Below are positions 1 to 64,000 of a stretch of 64,000 bases of DNA, piece after piece (positions within the stretch are counted from its first letter, which is position 1; every line of letters starts with the position of its first letter). The DNA lies in assembly GCA_913057145.1 (NCBI GenBank), contig CAJXNJ010000003.1, positions 25,831 to 89,830 of the forward strand. Reading direction: 5' to 3'. Source of the DNA: an uncultured Ectothiorhodospiraceae bacterium (GTDB taxonomy: Bacteria > Pseudomonadota > Gammaproteobacteria > Nitrococcales > Nitrococcaceae). Both the position numbers and the translations under genes were made by a program. The notes beneath the pieces were generated by a model that worked only from the letters and a program-made list of their open reading frames with translations, was not told the origin of the DNA and did no database searches.

Positions 1-462
1 GCGGTCACCGGACCCAATCCGGTGCGTCTGGTCCATCTCAGCCGCGCTGGCATGGAGGGGCACTGGCGGGTATTCAATGACGCCCAGGCGCCGACCTGGG
101 TGATTGCACCGCCTGATATCCGCGTCGATATTGCCGATAAGCGGATAGAGCCGAAATCCAATCACGCACGGGATATTCAACAGGCGCTGGCTGCAAGTGG
201 TCTCAAGCGAATTCTCATTGAAGGGGGAGCACGCACCGTGTCGGCCTGGCTTGCCGCCGGTCTGGTGGATACGCTCTACCTCACCATCGCCCCGGTCATC
301 ATCGGTGCCGGCCCGACCGGGCTGCAGCTGCCGGCGATCGAGCACATGGATGAAGCGTTAAGGCCGGGTGTGGAGGTTTTCCCCATGGGGCCTGATCTGC
401 TCTATCGTCTGGATATGACCCAAATGCCAGGCAGGCTCGCGAGCAGGCAGACCACGCCATAG
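1..462 (+). CDS. RibD C-terminal domain-type pyrimidine/pteridine reductase (5' truncated by window edge)
   Basis: Open frame continues to base 1 (AVTGPNPVRLVHLSRAG...); ILIEGGARTVSAWLAAGLVDTLYLTIAPVIIGAG is typical of the RibD C-terminal/DHFR-like reductase domain. Confidence 0.85.
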   Translation, partial: AVTGPNPVRLVHLSRAGMEGHWRVFNDAQAPTWVIAPPDIRVDIADKRIEPKSNHARDIQQALAASGLKRILIEGGARTVSAWLAAGLVDTLYLTIAPVIIGAGPTGLQLPAIEHMDEALRPGVEVFPMGPDLLYRLDMTQMPGRLASRQTTP

Positions 463-1286
463 AGTATGGCGGCAGAGATGCCCTCTGCTGCCGGCAGGCC
501 GGCGATGGGCCAGAGCAGTGCCGCAGCGCCTTCGCGCAGTCCCCAACCACCGGCGCTGATCGGGATCAGCATGGCGAGCAGGACAAGCGGCAGCAGAGGC
601 AGCCAGACGGTTTTGCCGCCGCTTGCATCAATGGCGAGCATGCAGCAGGCGTAGATGGCGATGTAGCTCGCGCCGATCAGTATGGAGAGCAGCAGTTGGA
701 CCGGCAGTACCTGTCTTGACAGCAATGCCTGGCGGACGGCGGCAATCCAGTCACTCACCACGGTGGCAAGACGAGTGGCCTGCAGCCATGGCCGCAGCAG
801 GCGGTTGACCGCAAAAGCGCTCAAAAGCCCAAGCAGAACCAACATCCCGATATCAGCGGTGGCTTCTGCGACGGGACCGGGCAGCCAGGGCCAGCTCAGC
901 AGGATGAAAATGGCAATGGCCAGTTGCCCTGCAACGCGTTCGATGACAACGGCCTGGGCCGCCGGTTGCCATCCTGGCGTCTGCCGGGCATGACGCCATG
1001 CACGCTGGGCATCACCGACTACACCGCCGGGGAGGAGCTGGTTGACCAGCATCGCCAGATAATACTCGGCGATGGCGGTGCGAAGCCCAAGGGCTGTCTC
1101 AAGGCGAAGCGCGGTATACCGCCAGCGCCAGGCTGAGAGCAGAACCTGAGCGATGCTGATCAGTAAGGCGAGTGCGATCCATCTAAGCTGTGTCTCTGCA
1201 AGGATGCCGCCGAGGGTGTCGCCATGGTGAAAAATAATGAGCCCGATCAGCCCAAGACTGACCAACCAACGCAACCACCGGGTCAT
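402..1286 (-). CDS. UPF0104 / AglD-MprF-like lysylphosphatidylglycerol synthase TM-domain (flippase-like) membrane protein
   Basis: 294 aa multi-TM protein; LVNQLLPGGVVGDAQRAWRHA and PISAGGWGLREGAAALLW motifs of the family. Confidence 0.82.
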   Translation of the reverse strand: MTRWLRWLVSLGLIGLIIFHHGDTLGGILAETQLRWIALALLISIAQVLLSAWRWRYTALRLETALGLRTAIAEYYLAMLVNQLLPGGVVGDAQRAWRHARQTPGWQPAAQAVVIERVAGQLAIAIFILLSWPWLPGPVAEATADIGMLVLLGLLSAFAVNRLLRPWLQATRLATVVSDWIAAVRQALLSRQVLPVQLLLSILIGASYIAIYACCMLAIDASGGKTVWLPLLPLVLLAMLIPISAGGWGLREGAAALLWPIAGLPAAEGISAAILYGVVCLLASLPGIWVISRR

Positions 1287-2074
1287 GGCAGGGCCAGAAT
1301 GTCTTGATGCCCCACGGTGATCACGGAGGCATCCGTCATGGCAAGCCGGGCCTCGAGCCAGGCATTAAAATCCTGCCTGCGTGATGGCTGCTGCGCGCAG
1401 GCGGCTTCGTGCCAGCCACTCATGAGCGCGCCTTGTAACGCCTGCTGATGGCCGTCGAGCTGCCAGGTACTCGATTGGGTCCGGACTTCATAGCCAAGCG
1501 CGGAAAAATACGCATGGCTCGCCTCTGTGGCACCTGGGCCGAGGGCCTGGCCCATGGCTTTCGGCCCGTGCTGATGGGCATTGACTGCTTCGATGACGTC
1601 GCTATCCAGTGGATGTTCGGGTGCAAGCTGAACCCGGCCGTCATAGTTGAGGGCCAGCAGCGCGGGGAGCTGCGCGGCAGCACAGGACTCGGCAAGACGC
1701 CTCAGCCAGTCATCGGTAACCAGATCGAGCAGTGCCGAGGCGGTGACAAGATCGGCCTCATCGAGGGGCAGCGGCCATTGACTAAGATCCTGGATATGCG
1801 GCCTTGCAACAACGCCTCGCGGCAGGTTTTCGGTGTTGACGGCCAGGGCAAGCAGTCCGGGGTCATGATCAACCATCAGCCAGCTCTGCTTGCCGGTGAG
1901 TCTGGGTGCCAGGTAGCGCAGATTACTGCCGGCACCGGCGCCGAGATCGACAATCCTGACCGGCCGATGCGTCGGCAGCCTGGCCTGTAATGGCGGCAGC
2001 AGCGAGGCGGCTCTTGCTGCATGGTCGGCCGGTTCTCGTAGCCTCAGCCACTGGGCGTCGAATTGCTCAGGCAT
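1283..2074 (-). CDS. Class I SAM-dependent methyltransferase
   Basis: VRIVDLGAGAGSNLRYLAPRL SAM-binding motif; overlaps neighbouring genes by 4 and 8 nt. Confidence 0.8.
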   Translation of the reverse strand: MPEQFDAQWLRLREPADHAARAASLLPPLQARLPTHRPVRIVDLGAGAGSNLRYLAPRLTGKQSWLMVDHDPGLLALAVNTENLPRGVVARPHIQDLSQWPLPLDEADLVTASALLDLVTDDWLRRLAESCAAAQLPALLALNYDGRVQLAPEHPLDSDVIEAVNAHQHGPKAMGQALGPGATEASHAYFSALGYEVRTQSSTWQLDGHQQALQGALMSGWHEAACAQQPSRRQDFNAWLEARLAMTDASVITVGHQDILALP

Positions 2075-3122
2075 GCGATTGAATGGCCTCCAGGGTTGTT
2101 CTGAATCTTGAGACGGTCTGCGACCAGTCCGTCAGCTCCTCCCTTGCCTCACGGGCGCGGGTCTGCAGTCTCTCGCGCAGTATCGGGTCGGTCAGCACCT
2201 GTTCGATGGCCCTGGCAAGGGCCTCGGTGTCGTTCGGCTCGACCGCAAGCCCGGCTCCGTGTGGCAGGGTGGTTGGCAGTGCACCGGCCGTGGTGGTGAT
2301 GACCGGCAGGCCTCTGGCGATCGCTTCGGTGATGACCATGCCATAGCCTTCGTAGTGGGAGGGCAGGACAAAAAGATCGCTTTCATCAAAGGCGGTATCC
2401 AGGGCTTTGGCTTCGAGGGCGCCGGTGAGCGTGACGCGCTCTGCAAGCCCCTCATGCTCAATCATCGCTTGCAGTTGTCCGGCATAGGTGGGGTCCAGCG
2501 CGCGACTGCCAACGCACTGACAGCGCCAGGGCAGGTGGCGGATGCTCACGAGCGCCTGAATGAGGTTGTGTTGGCCTTTACGCGGGATTAACGAACCCAG
2601 ACACAGAATCTGCGGGTCATCCCCCTGGCTGCCAATGGCAAGCGGTTTTTTCTCGCAGCCGGGGGTGATGATGCTGACTGCGCCTTGGTAGAGGCCGAGT
2701 TCGGCGAGTCTGTTTGCGGTAAACGCACTGGTGGCGATCACGCCCTGCACCTGATTGAGTGCCTGTTGCTCACGGTTCAGGTAGTCAGCTTGCTGCAGAG
2801 GGTCGAGCCCGGTCTCATCGGCGATCGGATGATGAACGATGGCAATGAGACAGAGTCTTGCGGCCTGCGCGGCGAAGACCTCAGGCAGCGCGGCCAGTAC
2901 CAGGCCGTCGACGATCACGGTCGCGCCATCGCCAATGCCCTCCAGGGCATCCCGCGTCGCGTTCACCGATATGGCATCGCCGCCGGGGAAGTCGCCGGCA
3001 AGCTCGGCGACCACCACCTCCAGGCCGCTGTCTCGCAGGCCTTCGACAACCCGATGATCGTAGCGGCTGCCACCGGTGGGCCGATCGATGGGCCCGGGCA
3101 CCAGAAAAAACAGTGGATTCAC
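2067..3122 (-). CDS. Glycosyltransferase family 4
   Basis: [18 protein letters not shown] and [26 protein letters not shown], typical GT4 donor-binding region. Confidence 0.88.
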
Positions 3123-3523
3123 TGTTTCAGCGCGCGCTCATAGGCTGCCGAGGCGACATGTGACTCATGCAGGGTGACCCGGAGCCGGTCCACGCCGAGG
3201 GCCGTTTCTCCCAGCTCGCCTCGCTCAATGGCCGCGGCAAGGGCATCAGCGAGATGCCTCGAGAGAAACTCCGTGGTTGTGTTCTGTCCGTTGAACTCGG
3301 GCAGTTCATCCAGATTTTTCAGGTTATAGCGCCCGAGCGTGGCCTTAAGAACCTCCGTGGCACGGGCGATATCAACCACCATGCCGGCTGCATCCAGGGT
3401 TTCCCGAAAGAAGGTGGCGTCGACAACATAGGTCGCTCCATGCAGGGCCTGGGCCGGGCCGAAGGCTTCGCCGCGAAAACTGTGGGCGATCATGAAATGA
3501 TCACGGACCGTGACACGAAACAT
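3119..3523 (-). CDS. 6-pyruvoyl-tetrahydropterin synthase / 6-carboxytetrahydropterin synthase family protein, divergent active site
   Basis: 134 aa T-fold protein: AHSF...[13 protein letters not shown]...[17 protein letters not shown]...TLHES; canonical CxxxHGH replaced by AxxxHGA. Confidence 0.75.
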
Positions 3524-3525
3524 CT

Positions 3526-4503
3526 CTACTCCTTGTAGCGAATACGGTGACAGAGTCCGTCACCATGAATAACGTCGGGATAGCAGCGCGGCAGGTTATC
3601 AAAACGACTCTCACCGTCGATCAATGTCTCCCAATCGGGATGGGCTGCCAACAGCTCAAGCGCTTTTTCAAGCCGGCGTCGATGATCCCAGCGGCCGCGC
3701 ATCGCAGCCGGGAGATGTCCAACCTGACTGGCACGCAGGGTCAGTCGCTGGGAATGAAAGGCTTCACCGAGTGGCAGTGAAATCATGCGATCGCCAAACC
3801 AGCTGAGCTCGATAATGGTGGCTTCGAATCCGGCCAGGCGCAGGGCCAGTTGCAGCCCGGCTTCACTGCCACTGGCATGAATGATTCGGTCGGCGTGGTT
3901 CTGCGCCTCATCCGGCAGCGCGAATTGAACGCCAAGCCGTGCGGCCAGATAGCGACGCGCCGGGTTGGTATCGATCAGTATCACTTCGGTGCCGGGGACT
4001 GAATGACAGAGCGCGGCGGTCAGTGCACCGACCACCCCGGCGCCGATCACCACGATGCGCTCACCGGGCTTGGGGTCGGCATCCCAGAGCGCATTCAGCG
4101 CGGTTTCGGTGTTGGCGGCGAGTACGGCGCGCTGCGCGGGCAGTGCCGGTGGCAGGGGGCAGGCAGCGGCAATCGGCAGGTTGTAGCGGGTCTGATGCGG
4201 GTAGAGCGAGAAGATCTCACGGCCGATCCACTCGGCAGGACCCATTTCCACGACACCGACATTGCAATAGCCATACTTCACCGCGGAGCCGAATTCTCCG
4301 GCCTGAAAGGGGGCGCGCATTCGCTCGTATTCGCTATGAGGAACCTGTCCACGCCAGACCAGCGATTCCGTACCGCGGCTGACACCGCTGTAGAGCGTTC
4401 GCACCTGCAGTTCATCAGCCCCCGGCTCCGGGACCGTCTCCTCACGCAGCGCCCCTTCGCCGGGGGCGATAATCCAAAATGCCTGGGCGCTGCTTGTCGG
4501 CAT
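3526..4503 (-). CDS. MDR (zinc-type) alcohol dehydrogenase-like oxidoreductase
   Basis: [13 protein letters not shown] and Rossmann motif [15 protein letters not shown]; 2 nt from the PTPS-like start. Confidence 0.8.
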
Positions 4504-4565
4504 CAGAGCGACTCCTCTTTCCGGCTGCTAGACTCTGCGCGATATCCGATAGCAGGAGAGTAGCA

Positions 4566-5279
4566 TTGGTTCCTTCGGCAACCGACCGCTGGGGTTGGCC
4601 CATTCTGCCGGATCTGCTGTTGGGTGCTGTGGTGCTCACGGCAGCGGCGGGGGGGCTGCGCATTGCCTTTGCACTGCCGGCCGCGGTCATGCCGCTGGCG
4701 CTCCTCGGGTATTTTGGCCTGGCCGCGGTGCTCTGGACCTATCGTCGTTGGGCACCACTGACACCGGCCGATCGCATCACCATGGGCCGTGCTCTTTTGG
4801 TGATGCTGCTTGTTGGATTGCTTCCTGCGGCCAACCAGCTGGGCGATGCCAGTGCCCTGCCGTTTGCCATTGCCCTGGTCGCGGTGATGCTGGATGGACT
4901 CGATGGTTGGGTTGCCCGTCGGCTGCGCTGTGAGACCGCGGCCGGCGCGCGCTTTGACATGGAACTCGATGCCTTTTTGCTGCTCATACTCTGTATCTGG
5001 CTGCTGCAGCTGGAGCGCACCGGTCCCTGGGTGTTGCTGATCGGTCTGTGGCGTTATGGGTTTGTCCTTGCGGGTTGGTTCTGGCCGGCACTGCGAAGCC
5101 CGCTTCCGCCATCCCAGCGTCGCCGGGTGATTTGTGCGATTCAGGGTGTGGGGCTGGCGCTCCTGATTGCCCCGGGGCTGCCAGGGGCATGGGCCAGTGC
5201 AGCGGCTGCATTGCTGCTGGCGGTACTGAGCTATTCATTCATCGTTGATATGGTGGCGGCTGCACGCCGGCATCGTTAA
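4566..5279 (+). CDS. CDP-alcohol phosphatidyltransferase family protein
   Basis: Motif DGLDGWVARRLRCETAAGARFDMELDA (DGxxAR..G...D..D pattern); TTG start at 4566 chosen because the upstream ORF extension overlaps the divergent MDR gene. Confidence 0.82.
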   Translation: MVPSATDRWGWPILPDLLLGAVVLTAAAGGLRIAFALPAAVMPLALLGYFGLAAVLWTYRRWAPLTPADRITMGRALLVMLLVGLLPAANQLGDASALPFAIALVAVMLDGLDGWVARRLRCETAAGARFDMELDAFLLLILCIWLLQLERTGPWVLLIGLWRYGFVLAGWFWPALRSPLPPSQRRRVICAIQGVGLALLIAPGLPGAWASAAAALLLAVLSYSFIVDMVAAARRHR

Positions 5280-5294
5280 CTGCAGGAGTCTGTC

Positions 5295-5885
5295 ATGCGT
5301 CGATTCAAACTGGCCCTGGGGCTTTTTCTCGGCATCCTTGTCGCCTCTCCGGCAAGCGCGGCACCGGAGCGTTTTGTCCTTGACCCGAGCCACGTCAGCA
5401 TCGGATTTCTGGTCGGACATGCGCGGTTCGCCGATGTGCTCGGCATGTTCACCGATGTCGAGGGAGAGTTCGTCTACGATTCGGCGCGCCAGCAGTTGCG
5501 CTCGGGCTCGGTGGTCATTGATGCCCGCAGTGTTTTCACCGGGCATGAAGGCCGTGATGACCATGTCCGCAATGAAGATTTTCTCGATACCGGTGCGCAC
5601 GAAACCATTACGTTCGAGGCGAGTGGCTATGAGGCGAGCAGTGAGAACGCCGGGGTGCTGCAGGGTGAGATCACCATTCGTGGTGTGACCCGCCCGCTCA
5701 GCCTGGATGTCACCCTGAACCGGCGCGATGCGCATCCGATTGGTGGCAAGGACACGCTCGGTGGCTCGGCGCGGGGCAGTCTCCTGCGCAGTGAATTCGG
5801 CATGGAATACGCGCTTGAAGGTGATCTGGTGAGTGATGAAATCGACCTGATTATCGAGTTTGAGGCCATCAGGGCCGATGACTGA
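5295..5885 (+). CDS. YceI family periplasmic protein
   Basis: Signal peptide; FVLDPSHVSIGFLVGHARFADVLGMF and GEITIRGVTRPLSLDVTLNR. Confidence 0.9.
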   Translation: MRRFKLALGLFLGILVASPASAAPERFVLDPSHVSIGFLVGHARFADVLGMFTDVEGEFVYDSARQQLRSGSVVIDARSVFTGHEGRDDHVRNEDFLDTGAHETITFEASGYEASSENAGVLQGEITIRGVTRPLSLDVTLNRRDAHPIGGKDTLGGSARGSLLRSEFGMEYALEGDLVSDEIDLIIEFEAIRADD

Positions 5886-6849
5886 GATGGCCGCCGATGA
5901 TGGATCATCGCTGAAGATCGGGTTGGCACTCGGCGGCGGCGCGGCGCGCGGCTGGGCGCATCTGGGTGTGATACAGGCGCTTGCCGAGCGGGGCATTCGG
6001 CCACAGATCGTTGCCGGGACTTCGGTGGGGGCGATTGTCGGGGCGATGCTCTGCAGCGATCATCTCCAGGCCTTCGAGGGCTGGGTGAAGGCGCTGACTC
6101 GACGCGATGTGCTCTCGTATCTGGACTTTGCCCTGGGCAACGGTGGGTTCATTCAGGGCCGCCGGCTCATGGCCCGTTTCCATGAGACCTTCGGCGATGT
6201 GGATTTTGCCGATTTGAATCATCCACTGGGCGTGGTTGCGACCGATCTCTACAGCGGCCAGGAGCGCTGGTTGCGGGAAGGCGATCTCGCGCTTGCCGTG
6301 CGGGCCTCGATGGCGCTTCCGGGTGTTTTTACACCGGTGCAGATTGACGGTGAGTGGCTGGTTGACGGCGGGCTCGTGAACCCGGTGCCGGTCTCACTTT
6401 GTCATGCCATGGGGGCCGATCGTGTGATTGCGGTGAACTTATCCGGTGGGTTGGTGGGCCGCCGCATTCAGGGGCCGATGCAGGACGTCGGCCGCAGACA
6501 GGCGGATGCCGAGCCTGATCCGGGTGTTGATGACAACATGGCGATGACCTTGTGGCATCGGCTCTCCAGCAGTTTTCGCGATGGAGCAGAGGCATTGCAG
6601 GCGCAATTGCAGCGCGGCGGGCAGAACAGCACACCGGGGGTGTTTGATGTGATCGCCACCTCGGTGAACGTCATGCAGGATCGCATTACACGCAGCCGCA
6701 TGGCCGGGGATCCGCCGGATCTTCTGATCTCGCCGCGGCTTGCGCATATCGGCCTGCTCGAGTTGCATCGCGGTGAGGAAGCGATTGCCGAGGGCCGGGC
6801 CTGTGTGGAGCGGATGCAACCGGCAATTGATGCGTTTCTCAACGCCTAG
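5878..6849 (+). CDS. Patatin-like phospholipase family protein (RssA-like)
   Basis: GLALGGGAARGWAHLGVIQAL, GTSVGAIVGAML, VDGGLVNPVPV; ATG 5878 overlaps the YceI stop. Confidence 0.92.
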   Translation: MTEMAADDGSSLKIGLALGGGAARGWAHLGVIQALAERGIRPQIVAGTSVGAIVGAMLCSDHLQAFEGWVKALTRRDVLSYLDFALGNGGFIQGRRLMARFHETFGDVDFADLNHPLGVVATDLYSGQERWLREGDLALAVRASMALPGVFTPVQIDGEWLVDGGLVNPVPVSLCHAMGADRVIAVNLSGGLVGRRIQGPMQDVGRRQADAEPDPGVDDNMAMTLWHRLSSSFRDGAEALQAQLQRGGQNSTPGVFDVIATSVNVMQDRITRSRMAGDPPDLLISPRLAHIGLLELHRGEEAIAEGRACVERMQPAIDAFLNA

Positions 6850-7847
6850 CGGGTTAACGCCGCAATTCGATTGAGAATGGGCCAGGCAATCAGCATTTGC
6901 GCGAAACGCACGGCAGCGGGTTGCCGTTCTGCCGCAGGCGGTGAGCCGGCCGGTGCGCTCAAGCCGATAAACTGACAGATCTCCCGCTCCAGGGTCTCCA
7001 ATGCCGCAGGCGCCATGTGGCCGTCGACATGCAGCACATTGACATCGCGGCCGTGAAATTCGCTTGATACCGTCGCCAGCATGAAGGGCAGCGCCTGTTG
7101 CCGGGTCATATTATTAAGATCGACCGGCAGGAAGAGGGGCTGGTCGTAATCATCGATAGGGGTGACGATGACCTCCAGGTGATAGCTTGGCTCGATGTCC
7201 TGGTGGTTGAGTACTCCTGCGGCCAGACGGCCGAGCTCGCTCGGGTGGATGCGCAGGATCACATTGGCGTCATTCTGTTGCCCGGCAATCCATTGTTCAT
7301 AGTGTGTGGCGCGACGCTTGAGTTCCGCCTCGACCTCGGCCTCCTCATAGCCGCGCTCCCGCGTATCGCGCGCTTTTTTCCAGACCAGCTTCACCGCAGG
7401 GACGGTGTCAACGTACACCGAATAATCCATGACCGAGGAGAACACCGGATACAGCGTGTGTAACCCCTCCACCATAATGACCGGCGTTGGGGAGCAGAGG
7501 CGCGGTGCGTCGAAACATCCGCTTGCGTGGTTGTAGGTCGGGATTTCCACCTGCTCGCCGCGACGAAGCCGGGCCAGATGCTCAGCGGCCTTGTCGAGAT
7601 GGTTGGCCTGCGGGTCGAGCGGCGATCGACCGCTGACCCGGCGATGGGCGCGGTCCTCGGCATGATAACCATCGAGACTGATCTGACTGACAAGCCCCGG
7701 GCCGAGCAGCCATTCGATGCCCTGCGTGTAGGTGCTTTTGCCGGAGCCACTATCGCCCGCTACCCCGATAATAATCGGTGATTGGCTCTCGTAGAGCCGC
7801 TCGGCCAGCGAGCCTGGCTGCGGTTGTGGCTGATTTACCTTTTTCAT
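6846..7847 (-). CDS. Phosphoribulokinase / uridine kinase family (class II PRK-like)
   Basis: GVAGDSGSGKSTY Walker A; SLDGYHAEDRAHRR...LDPQANHLD; EIPTYNHASGCFDAP...VIMVEGLHTLYP. Confidence 0.85.
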   Translation of the reverse strand: MKKVNQPQPQPGSLAERLYESQSPIIIGVAGDSGSGKSTYTQGIEWLLGPGLVSQISLDGYHAEDRAHRRVSGRSPLDPQANHLDKAAEHLARLRRGEQVEIPTYNHASGCFDAPRLCSPTPVIMVEGLHTLYPVFSSVMDYSVYVDTVPAVKLVWKKARDTRERGYEEAEVEAELKRRATHYEQWIAGQQNDANVILRIHPSELGRLAAGVLNHQDIEPSYHLEVIVTPIDDYDQPLFLPVDLNNMTRQQALPFMLATVSSEFHGRDVNVLHVDGHMAPAALETLEREICQFIGLSAPAGSPPAAERQPAAVRFAQMLIAWPILNRIAALTR

Positions 7848-7930
7848 AGACCGATCATTCTACGCTTTCATGGTTGCTCGAGCGTGACGGGGCGGTTAGC
7901 TTTGCTCTGGCAGACCAAGGGAGTACACCG

Positions 7931-8410
7931 ATGGCCATCAAGACCACCGACTTATGTGACGAATTCTCCGATCAACTGCGCGTAATGGCGCCGATTTTTA
8001 CTGACTATGGCGGCCGGCACGGCTTTGCCGGGCTGATCGAGACCGTGAAAACCTTCGAGGATAACAGCCGGGTGCGGGAATTGCTCGAGACGCCGGGCGA
8101 AGGCCGCGTGCTCCTGGTGGATGGGGCAGGGTCGCTGCGCTGCGCGTTGCTCGGGGACCTGCTTGCCGCCAAGGCGCGGGATAATGGCTGGAGTGGTGTT
8201 GTGGTCTACGGCTGTGTCCGCGATGCCGCGGATCTGGCTGATCTCGATGTCGGTATCAAGGCGCTGAATACGCATCCGTGTAAAAGCGAGAAGCGTGGTG
8301 ATGGCGAGGTCGGTGTCACCGTGACGCTCGCGGGCGTCACGGTCCAGCCCGGTGAATGGCTCTGTGCTGACCGGGACGGTATTGTAGTAGCGGAAAAGCC
8401 ACTTGGCTGA
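7931..8410 (+). CDS. rraA: RraA family protein (ribonuclease E activity regulator type)
   Basis: TTDLCDEF...GGRHGFAGLIETVKTFEDNSRVRELLE, GVVVYGCVRDAADLADLDVGIKALNTHPCKSEKRGDG; ATG at 7931 preferred over ORF-track 7874. Confidence 0.9.
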   Translation: MAIKTTDLCDEFSDQLRVMAPIFTDYGGRHGFAGLIETVKTFEDNSRVRELLETPGEGRVLLVDGAGSLRCALLGDLLAAKARDNGWSGVVVYGCVRDAADLADLDVGIKALNTHPCKSEKRGDGEVGVTVTLAGVTVQPGEWLCADRDGIVVAEKPLG

Positions 8411-8437
8411 ATCGGATTTTTCAGCGGAGGGACCGGG

Positions 8438-8896
8438 ATGAGTGGAACTGTAAAGACGCTGTTGGCGGAGCGCGCCGGTGTGCTACATGCGCTCGGGCCG
8501 GATGCCACGGCCGCAGATGCTGTGGCGCTGATGAATCGCCACAACATGGGTGCCGTACTGGTAATGACGCCGGAGCAGGCACTGCTGGGGGTTTTTACCG
8601 AACGTGATGTTCTGCGCCGGGTCCTTGGCGAAGGCCTCGACCCCACCGCAACACCACTCGAGGCGGTGATGACACGAGAGGTCTTCTGGATTGCGCCGAG
8701 TGCTCCGGTCGATGAAGCCATGGCCATCGTCTCCGAGCGCAATGTCCGACATCTCCCGGTGATGGAAGATGATCGGGTCCTCGGCATGATCTCGGTGCGG
8801 GATTTGATGGCCGCGGTGGTTGCAGACCGTGAATTCAAACTCGCTGAACTGACCAGCTATGTCCATGGCAGCTATGGGGGCCATGTCGGCAGCTGA
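8438..8896 (+). CDS. CBS-domain protein (tandem CBS pair)
   Basis: Two CBS-like repeats: NMGAVLVMTPEQALLGVFTERDVLRRV and NVRHLPVMEDDRVLGMISVRDLM. Confidence 0.9.
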   Translation: MSGTVKTLLAERAGVLHALGPDATAADAVALMNRHNMGAVLVMTPEQALLGVFTERDVLRRVLGEGLDPTATPLEAVMTREVFWIAPSAPVDEAMAIVSERNVRHLPVMEDDRVLGMISVRDLMAAVVADREFKLAELTSYVHGSYGGHVGS

Positions 8897-9278
8897 CTCG
8901 GTTCGACTCGACCGCTGGCTCTGGGCGGCGCGTTTTTTTAAAACCCGTCGCCTTGCCGTCGAAGCCGTTAAAACCGGAAAAGTCAGTGTGGATGGAATCC
9001 GGGCAAAGCCCGCCCGTGCGGTGAAAATCGGCCAGCGTCTGGTCATCCGCAAAGGGCCGGTCAGCTTCGAAATCGATATCGAGGGGCTCTCCGAGCAGCG
9101 GGGCCCGGCAAGCGTTGCACAGACCCTTTATCAGGAGACCGAGCAGAGCATCAAGGCCCGGGAGCAGCAGCGGCTTGAAATGCGCTCTGCCGCTGCTGCC
9201 CTGCCAAGACCGGAACACCGCCCCGAGCGTCGTAACCGCCGCGCGCTTGCAGCGTTCAAACGCGGTCGGGACAGTTAA
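8883..9278 (+). CDS. hslR: RNA-binding S4 domain protein, Hsp15-like
   Basis: VRLDRWLWAARFFKTRRLAVEAVKTGKVSVDGIRAKPARAVKIGQRL S4 motif; ATG 8883 preferred over 8859. Confidence 0.88.
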   Translation: MSAADSVRLDRWLWAARFFKTRRLAVEAVKTGKVSVDGIRAKPARAVKIGQRLVIRKGPVSFEIDIEGLSEQRGPASVAQTLYQETEQSIKAREQQRLEMRSAAAALPRPEHRPERRNRRALAAFKRGRDS

Positions 9279-9284
9279 TGCGGC

Positions 9285-9749
9285 TTAATCGGGGGTGTCG
9301 ATACCGGCCTTGAAACCGGCCGCCTCAATGCCCGCGATCGCACATTCTTCATCGGCATCAGAGACATCACCGCTGATACCCACCGCACCGATGACCTCGC
9401 CCTGATCAAGAACGACAACGCCACCGGGCACCGGAATAAACTGCCCATCGGCGGCCGCGGCCGCTGCGGCCATGAAGGCATCCCGTCCCTGGTTGCGCTC
9501 GCCGATCGTGCGGCTGGCAATGCCGAAGCCGAGTGCCCCTGCCGCTTTGCCGCGGGCAACGGGCTCTCGCATGATGCCGCAGCCATCCTCCCGCTCCAGG
9601 GCGATGGTATTGCCGCCAAGATCAAGCACCACCAGCGTCAATGGCATGAATCCACGCTCCCGTGCCCGCGCACGGCCGGCCTCGATGATCTGCTTGGCCT
9701 TGTCCAGAGAGAGTGGGGTGCGGGCTTTAAAAACTTCACTTTTCGGCAT
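9285..9749 (-). CDS. GlcG/HbpS family heme-binding-like protein
   Basis: LSLDKAKQIIEAGRARARERGFMPLTLVVLDLGGNTIALEREDG; GGVVVLDQGEVIGAVGISGD. Confidence 0.88.
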   Translation of the reverse strand: MPKSEVFKARTPLSLDKAKQIIEAGRARARERGFMPLTLVVLDLGGNTIALEREDGCGIMREPVARGKAAGALGFGIASRTIGERNQGRDAFMAAAAAAADGQFIPVPGGVVVLDQGEVIGAVGISGDVSDADEECAIAGIEAAGFKAGIDTPD

Positions 9750-12700
9750 TTTCAGCTCCTTGCTTTGTGGTTGTCTTCGGGTTGTTCAGGAATTCACCGA
9801 GCAGTCGCCCGGTGTGTGAATCAGGCTGTCGGCAGACCAGTTCGGGTGGTCCCTGAACGACGATTTGACCGCCCTCGCTGCCGCCTTCGGGGCCCATGTC
9901 GATCAGCCAGTCGGCCTCGGCCAGCACATCCAGGTTGTGTTCGATCACCACCACGGTATGCCCGGCATCCACCAGTCGATGCAGCACTTCAATCAGCCGC
10001 TCGACATCTGCCATATGCAGGCCGACGGTGGGTTCATCGAGAATGTACAGGGTGCGGGTGACGCGGCCCCGGCGGATATCCGGCCTGGCCTTGGCCAGTT
10101 CGCTGACCAGCTTGATCCGTTGTGCCTCGCCGCCGGAGAGTGTGGGGGAGGGCTGGCCCAGTGTGAGATAGCCAAGGCCGGTGTCACGCAGCAGACTCAG
10201 TGTGTGATGGATTTTGCTCTGGGCGGCGAAAAAATCCACCGCCGTCTCAATATCCATGGCCAGAACATCGCCAATCGAGCGTCCGCGCCAGGTCACAGCC
10301 AGCGTCTCCGGGGTGAAGCGTTGTCCATGACAGACGTCACAGGGAACCGTGACATCAGGGAGGAAATTCATCTCGATGCGTCGCATGCCCTGACCTTCAC
10401 ACTCGGGGCAGCGGCCGTCACTGGTATTAAAGGAAAACCGTCCCGGCCCATAGCCGCGAATCCGGGCTTCTTCGGTCTGGGCGAAAAGTTTGCGAATTTC
10501 GTCATAGATACCGACATAGGTGGCCGGGCAGGAGCGCGGCGTTTTGCCAATCGGCGTCTGATCCACCTCGAGAATACGGTCGATGGATTCCCAGCCCTTG
10601 ATGCGATGCGCGCCGGCCTTGCCGTCCAGCGCGTTTTTGACCGCGCCATGCAGGACTTCTCTGACCAGCGTACTTTTGCCGGAGCCGGAGACGCCGGAGA
10701 CCGCGATCAGGCGGGCCAGCGGAAAATGCGCATTGACCGCCTTGAGATTGTTCGCACTGGCGGCCGTGAGCGTGATGGCCTCGGTGCCATGGGACTTGCG
10801 ACGCTCGCCTCGGGTGGGGTGGCGCAGTGGGTTGGCCAATGCCCGGCCGGTCACCGAGTCGGGGTTGGCGAGCAGGTCCTCGACCTGGCCCTCGGCGATA
10901 ATACGGCCACCACGCACACCGGCTCCGGGGCCGAGATCGATGACATGCTCGGCGCGGCGAATCGTGTCCTCATCATGCTCGACCACCACCATGGTATTGC
11001 CCTTGCGCTCGAGCGCCTCGAGGGTATCAAGCAGCATGCGATTATCGCGGGCATGCAGGCCGATGGTCGGTTCATCAAGAATGTAGCAGACGCCCTGTAG
11101 ATTGGAGCCGAGCTGTGCGGCAAGCCGAATGCGCTGCGCTTCACCGCCGGAGAGCGTGGGTGCGGCGCGATCGAGGGTGAGATAACCCAGTCCCACGGCC
11201 TGCAAAAAGGCGAGCCGGCTCTGCAGTTCGCTGACAACATCGCGGGCGATCAACGCCTCGCGCCCGGCCAATGGCAGCTCGGCAAACGCTGACTCCGCCT
11301 CGGCCACGGAGAGGGCGCCGTAGTCGGCAATGCCACGATCATATAAACGCACGGCCAGGGCCTCCGGGCGCAGACGATGGCCTTTGCAGGCCGGACAGGT
11401 CCTTGGGCTGTCCGCATCCTTGTCTCTCTGCCGCCACTCGCGCTCCTCGCCGCTGTGCTCGGCATCAAAACCGGGCAGGACCACACCGGTGCCAAAGCAG
11501 GTCGGGCACCAGCCGTGGCGGGTGTTGTAAGAGAACAATCTGGGATCGAGCGGGGCGAAGCTGCGTCGGCAGCCGGGGCAGGCCCGTTCGCTGGAATACA
11601 GTGTCTCCTCGCCGTTGGCATCGAGTATGCGAACAAGCTGTTTGCCATAGGCCAGTGCTTTCTCCAGCGCTTCCCGGAGCGCTGATTCGTTGGCCGGGTC
11701 CACCGCGAGTTCGGCCACCGGCAGATCGATGTCATGTTCCTGGTAGCGGTCAAGACGGGGCCAGTCGTCGGTATCAAGCCGTTCACCGTCGACCCGCAGT
11801 TCAGTGAAACCCTTGCCGGCGGCCCATTGGGCAAGATCGGTGTAATAGCCCTTGCGGGCGACAATGAGCGGGGCGAGCAATTGGATGCGCGTGCCGCGAT
11901 GCTGCTCGATGAGATGCGCGAGTATGGATTCCGGCGTTTGTTCGCGCACCGGCAGGTCACAGGCCGGGCAGTATTGAGTGCCGAGCTTCACGAACAGCAG
12001 GCGCAGAAAATGATGCAGCTCGGTCATCGTGGCGACCGTGCTCTTATGCCCGCCGCGGCTTGTGCGCTGCTCGATGGCAACGGTCGGCGGGATGCCGAAG
12101 ACGGCATCGACATCCGGTCTTGCCGCCGGTTGGACGAACTGACGGGCATAGGCGTTGAGCGATTCCAGATAGCGGCGCTGGCCTTCATTGAAAAGAATAT
12201 CGAAAGCGACGGTGCTTTTACCGGAGCCGGAAAGCCCGGTGATCACGGTCAATCGATCACGGGGTATACGCAGGTCAATGCCTTTCAGGTTGTGTTCCCG
12301 GGCATTGCGAACGGCAATGGCATTGTCATCCTGCCCGGCGTTATCTGCCGGCGCTTCGGCTGTGATTGACGCGTCGGCCCGGGTCGTCGAGGTGTAGCGC
12401 CTGAGTGCCGCGCCGGTGTGGCTGGCGCTCACCTGCATGACCTCATCGGGCGTGCCTGTGGCGATCAGTTGTCCACCGGCATCCCCGCCCTCCGGGCCGA
12501 GATCGACCAGATGGTCGGCCGCCAGCATGACATCGAGGTTGTGCTCGATGACGATCAGGGAGTGGCCGGCTGCGAGGAGCTGATTAAAAGCGGCGAGCAG
12601 CACCCGGATGTCATCGAAATGCAGGCCGGTGGTGGGCTCATCGAAGAGGAACAATTTATGCCCCTCACCGCGCTTTCCGGCCTTTGCCAGATGACCGGCG

Positions 12701-15258
12701 AGCTTGAGGCGCTGGGCCTCTCCACCCGAGAGCGTGGGGACGGGCTGTCCGAGTTGCATATAGCCAAGCCCAACGGCTGCCAGTGGCGTGAGCGATCGCA
12801 GAATCTCGCGCTGATCGGCAAAAAACGCCATGGCCTCATCCACCGTCATCTCCAGACAATCCGCAATGGAGGCGGGTGCCCGGTCACAGCCATAGGCCGG
12901 CGGCATGAGTACTTCGAGGATGCTCTCGCGATAACGCCTGCCATCGCAGCTCGGACAGCGCAGGTAGACATCCGAGAGAAACTGCATCTCGACATGCTCA
13001 AAGCCATTGCCACCGCAGGCCGGGCAGCGTCCGGCCCCGGCATTGAAACTGAATGTCCCCGGTGTATAGCCCCGTTCTCTTGCCAGCGGCTCTTTTGCAA
13101 AGGCCTTGCGAATCGGGTCGAAGGCGCCGACATAGCTTGCCGGGTTGGAACGGGTTGTCCGGCCGATGGCCGATTGATCCACCAGAATGACTTCGGCAAT
13201 CGACTCCGCGCCCTCAATGCCGTCGTGGCGCCCCGGTGGGTCGCTGGCCTCACCGAGTTGCTTGCGCAGGCCACGGTAGAGGATGGATTCGAGCAGGGTC
13301 GACTTGCCCGAGCCGGAGACCCCGGTCAGGCAGACCAGGCGCTGCAGCGGCAGACTGACATCCAGGTTTTTCAAATTGTGCTCGGCCGCGCCGCGGATAC
13401 AAAGCCACTGCGTGGGTGCCGGCCGCGTCGCGGCTGGCGGTTGCTCGACGACCTGACGCTCGCCGCGCAGATAGGCACCGGTTAATGACTGCCTATCGTC
13501 GAGGATGGCCGCCGGGCTGCCATTGAAGACAATATCGCCGCCGGCTCTGCCGGGCCCGGGCCCGATATCAATGATGCGGTCGGCAGCGCGCATGATATCG
13601 GGGTCATGTTCCACCACCAGTAGCGTATTACCGGCATCGCGCAGGCGCTGCATGATGCCGGTGATGCGCTCGATGTCCCGGGGATGCAGGCCGATACTCG
13701 GTTCATCCAGCACGAACAGCGTATTTACGAGCGAAGTACCCAGCGCTGTGGTGAGGTTGATCCTCTGCACTTCGCCACCGGATAGCGTCCGGGATTGCCG
13801 GTCGAGCGTGAGATAGCCCACTCCGACGGCCTCCAGGTACTGCAGCCGCTGTGTGATCGCTTCCATGAGTACCGGTACGGCCTCATCCAGCGCCGAAGGC
13901 AGGTGGAGTGATTGAAAAAATGCACTGGCGCGATGCAGGGGCAGGGACATGACATCGTGCAGATTGAGACCGGGCAGGCCATAGAAGGCCGAGTCATCGA
14001 GCGTCATGCCTTTTGGCCGATGCCGCGCCTCCGGAGCCAATGCAGTGGCGGCCTCCGAGTGTTCGCCGAGTCGCCAGAGCAGGGCTTCAGGCTTCAGGCG
14101 TGCCCCTTCGCAGTCCGGGCAGAGGTCATAGCTGCGGTATTTGGCGAGCAGTACCCGGACATGCATCTTGTAGCTTTTTGACTCGAGCCAGTCGAAAAAG
14201 CCACGCACCCCGTACCAGCGGCCGCGGCCCTTGCCTTCGCCCTCGATGACCCAGCGTCTGTCATCTTCCGGTAGATCCTGCCAGGGGATATCGGTGGCAA
14301 TGCCCTTTTTCTTGGCATGCCGCATCAGATCATCCTGGCATTCCGCTGATTTCCCCGACTGCCAGGGCCGGATAGCGCCTTCTTTGAGGCTGCGCCGTTC
14401 ATCCGGGATGACCAGGCCATAGTCGATTCCCATGACCCGGCCAAAGCCGCGACAGGTCTCACAGGCTCCGAGTGGTGCATTAAAGGAGAAAAGACTTGGA
14501 ATCGGGTCGCGGTAGTGCAGATCACAATCGGCACAATGCAGGGCCTGTGAGAAGCGATGTTCAGCGACCACTGCCCGGGATTCATCGAGTGTCTGTACGA
14601 AAAGATGCCCGCGGCCATGAAGGAACGCCGCCTCAGCGGCCTCGATCAGTCGGTCGCGGCGGGACTCCTCAACCCGCAGGCGGTCCTGGATGACTCGCAG
14701 ATGTTCGCGATCCAGTGACTCGATACGCGTGTAGCCCTGGCGCTCGAGGAGCTGCCGAATTTCGCTTTCCTCGTATTGAGCCGGGATGGTGACATCAAAA
14801 CCGATGATCACCCGCTCACCCGGGCAGCGCGCAGTCAATCGCTGGTACACCCCTTCGGCGGTGTCGCGCCTGACCAGATGCCCGCAACCACTGCAGTACA
14901 GCCTTGCCGCTCGGGCAAACAGCAGCTTGAGATGGTCATTGAGCTCGGTCATCGTGCCCACGGTTGAGCGAGAGGTGCGCACCGGGTTGGTCTGGTCGAT
15001 GGCGATTGCCGGTGGAATGCCCTCGATCTGATCGGTCGCCGGACGGTCCATGCGATCAAGAAATTGCCGTGCATAGGGCGAGAAGGTCTCGACGTAACGG
15101 CGCTGTCCCTCCGCGTAGATGGTGTCGAAGGCAAGCGAGGATTTCCCCGAACCCGAGACACCCGTGATCACCGTGAACTCGCCGGTCGGGAGGTCGAGAT
15201 CAAGATTGCGCAGGTTGTTCTGGCGTGCCCCGCGAATGCGGATGCCGGTGTTTCGCAT
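9736..15258 (-). CDS. uvrA: Tandem-fused (double-length) UvrA, excinuclease ABC subunit A, 1840 aa
   Basis: Two UvrA-like halves; four Walker A motifs (GVSGSGKSS, GVSGSGKST, GLSGSGKST, GVSGSGKST), four LSGGE signatures, Zn-finger CxxC motifs in both halves. Confidence 0.95.
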   Translation of the reverse strand: MRNTGIRIRGARQNNLRNLDLDLPTGEFTVITGVSGSGKSSLAFDTIYAEGQRRYVETFSPYARQFLDRMDRPATDQIEGIPPAIAIDQTNPVRTSRSTVGTMTELNDHLKLLFARAARLYCSGCGHLVRRDTAEGVYQRLTARCPGERVIIGFDVTIPAQYEESEIRQLLERQGYTRIESLDREHLRVIQDRLRVEESRRDRLIEAAEAAFLHGRGHLFVQTLDESRAVVAEHRFSQALHCADCDLHYRDPIPSLFSFNAPLGACETCRGFGRVMGIDYGLVIPDERRSLKEGAIRPWQSGKSAECQDDLMRHAKKKGIATDIPWQDLPEDDRRWVIEGEGKGRGRWYGVRGFFDWLESKSYKMHVRVLLAKYRSYDLCPDCEGARLKPEALLWRLGEHSEAATALAPEARHRPKGMTLDDSAFYGLPGLNLHDVMSLPLHRASAFFQSLHLPSALDEAVPVLMEAITQRLQYLEAVGVGYLTLDRQSRTLSGGEVQRINLTTALGTSLVNTLFVLDEPSIGLHPRDIERITGIMQRLRDAGNTLLVVEHDPDIMRAADRIIDIGPGPGRAGGDIVFNGSPAAILDDRQSLTGAYLRGERQVVEQPPAATRPAPTQWLCIRGAAEHNLKNLDVSLPLQRLVCLTGVSGSGKSTLLESILYRGLRKQLGEASDPPGRHDGIEGAESIAEVILVDQSAIGRTTRSNPASYVGAFDPIRKAFAKEPLARERGYTPGTFSFNAGAGRCPACGGNGFEHVEMQFLSDVYLRCPSCDGRRYRESILEVLMPPAYGCDRAPASIADCLEMTVDEAMAFFADQREILRSLTPLAAVGLGYMQLGQPVPTLSGGEAQRLKLAGHLAKAGKRGEGHKLFLFDEPTTGLHFDDIRVLLAAFNQLLAAGHSLIVIEHNLDVMLAADHLVDLGPEGGDAGGQLIATGTPDEVMQVSASHTGAALRRYTSTTRADASITAEAPADNAGQDDNAIAVRNAREHNLKGIDLRIPRDRLTVITGLSGSGKSTVAFDILFNEGQRRYLESLNAYARQFVQPAARPDVDAVFGIPPTVAIEQRTSRGGHKSTVATMTELHHFLRLLFVKLGTQYCPACDLPVREQTPESILAHLIEQHRGTRIQLLAPLIVARKGYYTDLAQWAAGKGFTELRVDGERLDTDDWPRLDRYQEHDIDLPVAELAVDPANESALREALEKALAYGKQLVRILDANGEETLYSSERACPGCRRSFAPLDPRLFSYNTRHGWCPTCFGTGVVLPGFDAEHSGEEREWRQRDKDADSPRTCPACKGHRLRPEALAVRLYDRGIADYGALSVAEAESAFAELPLAGREALIARDVVSELQSRLAFLQAVGLGYLTLDRAAPTLSGGEAQRIRLAAQLGSNLQGVCYILDEPTIGLHARDNRMLLDTLEALERKGNTMVVVEHDEDTIRRAEHVIDLGPGAGVRGGRIIAEGQVEDLLANPDSVTGRALANPLRHPTRGERRKSHGTEAITLTAASANNLKAVNAHFPLARLIAVSGVSGSGKSTLVREVLHGAVKNALDGKAGAHRIKGWESIDRILEVDQTPIGKTPRSCPATYVGIYDEIRKLFAQTEEARIRGYGPGRFSFNTSDGRCPECEGQGMRRIEMNFLPDVTVPCDVCHGQRFTPETLAVTWRGRSIGDVLAMDIETAVDFFAAQSKIHHTLSLLRDTGLGYLTLGQPSPTLSGGEAQRIKLVSELAKARPDIRRGRVTRTLYILDEPTVGLHMADVERLIEVLHRLVDAGHTVVVIEHNLDVLAEADWLIDMGPEGGSEGGQIVVQGPPELVCRQPDSHTGRLLGEFLNNPKTTTKQGAENAEK

Positions 15259-15273
15259 AATGAATGGCTCGAG

Positions 15274-16974
15274 TTATTGAATAGCCTGTTCGGTGAGCTT
15301 TGCCTGTGCCGTTGTCAGGAGTGATTCTCCCGCCGCGCTCAGCGGTTTGAGCATAATGACCGCCTGCGCGCCGCTGCGCGGATCCCGACGGTGACCATAG
15401 CGAACGGGCGAAAACCCGCAGGCGCTCCAGAATTCTAACAGCTCCGGGGTAAAGCCAAAGCTGGTGCCGATCCAGTCAAGGCCCTGCGTCTGAGCGGATG
15501 CAATCGCGGCCGTTACTAACCCCCGACCCTGGCCCTGACGGCGTCGTTGCGGATGTACGGCAAGCCGCTGGATACGCAGTCCGCGCAGGCAGGCGGCGTC
15601 CGGTATGCCGGCATGAAAGGTCAGAGACTGGGCGATCAAATGCCCGGGTGGGCGGCGTTGTCCGGCGTGAATGGCGCGGGTGAGTTCCGCATCAACTCCG
15701 CCCTCAGGGCGTGCTGCGAGGATGCCGCTGCTTGCTCCGCCTGGATCGATCGACCGCCAGCACTGCATTTGCGGGTCATCCAGTAATTGCCGGAGGTCCC
15801 GCGGGCGGGTGCGGTAGTGGCCGGTAATCAGCAGCGCGAAGACATCGCGCAGCATGGGTTCATTTTCGGCCAGAGAGGCAGCGGATAGTGGCTCGATTTC
15901 AAAGGCGCCCGGGCTGTTGTCCGCGGCTAATGCCGCCGGCTCCACGGCAAGCAGCAGGAGATCGTTGACCAGCGCCTCCAGCGGATCATTCGGCCCCCAG
16001 CGAACAGGCTCCTCGAGGCTCAGGTGGTGAAATGAATCAACCTGCGCTGCCAGTCGGCGCGCGAGCCGCAGGATCAGTCCCTGACCGCTGCCCTCATAGC
16101 CATGCACGGTGCTTGTGAGGATGCAGCGCGGGTTCTCGGCGATAATGGCCTCGAGCTGGCCGAGCGGCAGGGCCGCGGCCTCATCAATCATGAGCAGGGA
16201 CTCGTCTGCGCTGAGGCGCTCCGGTGCAAGGAACGTTGGTGTCTCAGGTGCGGCATGCTGGAAGACACTGGTTGCTGCGGCCCGTGAGCGGGCGGTGAGT
16301 CGCAGGGGGTATCCGCTGAGCGCGCGAATCGCCATGCCGAGTGCTGCAGATTTGCCACGGCCGCGGTCGGCGGTGATCAGTAAACGCAGCCGCTTGTTGT
16401 GGCATGCCTGCGTTCTGATCGCTTCGATCACCCGGGCCTGGTCGGCGGTCGGGTGAATAGCCTGCAGCGGCTTCGCCGGCGCTGCCGGTGCCAGCGGGCC
16501 GGAGCCGGCCAGTATCTCCCGGGCATTGAGGTGTCTGACGATGCTGCTGTCGCGCAGGATTCCTGCGAGACGCCGGGTGAAATGACAATGACAGTCAGAG
16601 AGCTCAATCCCATGGCTTAATAAAGGTGCCATTGCCGGGTCCGGCCGGCGCATCCAGTCATCGGCCTCAGGGCTCAGGAGCAGGCAATAGCCACCGCCAC
16701 GGATGGTGCCTGTGAGTGCCCCGAGATCATCCGGGTCGAGTCCATCGTGGGCATCGAGCACACCGGCCTGCAGGGTCTGCCCCAGTAATGCCCGCGCTCG
16801 GCCGGGTAGATGCTTTTTAATGGTCGGTTGGGTGTCGAGCCGACCAATCCAGGCAATCTCTTCATCCGGGATCTGGTCGAGCAGTCTCAGGGCCGCCTGC
16901 TGGCACTCGGCCTGTGAGCCTTCAATCCAGATGAGCGCTCGTGGTTGATGAGCAGGGGGCACTGCGCTTTGCAT
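15274..16974 (-). CDS. tmcA: tRNA(Met) cytidine acetyltransferase TmcA
   Basis: RecD-like ATPase region (LLITADRGRGKSAALGMAI, LLMIDEAAALPLGQLEAII) plus C-terminal GNAT (LRIQRLAVHPQRRRQGQGRGLV). Confidence 0.92.
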   Translation of the reverse strand: MQSAVPPAHQPRALIWIEGSQAECQQAALRLLDQIPDEEIAWIGRLDTQPTIKKHLPGRARALLGQTLQAGVLDAHDGLDPDDLGALTGTIRGGGYCLLLSPEADDWMRRPDPAMAPLLSHGIELSDCHCHFTRRLAGILRDSSIVRHLNAREILAGSGPLAPAAPAKPLQAIHPTADQARVIEAIRTQACHNKRLRLLITADRGRGKSAALGMAIRALSGYPLRLTARSRAAATSVFQHAAPETPTFLAPERLSADESLLMIDEAAALPLGQLEAIIAENPRCILTSTVHGYEGSGQGLILRLARRLAAQVDSFHHLSLEEPVRWGPNDPLEALVNDLLLLAVEPAALAADNSPGAFEIEPLSAASLAENEPMLRDVFALLITGHYRTRPRDLRQLLDDPQMQCWRSIDPGGASSGILAARPEGGVDAELTRAIHAGQRRPPGHLIAQSLTFHAGIPDAACLRGLRIQRLAVHPQRRRQGQGRGLVTAAIASAQTQGLDWIGTSFGFTPELLEFWSACGFSPVRYGHRRDPRSGAQAVIMLKPLSAAGESLLTTAQAKLTEQAIQ

Positions 16975-18791
16975 CAGGCCGGTTCGCAGTCGGCAAGCGC
17001 TTTGAGAAAGGACTCCCCATAGCGCTCGAGCTTGCGCTGACCAACACCGGGCAGTTGTGAGAACTCCGCCAGTGACGCCGGTCGCTGCTCAAGCATGGCA
17101 AGCAATGTGGTGTCGTGAAAAATGACATAGGGCGGTACACCCTCGGCCTCTGCCAGTCGTCGACGTTCGGCGCGTAATCTCGCCCAGGTGTCCGGGTCGA
17201 CGGCCACGTCGGTAGCGGTGACTTTGCGAGTCGAGGGGGCGGCTTTCTGAGGCAGGTCCTCACGCAGCTCAACGCTGATCTCGCCACGCAGGAGTGGTCG
17301 GCAGGCGTCGGTGAGCCTAAGACCGCCATGGCCGGCCGGGTCAGGCGCGAGAAAGCCTTTGGCAAGCAGCTGTCTGATGATGGATTGCCAGGTCGCGCGT
17401 GGATGATCGCGGCCAATCCCAAAGGTGCTCAGCTGATCATGACCGAGACTTTTTGCCCGGGGCCCTTCGCTGCCCAGTAAGACATCAATGACATGGCCTG
17501 CGCCGAAACGCTGGCCGGTGCGATAGACGCAGGAGAGCAGACGTCGTGCCGCATCAGTTGCGTCCCAGGTGCGTGGCGGGTTGAGGCAGTTGTCACACTG
17601 GCCGCAACCGCCCGGATGCTTCTCGCCAAAATGTGCAAGCAGCGCCGGGCGGCGACAGTCACTGGTCTCGCAGAAGCTCAACAAGGCTTCCAGCCGCCCC
17701 TGTTCACCGCGCTTGTGGGCTTCGCTGGCGCTTGATTGGTGGCTGAGTTGACGGATGCGGTAGATATCCTGCAGTCCGTAAATCATCCACGCCTCGGCCG
17801 GCAGTCCGTCACGCCCGGCGCGGCCGGTTTCCTGATAGTACGACTCCAGTGTCTTGGGTAAATCCAGATGCGCGACAAAGCGGACATCGGGCTTGTCGAT
17901 CCCCATGCCAAAGGCAACTGTTGCCACCATGACCAGCCCGTCTTCACGCAGAAAGCGTGATTGATGGGTCTGGCGCGTCTCCTGTTCCAGCCCTGCATGA
18001 TAGGCAAGTGCCGGGATGCCGCGGGCGTTGAGCCAGTCAGCCGTCTGCTCGGTGCCGCGACGGGACATGCAATAGACGATGCCGGATTCACCGGCATGCC
18101 GGGTCTGGATGAACCGAAGCAATTGCTCTCGCGGTTTCTCCTTGAGCCCCACTTCATAGCGCAGATTGGGCCGGTCGAAACTCGCCAGAAAAACCTGGGC
18201 ATTTTCGGGCAGTAACTGCTGTTGAATTTCCTCGCGGGTGCGGTGATCCGCGGTGGCGGTCAGGGCAATACGCGGGACTTGCGGGAAGCGTTGGCCAAGG
18301 ATGCCGAGCTGCAGGTATTCGGGGCGGAAATCATGACCCCATTGCGAGACGCAATGCGCTTCATCGATGGCAAAAAGGGCGATTTCCGTGGCGGCAATCT
18401 GCTCAAGTAGATCGCTGCCGAGCAGACGCTCCGGGGCAATGTAGAGCAGGTCAAGCTCACCGGCATGAATGGCTTTCAGGGTTGCGGCCCGTTCGGCCCC
18501 CGAGCGGGTGGAGTTCAGCGCCGCAGCTCGGACACCCTGCTGGCGCAGGGCGCTGACCTGATCTTCCATGAGAGCGATCAAGGGGGAGATGACGATCCCG
18601 ACCCCGGGCCGCAATAGTGCCGGGATCTGGTAGCACAGTGATTTGCCCCCGCCGGTCGGCATGAGCACCAGGGCGTCCTGGCCCTGAGTGACGCAATCAA
18701 TGATCTCGGCCTGCTGGCCGCGAAAATCAGAATAGCCAAAAACCTGTTGCAGGCAGGCCCGGGCTGCCGGGCTGCCTCGATGATCGGTCAT
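16974..18791 (-). CDS. recQ: ATP-dependent DNA helicase RecQ
   Basis: [37 protein letters not shown]-terminal HRDC region; shares 1 nt with the tmcA start (TGATG). Confidence 0.97.
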
Positions 18792-18803
18792 AAAAAATGA
18801 CGT

Positions 18804-19415
18804 TTAATTCTGGCGCTTGATGGTGAACACAACCTCTGTGCGACGATTCGGTGCGAGACATTCGATCAGCGCCGAGCGGCTCAGCGTCTCGCTACAGGAG
18901 ACCTTGGGATCGGCCTCGCCACGGCCTGTTGCCGAAATCTCGACATCCGCCATGCCGTCCATCTCCTGCAGGGCCCGGGCGACCGCCTCGGCCCGCCGCA
19001 TCGACAGGGCGTCATTGTAGGCGTTGCTGCCCAGACGATCGGTGTAACCATTGACACGGGCCCGAGTGACTTCCCAGTCACTATCGAGACTGTTGATCAT
19101 GGAGCGAATGGCAGCCTCGCCATCGGCACCGATGACCGCCGAGTCAAAGCCAAAAAGGACTTCTGAATACAGTGTGCGCAGGGTTTCAACCACCTCGGCT
19201 GCCTGTTGGCTGGAGGCAGGAGCATCCCCGCAGGCCACAACCGGCTCGGTAGTCACCCGCGTCGGATCACGCCAGCAGTCGCCGTTTTCGTTGCGCCAGG
19301 GTTCACCCTCCGGATTCGTCCAGACCGGGTGGAAGGTCTGCTGGGCGATGGCAAGTGTGGAGGTCAGTGCCAGAAGCGAAATCAGTAACAAAATGGTGGA
19401 GCGTTGGCGGTTCAT
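18804..19415 (-). CDS. OmpA family protein
   Basis: Signal peptide MNRQRSTILLLISLLALTSTLAIAQ; OmpA C-terminal motif VNGYTDRLGSNAYNDALSMRRAEAVARAL. Confidence 0.88.
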   Translation of the reverse strand: MNRQRSTILLLISLLALTSTLAIAQQTFHPVWTNPEGEPWRNENGDCWRDPTRVTTEPVVACGDAPASSQQAAEVVETLRTLYSEVLFGFDSAVIGADGEAAIRSMINSLDSDWEVTRARVNGYTDRLGSNAYNDALSMRRAEAVARALQEMDGMADVEISATGRGEADPKVSCSETLSRSALIECLAPNRRTEVVFTIKRQN

Positions 19416-19500
19416 GATGCTGTCCTTGTCAGTGACGGTTGACTGATACCCATGCCCCCTATGATACCCGTTAGAGCGCTGTGTTGTGTTGACGGTTCCG

Positions 19501-22500
19501 CTAATGAAAATCTCTTGAGCGGGTCTCCAGGCGGCCGAGCAGGTGGCTGTAATCTTCCAGTCGCCCGGCAACCAGATGACAGACATCACCGCGTCGCTCC
19601 CAGATTCCGACAACGCCCAGCAGTCTGGCACCGATCACCAGACTGCGTTCGCGCTGCGCCAGATCCTTCCAGATGACGACATTGGTACTGCCGCTTTCAT
19701 CTTCCAGGGTCAGGAAGACAACGCCACCCGCAGCCCCCGGTCGCTGACGATTGATGACAAGGCCTGCGCAGCGGGCAATGCGCCGATGTCCTACTGCAGA
19801 CAGCGCACTCGATGGACGGTAGCCCCGACGTTGCAGGTGAGCGCGCAGAAACGCCATGGGATGCTCGCCAAGTGTCAGCCCCATGCTGCGATAGTCACTG
19901 ACGAGATCATCGGCCTTGGACGGGGCAGGCAGTGTATGAGCGCTGTCCTGATGCGGGGCTTGCTCCAGTAGCGGGCCATTGGCCTCGACGCCCAGCACCT
20001 GCCACCAGGCCTGGTGGCGATGACCGCCAAGGCTGCTGAGGGCGCCGGCATCGGCCAGCGCGCGCAAGTGGCTGCGGTCGAGCCCCGCTCGTCGAGCCAT
20101 GGTCGCGACATCGTGAAAAGGCCCTTGTTGGTCGCGGCTGGTGCTGATGCGCTTGGCAGCGGTCTCACCCAGTCCACGAATCAAGCGCATGCCAAGCCGC
20201 AGCGCATGCTGATGGGGGCGAGCCGGGTCGTGCTCCAGTGTGCAGTCCCAGTCGCTCTCACAGACATCGACGCCACGGACTTCAACGCCATGGGCGCGCG
20301 CATCGCGAACCAACTGAGCCGGCGCATAAAAGCCCATGGGTTGGCTGTTGAGCAGGGCGCAGACGAAAACAGCCGGGTAGTGATGCTTAATCCATGCCGA
20401 GACATAAACCAGTAAAGCAAAGCTCGCCGCGTGAGATTCGGGAAATCCGTACTCTCCGAATCCGCAGATCTGCTCGAAGAGGCGTTCGGCGAAAGCGGGT
20501 GAATAGCCGCGCTCAGCCATGCCCTGGAGCAGTCGCTCACGAAAGGGTCCCAGACCCCCGCGTTTTTTCCATGCGGCCATGGCCCGGCGCAGTTGATCGG
20601 CCTCACCGGGCGAGAAGCCGGCCGCCACGATGGCAAGCTGCATGACCTGTTCCTGGAAGATTGGCACGCCGAGAGTGCGCTCCAACACCCCGCGTACGGC
20701 ATCGCTGGGATAATCGATGGCTTCCTCGCCATTACGCCGACGCAGGTAGGGATGCACCATATCGCCCTGAATGGGCCCGGGTCGGACGATGGAGATTTCA
20801 ATCACCAGATCATAAAAGCAGCGCGGCCGCAGTCTTGGGAGCATGGCCATTTGTGCCCGTGACTCGACCTGAAACACGCCCATGGTGTCAGCGCGACAGA
20901 GCATGTCGTAGACGCCCGGGTCTTCGGCGGGGATATCGGCAAGCCCCAGACGCCGGCCATGATGCTGTTCAATCAAATCAAAACTGCGACGAATGGCACT
21001 GAGCATGCCCAGAGCCAGACAATCGACTTTGAGTAGGCCCAGTGTCTCGAGATCATCCTTGTCCCATTGAATGATGCTGCGCCCGGCCATGGCGGCATCC
21101 TCTGTGGGCACGAGTTCGCTCAGTGGCCCCTGGCTGATCACGAATCCGCCGACGTGCTGTGAGAGATGCCGGGGGAAGCCGATGATTTCATGCACCAGGC
21201 TCAACAGGCGCTGGATCATGGCGTTGTCAGGGTCAAAGCCGGCTTCCCGCAGACGCTCGGGCGCGATATGCCGGCCATCCCACCATTGCATCGTCCGGGT
21301 CAGCCGTTCGATCTGATCGGTTTCCAGCCCCAGCGCCTTGCCGACATCCCGTAATGCGCTGCGGGGGCGGTAGCAGATGACAGTGGCCGCCAGAGCAGCC
21401 CGATGGCGGCCGTATTTTTGATAAATGTACTGAATGACCTCTTCGCGGCGGTCGTGTTCGAAATCGACGTCAATATCCGGGGGTTCGCGTCGTTCCCGTG
21501 AGATGAAGCGCTCGAACAGAAGGCTTGATCGGACCGGGTCGACAGAGGTGATGCCGAGGCAGTAGCAGACAGCGGAATTGGCCGCCGATCCGCGCCCCTG
21601 ACAGAGAATGCCGCGACTGCGTGCGAAGGCAACGATGTCATGGACGGTGAGAAAATAAGGCTCGTAGGCAAGCTCATGAATTAATGCAAGCTCGTGTTCA
21701 ACCGCTTGCCGCACCCGCTCCGGCATACCCTCGGGCCAGCGCTCACGTCCACCTTGTTCAACCAGCTCGCGCAACCAGCTTGTGGGCGTATGCCCCTCGC
21801 CAATGAGCTCCTCGGGGTATTCATAGCGCAGTTCATCCAGAGAAAAGTGGCAATGACGGGCGATGCGCAGGCTTTCTGCCAGCATCTCGGCCGGATAGAG
21901 GCGGGTGAGTGTGTGGCGCGGACGTAAATGCCCTTCGCCGTTGCTGCTGAGTTCGCCGCTGATTCTCCGCACAGGGGAGCCCTGGCGGATGGCCTGCAGA
22001 GTATCGCGCAGCGCACGTCGGCCCCGTCGGTGCATGGTGACCCCGCCGCTTGCCACGGCCGGCAGACGATAACGCCTGCCCAGTGCCTGACAGTGCGCCA
22101 GCCGCTCCCGGTCATGACCATCGTGTCGGAGTGCACAGGTCACCCAGGCTCTGCCGATGAACGTCTCGGCCACCCAGCTGGCAGCTTCCGGGCTGGTGGT
22201 CGGTTCCACCACCATAAGCGCCAGACATCCGGGTAGTCCGTCCTGCAGGTCTTCACGTGAGAGCCGGTATGCCCCTTTTTTTGCCTGGCTTCGGGCCAGC
22301 GAGATCAAGGCCGAAAGGCGGCCATAAGCACGACGGTCGGGTGCCAGCAGGACGAGATGCAGGCCATCATCGAGGTGAAATTCGCTGCCGATGATCAGCT
22401 GGATGTCTTGTGTCCGGGCTGCTGCATGGGCGCGAACCACACCGGCCAGTGAGCATTCATCGGTTAACGCGATTGCCCGATAGCCAAGCGCTGCGGCCCG

Positions 22501-22590
22501 TCCAACCAGCTCCTCCGGATGAGAGGCGGCGCGCAGAAAGCTGAAATTACTCAGGCAATGCAGTTCGGCATAGTCGGCTGCATCGTTCAT
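19501..22590 (-). CDS. dnaE2: Error-prone DNA polymerase DnaE2 (ImuC)
   Basis: 1029 aa C-family polymerase with N-terminal PHP (YAELHCLSNFSFLRAASHPEELV); next to imuB/imuA. Confidence 0.96.
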   Translation of the reverse strand: MNDAADYAELHCLSNFSFLRAASHPEELVGRAAALGYRAIALTDECSLAGVVRAHAAARTQDIQLIIGSEFHLDDGLHLVLLAPDRRAYGRLSALISLARSQAKKGAYRLSREDLQDGLPGCLALMVVEPTTSPEAASWVAETFIGRAWVTCALRHDGHDRERLAHCQALGRRYRLPAVASGGVTMHRRGRRALRDTLQAIRQGSPVRRISGELSSNGEGHLRPRHTLTRLYPAEMLAESLRIARHCHFSLDELRYEYPEELIGEGHTPTSWLRELVEQGGRERWPEGMPERVRQAVEHELALIHELAYEPYFLTVHDIVAFARSRGILCQGRGSAANSAVCYCLGITSVDPVRSSLLFERFISRERREPPDIDVDFEHDRREEVIQYIYQKYGRHRAALAATVICYRPRSALRDVGKALGLETDQIERLTRTMQWWDGRHIAPERLREAGFDPDNAMIQRLLSLVHEIIGFPRHLSQHVGGFVISQGPLSELVPTEDAAMAGRSIIQWDKDDLETLGLLKVDCLALGMLSAIRRSFDLIEQHHGRRLGLADIPAEDPGVYDMLCRADTMGVFQVESRAQMAMLPRLRPRCFYDLVIEISIVRPGPIQGDMVHPYLRRRNGEEAIDYPSDAVRGVLERTLGVPIFQEQVMQLAIVAAGFSPGEADQLRRAMAAWKKRGGLGPFRERLLQGMAERGYSPAFAERLFEQICGFGEYGFPESHAASFALLVYVSAWIKHHYPAVFVCALLNSQPMGFYAPAQLVRDARAHGVEVRGVDVCESDWDCTLEHDPARPHQHALRLGMRLIRGLGETAAKRISTSRDQQGPFHDVATMARRAGLDRSHLRALADAGALSSLGGHRHQAWWQVLGVEANGPLLEQAPHQDSAHTLPAPSKADDLVSDYRSMGLTLGEHPMAFLRAHLQRRGYRPSSALSAVGHRRIARCAGLVINRQRPGAAGGVVFLTLEDESGSTNVVIWKDLAQRERSLVIGARLLGVVGIWERRGDVCHLVAGRLEDYSHLLGRLETRSRDFH

Positions 22591-22592
22591 GA

Positions 22593-24065
22593 TCAGGCAA
22601 AGATTCCATGCAGATACCAGCTTCGCTCGCCACGGCGTTCACGAAAAACCCATAATCGCTGGCCCTGGCTGTTGCGTGCCTGATAGTAATCGCGTGCGAT
22701 ATCTCCACCATCCCACCAGCCGCTTTCTATCCGCTCAGGGCCGTTTTCGAGTACCAGCGCACCGTTATAGACGGGCTGTCCCTGCTGACAGTTGAGTTGT
22801 TGGGGCTGAGGTAACAGCCAGAAGGGGCGGTCAGCCGGTGTCCGGGTGTGCCGGTTCTGATGACTCGACAAGGGGGCTTTTTGATGCTGGCCGCTGCCGG
22901 GGCGAATATATTGCCAGGCCCGTTCAGGCCGATGCTCGGCGCACAGAGCCAGCGTTTTGACACGATCGCTGCCAAGGCGATTATCGAGTGTCTCAACCAG
23001 AGGCTCCCAGGCAATGGATGGTTCATGCACGGCATCTTCGGTGATCAGGTCAAGCCGATTGTTGCTCCCCTGCATGGCATACAGACGGCCAGCCTGCAGT
23101 GTTATCCCCGTTATGCCGTCTTTAATGCTGAGTCGCTCCAGTCTGCGCTCGAGCAGCAACCGCATGTGTGCAGCATCACGCCCTGGCCTGAGCAGGCCCA
23201 GCGTGAACGGCAGGGCTTCGCTGCTTTGTTGCGCGAGTGTAAAACGCAGTCGCATGACACCGGCGTCACGCCGGCGCAGGTCGGCACAAAGTCCTTCAAT
23301 GAGCTGTGCCATGCCGGGGTAGAGCTGCTGTACATCGGTAATCGGCTCGAGAAATTCCATCTCACTGCGAAACTGCGCGGGTGGCGTCCAGTCCGCTCGT
23401 GGATCGGGGCGTTCTCCATGCGCTTTCTGCAGCGTGTGTATGAGGGCCTTGCCGAGTCGGCGCAGTGCACCAGCGGTAGGCAACGCGCGAATATCACCGA
23501 TGCAGTGACAGCCAAGGCCTTGTAGTGCTGTGCTTTGTTTGGCATCAAGCGCCAGGACATCCACCGGCAGTGATGCCAGTGCATGATTCAGCTCACTGCG
23601 CTGCATGACGGGTGTCTGTCTGCCGCTGCGCGCCATCAGGCCAGCCGCCGTTGGTGTCGGGGCAATGCCCATCATGACTCGATGGCCGAGTCTGTGGAGT
23701 CCCTGATGGATTTTTTGTCGCAGCGGCTCAAGGCCCTGGAAATAGCGCAGGCTGCCGCCAATCTCAAGTAACAGACCAGAGGGTGGGTCGAGACTGACAC
23801 GGGCGGTGAACTGCCCGGCCCAGGTGGCCAGCTGTTCCAGTCTTTTTTGCTCGTTCTGAATAACCCGGGGGTGATGACGTAAATCTTCGGCCAGTGCATG
23901 GGCGGCGGATGGCGTCATGCCAATTTTAATGCCATGACGACAGGCCTGGCGGTTACAGTCGATGACTGCACCGGCCTCGCTGATAATCAGCGGGCGATCA
24001 CCGGTCTCGGCATCGCCGAATGACTCCACCGGTAAATGAGGCAGGTAGATACATAGCCAGAGCAT
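22593..24065 (-). CDS. imuB: DNA polymerase Y family protein ImuB
   Basis: MLWLCIYLPHLPVESF start, Y-family fold, position between imuA and dnaE2. Confidence 0.93.
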   Translation of the reverse strand: MLWLCIYLPHLPVESFGDAETGDRPLIISEAGAVIDCNRQACRHGIKIGMTPSAAHALAEDLRHHPRVIQNEQKRLEQLATWAGQFTARVSLDPPSGLLLEIGGSLRYFQGLEPLRQKIHQGLHRLGHRVMMGIAPTPTAAGLMARSGRQTPVMQRSELNHALASLPVDVLALDAKQSTALQGLGCHCIGDIRALPTAGALRRLGKALIHTLQKAHGERPDPRADWTPPAQFRSEMEFLEPITDVQQLYPGMAQLIEGLCADLRRRDAGVMRLRFTLAQQSSEALPFTLGLLRPGRDAAHMRLLLERRLERLSIKDGITGITLQAGRLYAMQGSNNRLDLITEDAVHEPSIAWEPLVETLDNRLGSDRVKTLALCAEHRPERAWQYIRPGSGQHQKAPLSSHQNRHTRTPADRPFWLLPQPQQLNCQQGQPVYNGALVLENGPERIESGWWDGGDIARDYYQARNSQGQRLWVFRERRGERSWYLHGIFA

Positions 24066-24101
24066 TGCCGTTGTCCCATTCGCTTGTTCCGGCTAATGCA
24101 C

Positions 24102-24776
24102 TCAAGGCTCAAGCGGCAATGCCTGCTGCTGGCGTACGGGCGAGCCTGCCCAGTGATCCAGGCTGATGCTGCCGGCGGGGGTGCCGCGACATTTGAGGAT
24201 GCGTACATTCAGTCGCTCCCTGCTGCTGTCCTCCAGCATCAGTCGCAGGGCTGCCGGTGAGCGTTGTTGGGCAGCAGTCTGTTCCCTGAAAAGCAGCCCG
24301 AGACTGTCGCCGGCCTCTGCAGCGAGCTGCAGACGGCGCAGGCTGCGCTCATCACATTGTCGCGGCCACAGCAGTACGGCGGCACAGGTGCCGGAGCGCA
24401 GTGCCTGCTCAACAGCCCATAAGCTTTGGCTGGCCTCTCCGGGGTGGACTGTCAGGACGCGTGAGAGATCCAGGCCCTGAGCTGCCAGTGCCGGGGCATA
24501 AGGCAGGAAGGGTGGGGCAACCATGGCAATCCAGCGGCCGCCACGAGAGAGTCTTGCCAGCGCGGGCATCAGTAGCTGTAGTTCTCCCATACCGTGCCGA
24601 CCGTGCAGAATTTCCGTGAGTGCCGCGGGTGGCAGACCACCGCCCGGCAATACGCTATCCAGTGCCGAGAAGCCGGTGGGAATATGCCGCTCTGATGCAT
24701 GATCCCGGGTGCCGCCCTGGTCGGTGGCGCGCCAGATGCCGGGCTGTTCGAGTAGTTGGTCAATGGCCTGTTGCAT
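24102..24776 (-). CDS. imuA: Translesion DNA synthesis-associated protein ImuA
   Basis: HIPTGFSALDSVLPGGGLPPAALTEILHGRHGMGELQLLMPAL; start re-assigned to 24776 (ORF track start 25040 runs into lexA). Confidence 0.92.
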   Translation of the reverse strand: MQQAIDQLLEQPGIWRATDQGGTRDHASERHIPTGFSALDSVLPGGGLPPAALTEILHGRHGMGELQLLMPALARLSRGGRWIAMVAPPFLPYAPALAAQGLDLSRVLTVHPGEASQSLWAVEQALRSGTCAAVLLWPRQCDERSLRRLQLAAEAGDSLGLLFREQTAAQQRSPAALRLMLEDSSRERLNVRILKCRGTPAGSISLDHWAGSPVRQQQALPLEP

Positions 24777-24801
24777 AATGAACCCCTTGTCTCTGGATGC
24801 C

Positions 24802-25422
24802 TTAAAGCCCGGAGCGAATAACACCGACACCGATCCCCTCGATGACCAGTTCGTCCTGACGAAGATCAAGCGTGATGGGATTGAAGTCGGGGTTTTCCGG
24901 GAGCAGCTGTACCTGATGTCCCTGACGCGAAAAGCGCTTGACGGTGACTTCGTCATGCAGACGGGCCACGACAATCTGTCCTTCGCGTGCGTCACTGGTG
25001 CGATGAACCGCCAGCAGGTCGCCATCGAGAATGCCGGCATCGCGCATGCTCATTCCACGAACGCGCAGCAGATAATCCGCACCGGGGGAGAAAAGGCCGG
25101 CGCTGACCTGGTAGTGATGATCGACATGCGCTTCTGCCAGCATCGGGCTGCCTGCTGCTACCCGTCCGATCACCGGCAGTCCGTTTTCTTCTTCGTCCTC
25201 CTCGATGGGCTCCGCGCACAGGCGAATGCCGCGGGAGGCGCCGGGCTGCAGGGTGATGGCGCCTTTTCGTGCCAGCGCCCGCAGATGCTGCTCAGCGGCA
25301 TTGGCTGAGCGAAAACCGAGCGCCTCGGCAATTTCACTGCGCGTGGGCGGATAGCCGCTGCGCTCAATGAAAGCCTGAATCAGATCAAGAATCTGTTGTT
25401 GACGCGGTGTGAGTTGATCCAT
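24802..25422 (-). CDS. lexA: SOS repressor LexA
   Basis: [37 protein letters not shown]; Ala-Gly cleavage site (RVAAGSPML), catalytic Ser (GMSM) and Lys regions; start at 25422. Confidence 0.97.
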
Positions 25423-25424
25423 GG

Positions 25425-25458
25425 GTGTTAATTTATACAGTACTGTATGGATATGCAA
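25425..25458. promoter_or_regulatory. Putative LexA operator region between lexA and relA
   Basis: GTGTTAATTTATACAG (25425-25440) matches CTGT-N8-ACAG at 7/8 core bases; TACTGTATGGATATGCAATA (25441-25460) matches the E. coli SOS consensus at 16/20; they abut in a perfect 14-bp palindrome ATACAGTACTGTAT (25435-25448). Confidence 0.65.
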
Positions 25459-25484
25459 TAGCTGAAAGCGATAAAATATTGGCT

Positions 25485-27692
25485 ATGGTCCAATCGAGTG
25501 AACAATCAGCCGCCAATCGCCCGGGGGATCAGTCCTTTGGCGATTGGCTCGAGGGTTTGCCGCTGAGCCTGCATGACGCCGAACGCGAGCGGCTTCATGC
25601 AGCCTGGCAATTGGCGGTCGATCAGTATGGCGAGCAGACCCGAACGCTCACTGACCGGCGCATCGATCATGCCCTGAGCGTGGCGGAAATCCTCGCCTCC
25701 CTCGGCCTGGATGCCGACTCTCTGATTGCCGCACTGCTGCACGATTTACCCCTTTGTGATGGTCCGGATGTGGCTGAGATTGCCAGGGTGGCGGGGCGCA
25801 CAGTGGCCGATCTGGTCGAGGGCGGTCTGCGGATGCAGCAGGTCAGTCGCCTGCATGCAGCCGGTCAGGACAGTCATGCCGGTGAGCGTGCCGAAGCCCT
25901 GCGCAAAATGCTGCTGGCCATGGCCCGCGATATTCGTGTGGTGTTTCTGGTCCTCGCGGAGCGATTGCACGACATGCGCCTTTTGCGTGCGCTGCCGCAA
26001 GCCGAACAGCGGCGGATCGCCCGCGAGACCCTCGATCTTTACGCCCCGCTCGCCAACCGTCTGGGTATCTGGCAGATCAAATGGGAGCTTGAGGATCTTG
26101 CTTTCCGCCATCTCGAGCCCGAGTCGTATCAGCGCATCGCCCGGCTGCTCTCCGAGAAGCGGGTCGATCGCGAGCGTTTTATCGAATCCATGCGTGAGCG
26201 TATCGCCTCAGCCCTGGATGCTGCGGGTATTGCTGCCGAGGTCACCGGCCGGCCCAAGCACATCTACAGCATCTACCGGAAGATGCAGCGCAAGGGCCTG
26301 GGTTTTGATGAACTCTATGATCTGCGGGCGCTGCGGGTCCTGGTTGAGGACATACCGGCCTGTTATGCCGCCCTCGGCGTGGTGCACAGTCTCTGGCAGC
26401 CGATTGCGCGTGAGTTTGATGACTACATCGCAAGCCCCAAGGAAAACGACTATCGCTCGCTGCATACGGCGGTGGTCGGTGATGGCGGTCGGGCGGTGGA
26501 GGTCCAGATCCGCACTCATCAGATGCATGAGCAGGCCGAGCTCGGTATTGCAGCCCACTGGCGTTACAAGGAAGGCCGCGGCGAGGATCCGGATTTTGAC
26601 GCCCGTGTGGTCTGGCTGCGTAAATTGCTCGAATCATCGGCGGAGGCCGATGAGGATTTTATTGACCGCTTTCGTGCCGAGGTCTTTCAGGACCGGGTCT
26701 ATGTGATTACCCCACAGGGTGATGTGGTTGATCTGCCCAATGGCGCAACGCCCCTTGATTTTGCCTACAGCATTCACAGCGAAATCGGGCATCGCTGTCG
26801 CGGTGCCCGGGTCAATGGCCGCATCGTGCCGCTGACGCGGGTTCTGCAGACGGGCGATCAGGTCGAGATCATGACCACGCGCAGTGGTACACCCAGTCGC
26901 GATTGGCTCAATCCGGCGCTTGGCTATTTGCACTCCGCCCGGGCCCGTCACAAGGTTCGCGCCTGGTTCCGTCAGCAGGATCACGACAAGAATGTGGAGC
27001 TGGGGCGTGAGCTGCTCTCCCGCGAGCTGCATCGTCTCGGGCTGGAAGGCATTAATCTCGAGCATCTCGCCGAGCGTTCAAAATTCCCCAGGCTGCCGGA
27101 TTTTCTGGCAGCGGTCGGGCGTGGCGATATCAGCGGTGGTCAGATTGCCGGTTTGCTGCGGGACAAGCTGTTGCCGGCAGCCAGCGAGGGTTTTGCGCCG
27201 GCACCGAGTCGCCGTGGCGCGGCTGCCGGGCGCAAACCTGCCGCCGATGACATTCGCATCTACGGGGTGGGCAACCTGCTCACGCGGCTTGCCCGCTGCT
27301 GTCAGCCGGCCCCGGGGGATACCATTGTCGGGTTTATTACCCGCGGTGAGGGCGTCACGATCCATCGTCAGGACTGCCGCAACCTGGCCCGCTTGCAGGA
27401 GAAGTCACCGGAGCGGCTCATTGATGTGAGCTGGAGTGATGAAACCGGTCAGCATTATCCGGTGGACATCACTGTCGAGGCCTATGATCGCCAGGGGCTG
27501 ATCCGCGATATCTCCTCGCTGCTGAACAATGAAGGGATTAACGTGACCGCCGTGAATACCCGGACCGATCCGCAGGATCAGGTGGCGCGCATGACCCTGA
27601 CCGTTGAGATCGGCGATGTCGATCAGCTCAGCCGGGTGATGGAGCGGATTGCCGGGCTGCGCAATATTCGGGATGTGCATCGTGCGAGCTAG
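25485..27692 (+). CDS. relA: RelA/SpoT family (p)ppGpp synthetase, RelA-like
   Basis: Synthetase, TGS and ACT regions (GRPKHIYSIYRKMQRKG, YRSLHTAVVG, VITPQGDVVDLPNGATPLDFAYSIHSEIGHRC); start at 25485. Confidence 0.93.
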   Translation: MVQSSEQSAANRPGDQSFGDWLEGLPLSLHDAERERLHAAWQLAVDQYGEQTRTLTDRRIDHALSVAEILASLGLDADSLIAALLHDLPLCDGPDVAEIARVAGRTVADLVEGGLRMQQVSRLHAAGQDSHAGERAEALRKMLLAMARDIRVVFLVLAERLHDMRLLRALPQAEQRRIARETLDLYAPLANRLGIWQIKWELEDLAFRHLEPESYQRIARLLSEKRVDRERFIESMRERIASALDAAGIAAEVTGRPKHIYSIYRKMQRKGLGFDELYDLRALRVLVEDIPACYAALGVVHSLWQPIAREFDDYIASPKENDYRSLHTAVVGDGGRAVEVQIRTHQMHEQAELGIAAHWRYKEGRGEDPDFDARVVWLRKLLESSAEADEDFIDRFRAEVFQDRVYVITPQGDVVDLPNGATPLDFAYSIHSEIGHRCRGARVNGRIVPLTRVLQTGDQVEIMTTRSGTPSRDWLNPALGYLHSARARHKVRAWFRQQDHDKNVELGRELLSRELHRLGLEGINLEHLAERSKFPRLPDFLAAVGRGDISGGQIAGLLRDKLLPAASEGFAPAPSRRGAAAGRKPAADDIRIYGVGNLLTRLARCCQPAPGDTIVGFITRGEGVTIHRQDCRNLARLQEKSPERLIDVSWSDETGQHYPVDITVEAYDRQGLIRDISSLLNNEGINVTAVNTRTDPQDQVARMTLTVEIGDVDQLSRVMERIAGLRNIRDVHRAS

Positions 27693-29328
27693 GCTGCTGC
27701 TCGCCTTTGGGCTGCTGTGCCTGCCGCCTGCGCTGCCAGCTGCGGAGAAGACCGCGGCGCTGGCAGACTGCGGCCAACCCGGAGTCACCGAACTTGCAGC
27801 GATTCGGGGGTTGGATCAGCCCGCCCTTGCCGAAGGCACGGCGGTGGTCGTCGAGGCCACGGTAACCGCGAGCTTTCCCGGTGATGCGCAGTTGAGCGGC
27901 TTCTATCTTCAACAGGAATTACCCCGGGCAGGTGTTTTTGTTTATGCCCCGGATCTGACTGCCGACACAGCGCCACGGGCCGGTGAACGCTGGCGGGTGC
28001 TGGCGCGCACGGGTCGTTATCGAGGCCGGGTCCAGCTTGAATGGGTTGAGGATCTGCGCCGTTGCGGGGAGTCCCAACCGAGGCCTGCCATCCTTGATCC
28101 GGGCGATCCCGAGGCCTACGCCGTTCATGAAGACCAGCTCGTCACCCTGGATACCCCGTTGGTCGTGGCAGATACCTATGAACTCGGTCGCTACGGCAGT
28201 CTGCGCCTGGCTATAGGGGGACGGGCATTTACGGCAAACAACGGCGTTTCGGCTGGCCGCTTGTTGCCGCTGCGGCTTGATGATGGCAGTTATCGCCGCG
28301 ATCCTCGCCCGGTGCCGCATCTTGGTAATCAGGGCGTTCGGCGTGCCGGCGACCGTTTGCTGGGCGTCACCGGTATTCTCACCCGGGCATTTGGTGCCTG
28401 GAGAATCCATCCGGTCTCCAATCCGGTTTTCTCTCCAGATAATCCGCGCCCTGAAATGCCCGCCGCCGCCGCTGCTGGAGGATTGAGGGTCCTGCAGCTG
28501 AATTTACGCAATTACTTTCTCGATCTGGGCCAGCGCGGTGCGGCCAGTGCCGAGGCACTCACCCGTCAGCGCGCTCGTCTGCGGCAGCTGATCCGGCCCC
28601 TGAGCGCCGATGTGCTGGTATTGCACGAGGTGCAGAATACAGTCGCTGCGGTTGATGATCTGCTGGCGATACTGAATGAAGGCCTGCCTGAAGACCTGCA
28701 TTACCGCGCCGCCCTCGATGCCCGGAGTCCGGCGGCCATTCGCAGTGTCGTGCTCTATCGCGATTCTCAGGCCCGCAAAGTGCGCACCCTCCGGCTGGTG
28801 GATGATGCTCACCCGCGTGACCCTCTAGTGGTTGAATTCATGCAGCCTGATGGGAAGCGCTGGGGAATACTTGCCGCGCATTTCAAGTCGCGCGGTGGCT
28901 GCCCGGACGCCGGCGATACCGATCGGGGCGAGGGGTGCTGGGCGCAACGACGCGAAAGACAATCCGATTCGTTACTTGAGTGGTTATCCGGTCATTCCCT
29001 GCTGCCTGCCGATCATTATCCGATGCTGGTATTGGCCGATTTCAACGCCTATGCCGAGGAAGCAGCGATGCAGACCTGGCATATGGCCGGATTCATGGAT
29101 CTCATTGCCCGGGAGATTCCCGCTGAGCGCCGCTATACCTATATTTACCGCGGGCAGTCCGGCTATCTCGACCACGCCCTGGCAACGCCTGCGATGCGTG
29201 AGTATCTGGCATCCATTGAACTATGGCCGGTTAATGCCGATGAGCCTGCTTATCTGAGCGACGAGGGCAAGGCAATCTGGCGGATATCGGATCATGATCC
29301 GATGGTGATTGATCTGCGGTTGCCTTGA
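27673..29328 (+). CDS. Secreted endonuclease/exonuclease/phosphatase family nuclease (ExeM/NucH-like)
   Basis: Signal-like N-terminus; OB-like N-terminal region, EEP domain (LRVLQLNLRNYF, VLADFNAYAEE, GYLDHALATPAM, ISDHDPMVIDL). Confidence 0.82.
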   Translation: MCIVRARLLLAFGLLCLPPALPAAEKTAALADCGQPGVTELAAIRGLDQPALAEGTAVVVEATVTASFPGDAQLSGFYLQQELPRAGVFVYAPDLTADTAPRAGERWRVLARTGRYRGRVQLEWVEDLRRCGESQPRPAILDPGDPEAYAVHEDQLVTLDTPLVVADTYELGRYGSLRLAIGGRAFTANNGVSAGRLLPLRLDDGSYRRDPRPVPHLGNQGVRRAGDRLLGVTGILTRAFGAWRIHPVSNPVFSPDNPRPEMPAAAAAGGLRVLQLNLRNYFLDLGQRGAASAEALTRQRARLRQLIRPLSADVLVLHEVQNTVAAVDDLLAILNEGLPEDLHYRAALDARSPAAIRSVVLYRDSQARKVRTLRLVDDAHPRDPLVVEFMQPDGKRWGILAAHFKSRGGCPDAGDTDRGEGCWAQRRERQSDSLLEWLSGHSLLPADHYPMLVLADFNAYAEEAAMQTWHMAGFMDLIAREIPAERRYTYIYRGQSGYLDHALATPAMREYLASIELWPVNADEPAYLSDEGKAIWRISDHDPMVIDLRLP

Positions 29329-29396
29329 CATGAGCCGGATGCCGGCTGATAACTTGCCTGCTTATCGAACATCTCGCCGCTAAATCGGAGCCAGTT

Positions 29397-29951
29397 ATGC
29401 GAATGAATTCTCTCGGGCCAATTGGCGCCAGTCTTGCCGCCGTGCTGCTCATGATCAGCTTTGGTGCGCAGGCCCAGTCGCAAGCCAGCGATCTTCAGGA
29501 AAAACAGGCTGAACTGCAGGTGCTGCAGCAGACTCTCTCTTCGCTGCGTGAAGAGGCCATGGCCGCCAATCCGGAGTTCGAGCAGCGTCAGCAGTCCTGG
29601 CAGGATGCGTTCATGTCGATGATTCGCGATGAAGGTGTGCAGCCGCGTCAGGCGATTCGTCGCCTGCAGGATATGGAGCGTGAGCTGCGTGGTGGTGAAC
29701 TGGCCGAAGAAGACCGCGCGGCGATGCGCGATGAGTACATGGCCCTGCGTCAGCGGCTGATGGATGCCCGCCGCGTAGCGCTTGAGGATGAGGAGCTCAG
29801 TCAGGCCCGCGAAGATATGCAACAGGATCTCATCACCGCGATGACGGCCATTAACGCGGAGGTTCCCGCAATGATCGATCGGTTTGAGACTCTGCGCAGT
29901 GACCTGATGAACAGTGGCCATGGCGGTGGATCGATGAATGGTGCGCAATAA
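29397..29951 (+). CDS. Predicted secreted coiled-coil protein of unknown function
   Basis: Signal peptide (LAAVLLMISFGAQAQ) followed by charged heptad-like helices. Confidence 0.7.
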   Translation: MRMNSLGPIGASLAAVLLMISFGAQAQSQASDLQEKQAELQVLQQTLSSLREEAMAANPEFEQRQQSWQDAFMSMIRDEGVQPRQAIRRLQDMERELRGGELAEEDRAAMRDEYMALRQRLMDARRVALEDEELSQAREDMQQDLITAMTAINAEVPAMIDRFETLRSDLMNSGHGGGSMNGAQ

Positions 29952-29975
29952 ATCGCTTGAAGGAGGGCGGCCGGC

Positions 29976-30371
29976 ATGGATCTGACTCTGGGCACGCCCT
30001 CGCTACTTTTCCCGGCCGTATCCCTGTTGCTGCTCGCTTACACCAATCGATTCCTGGCGCTTGCCTCGCTGATTCGTGATCTGCAGGCGCAATATACCTC
30101 CAGCCATCATCAGAATTTATTGGTGCAGATTGAGAATCTCCGTCGTCGTGTGCGATTGATTCAGTACATGCAGGCTGCGGGCGCTGGCAGCCTGCTGCTC
30201 TGTGTTGCCTGTATGTTTCTGATCTTCGGTGGGCTTGCTCAGCTCGCCGGTGTATTGTTCGGTGCCAGTCTGGTCCTGATGATGCTCTCGCTGGCTCTGT
30301 CCGTGTGGGAGATCTGGATTTCGGTGACGGCATTGAACATTCAGCTAGAGGATATGGAGTCGAATCGGTGA
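29976..30371 (+). CDS. DUF2721 family membrane protein
   Basis: 131 aa; LLLLAYTNRFLALASLIRDLQ and multi-TM pattern typical of DUF2721. Confidence 0.8.
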   Translation: MDLTLGTPSLLFPAVSLLLLAYTNRFLALASLIRDLQAQYTSSHHQNLLVQIENLRRRVRLIQYMQAAGAGSLLLCVACMFLIFGGLAQLAGVLFGASLVLMMLSLALSVWEIWISVTALNIQLEDMESNR

Positions 30372-31459
30372 ACACCTCCATCGGCATGCTGGTGCCGCGT
30401 GATGACCCCCGCCAGTCACTGCGGGTGCGAAGATTTCTTCTGGCCGCCACGGTTTACGGGCTGGCGATTGCCCTGATGGGCCTCTACGTTCGCCAGGGCC
30501 TGCTGGAATGGCATGAGTGGCAGTTTACGGCGCTGGTGATTCTCCTGATCAACGGTGGGCTTTATGCGCTGTTGCGCAGCGGGCGAAACGAGCGGTTTGC
30601 CGACCCGAGTCTCACCGGTATCCAGATGTTTCTGGTCTGCCTTGTTATGGGACTGACCATGTATCTGCTCGACGGGGGCCGAGGGGGCATGCTGCTGTTG
30701 TTCCTCGTGCTTTTGATGTTCGGAGTCCTGCGGCTCAATGCCCGACAGTTCACGGCCCTTGGCGGGTTTGCGCTGGTTTGTTACGGCACCGCCGTGGCAG
30801 CGGTCTGGCAGCAACGGCCCGAGGCCTTTAATGCCCAGGTAGAACTGCTGCATCTGGCTGCCCTGAGCACACTGGTGCCCTGTGGTGGATTTTTCGCAAG
30901 CCATATCAGCGGTCTGCGTCGGGCCCTGCGTGAGCGTCAGATTGAACTGCAGCGTGCGCGCGAGCAGGTGCATGACCTGCAGGTGCTCGATCCGTTGACC
31001 GGAATCAGTAACCGTAGCGCCATTATCGGATTTCTCACTCAGGAGGCGAGCCGCTCCGCGCGCTTGGATCAGCCTCTGGCTGTCATCCTGGTCGACCTGA
31101 TTCAGTTCAAGCGCGTCAACCGGGAACACGGGCATCGTGTGGGCGATGAGGTGCTGCGTGAGGTCGCACAGACCCTGCGCGGATGTGTGCGTGATATTGA
31201 CGGCATTGGTCGGTACGGCGGCGAGGAGTTCTTGATTGTCCTGCCCGACACACCGGCGCCCGCGGCAAGGGATATTGCAGCCCAGGCCATGGAGCGTCTG
31301 CGCGGGCATCGCTTTGCCAATATGCCCGGGCGCTTTCGCATCGACTGTGCCATGGGCGTAGGCATGGCGCAGTCGAGCGACGATGACATCTGGCGGGCGA
31401 TCGAGCGGGCGCGCAGCGACGCGGAGGGGGAGGACAGCGAGCAGGACGCGTCTGCATGA
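30368..31459 (+). CDS. GGDEF-domain diguanylate cyclase with N-terminal membrane domain
   Basis: GTG start overlaps previous stop; DPLTGISNRSAI ... RDIDGIGRYGGEEFLIVLP (GGEEF active site, RxxD I-site). Confidence 0.93.
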   Translation: MNTSIGMLVPRDDPRQSLRVRRFLLAATVYGLAIALMGLYVRQGLLEWHEWQFTALVILLINGGLYALLRSGRNERFADPSLTGIQMFLVCLVMGLTMYLLDGGRGGMLLLFLVLLMFGVLRLNARQFTALGGFALVCYGTAVAAVWQQRPEAFNAQVELLHLAALSTLVPCGGFFASHISGLRRALRERQIELQRAREQVHDLQVLDPLTGISNRSAIIGFLTQEASRSARLDQPLAVILVDLIQFKRVNREHGHRVGDEVLREVAQTLRGCVRDIDGIGRYGGEEFLIVLPDTPAPAARDIAAQAMERLRGHRFANMPGRFRIDCAMGVGMAQSSDDDIWRAIERARSDAEGEDSEQDASA

Positions 31460-32988
31460 TCGGTGCGGTGCGCAGGCGCCTGCGCGGCAAATCATCCGCC
31501 AACAGCCTCAGCGAAGTCGCTGCGGTTGATCTGGGCTCCAACAGTTTTCACATGATCATCGCAAGGCCCGAGCCGGACGGGCTGCGCATGGTCGATCGGC
31601 TGCAGGAATCGGTTCGACTGGCCGCCGGCTTGGATGCGGAAAAACGGCTCAGTGAGGACGCCCGAGAACGCGCACTGGCCTGCCTTGAGCGCTTCGGCCA
31701 GCGGGTACAGGGGTTGCCGGCCGGTGCTGTCAGGGCCGTTGGCACCAATACCCTGCGCCAGCTGCGCGACAGTCGTGATTTTCTGCAGCAGGCACAACTC
31801 GCCCTCGGGCATTCCATACAGATCGTCTCCGGTTACGAAGAAGCGCGGCTTATTTACCTGGGTGTCGCCCACAGCCTTGCCGATGATGATGACCGTCGCC
31901 TGGTCATGGATATCGGGGGCGGCAGTACAGAATTCATCATTGGTGAGCATTTCGACCCACAGCAGATGGAAAGCCTGCATATGGGTTGTGTCAGCACCAC
32001 CCGGGGGTTTTTTGCCGACGGGGATATTACTGAGCGGCGTTTGCGCAAGGCAGAAATCGCGGCGATGCGGGAGATCGAGCCGATTGCCGAGCGTTACCGG
32101 CGCTTTGGCTGGCAGCGGGTCATTGGCGCTTCCGGGACGATTCGGGCCATTGAGCGCTGTCTTCGCAACCATGGCTGGACACAGGGTGGCATTAATCCTG
32201 AAGGACTGGCGCAGCTGCGCTCGGCGCTCATCGATGCCGGCAGTATCGATGGGATCAATCTCGATGGCGTCAGCCCCGCGCGCGCCGAGGTCCTGCCCGG
32301 CGGCTTCGCTGTGCTTGCCGGGGCTTTCCGGCAGCTGGGTCTCGAGCAGATGGAAGTCTCCGAAGGCGCCTTACGCGAAGGCCTGCTCTATGACCTGCTC
32401 GGGCGGATTCGTGAGCAGGATGTGCGCGCGACGAGCGTACTGGCCATGGCGCGGCGTTACCATGTGGATGCTGATCAGGCGCAACGCGTGGCGTCTCTGG
32501 CCGAGAGTCTGAGGCAGTCTGTGGCCGAAACCTGGTCGCTGGATGAGAAGGTCTACGAGGACATGCTGGCCTGGGCGGCTCAGCTGCATGAAGTGGGTCT
32601 CGACATCTCCCACAGCCAGTATCACAAGCATGGTGAGTATATTCTTCGGCACAGCGACATGGCGGGTTTCTCCCGGGATGAGCAGCAGGCCCTCGCGATT
32701 CTGGTCCGCTTGCACCGGCGCAAGTTCTCCAAGGCGCTTTTCCGTGAGCTGCCTGAAGTCTGGCAGAAGCCGATCATGCGCCTTGCGGTTTTGTTGCGTC
32801 TGGCCATCGCGCTGCGGCGGGCGCGGACTGATGAGGCGTTGCCGCCGATCGAAGTTCGGGCCTCGGGCCGCAAAATCAGGCTGCAGTTTCCCGAGCAGGC
32901 GCTTGAGTCCTGGCCGTTGATTGATGCCGATCTGGAAGAGGAAGCCGGCTATTTACGGGCCGGCGGGATCACCCTTGAGCATGGCTGA
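31456..32988 (+). CDS. ppx: Exopolyphosphatase Ppx/GppA
   Basis: VDLGSNSFHMIIARPE; MDIGGGSTEFIIGEH; GASGTIRAIERCLR. Confidence 0.94.
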   Translation: MIGAVRRRLRGKSSANSLSEVAAVDLGSNSFHMIIARPEPDGLRMVDRLQESVRLAAGLDAEKRLSEDARERALACLERFGQRVQGLPAGAVRAVGTNTLRQLRDSRDFLQQAQLALGHSIQIVSGYEEARLIYLGVAHSLADDDDRRLVMDIGGGSTEFIIGEHFDPQQMESLHMGCVSTTRGFFADGDITERRLRKAEIAAMREIEPIAERYRRFGWQRVIGASGTIRAIERCLRNHGWTQGGINPEGLAQLRSALIDAGSIDGINLDGVSPARAEVLPGGFAVLAGAFRQLGLEQMEVSEGALREGLLYDLLGRIREQDVRATSVLAMARRYHVDADQAQRVASLAESLRQSVAETWSLDEKVYEDMLAWAAQLHEVGLDISHSQYHKHGEYILRHSDMAGFSRDEQQALAILVRLHRRKFSKALFRELPEVWQKPIMRLAVLLRLAIALRRARTDEALPPIEVRASGRKIRLQFPEQALESWPLIDADLEEEAGYLRAGGITLEHG

Positions 32989-32996
32989 TTGTTTGC

Positions 32997-35120
32997 TCAG
33001 CCGCCTTCGCCATAGCGCTGCATCATGGTGGTTTGGGCATTGACGGCGTTCTCGGCAGCATCGGGTCGGGCACGGGTGTAATGGCCCTCGGCATCGAGTA
33101 TCCAGGCCTGGGTGTTGTCGGCAAGATAGGTCTGAAGATCGCCCAGCACCCGTTCACGCAGTTCCTCATCAAGCAGCGGGAAACCGGTTTCCACGCGACG
33201 AAAGAAATTACGCTCCATCCAATCCGCTGAGCTCAGGAAAAGCTCCGGATGGCCGTCGTTGGCAAAATAAAAAACCCGGGTGTGTTCAAGAAACCGGCCG
33301 ATGATCGATCGCACGCGAATGTTCTCGCTGATCCCGGCAACACCGGGTCGCAGGCAGCACATGCCGCGGACAATGAGATCGATTTCGACACCGGCTCGGG
33401 AAGCGGCATAGAGGGCTCGGATGACCTTGCCTTCCACCAGCGAGTTGACCTTGACGATGATGCGCGCGGGACGGCCGGCCTCAGCGTGCGCGCGCTCCCG
33501 GTCGATGCGCTCGACCATCCCCTGGTGCAGGGTAAAGGGTGATTCGAGCAGGTGGGAGAGCTCAGAGACTTTACCGAGGCTGGTGAGCTGCAGAAATACC
33601 CGATGGACATCTTCACCGACATCAGGCCGCGCGGTGAGCAGGCCATAGTCGGTGTAGAGTCTTGCCGTGCGGGCATGGTAGTTGCCCGTCCCGAGGTGGA
33701 CATATTGCCTCAACCGCCGTCCCTCGCGGCGCACGATGAGCATCATCTTGGCATGGGTTTTATGCCCCACCACACCATAGACCACATGTGCGCCGGCTGC
33801 CTGCAGCCGGTTGGCAAGGCCGATGTTCGCGGCTTCATCAAAGCGGGCGCGCAGTTCAACGACGACCGTTACTTCCTTGCCTGCCTGCGCGGCGCTCACC
33901 AGATGATCCACCACCGCCGAATCCGGCCCTGTCCGATAGAGGGTCTGTTTGATGGCAAGGACGTCAGGGTCCTGCGCGGCCTGACGCAATAACTCGATAA
34001 CCGGTGCGAAAGACTCGAAGGGGTGATGCAGCAGCACATCCCGATGACGCATGACCTTAAAAAGATCACCGCCATGCCTGAGCTCCGGCGGCAGCCCCGG
34101 CGTGAATCCGGGGTACTTAAGATCCGGCCGGTCAACCAGGTCGCAGACAGCCAGCAAGCGATTCAGATTCACCGGGCCATTCACCTGGTAGAGCGCATCC
34201 GGCCCCAGCCCGAACTCCTCGAGCAGGAAGTCGGCCATGGGCGCCGGGCAGTTGGCTGCCACCTCGAGCCGTACCGCCTCTCCATAACGCCGGGAGGGCA
34301 GTTCGCCTTCCATCGCCCTGAGCAGATCGTCCACCTCTTCTTCGTCGACATAAAGGTCGGAGTTGCGAGTGACGCGGAACTGATAACAGCCCGTTGCGTT
34401 CATGCCCGGGAAGAGATCGGTGACATGGGCATGAATGATGGAGGAGAGAAAGACGAAATCGGCACTGCCGCTTCCCTCCAGCTCAGCGGGGACATGAATG
34501 ATGCGCGGCAGGGCACGCGGTGCCTGAACGACCGCCATGCCGCTGCTGCGGCCGAATGCGTCCTTGCCTTCCAGCGAGACGATGAAATTCAGGCTTTTAT
34601 TGAGGACCTGGGGGAACGGATGCGCCGGGTCCAGGCCGAGCGGGCTGAGGACCGGTAGCAGCTCCTCATTGAAAAACTCCCGAATCCAGGCTTTTTGCGC
34701 CGGTGACCATTCGCTGCGACGCAGAAAACGAATCCCGGCCTCGGCGAGTTCCGGGATAACCTCATCATTGAGGACCCGGTATTGCTCTTCGACCAGTTCG
34801 TGGACGCGCTGGCTTATCTCTCGGAGTAACTGCTGCGGCGTCCGGCTGTCAGGGCCACTTTGTGGTACGCCGAGTTCGCTTGCCTGATAGAGCCCGGCGA
34901 CCCGAATTTCGAAAAACTCATCCAGGTTGGAGCTTGCAATGCAGAGGAATTTCAGTCGCTCGAGCAGGGGGTTGCCGGTATCCGAGGCCTGAGCCAGTAC
35001 GCGCCGATTGAATTCCACCAGACTGAGCTGGCGGTTGAAATACCACTCCGGGTTGCGCAGGTCCTCGTCTTGCATCGGCTCGCTCTTTTGCTGGTGTGCT
35101 AGGCAGATTGTCTCGAACAT
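32997..35120 (-). CDS. ppk1: Polyphosphate kinase 1
   Basis: [64 protein letters not shown]; start may be internal Met at ~35075. Confidence 0.96.
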
Positions 35121-35159
35121 AGGTTGCCAACAAAATATTGCAGCGGCATGACCAAACCC

Positions 35160-36560
35160 TCAGCTGACCCGGTTGTAACCATTCAGTGCCGCGACGCGAT
35201 AACCCTCGGCCATGGTCGGGTAGTTGAAGGTGGTGTTCATGAAATAGCGAAGCGTATTGCCCGGCGCCGGCTGCGCCATGATGGCCTGGCCGATGTGGAC
35301 GATCTCCGCGGCCTGGTCACCAAAGCAGTGAATGCCCAGCAACTCAAGTGTCTCGGCATGGAAGAGCAGCTTTAACATCCCGACGGTCTGGCCGGAGATC
35401 TGGGCGCGGGCAAGGTCCTTGAAAAACGCGTGGCCGACTTCATAAGGGACCTGTGCGGCCGTGAGCTCCTGTTCTGTCCGGCCGACCGAGCTGATCTCCG
35501 GGATCGTATAAATGCCTGTGGGTACGTCATGGGCCAGTCGGTAGTCACAATCGCCCTCCAGCATGTGTGTGGCGGCAAAGCGGCCCTGGTCATAAGCAGC
35601 ACTCGCGAGGCTCGGATACCCGATCACATCACCCACGGCATAGATATGTGGCTGGCTGGTCTGGAAGTCGGCATTCACTTCAATCTGGCCGCGGCCATTG
35701 GGCGGGATATCCAGTGCTTCAAGGCCCATCCCGTCGGTGTTGCCGGTGCGGCCGTTTGCCCAGAGCAGCAGATCACCCCGGATGCGTTTGCCGGATTTAA
35801 GGAACAGCGTGACGCTCTCATCGTCCGCTTCTATCCGCTCGTATTCCTCGCGGTGGCGGATCAGGACGCCATGTTCGCGCAGATGATAGGAGAGGGCATC
35901 GGAGATTTCGTCATCCAGAAAGGCAAGCATGCGATCGCGGGTGTTGATCAGGTCCACCTTGACGCCGAGTCCGCGGAAGATCGAGGCGTATTCGCTCCCG
36001 ATGACACCGGCGCCGTAGATGATGATGCTGCGCGGGGTATGGGAGAGGTTGAGAATCTGGTCGCTGTCACAAATGCGCGGATGGGTGAAGTCGACGTCCT
36101 CGGGCTGATAGGGCCGTGAGCCGGTGGCAATCAGGAACTGATCCGCTGAGAGGGTGCGTGTTTTGCCATCGGGCTGGGCGAGCTCGATGGTGTGCGCATC
36201 GGTGAATCTTGCCTTTCCGCGCAGGACCGGTACCTCGTTGCGCTGATAAAAGCGGCTGCGCAGGGAGACCTGTTGACCGATGACCTGGTTGGCATGATCG
36301 AGCAGTGTGGGAAAAGAGACATGACGCGGTTCGCCGGCCTCGCGAAACAAAGCCGAGCTGTTGTACTCCATCAGGCGCCGGACGTTATGTCTGAGGGCCT
36401 TGGAGGGAATGGTGCCCCAATGGGTGCAGCCGCCGCCTACCTCGCGGTGGCGTTCGATCATGACAACGTTTCGGCCGCCCTTGGCCAGTTTCATCGCCGC
36501 CCCTTCACCCCCCGGGCCGCTGCCGAGGACGATGGCATCGAATTGTCCTTTGCTCGTCAT
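35160..36560 (-). CDS. sthA: Si-specific NAD(P)+ transhydrogenase SthA
   Basis: [44 protein letters not shown]. Confidence 0.95.
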
Positions 36561-36637
36561 CTTCTATCCGTGTTGCGGTCATTTGTGCGCCGCAATGATA
36601 CCAGTCTGGCCCGCCAGATCGATGCCAATAAAGCGGT

Positions 36638-36652
36638 TTTGGTCCGACCAAA
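36638..36652. promoter_or_regulatory. Palindromic operator-like site of FadR/GntR type upstream of glcB
   Basis: TTTGGTCCGACCAAA, fitting the TTGGT-N3-ACCAA pattern of PdhR/GlcC-type regulators. Confidence 0.5.
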
Positions 36653-36723
36653 GTCTTTTCATCGGCCGGTGGACTGGTTAATGTTGAGACTTTGAATTTC
36701 TACTTAAGGGGGAGGCAGGCGCA

Positions 36724-38889
36724 ATGAGCCAACGCGTGCAGGCAGCAGGATTACAGGTGGACAAGACCCTTCACGATCTCATCGTGAATGAGGCCATGGA
36801 CGGCACCGGGGTGAAAGCCGAAGATTTCTGGCAGGGACTCGCTGAGATCGTCCGTGATCTTGGGCCACGCAATCGCGCGTTATTGGCGCATCGTGACAGC
36901 CTCCAGGCCAGCATCGATCAGTGGCATCGGGATCATCCCGGCGAGCATGACACGCCTGCCTACAAGGCTTTTCTCGAGGAAATCGGTTACCTGCAGCCGG
37001 AGCCGGATGACTTCACTGTGACCACGGCCAACGTGGATCGTGAAATTGCCGAGGTGGCCGGCCCGCAGTTGGTGGTGCCGGTCAACAACGCGCGTTACGC
37101 CCTGAATGCCGCGAACGCGCGTTGGGGGAGCCTGTATGACGCGCTTTATGGCACGGACGTCATCGCCGAGGATGATGGCGCTGAGCGAGGCAGTGAGTTC
37201 AACCCCGAGCGCGCGCGGCGCGTTGTCGCCTGGGCGGCGGCTTTCCTCGATGCCAACTTCCCGTTGGCGGCCGGCCATCATGCCGATGTCACGGCCTATC
37301 GGGTTGTCCAGCAGGGCGGCGGTCATACCCTGGCCGTAACCCTTGGCAACGGGGGTGAGACCGGGCTTGCCAATCCCGAGCAGTTCGTCGGGTTCTCAGG
37401 GGGTGAGTCTCCTTCGGCAGTCCTGCTGCGCAATCATGGTTTGCATGCAGAAATCAGCATTGATGCCAATGACCCGATTGGCAAGAACCATCCGGCCGGT
37501 GTTCGTGACGTGGTGCTCGAATCGGCGGTCACAGCCATTCAGGATTGTGAAGATTCGGTCGCAGCCGTTGACGGCGAGGACAAGGCGCTCGTCTACCGTA
37601 ACTGGCTCGGGCTGATGCGTGGCGATCTCGAGGAAGTTTTCTACAAGCAGGGTAAAAAGGTCACCCGGCGCCTCAACCCCGATCGTGAATATACGGGTGC
37701 GGACGGTGAGCCGCTGACGCTGCCGGGCCGCAGTCTTCTGCTGGTCCGTAACGTCGGCCATCTGATGACAACCCCGGCGGTACTGGATGCTGAGGGCAAC
37801 GAGATTCCGGAGGGCATTCTCGATGCGCTCTGCACATCGCTTATCGCCATGCATGACCTAAAGCGTGAGGGCGGTAACAGCCGCACGGGCAGCGTTTATA
37901 TCGTCAAGCCGAAGATGCACGGCCCGGACGAGGTGGCGCTTACCGTTGAGCTTTTCGGCCGCGTCGAGCAGGTGCTTGGGCTGCCGGCCAACACGCTCAA
38001 GGTCGGCGTGATGGATGAAGAACGGCGGACCACGCTCAACCTGAAAGCCTGCATTCGTGAGGCCCGCGAGCGGCTGATCTTCATTAATACCGGCTTCCTC
38101 GATCGCACCGGTGATGAGATGCACACCAGCATGGAAGCCGGCGCGATGATCAGAAAGGGCGCGATGAAGCAATCGCGCTGGCTCAATGCCTATGAAGACT
38201 GGAACGTTGATACCGGGCTTGCCTGCGGCCTGCCGGGGCATGCCCAGATCGGCAAAGGCATGTGGGCCATGCCGGATCGCATGGCGGAAATGCTCGAGGC
38301 CAAGATCGGCCATCCCAGAGCGGGCGCCAATTGTGCCTGGGTGCCATCACCAACGGCCGCCACGCTGCATGCAACGCACTATCATCAAGTGGATGTCAGG
38401 GCCTGCCAGCAGGATCTGGCCGGCGCCAGGCGGGCGAGCATTGATGATCTGCTGACGATTCCGGTTGAGCCGAATCCGAATTGGAGCGAGGCCGAAATCA
38501 AGCAGGAGCTCGATAACAACTGCCAGGGCATTCTTGGCTACGTGGTGCGCTGGATTGATCAGGGCGTTGGCTGCTCCAAGGTGCCGGATATCAATGACGT
38601 CGGTCTGATGGAGGATCGCGCGACGTTGCGGATCTCCAGTCAGCACATCGCCAACTGGCTGCATCACGGCATTGTCAGTGAAGAGCAGGTCATGGAAGCG
38701 ATGAAGCGCATGGCCGCGGTGGTTGATCGTCAGAACGCCAACGACCCGACCTATTCGGCCATGGGCCCGAAATATGACGGCATTGCCTTTCAGGCCGCCT
38801 GTGATCTGGTGTTCAAGGGCCGCGAGCAGCCCAGTGGCTACACCGAGCCGCTGCTGCATGCGCACCGTTTGGCATTGAAAGCGCAATAG
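36724..38889 (+). CDS. glcB: Malate synthase G
   Basis: 721 aa; [49 protein letters not shown]. Confidence 0.98.
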
Positions 38890-38960
38890 GGCTCAGGTGA
38901 ATATTTGGGTTGTTGGCGCAAAGGGTATTTGCGACAACGTCACAGATATGGTCTATTCTG

Positions 38961-38973
38961 TGGCCAGACCAAT
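38961..38973. promoter_or_regulatory. Second, weaker operator-like site upstream of the TRAP operon
   Basis: TGGCCAGACCAAT; reverse complement ATTGGTCTGGCCA, 8/10 to TTGGT-N3-ACCAA; also half of inverted repeat TGGTCT-N11-AGACCA (38949-38971). Confidence 0.35.
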
Positions 38974-39060
38974 TGCTGTGGGGGCTGCATTGGCCGCCGG
39001 GCAGTGAGTCTTGGAGAGGCGCCCGTCAGGGCGGTATTTCAGTAATGGAGGAGAGAGAAA

Positions 39061-40236
39061 ATGACCGATTCCAAAGTGGATAACGTCAAGCACGAGGCGA
39101 CCCAGCCGGATGGTTCTCGGCGTAAGTTTCTCAAGGGAAGCCTTGCTGCCGCTGCTGGTGGTGTCGCCGCGGGCAGCACGATTCTGGGTGCGCCGTACGT
39201 CAACGCGCAGTCACCCATCGTTCTGAAGATGCAGACCGCCTGGGGCGGCGGCAATATCTGGAATGACTTCGCCCGCGAGTACGTCGAGCGCGTGCACAGC
39301 ATGTCGGGTGGGCGTATTCAGATCGACCTGTTGCCTGCCGGCGCCGTGGTCAAGGCTTTCCAGGTGATGGATGCCGTCAGTGACGGAGTCCTCGATATCG
39401 GCCATGACGTGCCTGTGTACTGGTATGGCAAAAACAAGGCCGCTTCTCTGTTCGGCACCGGCCCGGTCTGGGGTGGCGATGCCAACAACATGCTGGCCTG
39501 GTGGTATGCCGGTGGCGGACGCGAGCTTTATCGCGAGCTGACCCAGGACATCATGGGTCTGAACGTCGTCGGTATGTTCGGCTTCCCGATGCCGTCCCAG
39601 CCCTTTGGTTGGTTCAAGGACGCCGACGTCACCACCGTGCAGGACATCCAGGGCCTGAAGTACCGGACGGTGGGCCTCGCTGCCGACCTGCTCCAGGAAA
39701 TGGGCATGGCTGTGGCGCAGCTGCCGGGCGGTGAGATCGTGCCGGCCATGGAGCGCGGCGTGATTGACGCCTTTGAGTTCAACAACCCGTCCTCCGATAG
39801 CGACTTCGGTGCGCAGGACGTGGCCAAGAACTACTACCTGGGTTCTTACCATCAGGCCAGTGAGTCCTTCGAGTGGCTGTTCAACCGCGACATGCTCGAG
39901 AGCATGGATGAAGATCTGCAGGCAATCCTCTTGCATGCTGTTGAGGCAACCTCCACCTCGAACACCGCTTCGGCGCTGGATCGCTACTCTGCTGATCTGC
40001 AGTCCCTGCAGACTGAGTCGGGTGTCACCGTGCATCGCACCTCGGATGCCATTCTGGCCGCTCAGCTCGAGGCGTGGAGCACGCTGATTCCGACGCTGGA
40101 AGAAGACAGCTTCATGCGTCGTGTCATGGAGAGCCAGAAGGAATGGGTCGAGCGGACCGTGTTCTATGAGCTCATGAACCAGCCGGATCTTCAGCTCGCC
40201 TACGAGCACTTCTTCCCCGGCCGGCTCAACATGTAA
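39061..40236 (+). CDS. TRAP transporter solute-binding protein (TakP/DctP family), Tat signal
   Basis: SRRKFLKGSLAAAAGGVAAG twin-arginine signal; LKMQTAWGGGNIWNDFAREYVERV. Confidence 0.93.
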   Translation: MTDSKVDNVKHEATQPDGSRRKFLKGSLAAAAGGVAAGSTILGAPYVNAQSPIVLKMQTAWGGGNIWNDFAREYVERVHSMSGGRIQIDLLPAGAVVKAFQVMDAVSDGVLDIGHDVPVYWYGKNKAASLFGTGPVWGGDANNMLAWWYAGGGRELYRELTQDIMGLNVVGMFGFPMPSQPFGWFKDADVTTVQDIQGLKYRTVGLAADLLQEMGMAVAQLPGGEIVPAMERGVIDAFEFNNPSSDSDFGAQDVAKNYYLGSYHQASESFEWLFNRDMLESMDEDLQAILLHAVEATSTSNTASALDRYSADLQSLQTESGVTVHRTSDAILAAQLEAWSTLIPTLEEDSFMRRVMESQKEWVERTVFYELMNQPDLQLAYEHFFPGRLNM

Positions 40237-40260
40237 GCGCGGCGATTCATCGACGAAGTT

Positions 40261-40292
40261 GCCCCGGTCTGCGGACCGGGGCAAATCTTTTT
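40261..40292 (+). terminator. Rho-independent terminator/attenuator between dctP- and dctQ-type genes
   Basis: Perfect 9-bp stem GCCCCGGTC-TGCG-GACCGGGGC followed by AAATCTTTTT. Confidence 0.75.
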
Positions 40293-40317
40293 CACCGCAC
40301 AATTTAAAGAGTGACCT

Positions 40318-40935
40318 ATGCTCCGGGTTATCCATCTCATCGATCGGTTGACGACTTGGGTCGGGCGCAGTTTTGCCTGGCTTATTCTGCTCATGGCGTT
40401 TGGCATGGGTTATGAGGTGTTGTCGCGTTATCTTTTCAATGCGCCGACCGCCTGGGCCTACGATATGTCGTACATCCTCTACGGCACGCTTTTTATGGTT
40501 GGCGGGGCTTACACACTCTCCCGCAACGCGCATGTGCGCGGTGATTTTCTGTATCGACTCTGGAAGCCGCGCACGCAGGCCAAAGTCGAATTGACGCTTT
40601 ATATTCTTTTTTTCTTCCCGGGTGTTCTGGCGCTGGTTTTCGCCGGTGGCGAGTACGCGGGTCGCTCCTGGCAGTACATGGAGAAGAGTGTCTTCTCGCC
40701 TGCCGGTGTGCCGATTTTTCACTTCAAAACCATGCTCGTCGTCGGTGGCGGACTGCTCCTGATTCAGGGCGTGGCCCAGGTCTGCCGCTGCCTTGTGTGT
40801 ATTCGCACCGGCGAATGGCCGGGCGAGGTCCGCGATGTCACCGAACTGGAAGAACAGCTGTTGGAGACCGGTGGAGAAGGCATGGTTGACTCCCCCATTA
40901 ACAAAGATTCTGTCGCAGGAGGTAACGAGCGATGA
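40318..40935 (+). CDS. TRAP transporter small permease (DctQ)
   Basis: Four-TM protein; YEVLSRYLFNAPTAWAYDMSYILYGTLFMVGGAYTLSRNAHVRGDFLY. Confidence 0.94.
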   Translation: MLRVIHLIDRLTTWVGRSFAWLILLMAFGMGYEVLSRYLFNAPTAWAYDMSYILYGTLFMVGGAYTLSRNAHVRGDFLYRLWKPRTQAKVELTLYILFFFPGVLALVFAGGEYAGRSWQYMEKSVFSPAGVPIFHFKTMLVVGGGLLLIQGVAQVCRCLVCIRTGEWPGEVRDVTELEEQLLETGGEGMVDSPINKDSVAGGNER

Positions 40936-42350
40936 CCGACCCCCAAATTGCAATCCTGATGTTAGGGGTCTTCATCCTCTCGATTTTCCTGGGATTCCCT
41001 ATCGCCTTTACCCTCATGGCACTGGGTATTGCCTTTGGTTACTTCGCTTACTTCGACGCCGGGCGCATGTGGCGGGGCTATGAACGGTTGGTCGAGGAGG
41101 GCGCTGAAGGCTGGCAGGTCTGGCAGGCGTACCTGGAAGGCTTTCTGAACAACCGGATATTTGATCTGTTCGTCAATCAGACCTACTCGGTGATGGCGAA
41201 CGAGGTGCTGACGGCCGTACCGCTGTTCCTCTTCATGGGCTATATCGTTGAGCGCTCCAATATCGTCGAGCGGCTTTTCTCCACGCTCTACATCGCCGCA
41301 CGGCGGGTGCCGGGCGCGATGGCCGTGGCTGCACTGATTACCTGTACGCTCTTTGCAACGGCCACGGGTATTGTCGGGGCCGTGGTGACGCTCATGGGTC
41401 TGCTGGCGCTACCGGCCATGCTCAATGCCCGCTATAACAATTCCTTTGCCTCGGGCGTGATTTGTGCCGGTGGTACGCTCGGCATTCTGATCCCGCCATC
41501 CATCATGCTCATCGTCTACGCCGCGGCGACGGGTACGTCGATCGTGCGGCTTTATGCCGGGGCGCTGCTGCCGGGGCTTCTGCTTGCCGGGCTCTACATC
41601 ACCTATATTGTGGTGCGCAGTCTGCTGCAGCCATCGGTGGCACCAAAGCCCACCGATGACGAAGTCGGCGATGTCCCGATGGGCAAGTTGATTCTGATGA
41701 TCCTGACTTCCTTCGTACCGCTCGCTGTGCTGATTATGGCGGTTCTGGGCTCTATTCTTTTTGGCCTGGCGACACCCACTGAAGCAGCTTCGGCCGGTGC
41801 TCTGGGCGGCCTGGGGCTTGCCGCGATCTACCGGGCGCTGACCTGGGAGAAACTGCGCGATTCGGTGTATCTCACCCTGAAGACAACGGCGATGGTCTGC
41901 TGGCTTTTTGTCGGTTCATGGACTTTCTCTTCCGTGTTCTCTTATCTGGGTGGCGAGCATCTCATTACCGAGTTTGTCACCGGGCTTAACCTCAATACGA
42001 TCACCTTCCTGATCCTCGCGCAGCTGATTATCTTCCTGCTGGGCTGGCCGCTGGAGTGGTCGGAGATCATCATCATCTTCGTGCCGATCTTCCTGCCGTT
42101 GCTGGCGATCTTTGAGGTTGATCCGCTGTTCTTTGGAATACTGGTGGCACTGAACCTGCAGACCTCCTTTTTGACGCCACCGATGGCGATGTCGGCCTAC
42201 TATCTCAAAGGAATTGCCCCGCCTTCGGTGCAGCTCATGCAAATATTTAAAGGCTGTATGCCGTTCCTGGCTTTTGTTTTGCTGGCAATGGTCCTGCTCT
42301 ACATGTTCCCGCAGCTCGTGTTCTGGCTCCCGGATACGGTTTATGGTTGA
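40932..42350 (+). CDS. TRAP transporter large permease (DctM)
   Basis: LTAVPLFLFMGYIVERS; GGTLGILIPPSIMLIVYA; multi-TM. Confidence 0.96.
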   Translation: MTDPQIAILMLGVFILSIFLGFPIAFTLMALGIAFGYFAYFDAGRMWRGYERLVEEGAEGWQVWQAYLEGFLNNRIFDLFVNQTYSVMANEVLTAVPLFLFMGYIVERSNIVERLFSTLYIAARRVPGAMAVAALITCTLFATATGIVGAVVTLMGLLALPAMLNARYNNSFASGVICAGGTLGILIPPSIMLIVYAAATGTSIVRLYAGALLPGLLLAGLYITYIVVRSLLQPSVAPKPTDDEVGDVPMGKLILMILTSFVPLAVLIMAVLGSILFGLATPTEAASAGALGGLGLAAIYRALTWEKLRDSVYLTLKTTAMVCWLFVGSWTFSSVFSYLGGEHLITEFVTGLNLNTITFLILAQLIIFLLGWPLEWSEIIIIFVPIFLPLLAIFEVDPLFFGILVALNLQTSFLTPPMAMSAYYLKGIAPPSVQLMQIFKGCMPFLAFVLLAMVLLYMFPQLVFWLPDTVYG

Positions 42351-43701
42351 GCGGGTTGAAATCGGCGATCCAGCAATGCTGACGGCAACCGAGGTTGCCG
42401 CGCATATTGCCGATGGAGCGTTGAGTGCCGAGGCAGTGACCAAGGCCTGTCTCGATCGCATTGAAGCCCTCGAGCCCACGGTTCGGGCCTGGGCACACTG
42501 CGATCCGAAATTCGCGCTGATGCAGGCAAAAGACGCCGATCGGCGTCGGGCCCAGGGTAGGCCGCTTGGGCCATTGCATGGGGTGCCTGTCGGGCTTAAG
42601 GATATTATTGATGCCCGCGGTATGCCGACGGAAAACGGCACACCCCTTGATAGTGGAAATCGGCCGCTGAAAGACGCCACGCTGACGCAGCGCCTGCGTG
42701 ATGCCGGAGCGATCATCCTTGGCAAGACCGTCACCAGTGAGCTGGCCTACTTCCATCCCGGGCCAACCACCAATCCGCATGATCCATCGCGGACCCCAGG
42801 CGGCTCATCCAGCGGGTCGGCGGCGGCGGTTGCTGCCGGCATGGTGCCGTTTGCGGTGGGGACGCAGACCAATGGATCGGTCATTCGGCCGGCTTCTTTC
42901 TGCGGTGTGGTCGGTTACAAGCCGAGCTTCGGCACGGTGCCGCGTACCGGCGTGCTCAAAGCCGCGCCATCGCTGGATCAGGTGGGCTTTTTCGCCCGCA
43001 GCATCGAGGATGCCGCGCTGGCGGCCACCGTGATGGGCGCCGACGGTGAGGATCAGGATTGCCGTTTCAACGCCGGACCGCTCCTTGAGACCGTGATGTC
43101 CAAACCGCCGGTGACGCCGGATATCGCCATGGTGCATACGCCTTTTAGCGAGCGCCTCGAACCGGAGACAAAGGCCGGATTTGCCGAGATTATCGATCTG
43201 TTGGGTGAGCATGGCACCGAGACGGCCCTGCCGGAGGTCTTCGGGCGTGGCGCCGGCTGGCTCGCGACGATTATGGCCAGTGAGATGACACGTAATCTCG
43301 GTCATTACCTCGAAGAGGATCCGGATCAGATCAGTGACGCTTTCAAAGCGCTGATGGACCAGGGTAACAGTATCTCGGCGGTGGACTATCTGGCCGCGCG
43401 TGATATGCAGCCGGTCCTGCTGGAATCACTCGAGCCGCTATTCGAGCGGTTCGATGCCATTATTACACCGGCGGCACCTGGAGAGGCGCCGGCCGATCTA
43501 TCTACAACGGGTGACCCGATATTTTGTACGCTGTGGTCGCTTTGTGGATTGCCCGCAGTAACATTGCCACTTTTAAGTGGTCCAAACGGTATGCCAGTCG
43601 GTGTGCAGCTGGTCGGCGCCTACGGACAGGACGCACAGCTACTTCGCACCGCCCGCTGGTTGTTGGCACAGTGCCAGTCAGATGAAGGGGAGACGACATG
43701 A
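42343..43701 (+). CDS. Amidase signature family protein
   Basis: GVPVGLKDIIDARGMPTENGTP; TPGGSSSGSAAAVAAGMVPFAVGTQTNGSVIRPASFCGVVGYKPS; start re-assigned to ATG 42343, overlapping the DctM stop. Confidence 0.92.
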   Translation: MVERVEIGDPAMLTATEVAAHIADGALSAEAVTKACLDRIEALEPTVRAWAHCDPKFALMQAKDADRRRAQGRPLGPLHGVPVGLKDIIDARGMPTENGTPLDSGNRPLKDATLTQRLRDAGAIILGKTVTSELAYFHPGPTTNPHDPSRTPGGSSSGSAAAVAAGMVPFAVGTQTNGSVIRPASFCGVVGYKPSFGTVPRTGVLKAAPSLDQVGFFARSIEDAALAATVMGADGEDQDCRFNAGPLLETVMSKPPVTPDIAMVHTPFSERLEPETKAGFAEIIDLLGEHGTETALPEVFGRGAGWLATIMASEMTRNLGHYLEEDPDQISDAFKALMDQGNSISAVDYLAARDMQPVLLESLEPLFERFDAIITPAAPGEAPADLSTTGDPIFCTLWSLCGLPAVTLPLLSGPNGMPVGVQLVGAYGQDAQLLRTARWLLAQCQSDEGETT

Positions 43702-43865
43702 CCGATAGAATTATGGCAATCATTGGGCTTTTGATGCTGGGTGCATTCCTGATTGTCGTCCCGATTTTTGTGCCGCATCCGGATCTGATCGCCATTACGA
43801 TCGGTGCTGCTGCGTTGGCGGGTTATGACATCTGGCGTCACATTGCGGCCAAGCGTAAATCGTGA
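43698..43865 (+). CDS. Small (55 aa) hydrophobic membrane protein, translationally coupled to the amidase
   Basis: ATGA overlap with amidase stop; MTDRIMAIIGLLMLGAFLIVVPIFVPHPDLIAITIGAAALAGYDIWRHIAAKRKS; two predicted TM helices. Confidence 0.75.
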   Translation: MTDRIMAIIGLLMLGAFLIVVPIFVPHPDLIAITIGAAALAGYDIWRHIAAKRKS

Positions 43866-43889
43866 GCGTAATCAGCCTATTCAGATAAT

Positions 43890-43918
43890 AAAAAACCCGG
43901 CACCAGGCCGGGTTTTTT
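43890..43918. terminator. Bidirectional Rho-independent terminator
   Basis: AAAAAACCCGGCACCAGGCCGGGTTTTTT between convergent operons. Confidence 0.9.
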
Positions 43919-43963
43919 GATGCGCCGGCCCGGGAGGGCCGGCAGCAGGCTTCAGCGAGAGGC

Positions 43964-46714
43964 TCAGGCCGCCTGCGAGCGCTGTGCGAGATCGCGCAGC
44001 ACGTAGTGCAGGATGCCACCGTTGCGGAAGTACTCCCACTCGGTGGGGGTGTCGATCCGCACCCGGGCTTCAAAGCTCTTGACCTCGCCATCCGGTGTGA
44101 CGGCGCGCACCGTGACCATGCTCGGCTCGCTCTCGAGGCTGCCGATGCTGAAGGTCTCCTCACCGGTCAGGCCGAGGCTCTCGGCATTCTCACCGTCCTT
44201 GTACTGCAGCGGAACGACGCCAAAGCCGACCAGGTTGGAGCGATGAATGCGCTCATAGGTCTCGGCAATGACCATACGCACGCCAAGCAGCGCCGTGCCT
44301 TTGGCAGCCCAGTCACGGCTTGAGCCTGTGCCGTATTCCTTGCCGGCCAGTACCACAAGCGGTGTCTGATCGTCCTTGTAACGCATGGCAGCGTCATAAA
44401 TGGAGATCTGCTCGCCCGTCGGGTAGTAGGTCGTCCAGCTGCCCTGCGTACCCGGCGCCAGTTCGTTTTTCAGCCGGACATTGGCAAAGGTGCCCCGCAT
44501 CATGACTTCATGGTTGCCGCGACGCGAGCCGTAGCTGTTGAAGTCCTGCGGCAGTACGCCGAGTTCCTGCAGGTACTTACCCGCAGGGCTGTCGGCCTTG
44601 ATGGCGCCGGCCGGTGAGATATGGTCGGTGGTAATCGAGTCACCCACCTTGACCAGACAGCGGGCCTGCTTGATTTCGCTGACCTCACCCGGCTCCAGGC
44701 CCATGCCCTCGAAATACGGAGGATTGCGGACATAGGTGGAATCCGGCCACTCGTAGATCTCGCCTGCCGGTGTTGGCAGGTTCTGCCAGGTCTTGGAGCC
44801 CTCGAAGACGTTGGCATACTGCTCGCGATACATTTTCGAGTTGATGTGTTTCTCGATAACGTCGGCAATTTCCTTCTGGCTCGGCCAGATGTCCTTGAGG
44901 TAGACCGGGTTGCCGTTCTGGTCTTCACCAACCGGCTCGGTGGCAAGGTCACGTGCGACCGTGCCGGCAATCGCGTAGGCGACGACCAGCGGCGGTGAGG
45001 CCAGGTAGTTGGCCGGTACATCCGGGTGAATGCGGCCCTCAAAGTTGCGGTTGCCCGAGAGCACACCGGAGACCATCAGATCGCCTTCCCGAATCGCATC
45101 AGTAATTTCCTCTGCCAGCGGGCCGGAGTTGCCGATGCAGGTCGTGCAGCCAAAGCCGACGACGTTAAAGCCCATGGCTTCCAGCGGCTTCATCAGGCCG
45201 GCATCGTCCAGATACGCCGGGACCACCTGCGAGCCGGGGGCGAAGGAGGTCTTCACCCAGGGCTTGCTGGTCAGGCCGCGCTCGTGGGCCTTTTTCGCCA
45301 CCAGACCGGCAGCGACCAATACGGCGGGGTTTGAGGTGTTGGTGCAGGAGGTGATGGCAGCGATGACCACATCACCATGCTTGAGCATGAACTCTTCACC
45401 GTCGAGCTTGACGTTGACCGCGCCGGCCTCGTGCCAAAGCGGGTTGCCCGGCGCTGTATCGCCGCCTTCACCCTCGAACCGGGCCTCATCGGCATCCGGC
45501 AGCGTGCCGCGTGCAGTGAGGTCCTCTTCGAGATGATTGAGGAATGCGCTCTTGGCATCGGTCAGCGCGATCCGGTCCTGCGGGCGTTTCGGCCCGGCAA
45601 TGCTCGGTACCACTGTGCCCATGTCGAGTTCGACAATATCGGTGTAATCGGCCTGACGGGAGCCGGTCTCACGCCACATACCCTGCTCGCGCGCATACTG
45701 CTCGACCAGATCGATGGTTTCCTGATCACGGCCTGAGACGCGCAGGTATTCGATGGTCTCGGCATCAATCGGGAAGATGCCGCAGGTCGCGCCATATTCC
45801 GGCGCCATATTGCCGATGGTGGCGCGGTCGGCGAGCGGCAGGTTATCGAGGCCGTCACCGAAGAACTCCACAAATTTACCCACCACGCCTTTCTTGCGCA
45901 GCATCTCAACCACGGTGAGCACGAGGTCAGTGGCGGTCGCACCTTCCGGCAGCTCGCCGGTGAGTTTGAAGCCGATAACCTCGGGGATCAGCATGGTGAC
46001 AGGCTGGCCGAGCATGGCGGCCTCGGCCTCGATGCCACCAACACCCCAGCCCAGGACACCCAGGCCGTTGACCATGGTGGTGTGGGAGTCGGTACCGACC
46101 AGTGTGTCGGGGTAGGCGACGGTGCCGTTCTCGGTTTCCTTGGTGAAAACGGCCTTGGAGAGATACTCCAGGTTGACCTGGTGGACAATGCCGGTGCCCG
46201 GCGGGACCACGCGGAAGTTGGAGAATGCTTTCTGCCCCCAGCGCAGGAACTTGTACCGTTCTTCATTGCGCTGGAATTCGATTTTGGTGTTCAGATCAAG
46301 GGCGTTGTTGCTGCCGGCATGATCGACCATCACGGAGTGGTCAATCACCAGATCAGCCGGTTCCAGCGGATTGATCAGGTTGGGGTCACCGCCGAGGCGC
46401 TGCATGGCATCCCGCATGGCAGCCAGATCAACCACGGCCGGCACGCCGGTGAAGTCCTGCAGGACAACGCGGGCGGGGCTGAAGGAGATCTGGTCACTCG
46501 GCCCGCCTTTGGGGTCCCAGTTACACAGGGCTTCAATCTGATCGGTGGTGACGTTCTGTCCGTCCTCTTTGCGCAGAAGATTCTCCAGCAGGATCTTCAG
46601 CGAGAAGGGCAGTCGGTCGATATCGTACTTCGGCTTCAGCGCCTCAAGACGGTAGATTTCGTAGTTTTTGCCGTTGACGTCCAGCGTCCCACGGGCGTTA
46701 TAGCTATTACTCAT
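43964..46714 (-). CDS. acnA: Aconitate hydratase AcnA
   Basis: 916 aa; [57 protein letters not shown]. Confidence 0.98.
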
Positions 46715-46848
46715 GACTTCCTCCCGAAATCGGCGTGCTCATAAGGGCACATCTTCTGTAGTGGGCGCTGTCACCCGCCGCGAGGGCGTGATTCTACATG
46801 ATGCAGCGCCGCAACGGCAGGGGCTCGGTTGAGCAGGGTCAACTCCAC

Positions 46849-47466
46849 TTAACTCCCGGCCCGCAATTGCCGTGCCGTCTCAATAATGCCACGACGGCCA
46901 AAAACCAGTCGCAGGCGTCCACCACCATGCGCCTCCCAGAGCCCGGCGGCCCGAATGGCGCCGAGTAGAAGCGCCCGGATCAATGCGGCATTGCGCTCGT
47001 CCTGTAGATACAGTGCATGACCCTGAACGAGGATGCGTGGGCGCAGGGTGCTGAGATGTTCGGCGTAGATATCGGCGATGCGTGAGATCACATTCTCATG
47101 CTGGATATCGTCAAAATATTCGGCCTGGCGCTTGGCCTGCTCCAGTGCCTCGGTGAGTGCGCCAAGCCGGCCGCGGTCCCGGCGCAGTCGCCGCTCCAGC
47201 TGCAGGACAGCCACCAGATAACGGGTGAGCTGAGCGGCGGTTGGCTGACTGAGATGATCAATCAGGCCGCCAAGCCCCTCATCCAGCGCATCAATGCCGC
47301 CGTATAGCTGCTCGACATCGCCGTTGTAGTCCTTGAAAAGCCCATCGAGGACCGTCTGCACACGCGCTCGGTCATATCGGCCCTGCTCGGCGATCCGGCG
47401 GACTTCACTCAATGCGAGGAATACAGCGGCAAGGGCAAGTACCCGATTGGCTTCGCCGTTGGCCAT
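46849..47466 (-). CDS. hflD: High frequency lysogenization protein HflD homologue
   Basis: MANGEANRVLALAAVFLALSEVRRIAEQG...; adjacent to mnmA; start re-assigned to 47466. Confidence 0.9.
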   Translation of the reverse strand: MANGEANRVLALAAVFLALSEVRRIAEQGRYDRARVQTVLDGLFKDYNGDVEQLYGGIDALDEGLGGLIDHLSQPTAAQLTRYLVAVLQLERRLRRDRGRLGALTEALEQAKRQAEYFDDIQHENVISRIADIYAEHLSTLRPRILVQGHALYLQDERNAALIRALLLGAIRAAGLWEAHGGGRLRLVFGRRGIIETARQLRAGS

Positions 47467-47467
47467 C

Positions 47468-48577
47468 TCAGAAGGCCTCAACCACCGGCAGTCGCCGCTC
47501 AATAATCCCGCCACCCAGGCAGCGCTCACCGTCATAGACCACGACGGATTGTCCCGGTGCCACGGCGCGTTCCGGGGCATCAAAAAGGAGTCGCCAGCGC
47601 TGATCCGCGAGCCGCGTGAGGGTTGCTGGCTGATCGGCATGGCGATGACGCAGTCTGGCTGTGCAGCGAATTTCATCGCGGGGTCCGGCGCCGTCAATCC
47701 AATGCCAGTCAACGGCTTCCAGCCCATGGTTCATCAATGCCGGATGGTCATGGCCCTGGGCGACGATCAGCCGGTTGCCGGCCATGTCCTTATCGGCGAC
47801 GTACCAGGGCAGGCCGGGGCGGTCAGCGCGGCCGCCCAGATTGAGTCCGCGGCGCTGGCCGATGGTGTGAAAGGCAAGGCCGGCATGTTCGCCCAGGACC
47901 TCGCCATCGACGCTGACAATCTCACCGGGGGTGGTGTCAATGTAGCGCTTCAGGAACGCCTGGAAGTCGCGCTCGCCAATGAAGCAGATACCGGTGCTGT
48001 CGGGTTTGTCGTGATTGCCAAACCCGACCCGATCGGCGATTTCGCGGACTTCGGGCTTGCTCAGACCGGCGAGCGGGAATAAGGCGGGTGCCAGCTGTTG
48101 CTGCGTGAGCTTGTAGAGAAAATAAGTCTGGTCCTTGTTACGGTCAGCGGCCCGCAGCAGCGTCTTGTTGCCATTGTCATCCTCACCGATGCCCGCGTAG
48201 TGGCCGGTGGCTACATGATCGGCACCCAGACGCTTTGCATGGTCCAGAAAGGCTCGGAACTTGATGCGCTGATTGCAGAGGATATCCGGGTTGGGTGTTC
48301 GCCCGGCGCGGAATTCGCCGAGACAATGCTCGAAGACCTCTTCGCGGTAGGCGGCCGCGAAATTTGCCCGATGCAGGGGGATGCCGAGTGTCTCGGCAAC
48401 CTGACGGGCGTCGGCGAAATCGGCTTCGGCCGTGCATTGTGTCTCGGTGTCATCGTCTTCCCAGTTCTTCATGAAAAGCCCCTCGACCTGATAGCCCTGC
48501 TCGCGCAACAGCCAGGCGCTGACGGCCGAGTCCACGCCGCCGGATAATCCTACGATGACAAGATCACTCTGGTTCAT
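47468..48577 (-). CDS. mnmA: tRNA-specific 2-thiouridylase MnmA
   Basis: [37 protein letters not shown]; start at 48577. Confidence 0.97.
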
Positions 48578-48629
48578 TCGTCGCAGGATAACATTGGCGA
48601 AAGCGGGCCGAGCTCTTAGAATTCGGTCT

Positions 48630-48950
48630 ATGAGTGAAGAAAATGATCCGCAGTACGAAGAAGATCTGTCGGTTGCCACAGCGGAGCCCGAGGTCAAGGA
48701 GCCGCCGCTCTACCGGGTCCTGCTGCTCAATGACGACTACACGCCGATGGAGTTCGTGGTTGAAGTGCTGCAGACATTCTTCCGCATGGACCGGGAACAG
48801 GCGACACAGGTCATGTTGCACGTGCATACTCGGGGCAAAGGCGTTTGCGGGGTGTTCAGCCGGGATATCGCTGAGACCAAGGTTGACCAGGTCAATGAGT
48901 TTGCCCGTGAACATGATCACCCGTTGATGTGCACGATGGAGCCGGCATGA
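48630..48950 (+). CDS. clpS: ATP-dependent Clp protease adaptor ClpS
   Basis: [49 protein letters not shown]. Confidence 0.97.
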
Positions 48951-49008
48951 ACAGGAACCCGGGTCGGCGAATGTCAGTCCAACGGACAGGATTTCAGGTG
49001 AGAGGCCA

Positions 49009-51279
49009 ATGCTAAGCAAAGAGCTCGAATTTACGTTGAACCTTGCGTTCAAGGAAGCTCGCGACAAGCGCCATGAGTTCCTGACCGTGGAGCATTTGTT
49101 GCTGGCACTGACGGACAACCCGGCAGCGCTTGAAGTGTTGCGCGCCTGCGGCGCGGATCTCGACGCACTGCGTAAGGATCTTGAGGCGTTTCTTGATGAG
49201 ACCACGCCGCTGCTGCCACCCAACGATAATCGTGAGACGCAGCCGACCCTCGGCTTTCAACGGGTGCTCCAGCGCGCGATTCTGCATGTGCAGTCCTCAG
49301 GGCGTAAGGAAGTCAGCGGCGCCAATGTCGTGGTCGCGATTTTCAGTGAGCAGGAGTCCCAGGCGGTCTATTTCCTGCACAAACAGAATATCTCCCGGCT
49401 TGATGCAGTGAATTTCATCTCTCACGGCATCTCCAAGGTGCCTGGAGAAGAGGCGAGCAGTGAGCAGGGTGGATCGACCGCCGAGGGCGAGGTGGATGAA
49501 GATGCGGCGAATGCCAAGCCGCTCGAGAGCTATGCCACCGACCTCAACGCCAAGGCGCGCGAGGGGCGGACGGATCCTCTGATCGGGCGCAAGCATGAGG
49601 TGGAGCGCACGGTCCAGATTCTCTGTCGGCGGCGCAAGAACAATCCGCTCTATGTGGGTGAGGCCGGTGTCGGTAAGACAGCCATTGCCGAAGGCCTGGC
49701 CAAACTCATCGTCGATGGGGAAGTGCCGGAAGTACTTGCCGATGCAAAGATCTACTCCCTCGACCTCGGCGCACTGGTCGCCGGCACCAAGTACCGCGGG
49801 GATTTTGAGAAGCGGCTGAAGGCCCTCCTCGGGCAGGTGCGCAAGGAAGACAATGCGATTCTCTTTATTGATGAGATTCACACCATCATCGGCGCGGGAT
49901 CGGCATCGGGCGGGGTGATGGATGCCTCCAACCTGCTCAAGCCGATGCTCGCAAGCGGTGAGCTCAAATGCATCGGCTCGACCACCTATGAAGAGTATCG
50001 CGGAATCTTTGAAAAGGATCGGGCGCTTGCCCGTCGCTTCCAGAAAATTGATGTCCCTGAGCCAACCGTCGATGAGACCGTGCAGATTCTGCGCGGCCTG
50101 AAAAGCCGGTTTGAGTCGCATCACGGCGTCCGCTACACCCAGCCGGCGCTCGAGACAGCGGCGGAGCTGGCCGCGAAGTACATCACTGATCGCCGCCTGC
50201 CGGACAAGGCCATCGATGTCATTGATGAAGCCGGTGCGAGTCTGCGTCTGCTGCCCCCTTCGCGGAAGAAAAAGAGTGTCGGGGTCAGCGATATCGAGAC
50301 GATCATCGCCAAGATGGCCCGTATTCCTCCAAAGCGTGTGTCCACCTCGGATATGCGTCTGCTCGAGAATATGGAAAAAGACTTAAAACGCGTGATTTAC
50401 GGCCAGGACGAGGCCATCGACACGCTGGCTGCGACGATCAAGATGTCGCGCGCCGGATTGCGGGATACCGAAAAACCGGTGGGCAGTTTTCTCTTCGCAG
50501 GGCCGACCGGTGTGGGCAAGACCGAAGTCACCCGGCAGCTCTCCGAGATCATGGGCATTCATCTCATTCGCTTTGATATGTCGGAGTACATGGAGCGGCA
50601 TACGGTCTCCCGGCTGATTGGCGCACCACCGGGGTATGTCGGCTTCGACCAGGGTGGGCTGCTGACCGATGAGGTGCTCAAGCATCCGCACTCGGTGGTT
50701 CTGCTCGATGAGATTGAAAAGGCCCATCCGGATGTCTTCAATCTGTTGCTGCAGGTCATGGACCATGGCGCGCTCACGGATAATAACGGCCGGCATGCCG
50801 ACTTTCGGAATGTGATTCTGGTGATGACCACCAACGCCGGTGCCGAGGCTCAGAGCAAGCGGAGCATGGGCTTTACACCGCAGGATCAGAGCACCGATGC
50901 CATGGAGATCATCCGCAAGCAGTTCACGCCGGAGTTCCGTAACCGGCTCGATGCCATTATCCAGTTCAACGGACTGGCCGCTGAGGTCATCGAGCGGGTC
51001 GCGGATAAGTTCATCCGTGATCTGCGCCATCAGCTCGCCGAGAAGCGGGTGACGATTGAAATCACTGATGGCGCCAAGGCATGGCTGGCGGAACAGGGCT
51101 ACGATCCGAAGATGGGTGCCCGTCCGATGGCGCGTCTGATCCAGGATAAAGTCAAGCGGCCACTGGCGGATGAGCTGCTATTCGGCAAGCTCGCGCATGG
51201 CGGGCATGTCAGGATTCAGCTGGATAACAAGGGCGAGGGGCTTGCGTTCAAGATCGATGCCCTGGAGGCCGTGGAGTAG
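49009..51279 (+). CDS. clpA: ATP-dependent Clp protease ATP-binding subunit ClpA
   Basis: Two AAA+ modules (GEAGVGKTAIAEGL, GPTGVGKTEVTRQL), Clp_N domain. Confidence 0.97.
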   Translation: MLSKELEFTLNLAFKEARDKRHEFLTVEHLLLALTDNPAALEVLRACGADLDALRKDLEAFLDETTPLLPPNDNRETQPTLGFQRVLQRAILHVQSSGRKEVSGANVVVAIFSEQESQAVYFLHKQNISRLDAVNFISHGISKVPGEEASSEQGGSTAEGEVDEDAANAKPLESYATDLNAKAREGRTDPLIGRKHEVERTVQILCRRRKNNPLYVGEAGVGKTAIAEGLAKLIVDGEVPEVLADAKIYSLDLGALVAGTKYRGDFEKRLKALLGQVRKEDNAILFIDEIHTIIGAGSASGGVMDASNLLKPMLASGELKCIGSTTYEEYRGIFEKDRALARRFQKIDVPEPTVDETVQILRGLKSRFESHHGVRYTQPALETAAELAAKYITDRRLPDKAIDVIDEAGASLRLLPPSRKKKSVGVSDIETIIAKMARIPPKRVSTSDMRLLENMEKDLKRVIYGQDEAIDTLAATIKMSRAGLRDTEKPVGSFLFAGPTGVGKTEVTRQLSEIMGIHLIRFDMSEYMERHTVSRLIGAPPGYVGFDQGGLLTDEVLKHPHSVVLLDEIEKAHPDVFNLLLQVMDHGALTDNNGRHADFRNVILVMTTNAGAEAQSKRSMGFTPQDQSTDAMEIIRKQFTPEFRNRLDAIIQFNGLAAEVIERVADKFIRDLRHQLAEKRVTIEITDGAKAWLAEQGYDPKMGARPMARLIQDKVKRPLADELLFGKLAHGGHVRIQLDNKGEGLAFKIDALEAVE

Positions 51280-51306
51280 ACCGACCACGGCCCGTCGGCC
51301 CGGCTC

Positions 51307-51525
51307 TCAGCGGGCGCGATAGACGATACGGCCTTTGTTCAGGTCGTAGGGTGTCAGTTCAACCGTCACGGTGTCTCCCCGCAGAATGCGGATGTAGTGC
51401 TTTCGCATCTTCCCGGAGATATGGGCGGTCACTGTGTGGCCGTTCTCCAGTTCGACACGGAACATGGTGTTGGGCATCACCTCGGTGATGGTTCCCTGCA
51501 TGCGGATGTTTTCTTCTTTCGCCAT
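51307..51525 (-). CDS. infA: Translation initiation factor IF-1
   Basis: [72 protein letters not shown]. Confidence 0.98.
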
Positions 51526-51560
51526 TCAGCGCTGTCTCGTTTACCCGAAAGGCGCTGATT

Positions 51561-52328
51561 CTACCTAAGGCGCTGACTATCACCAAGACGGGATGTCGAA
51601 AGCACATCATCCAGCTGGATATCGAGATGCCAGGGGCCGAGTCGGGTTGGCTGGCGCTGGCTTGCCGCGAGTGCCAGCAAGAATCGTTTTCGCGGTATGC
51701 AGACAGCCCCGAGGCTCTCCAGGTGGGGGGTGGGCAGCTGACAGTCGAGAAAGTCGAAACCCCAGGCCTCGATTTGCCGCATCAGCCAGATAAGCGCGAT
51801 CTTGCTGCCATTGGCAGCGCGGCTGAACATGGACTCGCCAAAAAATGCCCGGCCGATTGAAACGCCGTAGAGCCCGCCAATGAGCGCATCATCTCGCCAG
51901 ACCTCGATCGAATGGGCCAACCCTGCCGTATGCAGCCGGGAGTAGGCAGCCTGCATCTCCCGCGTAATCCAGGTCCCGGGTTGATCGGCTCTGGGTGCGG
52001 CACATTCGCGGACAACGGCATCGAAGGCGGTGTCGAGGCTGATGTCATAGTCCGCCCGTCGCAGTGCCCGGCGCATGGAGCGGCTGATATGCAGTTGCTC
52101 AGGCCTGAGAATCGCGCGTGGATCGGGGCTCCACCAGAGAATGGGTTCGCCCGGTGAATACCAGGGAAAGATGCCCGAGCGATAGGCAGCCTCCAGTCGC
52201 GCGGGTGAGAGTGACCCTCCGATGGCGAGTAGACCATTGGGCTCGGTCAGTGCTGTCTCCGGATCAGGGAGTGGCGTGACTTCATCGCCTGACTCGAGCC
52301 AGGGGATGGGCAGTATCGATTCAGTCAC
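51561..52328 (-). CDS. aat: Leucyl/phenylalanyl-tRNA--protein transferase
   Basis: PNGLLAIGGSLSPARLEAAYRSGIFPWYSPGEPILWWSPDPRAIL; GTG start at 52328. Confidence 0.95.
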   Translation of the reverse strand: MTESILPIPWLESGDEVTPLPDPETALTEPNGLLAIGGSLSPARLEAAYRSGIFPWYSPGEPILWWSPDPRAILRPEQLHISRSMRRALRRADYDISLDTAFDAVVRECAAPRADQPGTWITREMQAAYSRLHTAGLAHSIEVWRDDALIGGLYGVSIGRAFFGESMFSRAANGSKIALIWLMRQIEAWGFDFLDCQLPTPHLESLGAVCIPRKRFLLALAASQRQPTRLGPWHLDIQLDDVLSTSRLGDSQRLR

Positions 52329-53478
52329 GCGGTAACCGCTCCAGAATCTCTTCGCGATAAGGGCCCTCGGCGGTGAGGGTGCGGGCATATTCTTCAACCG
52401 CCGGGCGTTCTCTCGCCAGAAAATCCTCCACCGCAGCGTGAAAGCGGGAGTCGGTGAGGTGATGGGCAGAGTAAGTCAGGGTTGGCAGAAAGCCGCGTGC
52501 TACCTTGTGCTCACCCTGCGCGCCGGGCTCGAAGCGGCTGATGCCATGTCGAATGCAATAGTCGATGCCCTGGTAGTAACAGGCCTCGAAATGCAGTCCG
52601 TCGAAATCGGCCACAGCCCCCCAATAACGGCCAAAAAGGGTGTCATCGCCACACAGGCAGATGGCTGCGGCGACAGGCTCGTCGTGCTGCTCGGCGAGAA
52701 AGATCACCATTTGCTCCCGCAGCTTCTCTCCCAGCTCGGCAAAACAGGTCGCGCTGATCACCGGGATATTGCCGTGGAGGTGGAAAGTCTGTTCATAGAA
52801 TCGATGCAGCACCCGCCAGAGCTCCGCATCCACCTCATGGCCATGCAGGGTGCGCAGGCTGATGTCCTGCTCGGCGACCCGTTTTCGCTCACGGCGGATG
52901 TTCTTGCGCTTTTTCGAAGAAAGCCCCGCCAGGAAATGGTCAAAATCGGTGTAATTGGCATTGCGCCAGTGATACTGGCAGCCCTCGCGCCGGGCATAAC
53001 CCGCGTCCTCGAGGGCCTTAAGATCCTCGGGCGAGACAAAAAGCCAATGCACCGAGCTCAACGCCATCGACTCTGTCATCTCTCTTGCGCCATCCGCGAG
53101 CGCCCTGCGCAGTCCTGCCGCCGGATAATCCGGGTGCAGGAGCATTCTTGGACCATTGACCGGGCTGTACGGGGCGGCGATGACGAGCTTGGGATAGTAA
53201 TCAAGGCCATTGCGCGCATACGCCTGGGCCCAGCCATAGTCGAATACGAACTCACCCCAGGAGTTGCCCTTGAGATAGGCAGGGGCAGCGGCAAGCAGGG
53301 TGTCACCTTCAACGAGTAGCAGATGATGGGCCACCCAGCCGTTATCCGCCGAGACCACGCCGTGGCGCTCGAGGGCGGCCAGGAACTCATGGCGCAGAAA
53401 CGGATGATCCGTACCGAGGAGCGCGTTCCAGCGCGCCGGATCGACCTCGCTTATCGCCGAGACTGCCTGTAATTCCAT
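52321..53478 (-). CDS. FemAB-like / DUF482-type GNAT family protein (peptidogalycan biosynthesis-type)
   Basis: 385 aa; GLSSKKRKNIRRERKRVAEQDISLRTLHG, VPSR-like acceptor region FEPGAQGEHKVARGFLPTLTYSAHHL. Confidence 0.82.
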   Translation of the reverse strand: MELQAVSAISEVDPARWNALLGTDHPFLRHEFLAALERHGVVSADNGWVAHHLLLVEGDTLLAAAPAYLKGNSWGEFVFDYGWAQAYARNGLDYYPKLVIAAPYSPVNGPRMLLHPDYPAAGLRRALADGAREMTESMALSSVHWLFVSPEDLKALEDAGYARREGCQYHWRNANYTDFDHFLAGLSSKKRKNIRRERKRVAEQDISLRTLHGHEVDAELWRVLHRFYEQTFHLHGNIPVISATCFAELGEKLREQMVIFLAEQHDEPVAAAICLCGDDTLFGRYWGAVADFDGLHFEACYYQGIDYCIRHGISRFEPGAQGEHKVARGFLPTLTYSAHHLTDSRFHAAVEDFLARERPAVEEYARTLTAEGPYREEILERLPRD

Positions 53479-53531
53479 CTGCCGTTAGACCGCGCTGCTA
53501 AAGCCTGGCCGCCTACTGTACACTTCGTCCT

Positions 53532-55874
53532 ATGGCAGGCAAGACAACCGCCCGACAACCCCTGGCGCCGATCAGCCAGCACCTCGGTCGCATGCTGCGA
53601 GAGGCCGGACTGCTGCTTTTAATGGCAGTGGCGGGCTTTTTGCTGCTGGCGATGCTGACCTATGATCCGGCCGACCCGGGCTGGAGCCGCTCCGGGCCGA
53701 CGGCGGAGATCAGCAATGCCGGTGGCGTTGTCGGTGCCTATTGGGCCGATCTGAGTCTTTATCTGTTTGGTTATCTGGGTTTCCTCTTTCCGCTACTGAT
53801 TGCCCTGCTGGCCACCCTGGTCTACCGCTGGCACCGGCGCGATGGTGAAGTGCACTGGGGCGTGATCGGGGTGCGGGTGTTCGGATTCGTACTCACGCTC
53901 ATTGCCGGGACGGCCATTGCCCGGCTGCACATCGAACCGGTGGTGGGCAGTGTCCCGCTGAGCTCCGGTGGCGTACTGGGCAACCTGATGGGCAGCTGGC
54001 TGCAGCAGGCCTTTAGTTTCAGTGGGGCAACGCTGCTCTCTCTGGCGGTTTTTCTCGCCGGTATTACGCTTTTCACCGGGCTTTCCTGGATTGCGCTCAT
54101 GGACCATCTCGGCCAGTTGGTCCTTGCGCAGGGCAAGCATTGGGAAGTGATTCGCAGCTGGTGGGAAGACCGCCAGGCGGCCCGCGAGGCCGTACGCGAA
54201 CGCGAGGCCGCCCGGCGCGATGAGGAGCAGCGTGCCCGCAAGCGCAGCAAGCTGGCGATAGCGCCGCCTGCTGCTGAGGCAAAACCAAGCGAGCGGGCGA
54301 AGCAGGAACAGCAGATCAAGCTCTTCCAGACACCGCCGGCGCCCGGTGAGCTGCCGCCGGTCACACTCCTTGACCCACCGCAGGCCGAGAAGCCCGGCTA
54401 TACCCAGGAGGCGCTTGAGGCCATGTCGCGGCTCGTTGAGCACAAGCTGCGTGATTTCGGTATTGAGGTCGAAGTGGTTGCGGTACAGCCCGGCCCGGTG
54501 ATCACGCGCTTTGAGCTCAAGCCGGCAGCGGGCGTGAAGGTCAGCCAGATTACCAATCTGTCCAAGGACCTGGCGCGCGCCCTGTCGGTGACAGCGGTAC
54601 GGGTGGTGGAAGTCATCCCCGGCAAGTCGGTCGTCGGCCTCGAGATACCCAATGAGCATCGGCAGATTATCGCGCTCTCGGAGATTATCCGCTCCGAGTC
54701 TTTCGAACAGGCGGCGTCGCCTTTGACGCTTGCCATTGGCAAGGATATCGGGGGCTACACCCAGGTGGTGGACCTCGCCAAGATGCCGCATTTGCTGGTG
54801 GCCGGCACCACCGGTTCAGGCAAGAGTGTCGGTATCAACGCCATGATTCTGAGTCTGTTGTACAAAAACGGACCGGATCAGGTGCGCACCATCATGATTG
54901 ACCCCAAGATGCTGGAGCTCTCGGTCTACGATGGTATCCCGCATCTACTCGCACCGGTTGTCACCGACATGAAGGAAGCGGCCAATGCGCTTCGCTGGTG
55001 TGTCGCGGAAATGGAACGGCGCTACCGGGTGATGGCGACGCTCGGGGTGCGCAATATTGCCGGGGCCAACAAGAAAATCACCGAAGCCCGCGAGCGGGGC
55101 GAGCCGATTGTCGATCCGCTGTGGTCCGCGCCCGATGGTCGGGTGGAGCCAACGCTGGATGGCGAAGCAGCGGCCGAGCCGCCGGTCCTCGAGACCATGC
55201 CCTACATCGTGGTCGTGGTGGATGAATTCGCCGATATGATGATGATGGTCGGCAAAAAGGTCGAAGAGTTGATTGCCCGGCTGGCGCAAAAAGCCCGCGC
55301 TTCGGGGATTCATCTGATTCTGGCAACCCAGCGGCCTTCGGTGGATGTGATCACCGGCTTGATCAAGGCCAATATTCCCACGCGCATGGCCTTTCAGGTC
55401 TCCTCACGGGTGGATTCGCGCACCATTCTTGATCAGATGGGTGCTGAATCTCTGCTCGGCCACGGGGATATGCTCTATCTCGGCCCGAGCAGTCGAGGCA
55501 TCCCGGAACGGGTTCATGGGGCCTTCGTCTCGGATGCCGAGGTGCATCGGGTGGCCGAGCATTTGAAACAAAGCGGTGAGCCGGAATACATCGATGGCAT
55601 TCTCGATGAGGGCGGCGCCGGAGATTCACCACTGCCCGGAATGCCCGGGGAGATGAATGCCGGCGGTGGCGAGGCCGATCCGCTCTACGACCAGGCCGTG
55701 AGAATCGTCACGGAAACCCGCAAGGCTTCCATCTCCGGCGTGCAGCGTCGCTTGAAGATTGGTTACAACCGGGCCGCACGACTGGTCGAGGAAATGGAGG
55801 CAGCCGGGATTGTCGGGCCGCTGCAGAGCAATGGTGCGCGTGAGGTGATCGCACCTCCGCCACCGGGAGATTGA
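53532..55874 (+). CDS. ftsK: DNA translocase FtsK
   Basis: N-terminal TM domain, [28 protein letters not shown]-terminal winged-helix gamma domain. Confidence 0.97.
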
Positions 55875-55875
55875 G

Positions 55876-56489
55876 ATGGTCGGTAGGTTGATGGCGGGGC
55901 TGGGTAGTCTGCTGCTCGGTGCCGCAACGATTGCCGGGGCCAACCCCGTGGAGCAGCTCGAGCGTTACTTCGCCGAGACGCAGACGCTTGCCGGGTCATT
56001 TGTGCAAATCACCCGCGATGAGAACGGTGCGATTCTCGAAGAGTCGACCGGCGATTTTGTCATGGGCCGTGATCAACGCTTTGACTGGCATTACCAAACA
56101 CCCTGGGAGCAGCGCATTGTCTCGGATGGCGAGCAGCTCTGGGTGTATGACGTCGATCTCGAGCAGGTGGTCGTGCGCGCCTTGGATGAGGCAATCGGGG
56201 TGGGGCCGGCGCAGCTCCTCAGTGGCGATATGGCTCAATTGCGTGAGAACTTCACACTCAGTGTTGCCGCCGAGGGCGAAGCCATTGTGCTGACACCCAC
56301 TGATCCGGCCTGGGATTTTCAACGCCTGCGCCTTGAGCTTGCCGAAACCACCCCCTCACGTCTTCTCCTGCGCGATGGCCTGGGGCAGGTCATTGAGGTG
56401 CAGTTCCTCTCCCTTGAGACCAATCCGGCGATTGCCGATGATCAGTTCTCCTTTACACCACCGGCCGGGGTGGATGTTCTCTCGGATTC

Positions 56490-56493
<4 letters not shown>
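55876..56493 (+). CDS. lolA: Outer membrane lipoprotein carrier protein LolA
   Basis: [24 protein letters not shown]...[27 protein letters not shown]. Confidence 0.94.
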
Positions 56494-59514
<3,021 letters not shown>

Positions 59515-59524
59515 GAGCCGTCGA

Positions 59525-60196
59525 TCAGCGATTAGCTGTTGCCAGCTCGATACGCCCGTCCGGCCCGAGGATATGCCGCTGCAGCCAGCCCAATGCAACG
59601 CCATAGGCAGGGACGAACAGCAGCAGGGAGATCAACAGCTTCGAGGCATAATCGACTGCGGCGATCTCCGGCCAGTTCGCGGCCATGAATGGATCCGGAC
59701 TCTGGTAGAAGGCAATGGAGAAAAATGCCGCCGTATCGGCAAGGTTGCCGAAGATGGTGGACACCGCGGGCGCTACCCACCAGCGCGCTGCCTGTCGCAG
59801 GCGATCGAAGATATGAATATCCAGCAGCTGACCCAGTGCGTAGGCCATGAAGCTCGCAGCGGCGATCCGCCCGACAAAGGTGTTGAGGCTCATTAGCGCC
59901 TCGGCGCCCTGAAAGCTGCCCTGCTGGAACAGCACACCGATCAGGTAGGACAGCAGCAGGGCCGGTCCCATTGCAAAGAAGATGATCCGCCGGGCCGTGA
60001 CCTTGCCGAAGGTTCGAACCGTAAGGTCAGTGGCAAGGAAAATAAACGGAAAAGAAAAAGCACCCCAGGTCGTGTGCAGGCCAAAAAGATCAAATGGCAG
60101 CTGCACCAGATAGTTACTGGCGGCGATAATGGTGATGTGGGCACTGGCAAGCAGTAAAAGCGCCCGACGATACTGAACAAAGGTCATGGTTTTCAT
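59525..60196 (-). CDS. Queuosine precursor transporter, YhhQ family
   Basis: VYRR-type VUT family: NYLVQLPFDLFGLHTTWGAFSFPFIFLATDLTVRTFGK; start re-assigned to 60196. Confidence 0.88.
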   Translation of the reverse strand: MKTMTFVQYRRALLLLASAHITIIAASNYLVQLPFDLFGLHTTWGAFSFPFIFLATDLTVRTFGKVTARRIIFFAMGPALLLSYLIGVLFQQGSFQGAEALMSLNTFVGRIAAASFMAYALGQLLDIHIFDRLRQAARWWVAPAVSTIFGNLADTAAFFSIAFYQSPDPFMAANWPEIAAVDYASKLLISLLLFVPAYGVALGWLQRHILGPDGRIELATANR

Positions 60197-60215
60197 GGGC
60201 GCCGAGTATAGCAGC

Positions 60216-61544
60216 ATGGATTCAACGGTCGGCAAATCGCAGGCGCGACGGCGCATCGCAACGCTTGCCTGGCCCTTGATTCTCTCCAATATCACCGTCC
60301 CGCTGCTGGGCCTGGTCGACACCGCCGTCGTCGGGCATCTGCCGGATAGTCGTTATCTCGGTGGGGTCACGCTCGGTGCCACACTTTTTAGTTTTCTGTT
60401 CTGGGGATTCGGTTTCCTGCGCATGGGAACCACGGGGCTGACCGCGCAGGCGCATGGGGCTGAGGATATTGCAGCGATGCTGCGTCTGCTTGGCCAGGGC
60501 CTGATGCTCGCGCTGGCAATCGGGTTGATCCTGATTGCGATCCACCCGTTTGTCATTCCATTCGGCCTTGGCCTTTTCGATGGCAGCGCTGCCGTCACCG
60601 CCGAGGCGGATACCTATGCAAGAGTGCGCATTGCAAGCGCGCCGGCGGTGCTCGCCAATTACGTGTTGATCGGCTGGTTTCTCGGCCGGGGCTATAGCTG
60701 GGTGACGCTGTTGCTCATGGCAATCAACAATCTGGCGAATATCGTGCTGGATTTATTCTTTGTCCTCGGCCTCGGGATGACCACGGCCGGCGTTGCACTT
60801 GCGAGTGTGATTGCCGATTACCTCACCCTTGCTGTGGGGCTTTCGCTTGCCGTTTTTGCCTGGCGGCACTGGCATTGGCAGCGGGTGAGCGGGGTATTCG
60901 GAGAGCTCGCCGGTTATCGACGGCTGCTCAGCGTTAATTTCGCGTTATTCATTCGCACACTCTGCCTGCTTTTCGCCTTCGCCTTTTTTCACTCGCAGGG
61001 CGCACGCATGGGGGATACCACGCTGGCCGCCAACGCGGTTCTGCTGCAGTTTGTCCTGCTCGCCTCTTACGCCCTCGATGGCTTTGCGCATGCCACTGAA
61101 TCCCTCGTTGGACAGCGGATCGGGGCGGCTGATGAGCGCGGTTTTCGTCACGCCGTGAGGGCGGCGGTGGAATGGTCGTTGATTACTGCGGTGATCCTCA
61201 GTCTCGGCTTCGCGGTGGGGGGTGAGGTGCTCATTGCGCTTTTGACCGGTTTGCCGGCGGTTCGTGAGATGGCTGCTGAATTCCTGCCCTGGATGATTGC
61301 CATGCCCATACTGGCTGTAGGCAGTTATCTGCTGGATGGGATTTTTATCGGGGCGACGCGCACCCGCGCCATGCGGGATACCATGATTCTGTCGGTTGTG
61401 GTCTTTTATCTGCCGGTCTGGTGGATGACGCAGTCCTGGCAGAATCACGGTCTGTGGCTTGCGTTTGTCAGTTTTACCGTTGCCCGTAGCGTTCTGCTTG
61501 GCGGGATTTTTTATCGTGAGTGGCGGGAGCGGCGCTGGTTCTAG
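60216..61544 (+). CDS. MATE family efflux transporter (DinF-like)
   Basis: IATLAWPLILSNITVPLLGLVDTAVVGHL; 12-TM MATE pattern. Confidence 0.93.
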   Translation: MDSTVGKSQARRRIATLAWPLILSNITVPLLGLVDTAVVGHLPDSRYLGGVTLGATLFSFLFWGFGFLRMGTTGLTAQAHGAEDIAAMLRLLGQGLMLALAIGLILIAIHPFVIPFGLGLFDGSAAVTAEADTYARVRIASAPAVLANYVLIGWFLGRGYSWVTLLLMAINNLANIVLDLFFVLGLGMTTAGVALASVIADYLTLAVGLSLAVFAWRHWHWQRVSGVFGELAGYRRLLSVNFALFIRTLCLLFAFAFFHSQGARMGDTTLAANAVLLQFVLLASYALDGFAHATESLVGQRIGAADERGFRHAVRAAVEWSLITAVILSLGFAVGGEVLIALLTGLPAVREMAAEFLPWMIAMPILAVGSYLLDGIFIGATRTRAMRDTMILSVVVFYLPVWWMTQSWQNHGLWLAFVSFTVARSVLLGGIFYREWRERRWF

Positions 61545-62614
61545 GCCAGTATCTCATCGAGTGCGCAGAGCAGTGCATCATTCTGCGCCGGCGTCCCGAT
61601 GCTGATGCGCAGGCAATCATTCAGCCGCTGTGCCGGGAAATAACGCACCAGGATGTTGCGTGCCTTGAGCTTTTCGTAGGTGGCCTGCGCGGAGTGCCGA
61701 GCGGCAGCTGGCATGCGGGCAAGGCAGAAGTTGCTATGGCTGGGTGCGACAGCAAAACCGCGTTCAGTCAGCGCCTCGGTTATCCGAGCGCGTTCCTCGC
61801 GCACCGCCTGCCAACTTGCTTTGGCTGTTGTCTGATCAGCCAGTGCGGCAGCGCCGATGGCATCGGCCAGGGCGTCGACGCTGTAGCTATCGCGGGTTTT
61901 CTCGGCGATCGGGCGGATCAGGTCGGGGCTGCCGATGCCGTATCCCAGGCGAAGACCTGCCAGAGAATAGCCCTTGGATAATGTGCGCAGGATCATCAGA
62001 TTGTCGTGCCGTGCGATAAGGGGAATGACGTTATGACTTGCCGGTGCGAAGTCCACGTAAGCCTCATCGACCAGCAGCACGCCATCGAGGGCTTGAGCGA
62101 GGGCATCAATGCGATCGACATCGAACAGTCTGCCGCTTGGTGCATGCGGGTTGACCAGTAATGTCAGTTTCACTCCGGCCGCGTTCATTTGCGCGGCAAA
62201 ATCTTCCGGCAGGTCATAGTCTTCGAGAAGCTCAACCGCCTTGATGGGGCTTTCATGAATGGCGGCAAGCACCGGGTAGAGCGAGTAGCTCGGATCGGCA
62301 ATACCGATCGGCTCGCCGGGTGGGACAAAGGTGGTCATGGCAAGCCGCAGCAGCTCATCGCCGCCATTGGTGGCCACCAGGCATTCCTTGTCGACGCCAT
62401 GCAGCCTTGCGGCTTCGTCGAGAAATGCCGCTGCCGTGGGGGAAGGGTAGCGCCGGAGTGCCTCGGGCGAGATATCATTCAATACGGCCATGGCAGCGGG
62501 TGAGGGCGGCCACGGGTTTTCATTGGTATTGAGCTTGATGACCTCGGTGGCACTCGGCTGTTCACCCGGTGCGTAACCGGCCATCTCCCGGATATTGTCG
62601 CGTTCATAGTGCAT
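61541..62614 (-). CDS. hisC: Histidinol-phosphate aminotransferase
   Basis: IKLNTNENPWPPSPAAMAVL; ILRTLSKGYSLAGLRLGYGIG PLP-lysine motif; start re-assigned to 62614. Confidence 0.93.
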   Translation of the reverse strand: MHYERDNIREMAGYAPGEQPSATEVIKLNTNENPWPPSPAAMAVLNDISPEALRRYPSPTAAAFLDEAARLHGVDKECLVATNGGDELLRLAMTTFVPPGEPIGIADPSYSLYPVLAAIHESPIKAVELLEDYDLPEDFAAQMNAAGVKLTLLVNPHAPSGRLFDVDRIDALAQALDGVLLVDEAYVDFAPASHNVIPLIARHDNLMILRTLSKGYSLAGLRLGYGIGSPDLIRPIAEKTRDSYSVDALADAIGAAALADQTTAKASWQAVREERARITEALTERGFAVAPSHSNFCLARMPAAARHSAQATYEKLKARNILVRYFPAQRLNDCLRISIGTPAQNDALLCALDEILA

Positions 62615-62723
62615 GCCGGGGATCATACCGTTTTCCTGTCCGGGGCTGAAAACAAAGCCGCGCTGACGTATTATGTGGACCGAATAAGTCCGAATAAAAA
62701 ACCGCTGCCAGGAGCGTATCAAT

Positions 62724-64000
62724 TTGGCTGCCCCCGCCCACTCGCTACCGCTTCTAACCCGCCTGGCCCTGTCGGCAAGAAGGGCCGGCATCTGGCCGGT
62801 GATGATGGCTGTCATCGCGCTTCTGGTCTCGTTGCCGGTGTTAACGGTGCTCTTTCATGTGTTTGTCCCCGCCCCGGAGATCTGGGGGCATCTGGCAAGC
62901 ACCGTGTTGCCGCGGTATCTGCTGAATACGGTGGGCCTGACCCTCGGTGTTGGTCTTGGTGTGCTTGTCATTGGTGTGGGGACCGCCTGGCTGGTGGTGA
63001 TGTGCCGATTCCCGGGGCAGCGTATTTTTGAATGGGCGCTGCTGTTGCCGCTTGCCGTGCCGACCTATGTCATCGCCTACGCCTATACCGATTTCCTGCA
63101 GTTTGCCGGGCCCTTGCAGACGTTTCTGCGGGAGCTTTTCGGCTGGAGCGGTGGGGACTACTGGTTTCCGCCGGTACGCTCGCTCGGTGGTGCGATCGCC
63201 TTGCTCACGCTGGTGCTCTATCCGTATGTCTACCTGCTCACCCGAGCGGCCTTTCTGGAGCAGTCTGTCTGTGTGCTTGAGGTGGGCCGCACGCTCGGTC
63301 GCGGGCCCTGGAGGCTCTTTGCCACGGTGGCCGTGCCGCTGGCTCGTCCCGCCATTGCCGGTGGCGCTGCGCTTGCACTGATGGAAACCCTGAACGAGTT
63401 CGGTGCCGTGCAGTTCTTCGCGGTCGATACCTTCACCACGGGGATCTATCGGACCTGGTTCGGTCTTGGAGAGCGGGCTGCAGCCGCTCAGCTGGCCGGT
63501 GTGCTGCTTTTATTCGTCATGGTCCTGCTGGTCCTCGAGCGGGTCTCAAGGGGCAAGTCGCAGTTCTTTCACACCTCAAGCCGCTACCGTGAACTGCCGC
63601 GCTATGAGTTGAGCTCGGGTAAGCGCGTGCTCGCATTCCTGGCCTGTGCCATGCCGGTTGGATTTGGTTTCGTGCTGCCGGCGCTGTTGCTCCTGGAGAT
63701 GGCGCTTACCAATGGTGACAGCCAATTCGGCTGGGCCTTTCTGCCTTATGTCTTCAATAGCATCAGTCTGGCCAGTATCGCGGCTCTGCTCGCCGTCGGC
63801 CTGGCCGTCGTCCTCTCTTATGGTGTTCGGCTGGCACCATCGCCGCTTACGCAGGCCGCCATTCGGGTCTCCGCGATGGGGTATGCCGTCCCAGGGGCGG
63901 TGATCGCCGTTGGCGTACTGATACCGCTCGGCTGGCTCGATCAGCGTCTCTACGGCGTGCTGCACGGTGATTGGGGCTGGGATGTCGGCCTTATTCTCAC
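62724..64000 (+). CDS. Iron(III)-type ABC transporter permease (FbpB-like), 3' truncated by window end
   Basis: My translation from TTG 62724 gives a long open frame with no stop to 64000, including LLPLAVPTYVIAYAYTDFLQFAGPLQT; absent from the ORF track because no stop falls in the window. Confidence 0.85.
   Translation, partial: MAAPAHSLPLLTRLALSARRAGIWPVMMAVIALLVSLPVLTVLFHVFVPAPEIWGHLASTVLPRYLLNTVGLTLGVGLGVLVIGVGTAWLVVMCRFPGQRIFEWALLLPLAVPTYVIAYAYTDFLQFAGPLQTFLRELFGWSGGDYWFPPVRSLGGAIALLTLVLYPYVYLLTRAAFLEQSVCVLEVGRTLGRGPWRLFATVAVPLARPAIAGGAALALMETLNEFGAVQFFAVDTFTTGIYRTWFGLGERAAAAQLAGVLLLFVMVLLVLERVSRGKSQFFHTSSRYRELPRYELSSGKRVLAFLACAMPVGFGFVLPALLLLEMALTNGDSQFGWAFLPYVFNSISLASIAALLAVGLAVVLSYGVRLAPSPLTQAAIRVSAMGYAVPGAVIAVGVLIPLGWLDQRLYGVLHGDWGWDVGLIL

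Follow-up and report, generated by a model that had tools for sequence, protein, structure and literature searches.

Links between the SOS and the stringent response are usually indirect. Operators shared by an SOS gene and a divergent neighbor have a precedent in E. coli, where uvrA and ssb share one SOS box that overlaps the uvrA −35 element, and where ssb, with this shared box, is strongly expressed already at the basal level and only modestly induced (PMC9505508). A second precedent is lexA2-imuA-imuB-imuC of Pseudomonas putida (PMC3901139), which resembles the locus described here in that an autoregulated lexA heads a mutagenesis operon. In addition, other proteobacteria often have two boxes 5′ of lexA at a distance of 17–20 bp. 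In this work, we analyzed a stretch of 64,000 nucleotides (hereafter the window) from a 1.6-Mb assembly that is 86% complete. It combines these features, a LexA-headed mutasome cassette and two adjacent boxes, with a divergent relA gene.

On the minus strand of the window, lexA (24802–25422; TIGR00498, 245 bits against a cut-off of 111 bits), imuA (24102–24776; NF033429 ImuA, 223 bits), imuB (22593–24065) and dnaE2 (imuC, the error-prone polymerase gene; 19501–22590; PRK05672, 1511 bits) follow one another in the identity and order of the cassette. No NCBIfam model matched imuB, which was assigned by position and by homology between loci (tblastn, as the gene after imuA in related loci); it is conserved among relatives in the expected position. 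The (p)ppGpp synthetase gene relA lies on the plus strand (25485–27692; PRK10872 GTP diphosphokinase, 759 bits), and a second RelA/SpoT homolog is present elsewhere in the genome. The sequences and coordinates given for the intergenic region by a first-pass annotation match the letters of the window. The divergent starts were borne out, with the lexA ATG at 25422–25420 (minus strand) and the relA ATG at 25485 (plus strand), separated by a gap of 62 bp. Both SOS boxes that had been named are there, i.e., the lexA-proximal box 1 (GTGTTAATTTATACAG, 25425–25440; CTGTATAAATTAACAC on the lexA (minus) strand) and the relA-proximal box 2 (CTGTATGGATATGCAA, 25443–25458, plus strand), as is the perfect 14-bp palindrome ATACAGTACTGTAT (25435–25448). 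The boxes had also been described as overlapping, which they do not: 2 bp (TA) separate them, and their centers are 18 bp apart. Box 1 overlaps the predicted lexA −10 element TAAATT (25430–25435, minus strand), and the −35 elements predicted for the two promoters lie in box 2. These are TTGCAT for lexA (25453–25458, minus strand; spacer of 17, TTG invariant in 14/14 genomes of the genus) and, from a consensus scan, TGGATA for relA (25448–25453, plus strand; spacer of 18, TGGAT invariant in 14/14). The predicted relA −10 element TAAAAT (25472–25477, plus strand) ends 7 nt 5′ of the relA ATG.

We scored the boxes with a matrix whose only source was a set of 20 LexA boxes published for E. coli (PMC3009722). 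Box 1, with 16.9 bits, and box 2, with about 13.1 bits, ranked first and second of all window positions, and the next site reached 7.8 bits. In 9.6 Mb of sequence simulated with the dinucleotide statistics of the window, 4 sites scored at least as high as box 1 and 45 at least as high as box 2; genome-wide, 13-bit sites are expected by chance at about 5 per Mb. Because such sites arise by chance, it is position and conservation, and not the score alone, that make box 2 credible. Genuine E. coli boxes span 11.0 bits (dinG) to 26.5 bits (dinD) upon leave-one-out scoring, a range that includes box 2, and ATCCATACAG of box 2 also occurs in the sulA and ftsK boxes of E. coli (PMC3009722). In four species of the genus, box 2 drops to 8–10 bits with the E. 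coli matrix. An alternative matrix derived from the lexA boxes of the order gave it only 4.9 bits; we preferred the E. coli matrix because that of the order is circular and is shaped mainly by strong lexA boxes. When compared with CTG-N10-CAG, box 1 is a match with a final C instead of the consensus G in the window genome, G041 and G045, the last base being canonical in 11 of the 14 genus members. In box 2, the inner half is perfect and invariant, and the outer half retains TTG only. The two boxes are not chance matches, and the observation is real.

Our genus sample comprised 14 genomes of 1.2–2.2 Mb. Motif conservation in orthologous regions had been proposed as a check of the operator, and the arrangement is kept in all 14, which have TGTYAATNTATACAGTACTGTATGGATNNNCAA in common. 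Box 1 is present throughout as CTGTATANATTRACA, and the inner half of box 2, CTGTATGGAT, is invariant. Of the 56 columns in the alignment, 34 do not vary, including a contiguous run of 18, compared with only 2 invariant positions among 100 fourfold-degenerate relA sites in the same genomes. From this difference it follows that the element is under strong selection.

The LexA protein itself fits these boxes and, judged by its sequence, is of the E. coli type. Residues 2–205 align with the full-length chains of E. coli LexA structures, the recognition helix RSPNAAEEHLKALARKG is nearly identical to its E. coli counterpart with NAAE kept, and the cleavage and catalytic motifs are intact in the E. 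coli alignment (RVAAG with the AAG site, GMSM with the serine, VTVKR). No second LexA was found in the window genome, which at 86% completeness yielded a single match, and the complete genomes of the genus likewise have a single LexA. The matrix score, the conservation in 14/14 genomes and the matching recognition helix strongly support the first-pass reading of a LexA operator for lexA-imuA-imuB-dnaE2, which is also backed by the same motif 5′ of dnaE2 in relatives with an unlinked dnaE2 (G032, G019), where a good box lies directly upstream of the gene. The boxes very likely function as operators. Together with their conservation, the type of LexA and the operon, they can be read from the sequence and its comparison with relatives.

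Almost all lexA-imuA-imuB loci of the order have a box of the E. coli type directly 5′ of lexA, and the LexA motif appears to track the mutasome genes. In consensus searches of the complete genus genomes, sequences closely matching the lexA box were confined to lexA, save for hits at background level, all genome-wide statements on boxes being based on pattern searches. A wider pattern, CTGTWN8CAG, was discarded as its counts in three genomes were at or below control. Likewise, the best extra hit, a 21.4-bit site in G042, was rejected as a regulon member, since it falls inside an ORF of 639 aa and is not matched by any site in the G044 list. In the window's family, the 300 bp 5′ of recA contained neither a CTG-N10-CAG of meaningful score nor a GTTC-N7-GTTC. 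The classical picture of an SOS regulon, with recA under LexA, would thus not apply, and LexA apparently does not control recA in this family. As the sole box found by these searches is at lexA and there is none at recA, the LexA of the genus looks like a cassette repressor. The recA loci (L150–L163, L165–L167, L173) have a conserved GGGGTGGG...TGGGATAAT promoter instead of an SOS box.

Several other genera of the order encode a second LexA that is 35–42% identical (L050–L055) and absent from the window's genus; the repeats 5′ of its gene are of the GAGAAC / GTTC type and resemble the alphaproteobacterial GTTC-N7-GTTC box. No LexA match at an E value of 1e-10 came from G033–G037, the five genomes (95–100% complete) of another genus in the window's family. 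Furthermore, relatives contain strong extra LexA boxes near short or unidentified ORFs (L223, L215, L221, L219), among them a perfect CTGTATATATATACAG in G031. It is possible that these boxes mark new members of the LexA regulon.

The first-pass annotation had regarded box 1 as unusually close to the lexA start codon. The short distance was confirmed, with 2 bp between box 1 and the ATG, but it is no anomaly. Most genomes of the genus have some 25–30 bp between box 1 and the lexA ATG; the spacing of 2 bp recurs in G043 and G046, and in two genomes of another family (G029, G030) the box is similarly close. In the window genome, G043 and G046, the lexA ATG comes 7 nt after the end of the predicted −10 element, and the lexA mRNA is predicted to be leaderless, which would account for the closeness of box 1. 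Since the window genome (G000) and G043 are not sisters in our tree (weak support; G046 left out), this closeness may have arisen twice. A TTGC-type hexamer recurs 5′ of lexA in several single-box outgroups.

On the other side of the spacer, relA is divergent to lexA in almost all examinable loci of the order. Among the best 80 LexA relatives, some on contigs that end early, no named locus from other groups had a divergent relA. Within the order, only the window's genus has the squeezed spacer, with a relA-lexA gap of about 61–90 bp; elsewhere in the order, it measures about 100–360 bp, and about 1.1 kb in one case. In these outgroups, the relA −10 element (usually TA(C/G)AAT) lies at least 30 bp past the nearest box, and the relA leader is long. 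In all 14 genus genomes, the relA −10 element TA(A/G/T)A(A/C)T follows 19 bp after the invariant GGAT and ends 6–7 nt before the relA ATG. This position puts the predicted transcription start at the ATG itself and the −35 element TGGAT inside box 2, and the relA mRNA of the genus is hence predicted to be leaderless. Between the −10 element and the operator, the sequence varies and the spacing is fixed, a pattern expected of a promoter. Streamlining has been described for Spiribacter, whose genomes have median spacers of 14–19 nt (PMC3832224). The small genomes and compact spacers of the window's genus would fit Spiribacter, and the members of the window's genus are streamlined, probably salt-loving bacteria.

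On balance, we lean slightly toward a shared operator that autoregulates the lexA mutasome operon and at which LexA on box 2 partly represses relA. The 62-bp spacer would then work as a compact bidirectional control region in which two LexA dimers occupy the neighboring boxes. LexA on box 1 would cover the −10 element of the lexA operon and LexA on box 2 its −35 element, so that the operon is off. Upon DNA damage, RecA would trigger self-cleavage of LexA, and lexA-imuA-imuB-dnaE2 would be freed. Genome streamlining may have brought the relA promoter close, with its −35 element in box 2 and its −10 element abutting the relA start codon. In undamaged cells, LexA on box 2 might partly repress relA by blocking this −35 element, much as has been reported for uvrA at the operator that it shares with ssb in E. 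coli (PMC9505508), and DNA damage might modestly raise relA transcription alongside that of the mutagenic polymerase genes. Such an effect on relA is plausible geometrically and sterically; we estimate the chances that LexA influences relA as about even. More tentatively, the LexA of the genus could be a single-operator repressor, whose one site rules the mutasome operon and relA as a divergon with both transcripts leaderless and both raised by damage, a proposal that we find conceivable but on the doubtful side.

The operator might also serve lexA-imuA-imuB-dnaE2 only. A housekeeping relA promoter would have been pushed against it by streamlining, a trait of the compact Spiribacter genomes (PMC3832224), and box 2 would be conserved for the −35 elements of both promoters. 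The outer, relA-side half of box 2 varies (ATG, GTT, TAA, ATT, GAT), and only CAA is constant, which doubles as the predicted lexA −35 element. This half is not retained as a LexA half-site, which counts against relA control, as do the lower box 2 scores in four species and the modest induction of ssb from its shared box in E. coli (PMC9505508). Outside the genus, moreover, relA and lexA have promoters that lie apart from each other despite an unchanged gene order. Selection on the relA −35 element (TGGAT) may be what preserves the inner half of box 2, and box 1 alone, which ends near −44 of relA, might fail to repress relA. However, CTGTATGGAT exceeds any −35 element in length, and it persists in the sister genome G038, where relA is 290 bp away and has its own −10 element; the half-site is therefore not retained for the relA −35 element alone. 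Given also the second rank of box 2 among the LexA sites of the window, we consider an operator for the mutasome operon only rather doubtful.

Promoter exclusion, with RNA polymerase occupying only one of the two promoters at a time, appears unlikely. The predicted lexA (25430–25458) and relA (25448–25477) promoters overlap, with starts about 62 bp apart and interleaved −35 elements, and their spacing is fixed in 14/14 genus genomes. Once LexA has been cleaved, a firing lexA promoter would hence occlude relA, and damage would lower relA expression; overlapping promoters alone could lead to reciprocal expression of lexA and relA. Both promoters are predictions, however, and the lexA leader differs in length among the species of the genus while the operator core stays fixed. 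Moreover, promoter exclusion is compatible with LexA repression of relA. A site for a different regulator common to lexA and relA, as the perfect palindrome ATACAGTACTGTAT, invariant in 14 genomes, might suggest, was rejected as very improbable, because the palindrome occurs in exactly one copy per genus genome, none of 40 further genomes from the order contains it, and it is fully accounted for by two LexA boxes whose inner half-sites abut.

If LexA indeed partly represses relA from box 2, the SOS and the stringent response would be wired together directly, through one LexA operator placed over the promoters of the mutasome operon and of relA. We found no report of LexA control of relA in the literature. 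The genus would also provide a natural case of an SOS system apparently cut to one operator, with recA outside, and would illustrate how promoter compaction rewires regulation with the gene order unchanged.

A shared LexA operator is of a known kind, and it is relA as the partner gene that is unusual. As in uvrA/ssb, one LexA operator region lies between divergent genes and over a −35 element, and one partner is a housekeeping gene (PMC9505508). In contrast, uvrA and ssb both belong to DNA metabolism, whereas here the partner encodes a (p)ppGpp synthetase. Furthermore, the uvrA/ssb box is single and 170 nt away from ssb, a gene with two additional promoters (PMC9505508), whereas the present locus has two boxes within 62 bp in all. 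Like P. putida LexA2, the LexA of the genus appears largely devoted to a mutagenesis cassette; unlike in P. putida, the box is of the E. coli type, this LexA is the only one found in the genus, and relA is divergent (PMC3901139). Finally, the two adjacent boxes 5′ of lexA and the E. coli-type LexA recall the E. coli lexA operator, from which the locus differs in its 18-bp spacing, in a box 1 that abuts the start codon and in a box 2 that overlaps the divergent promoter.
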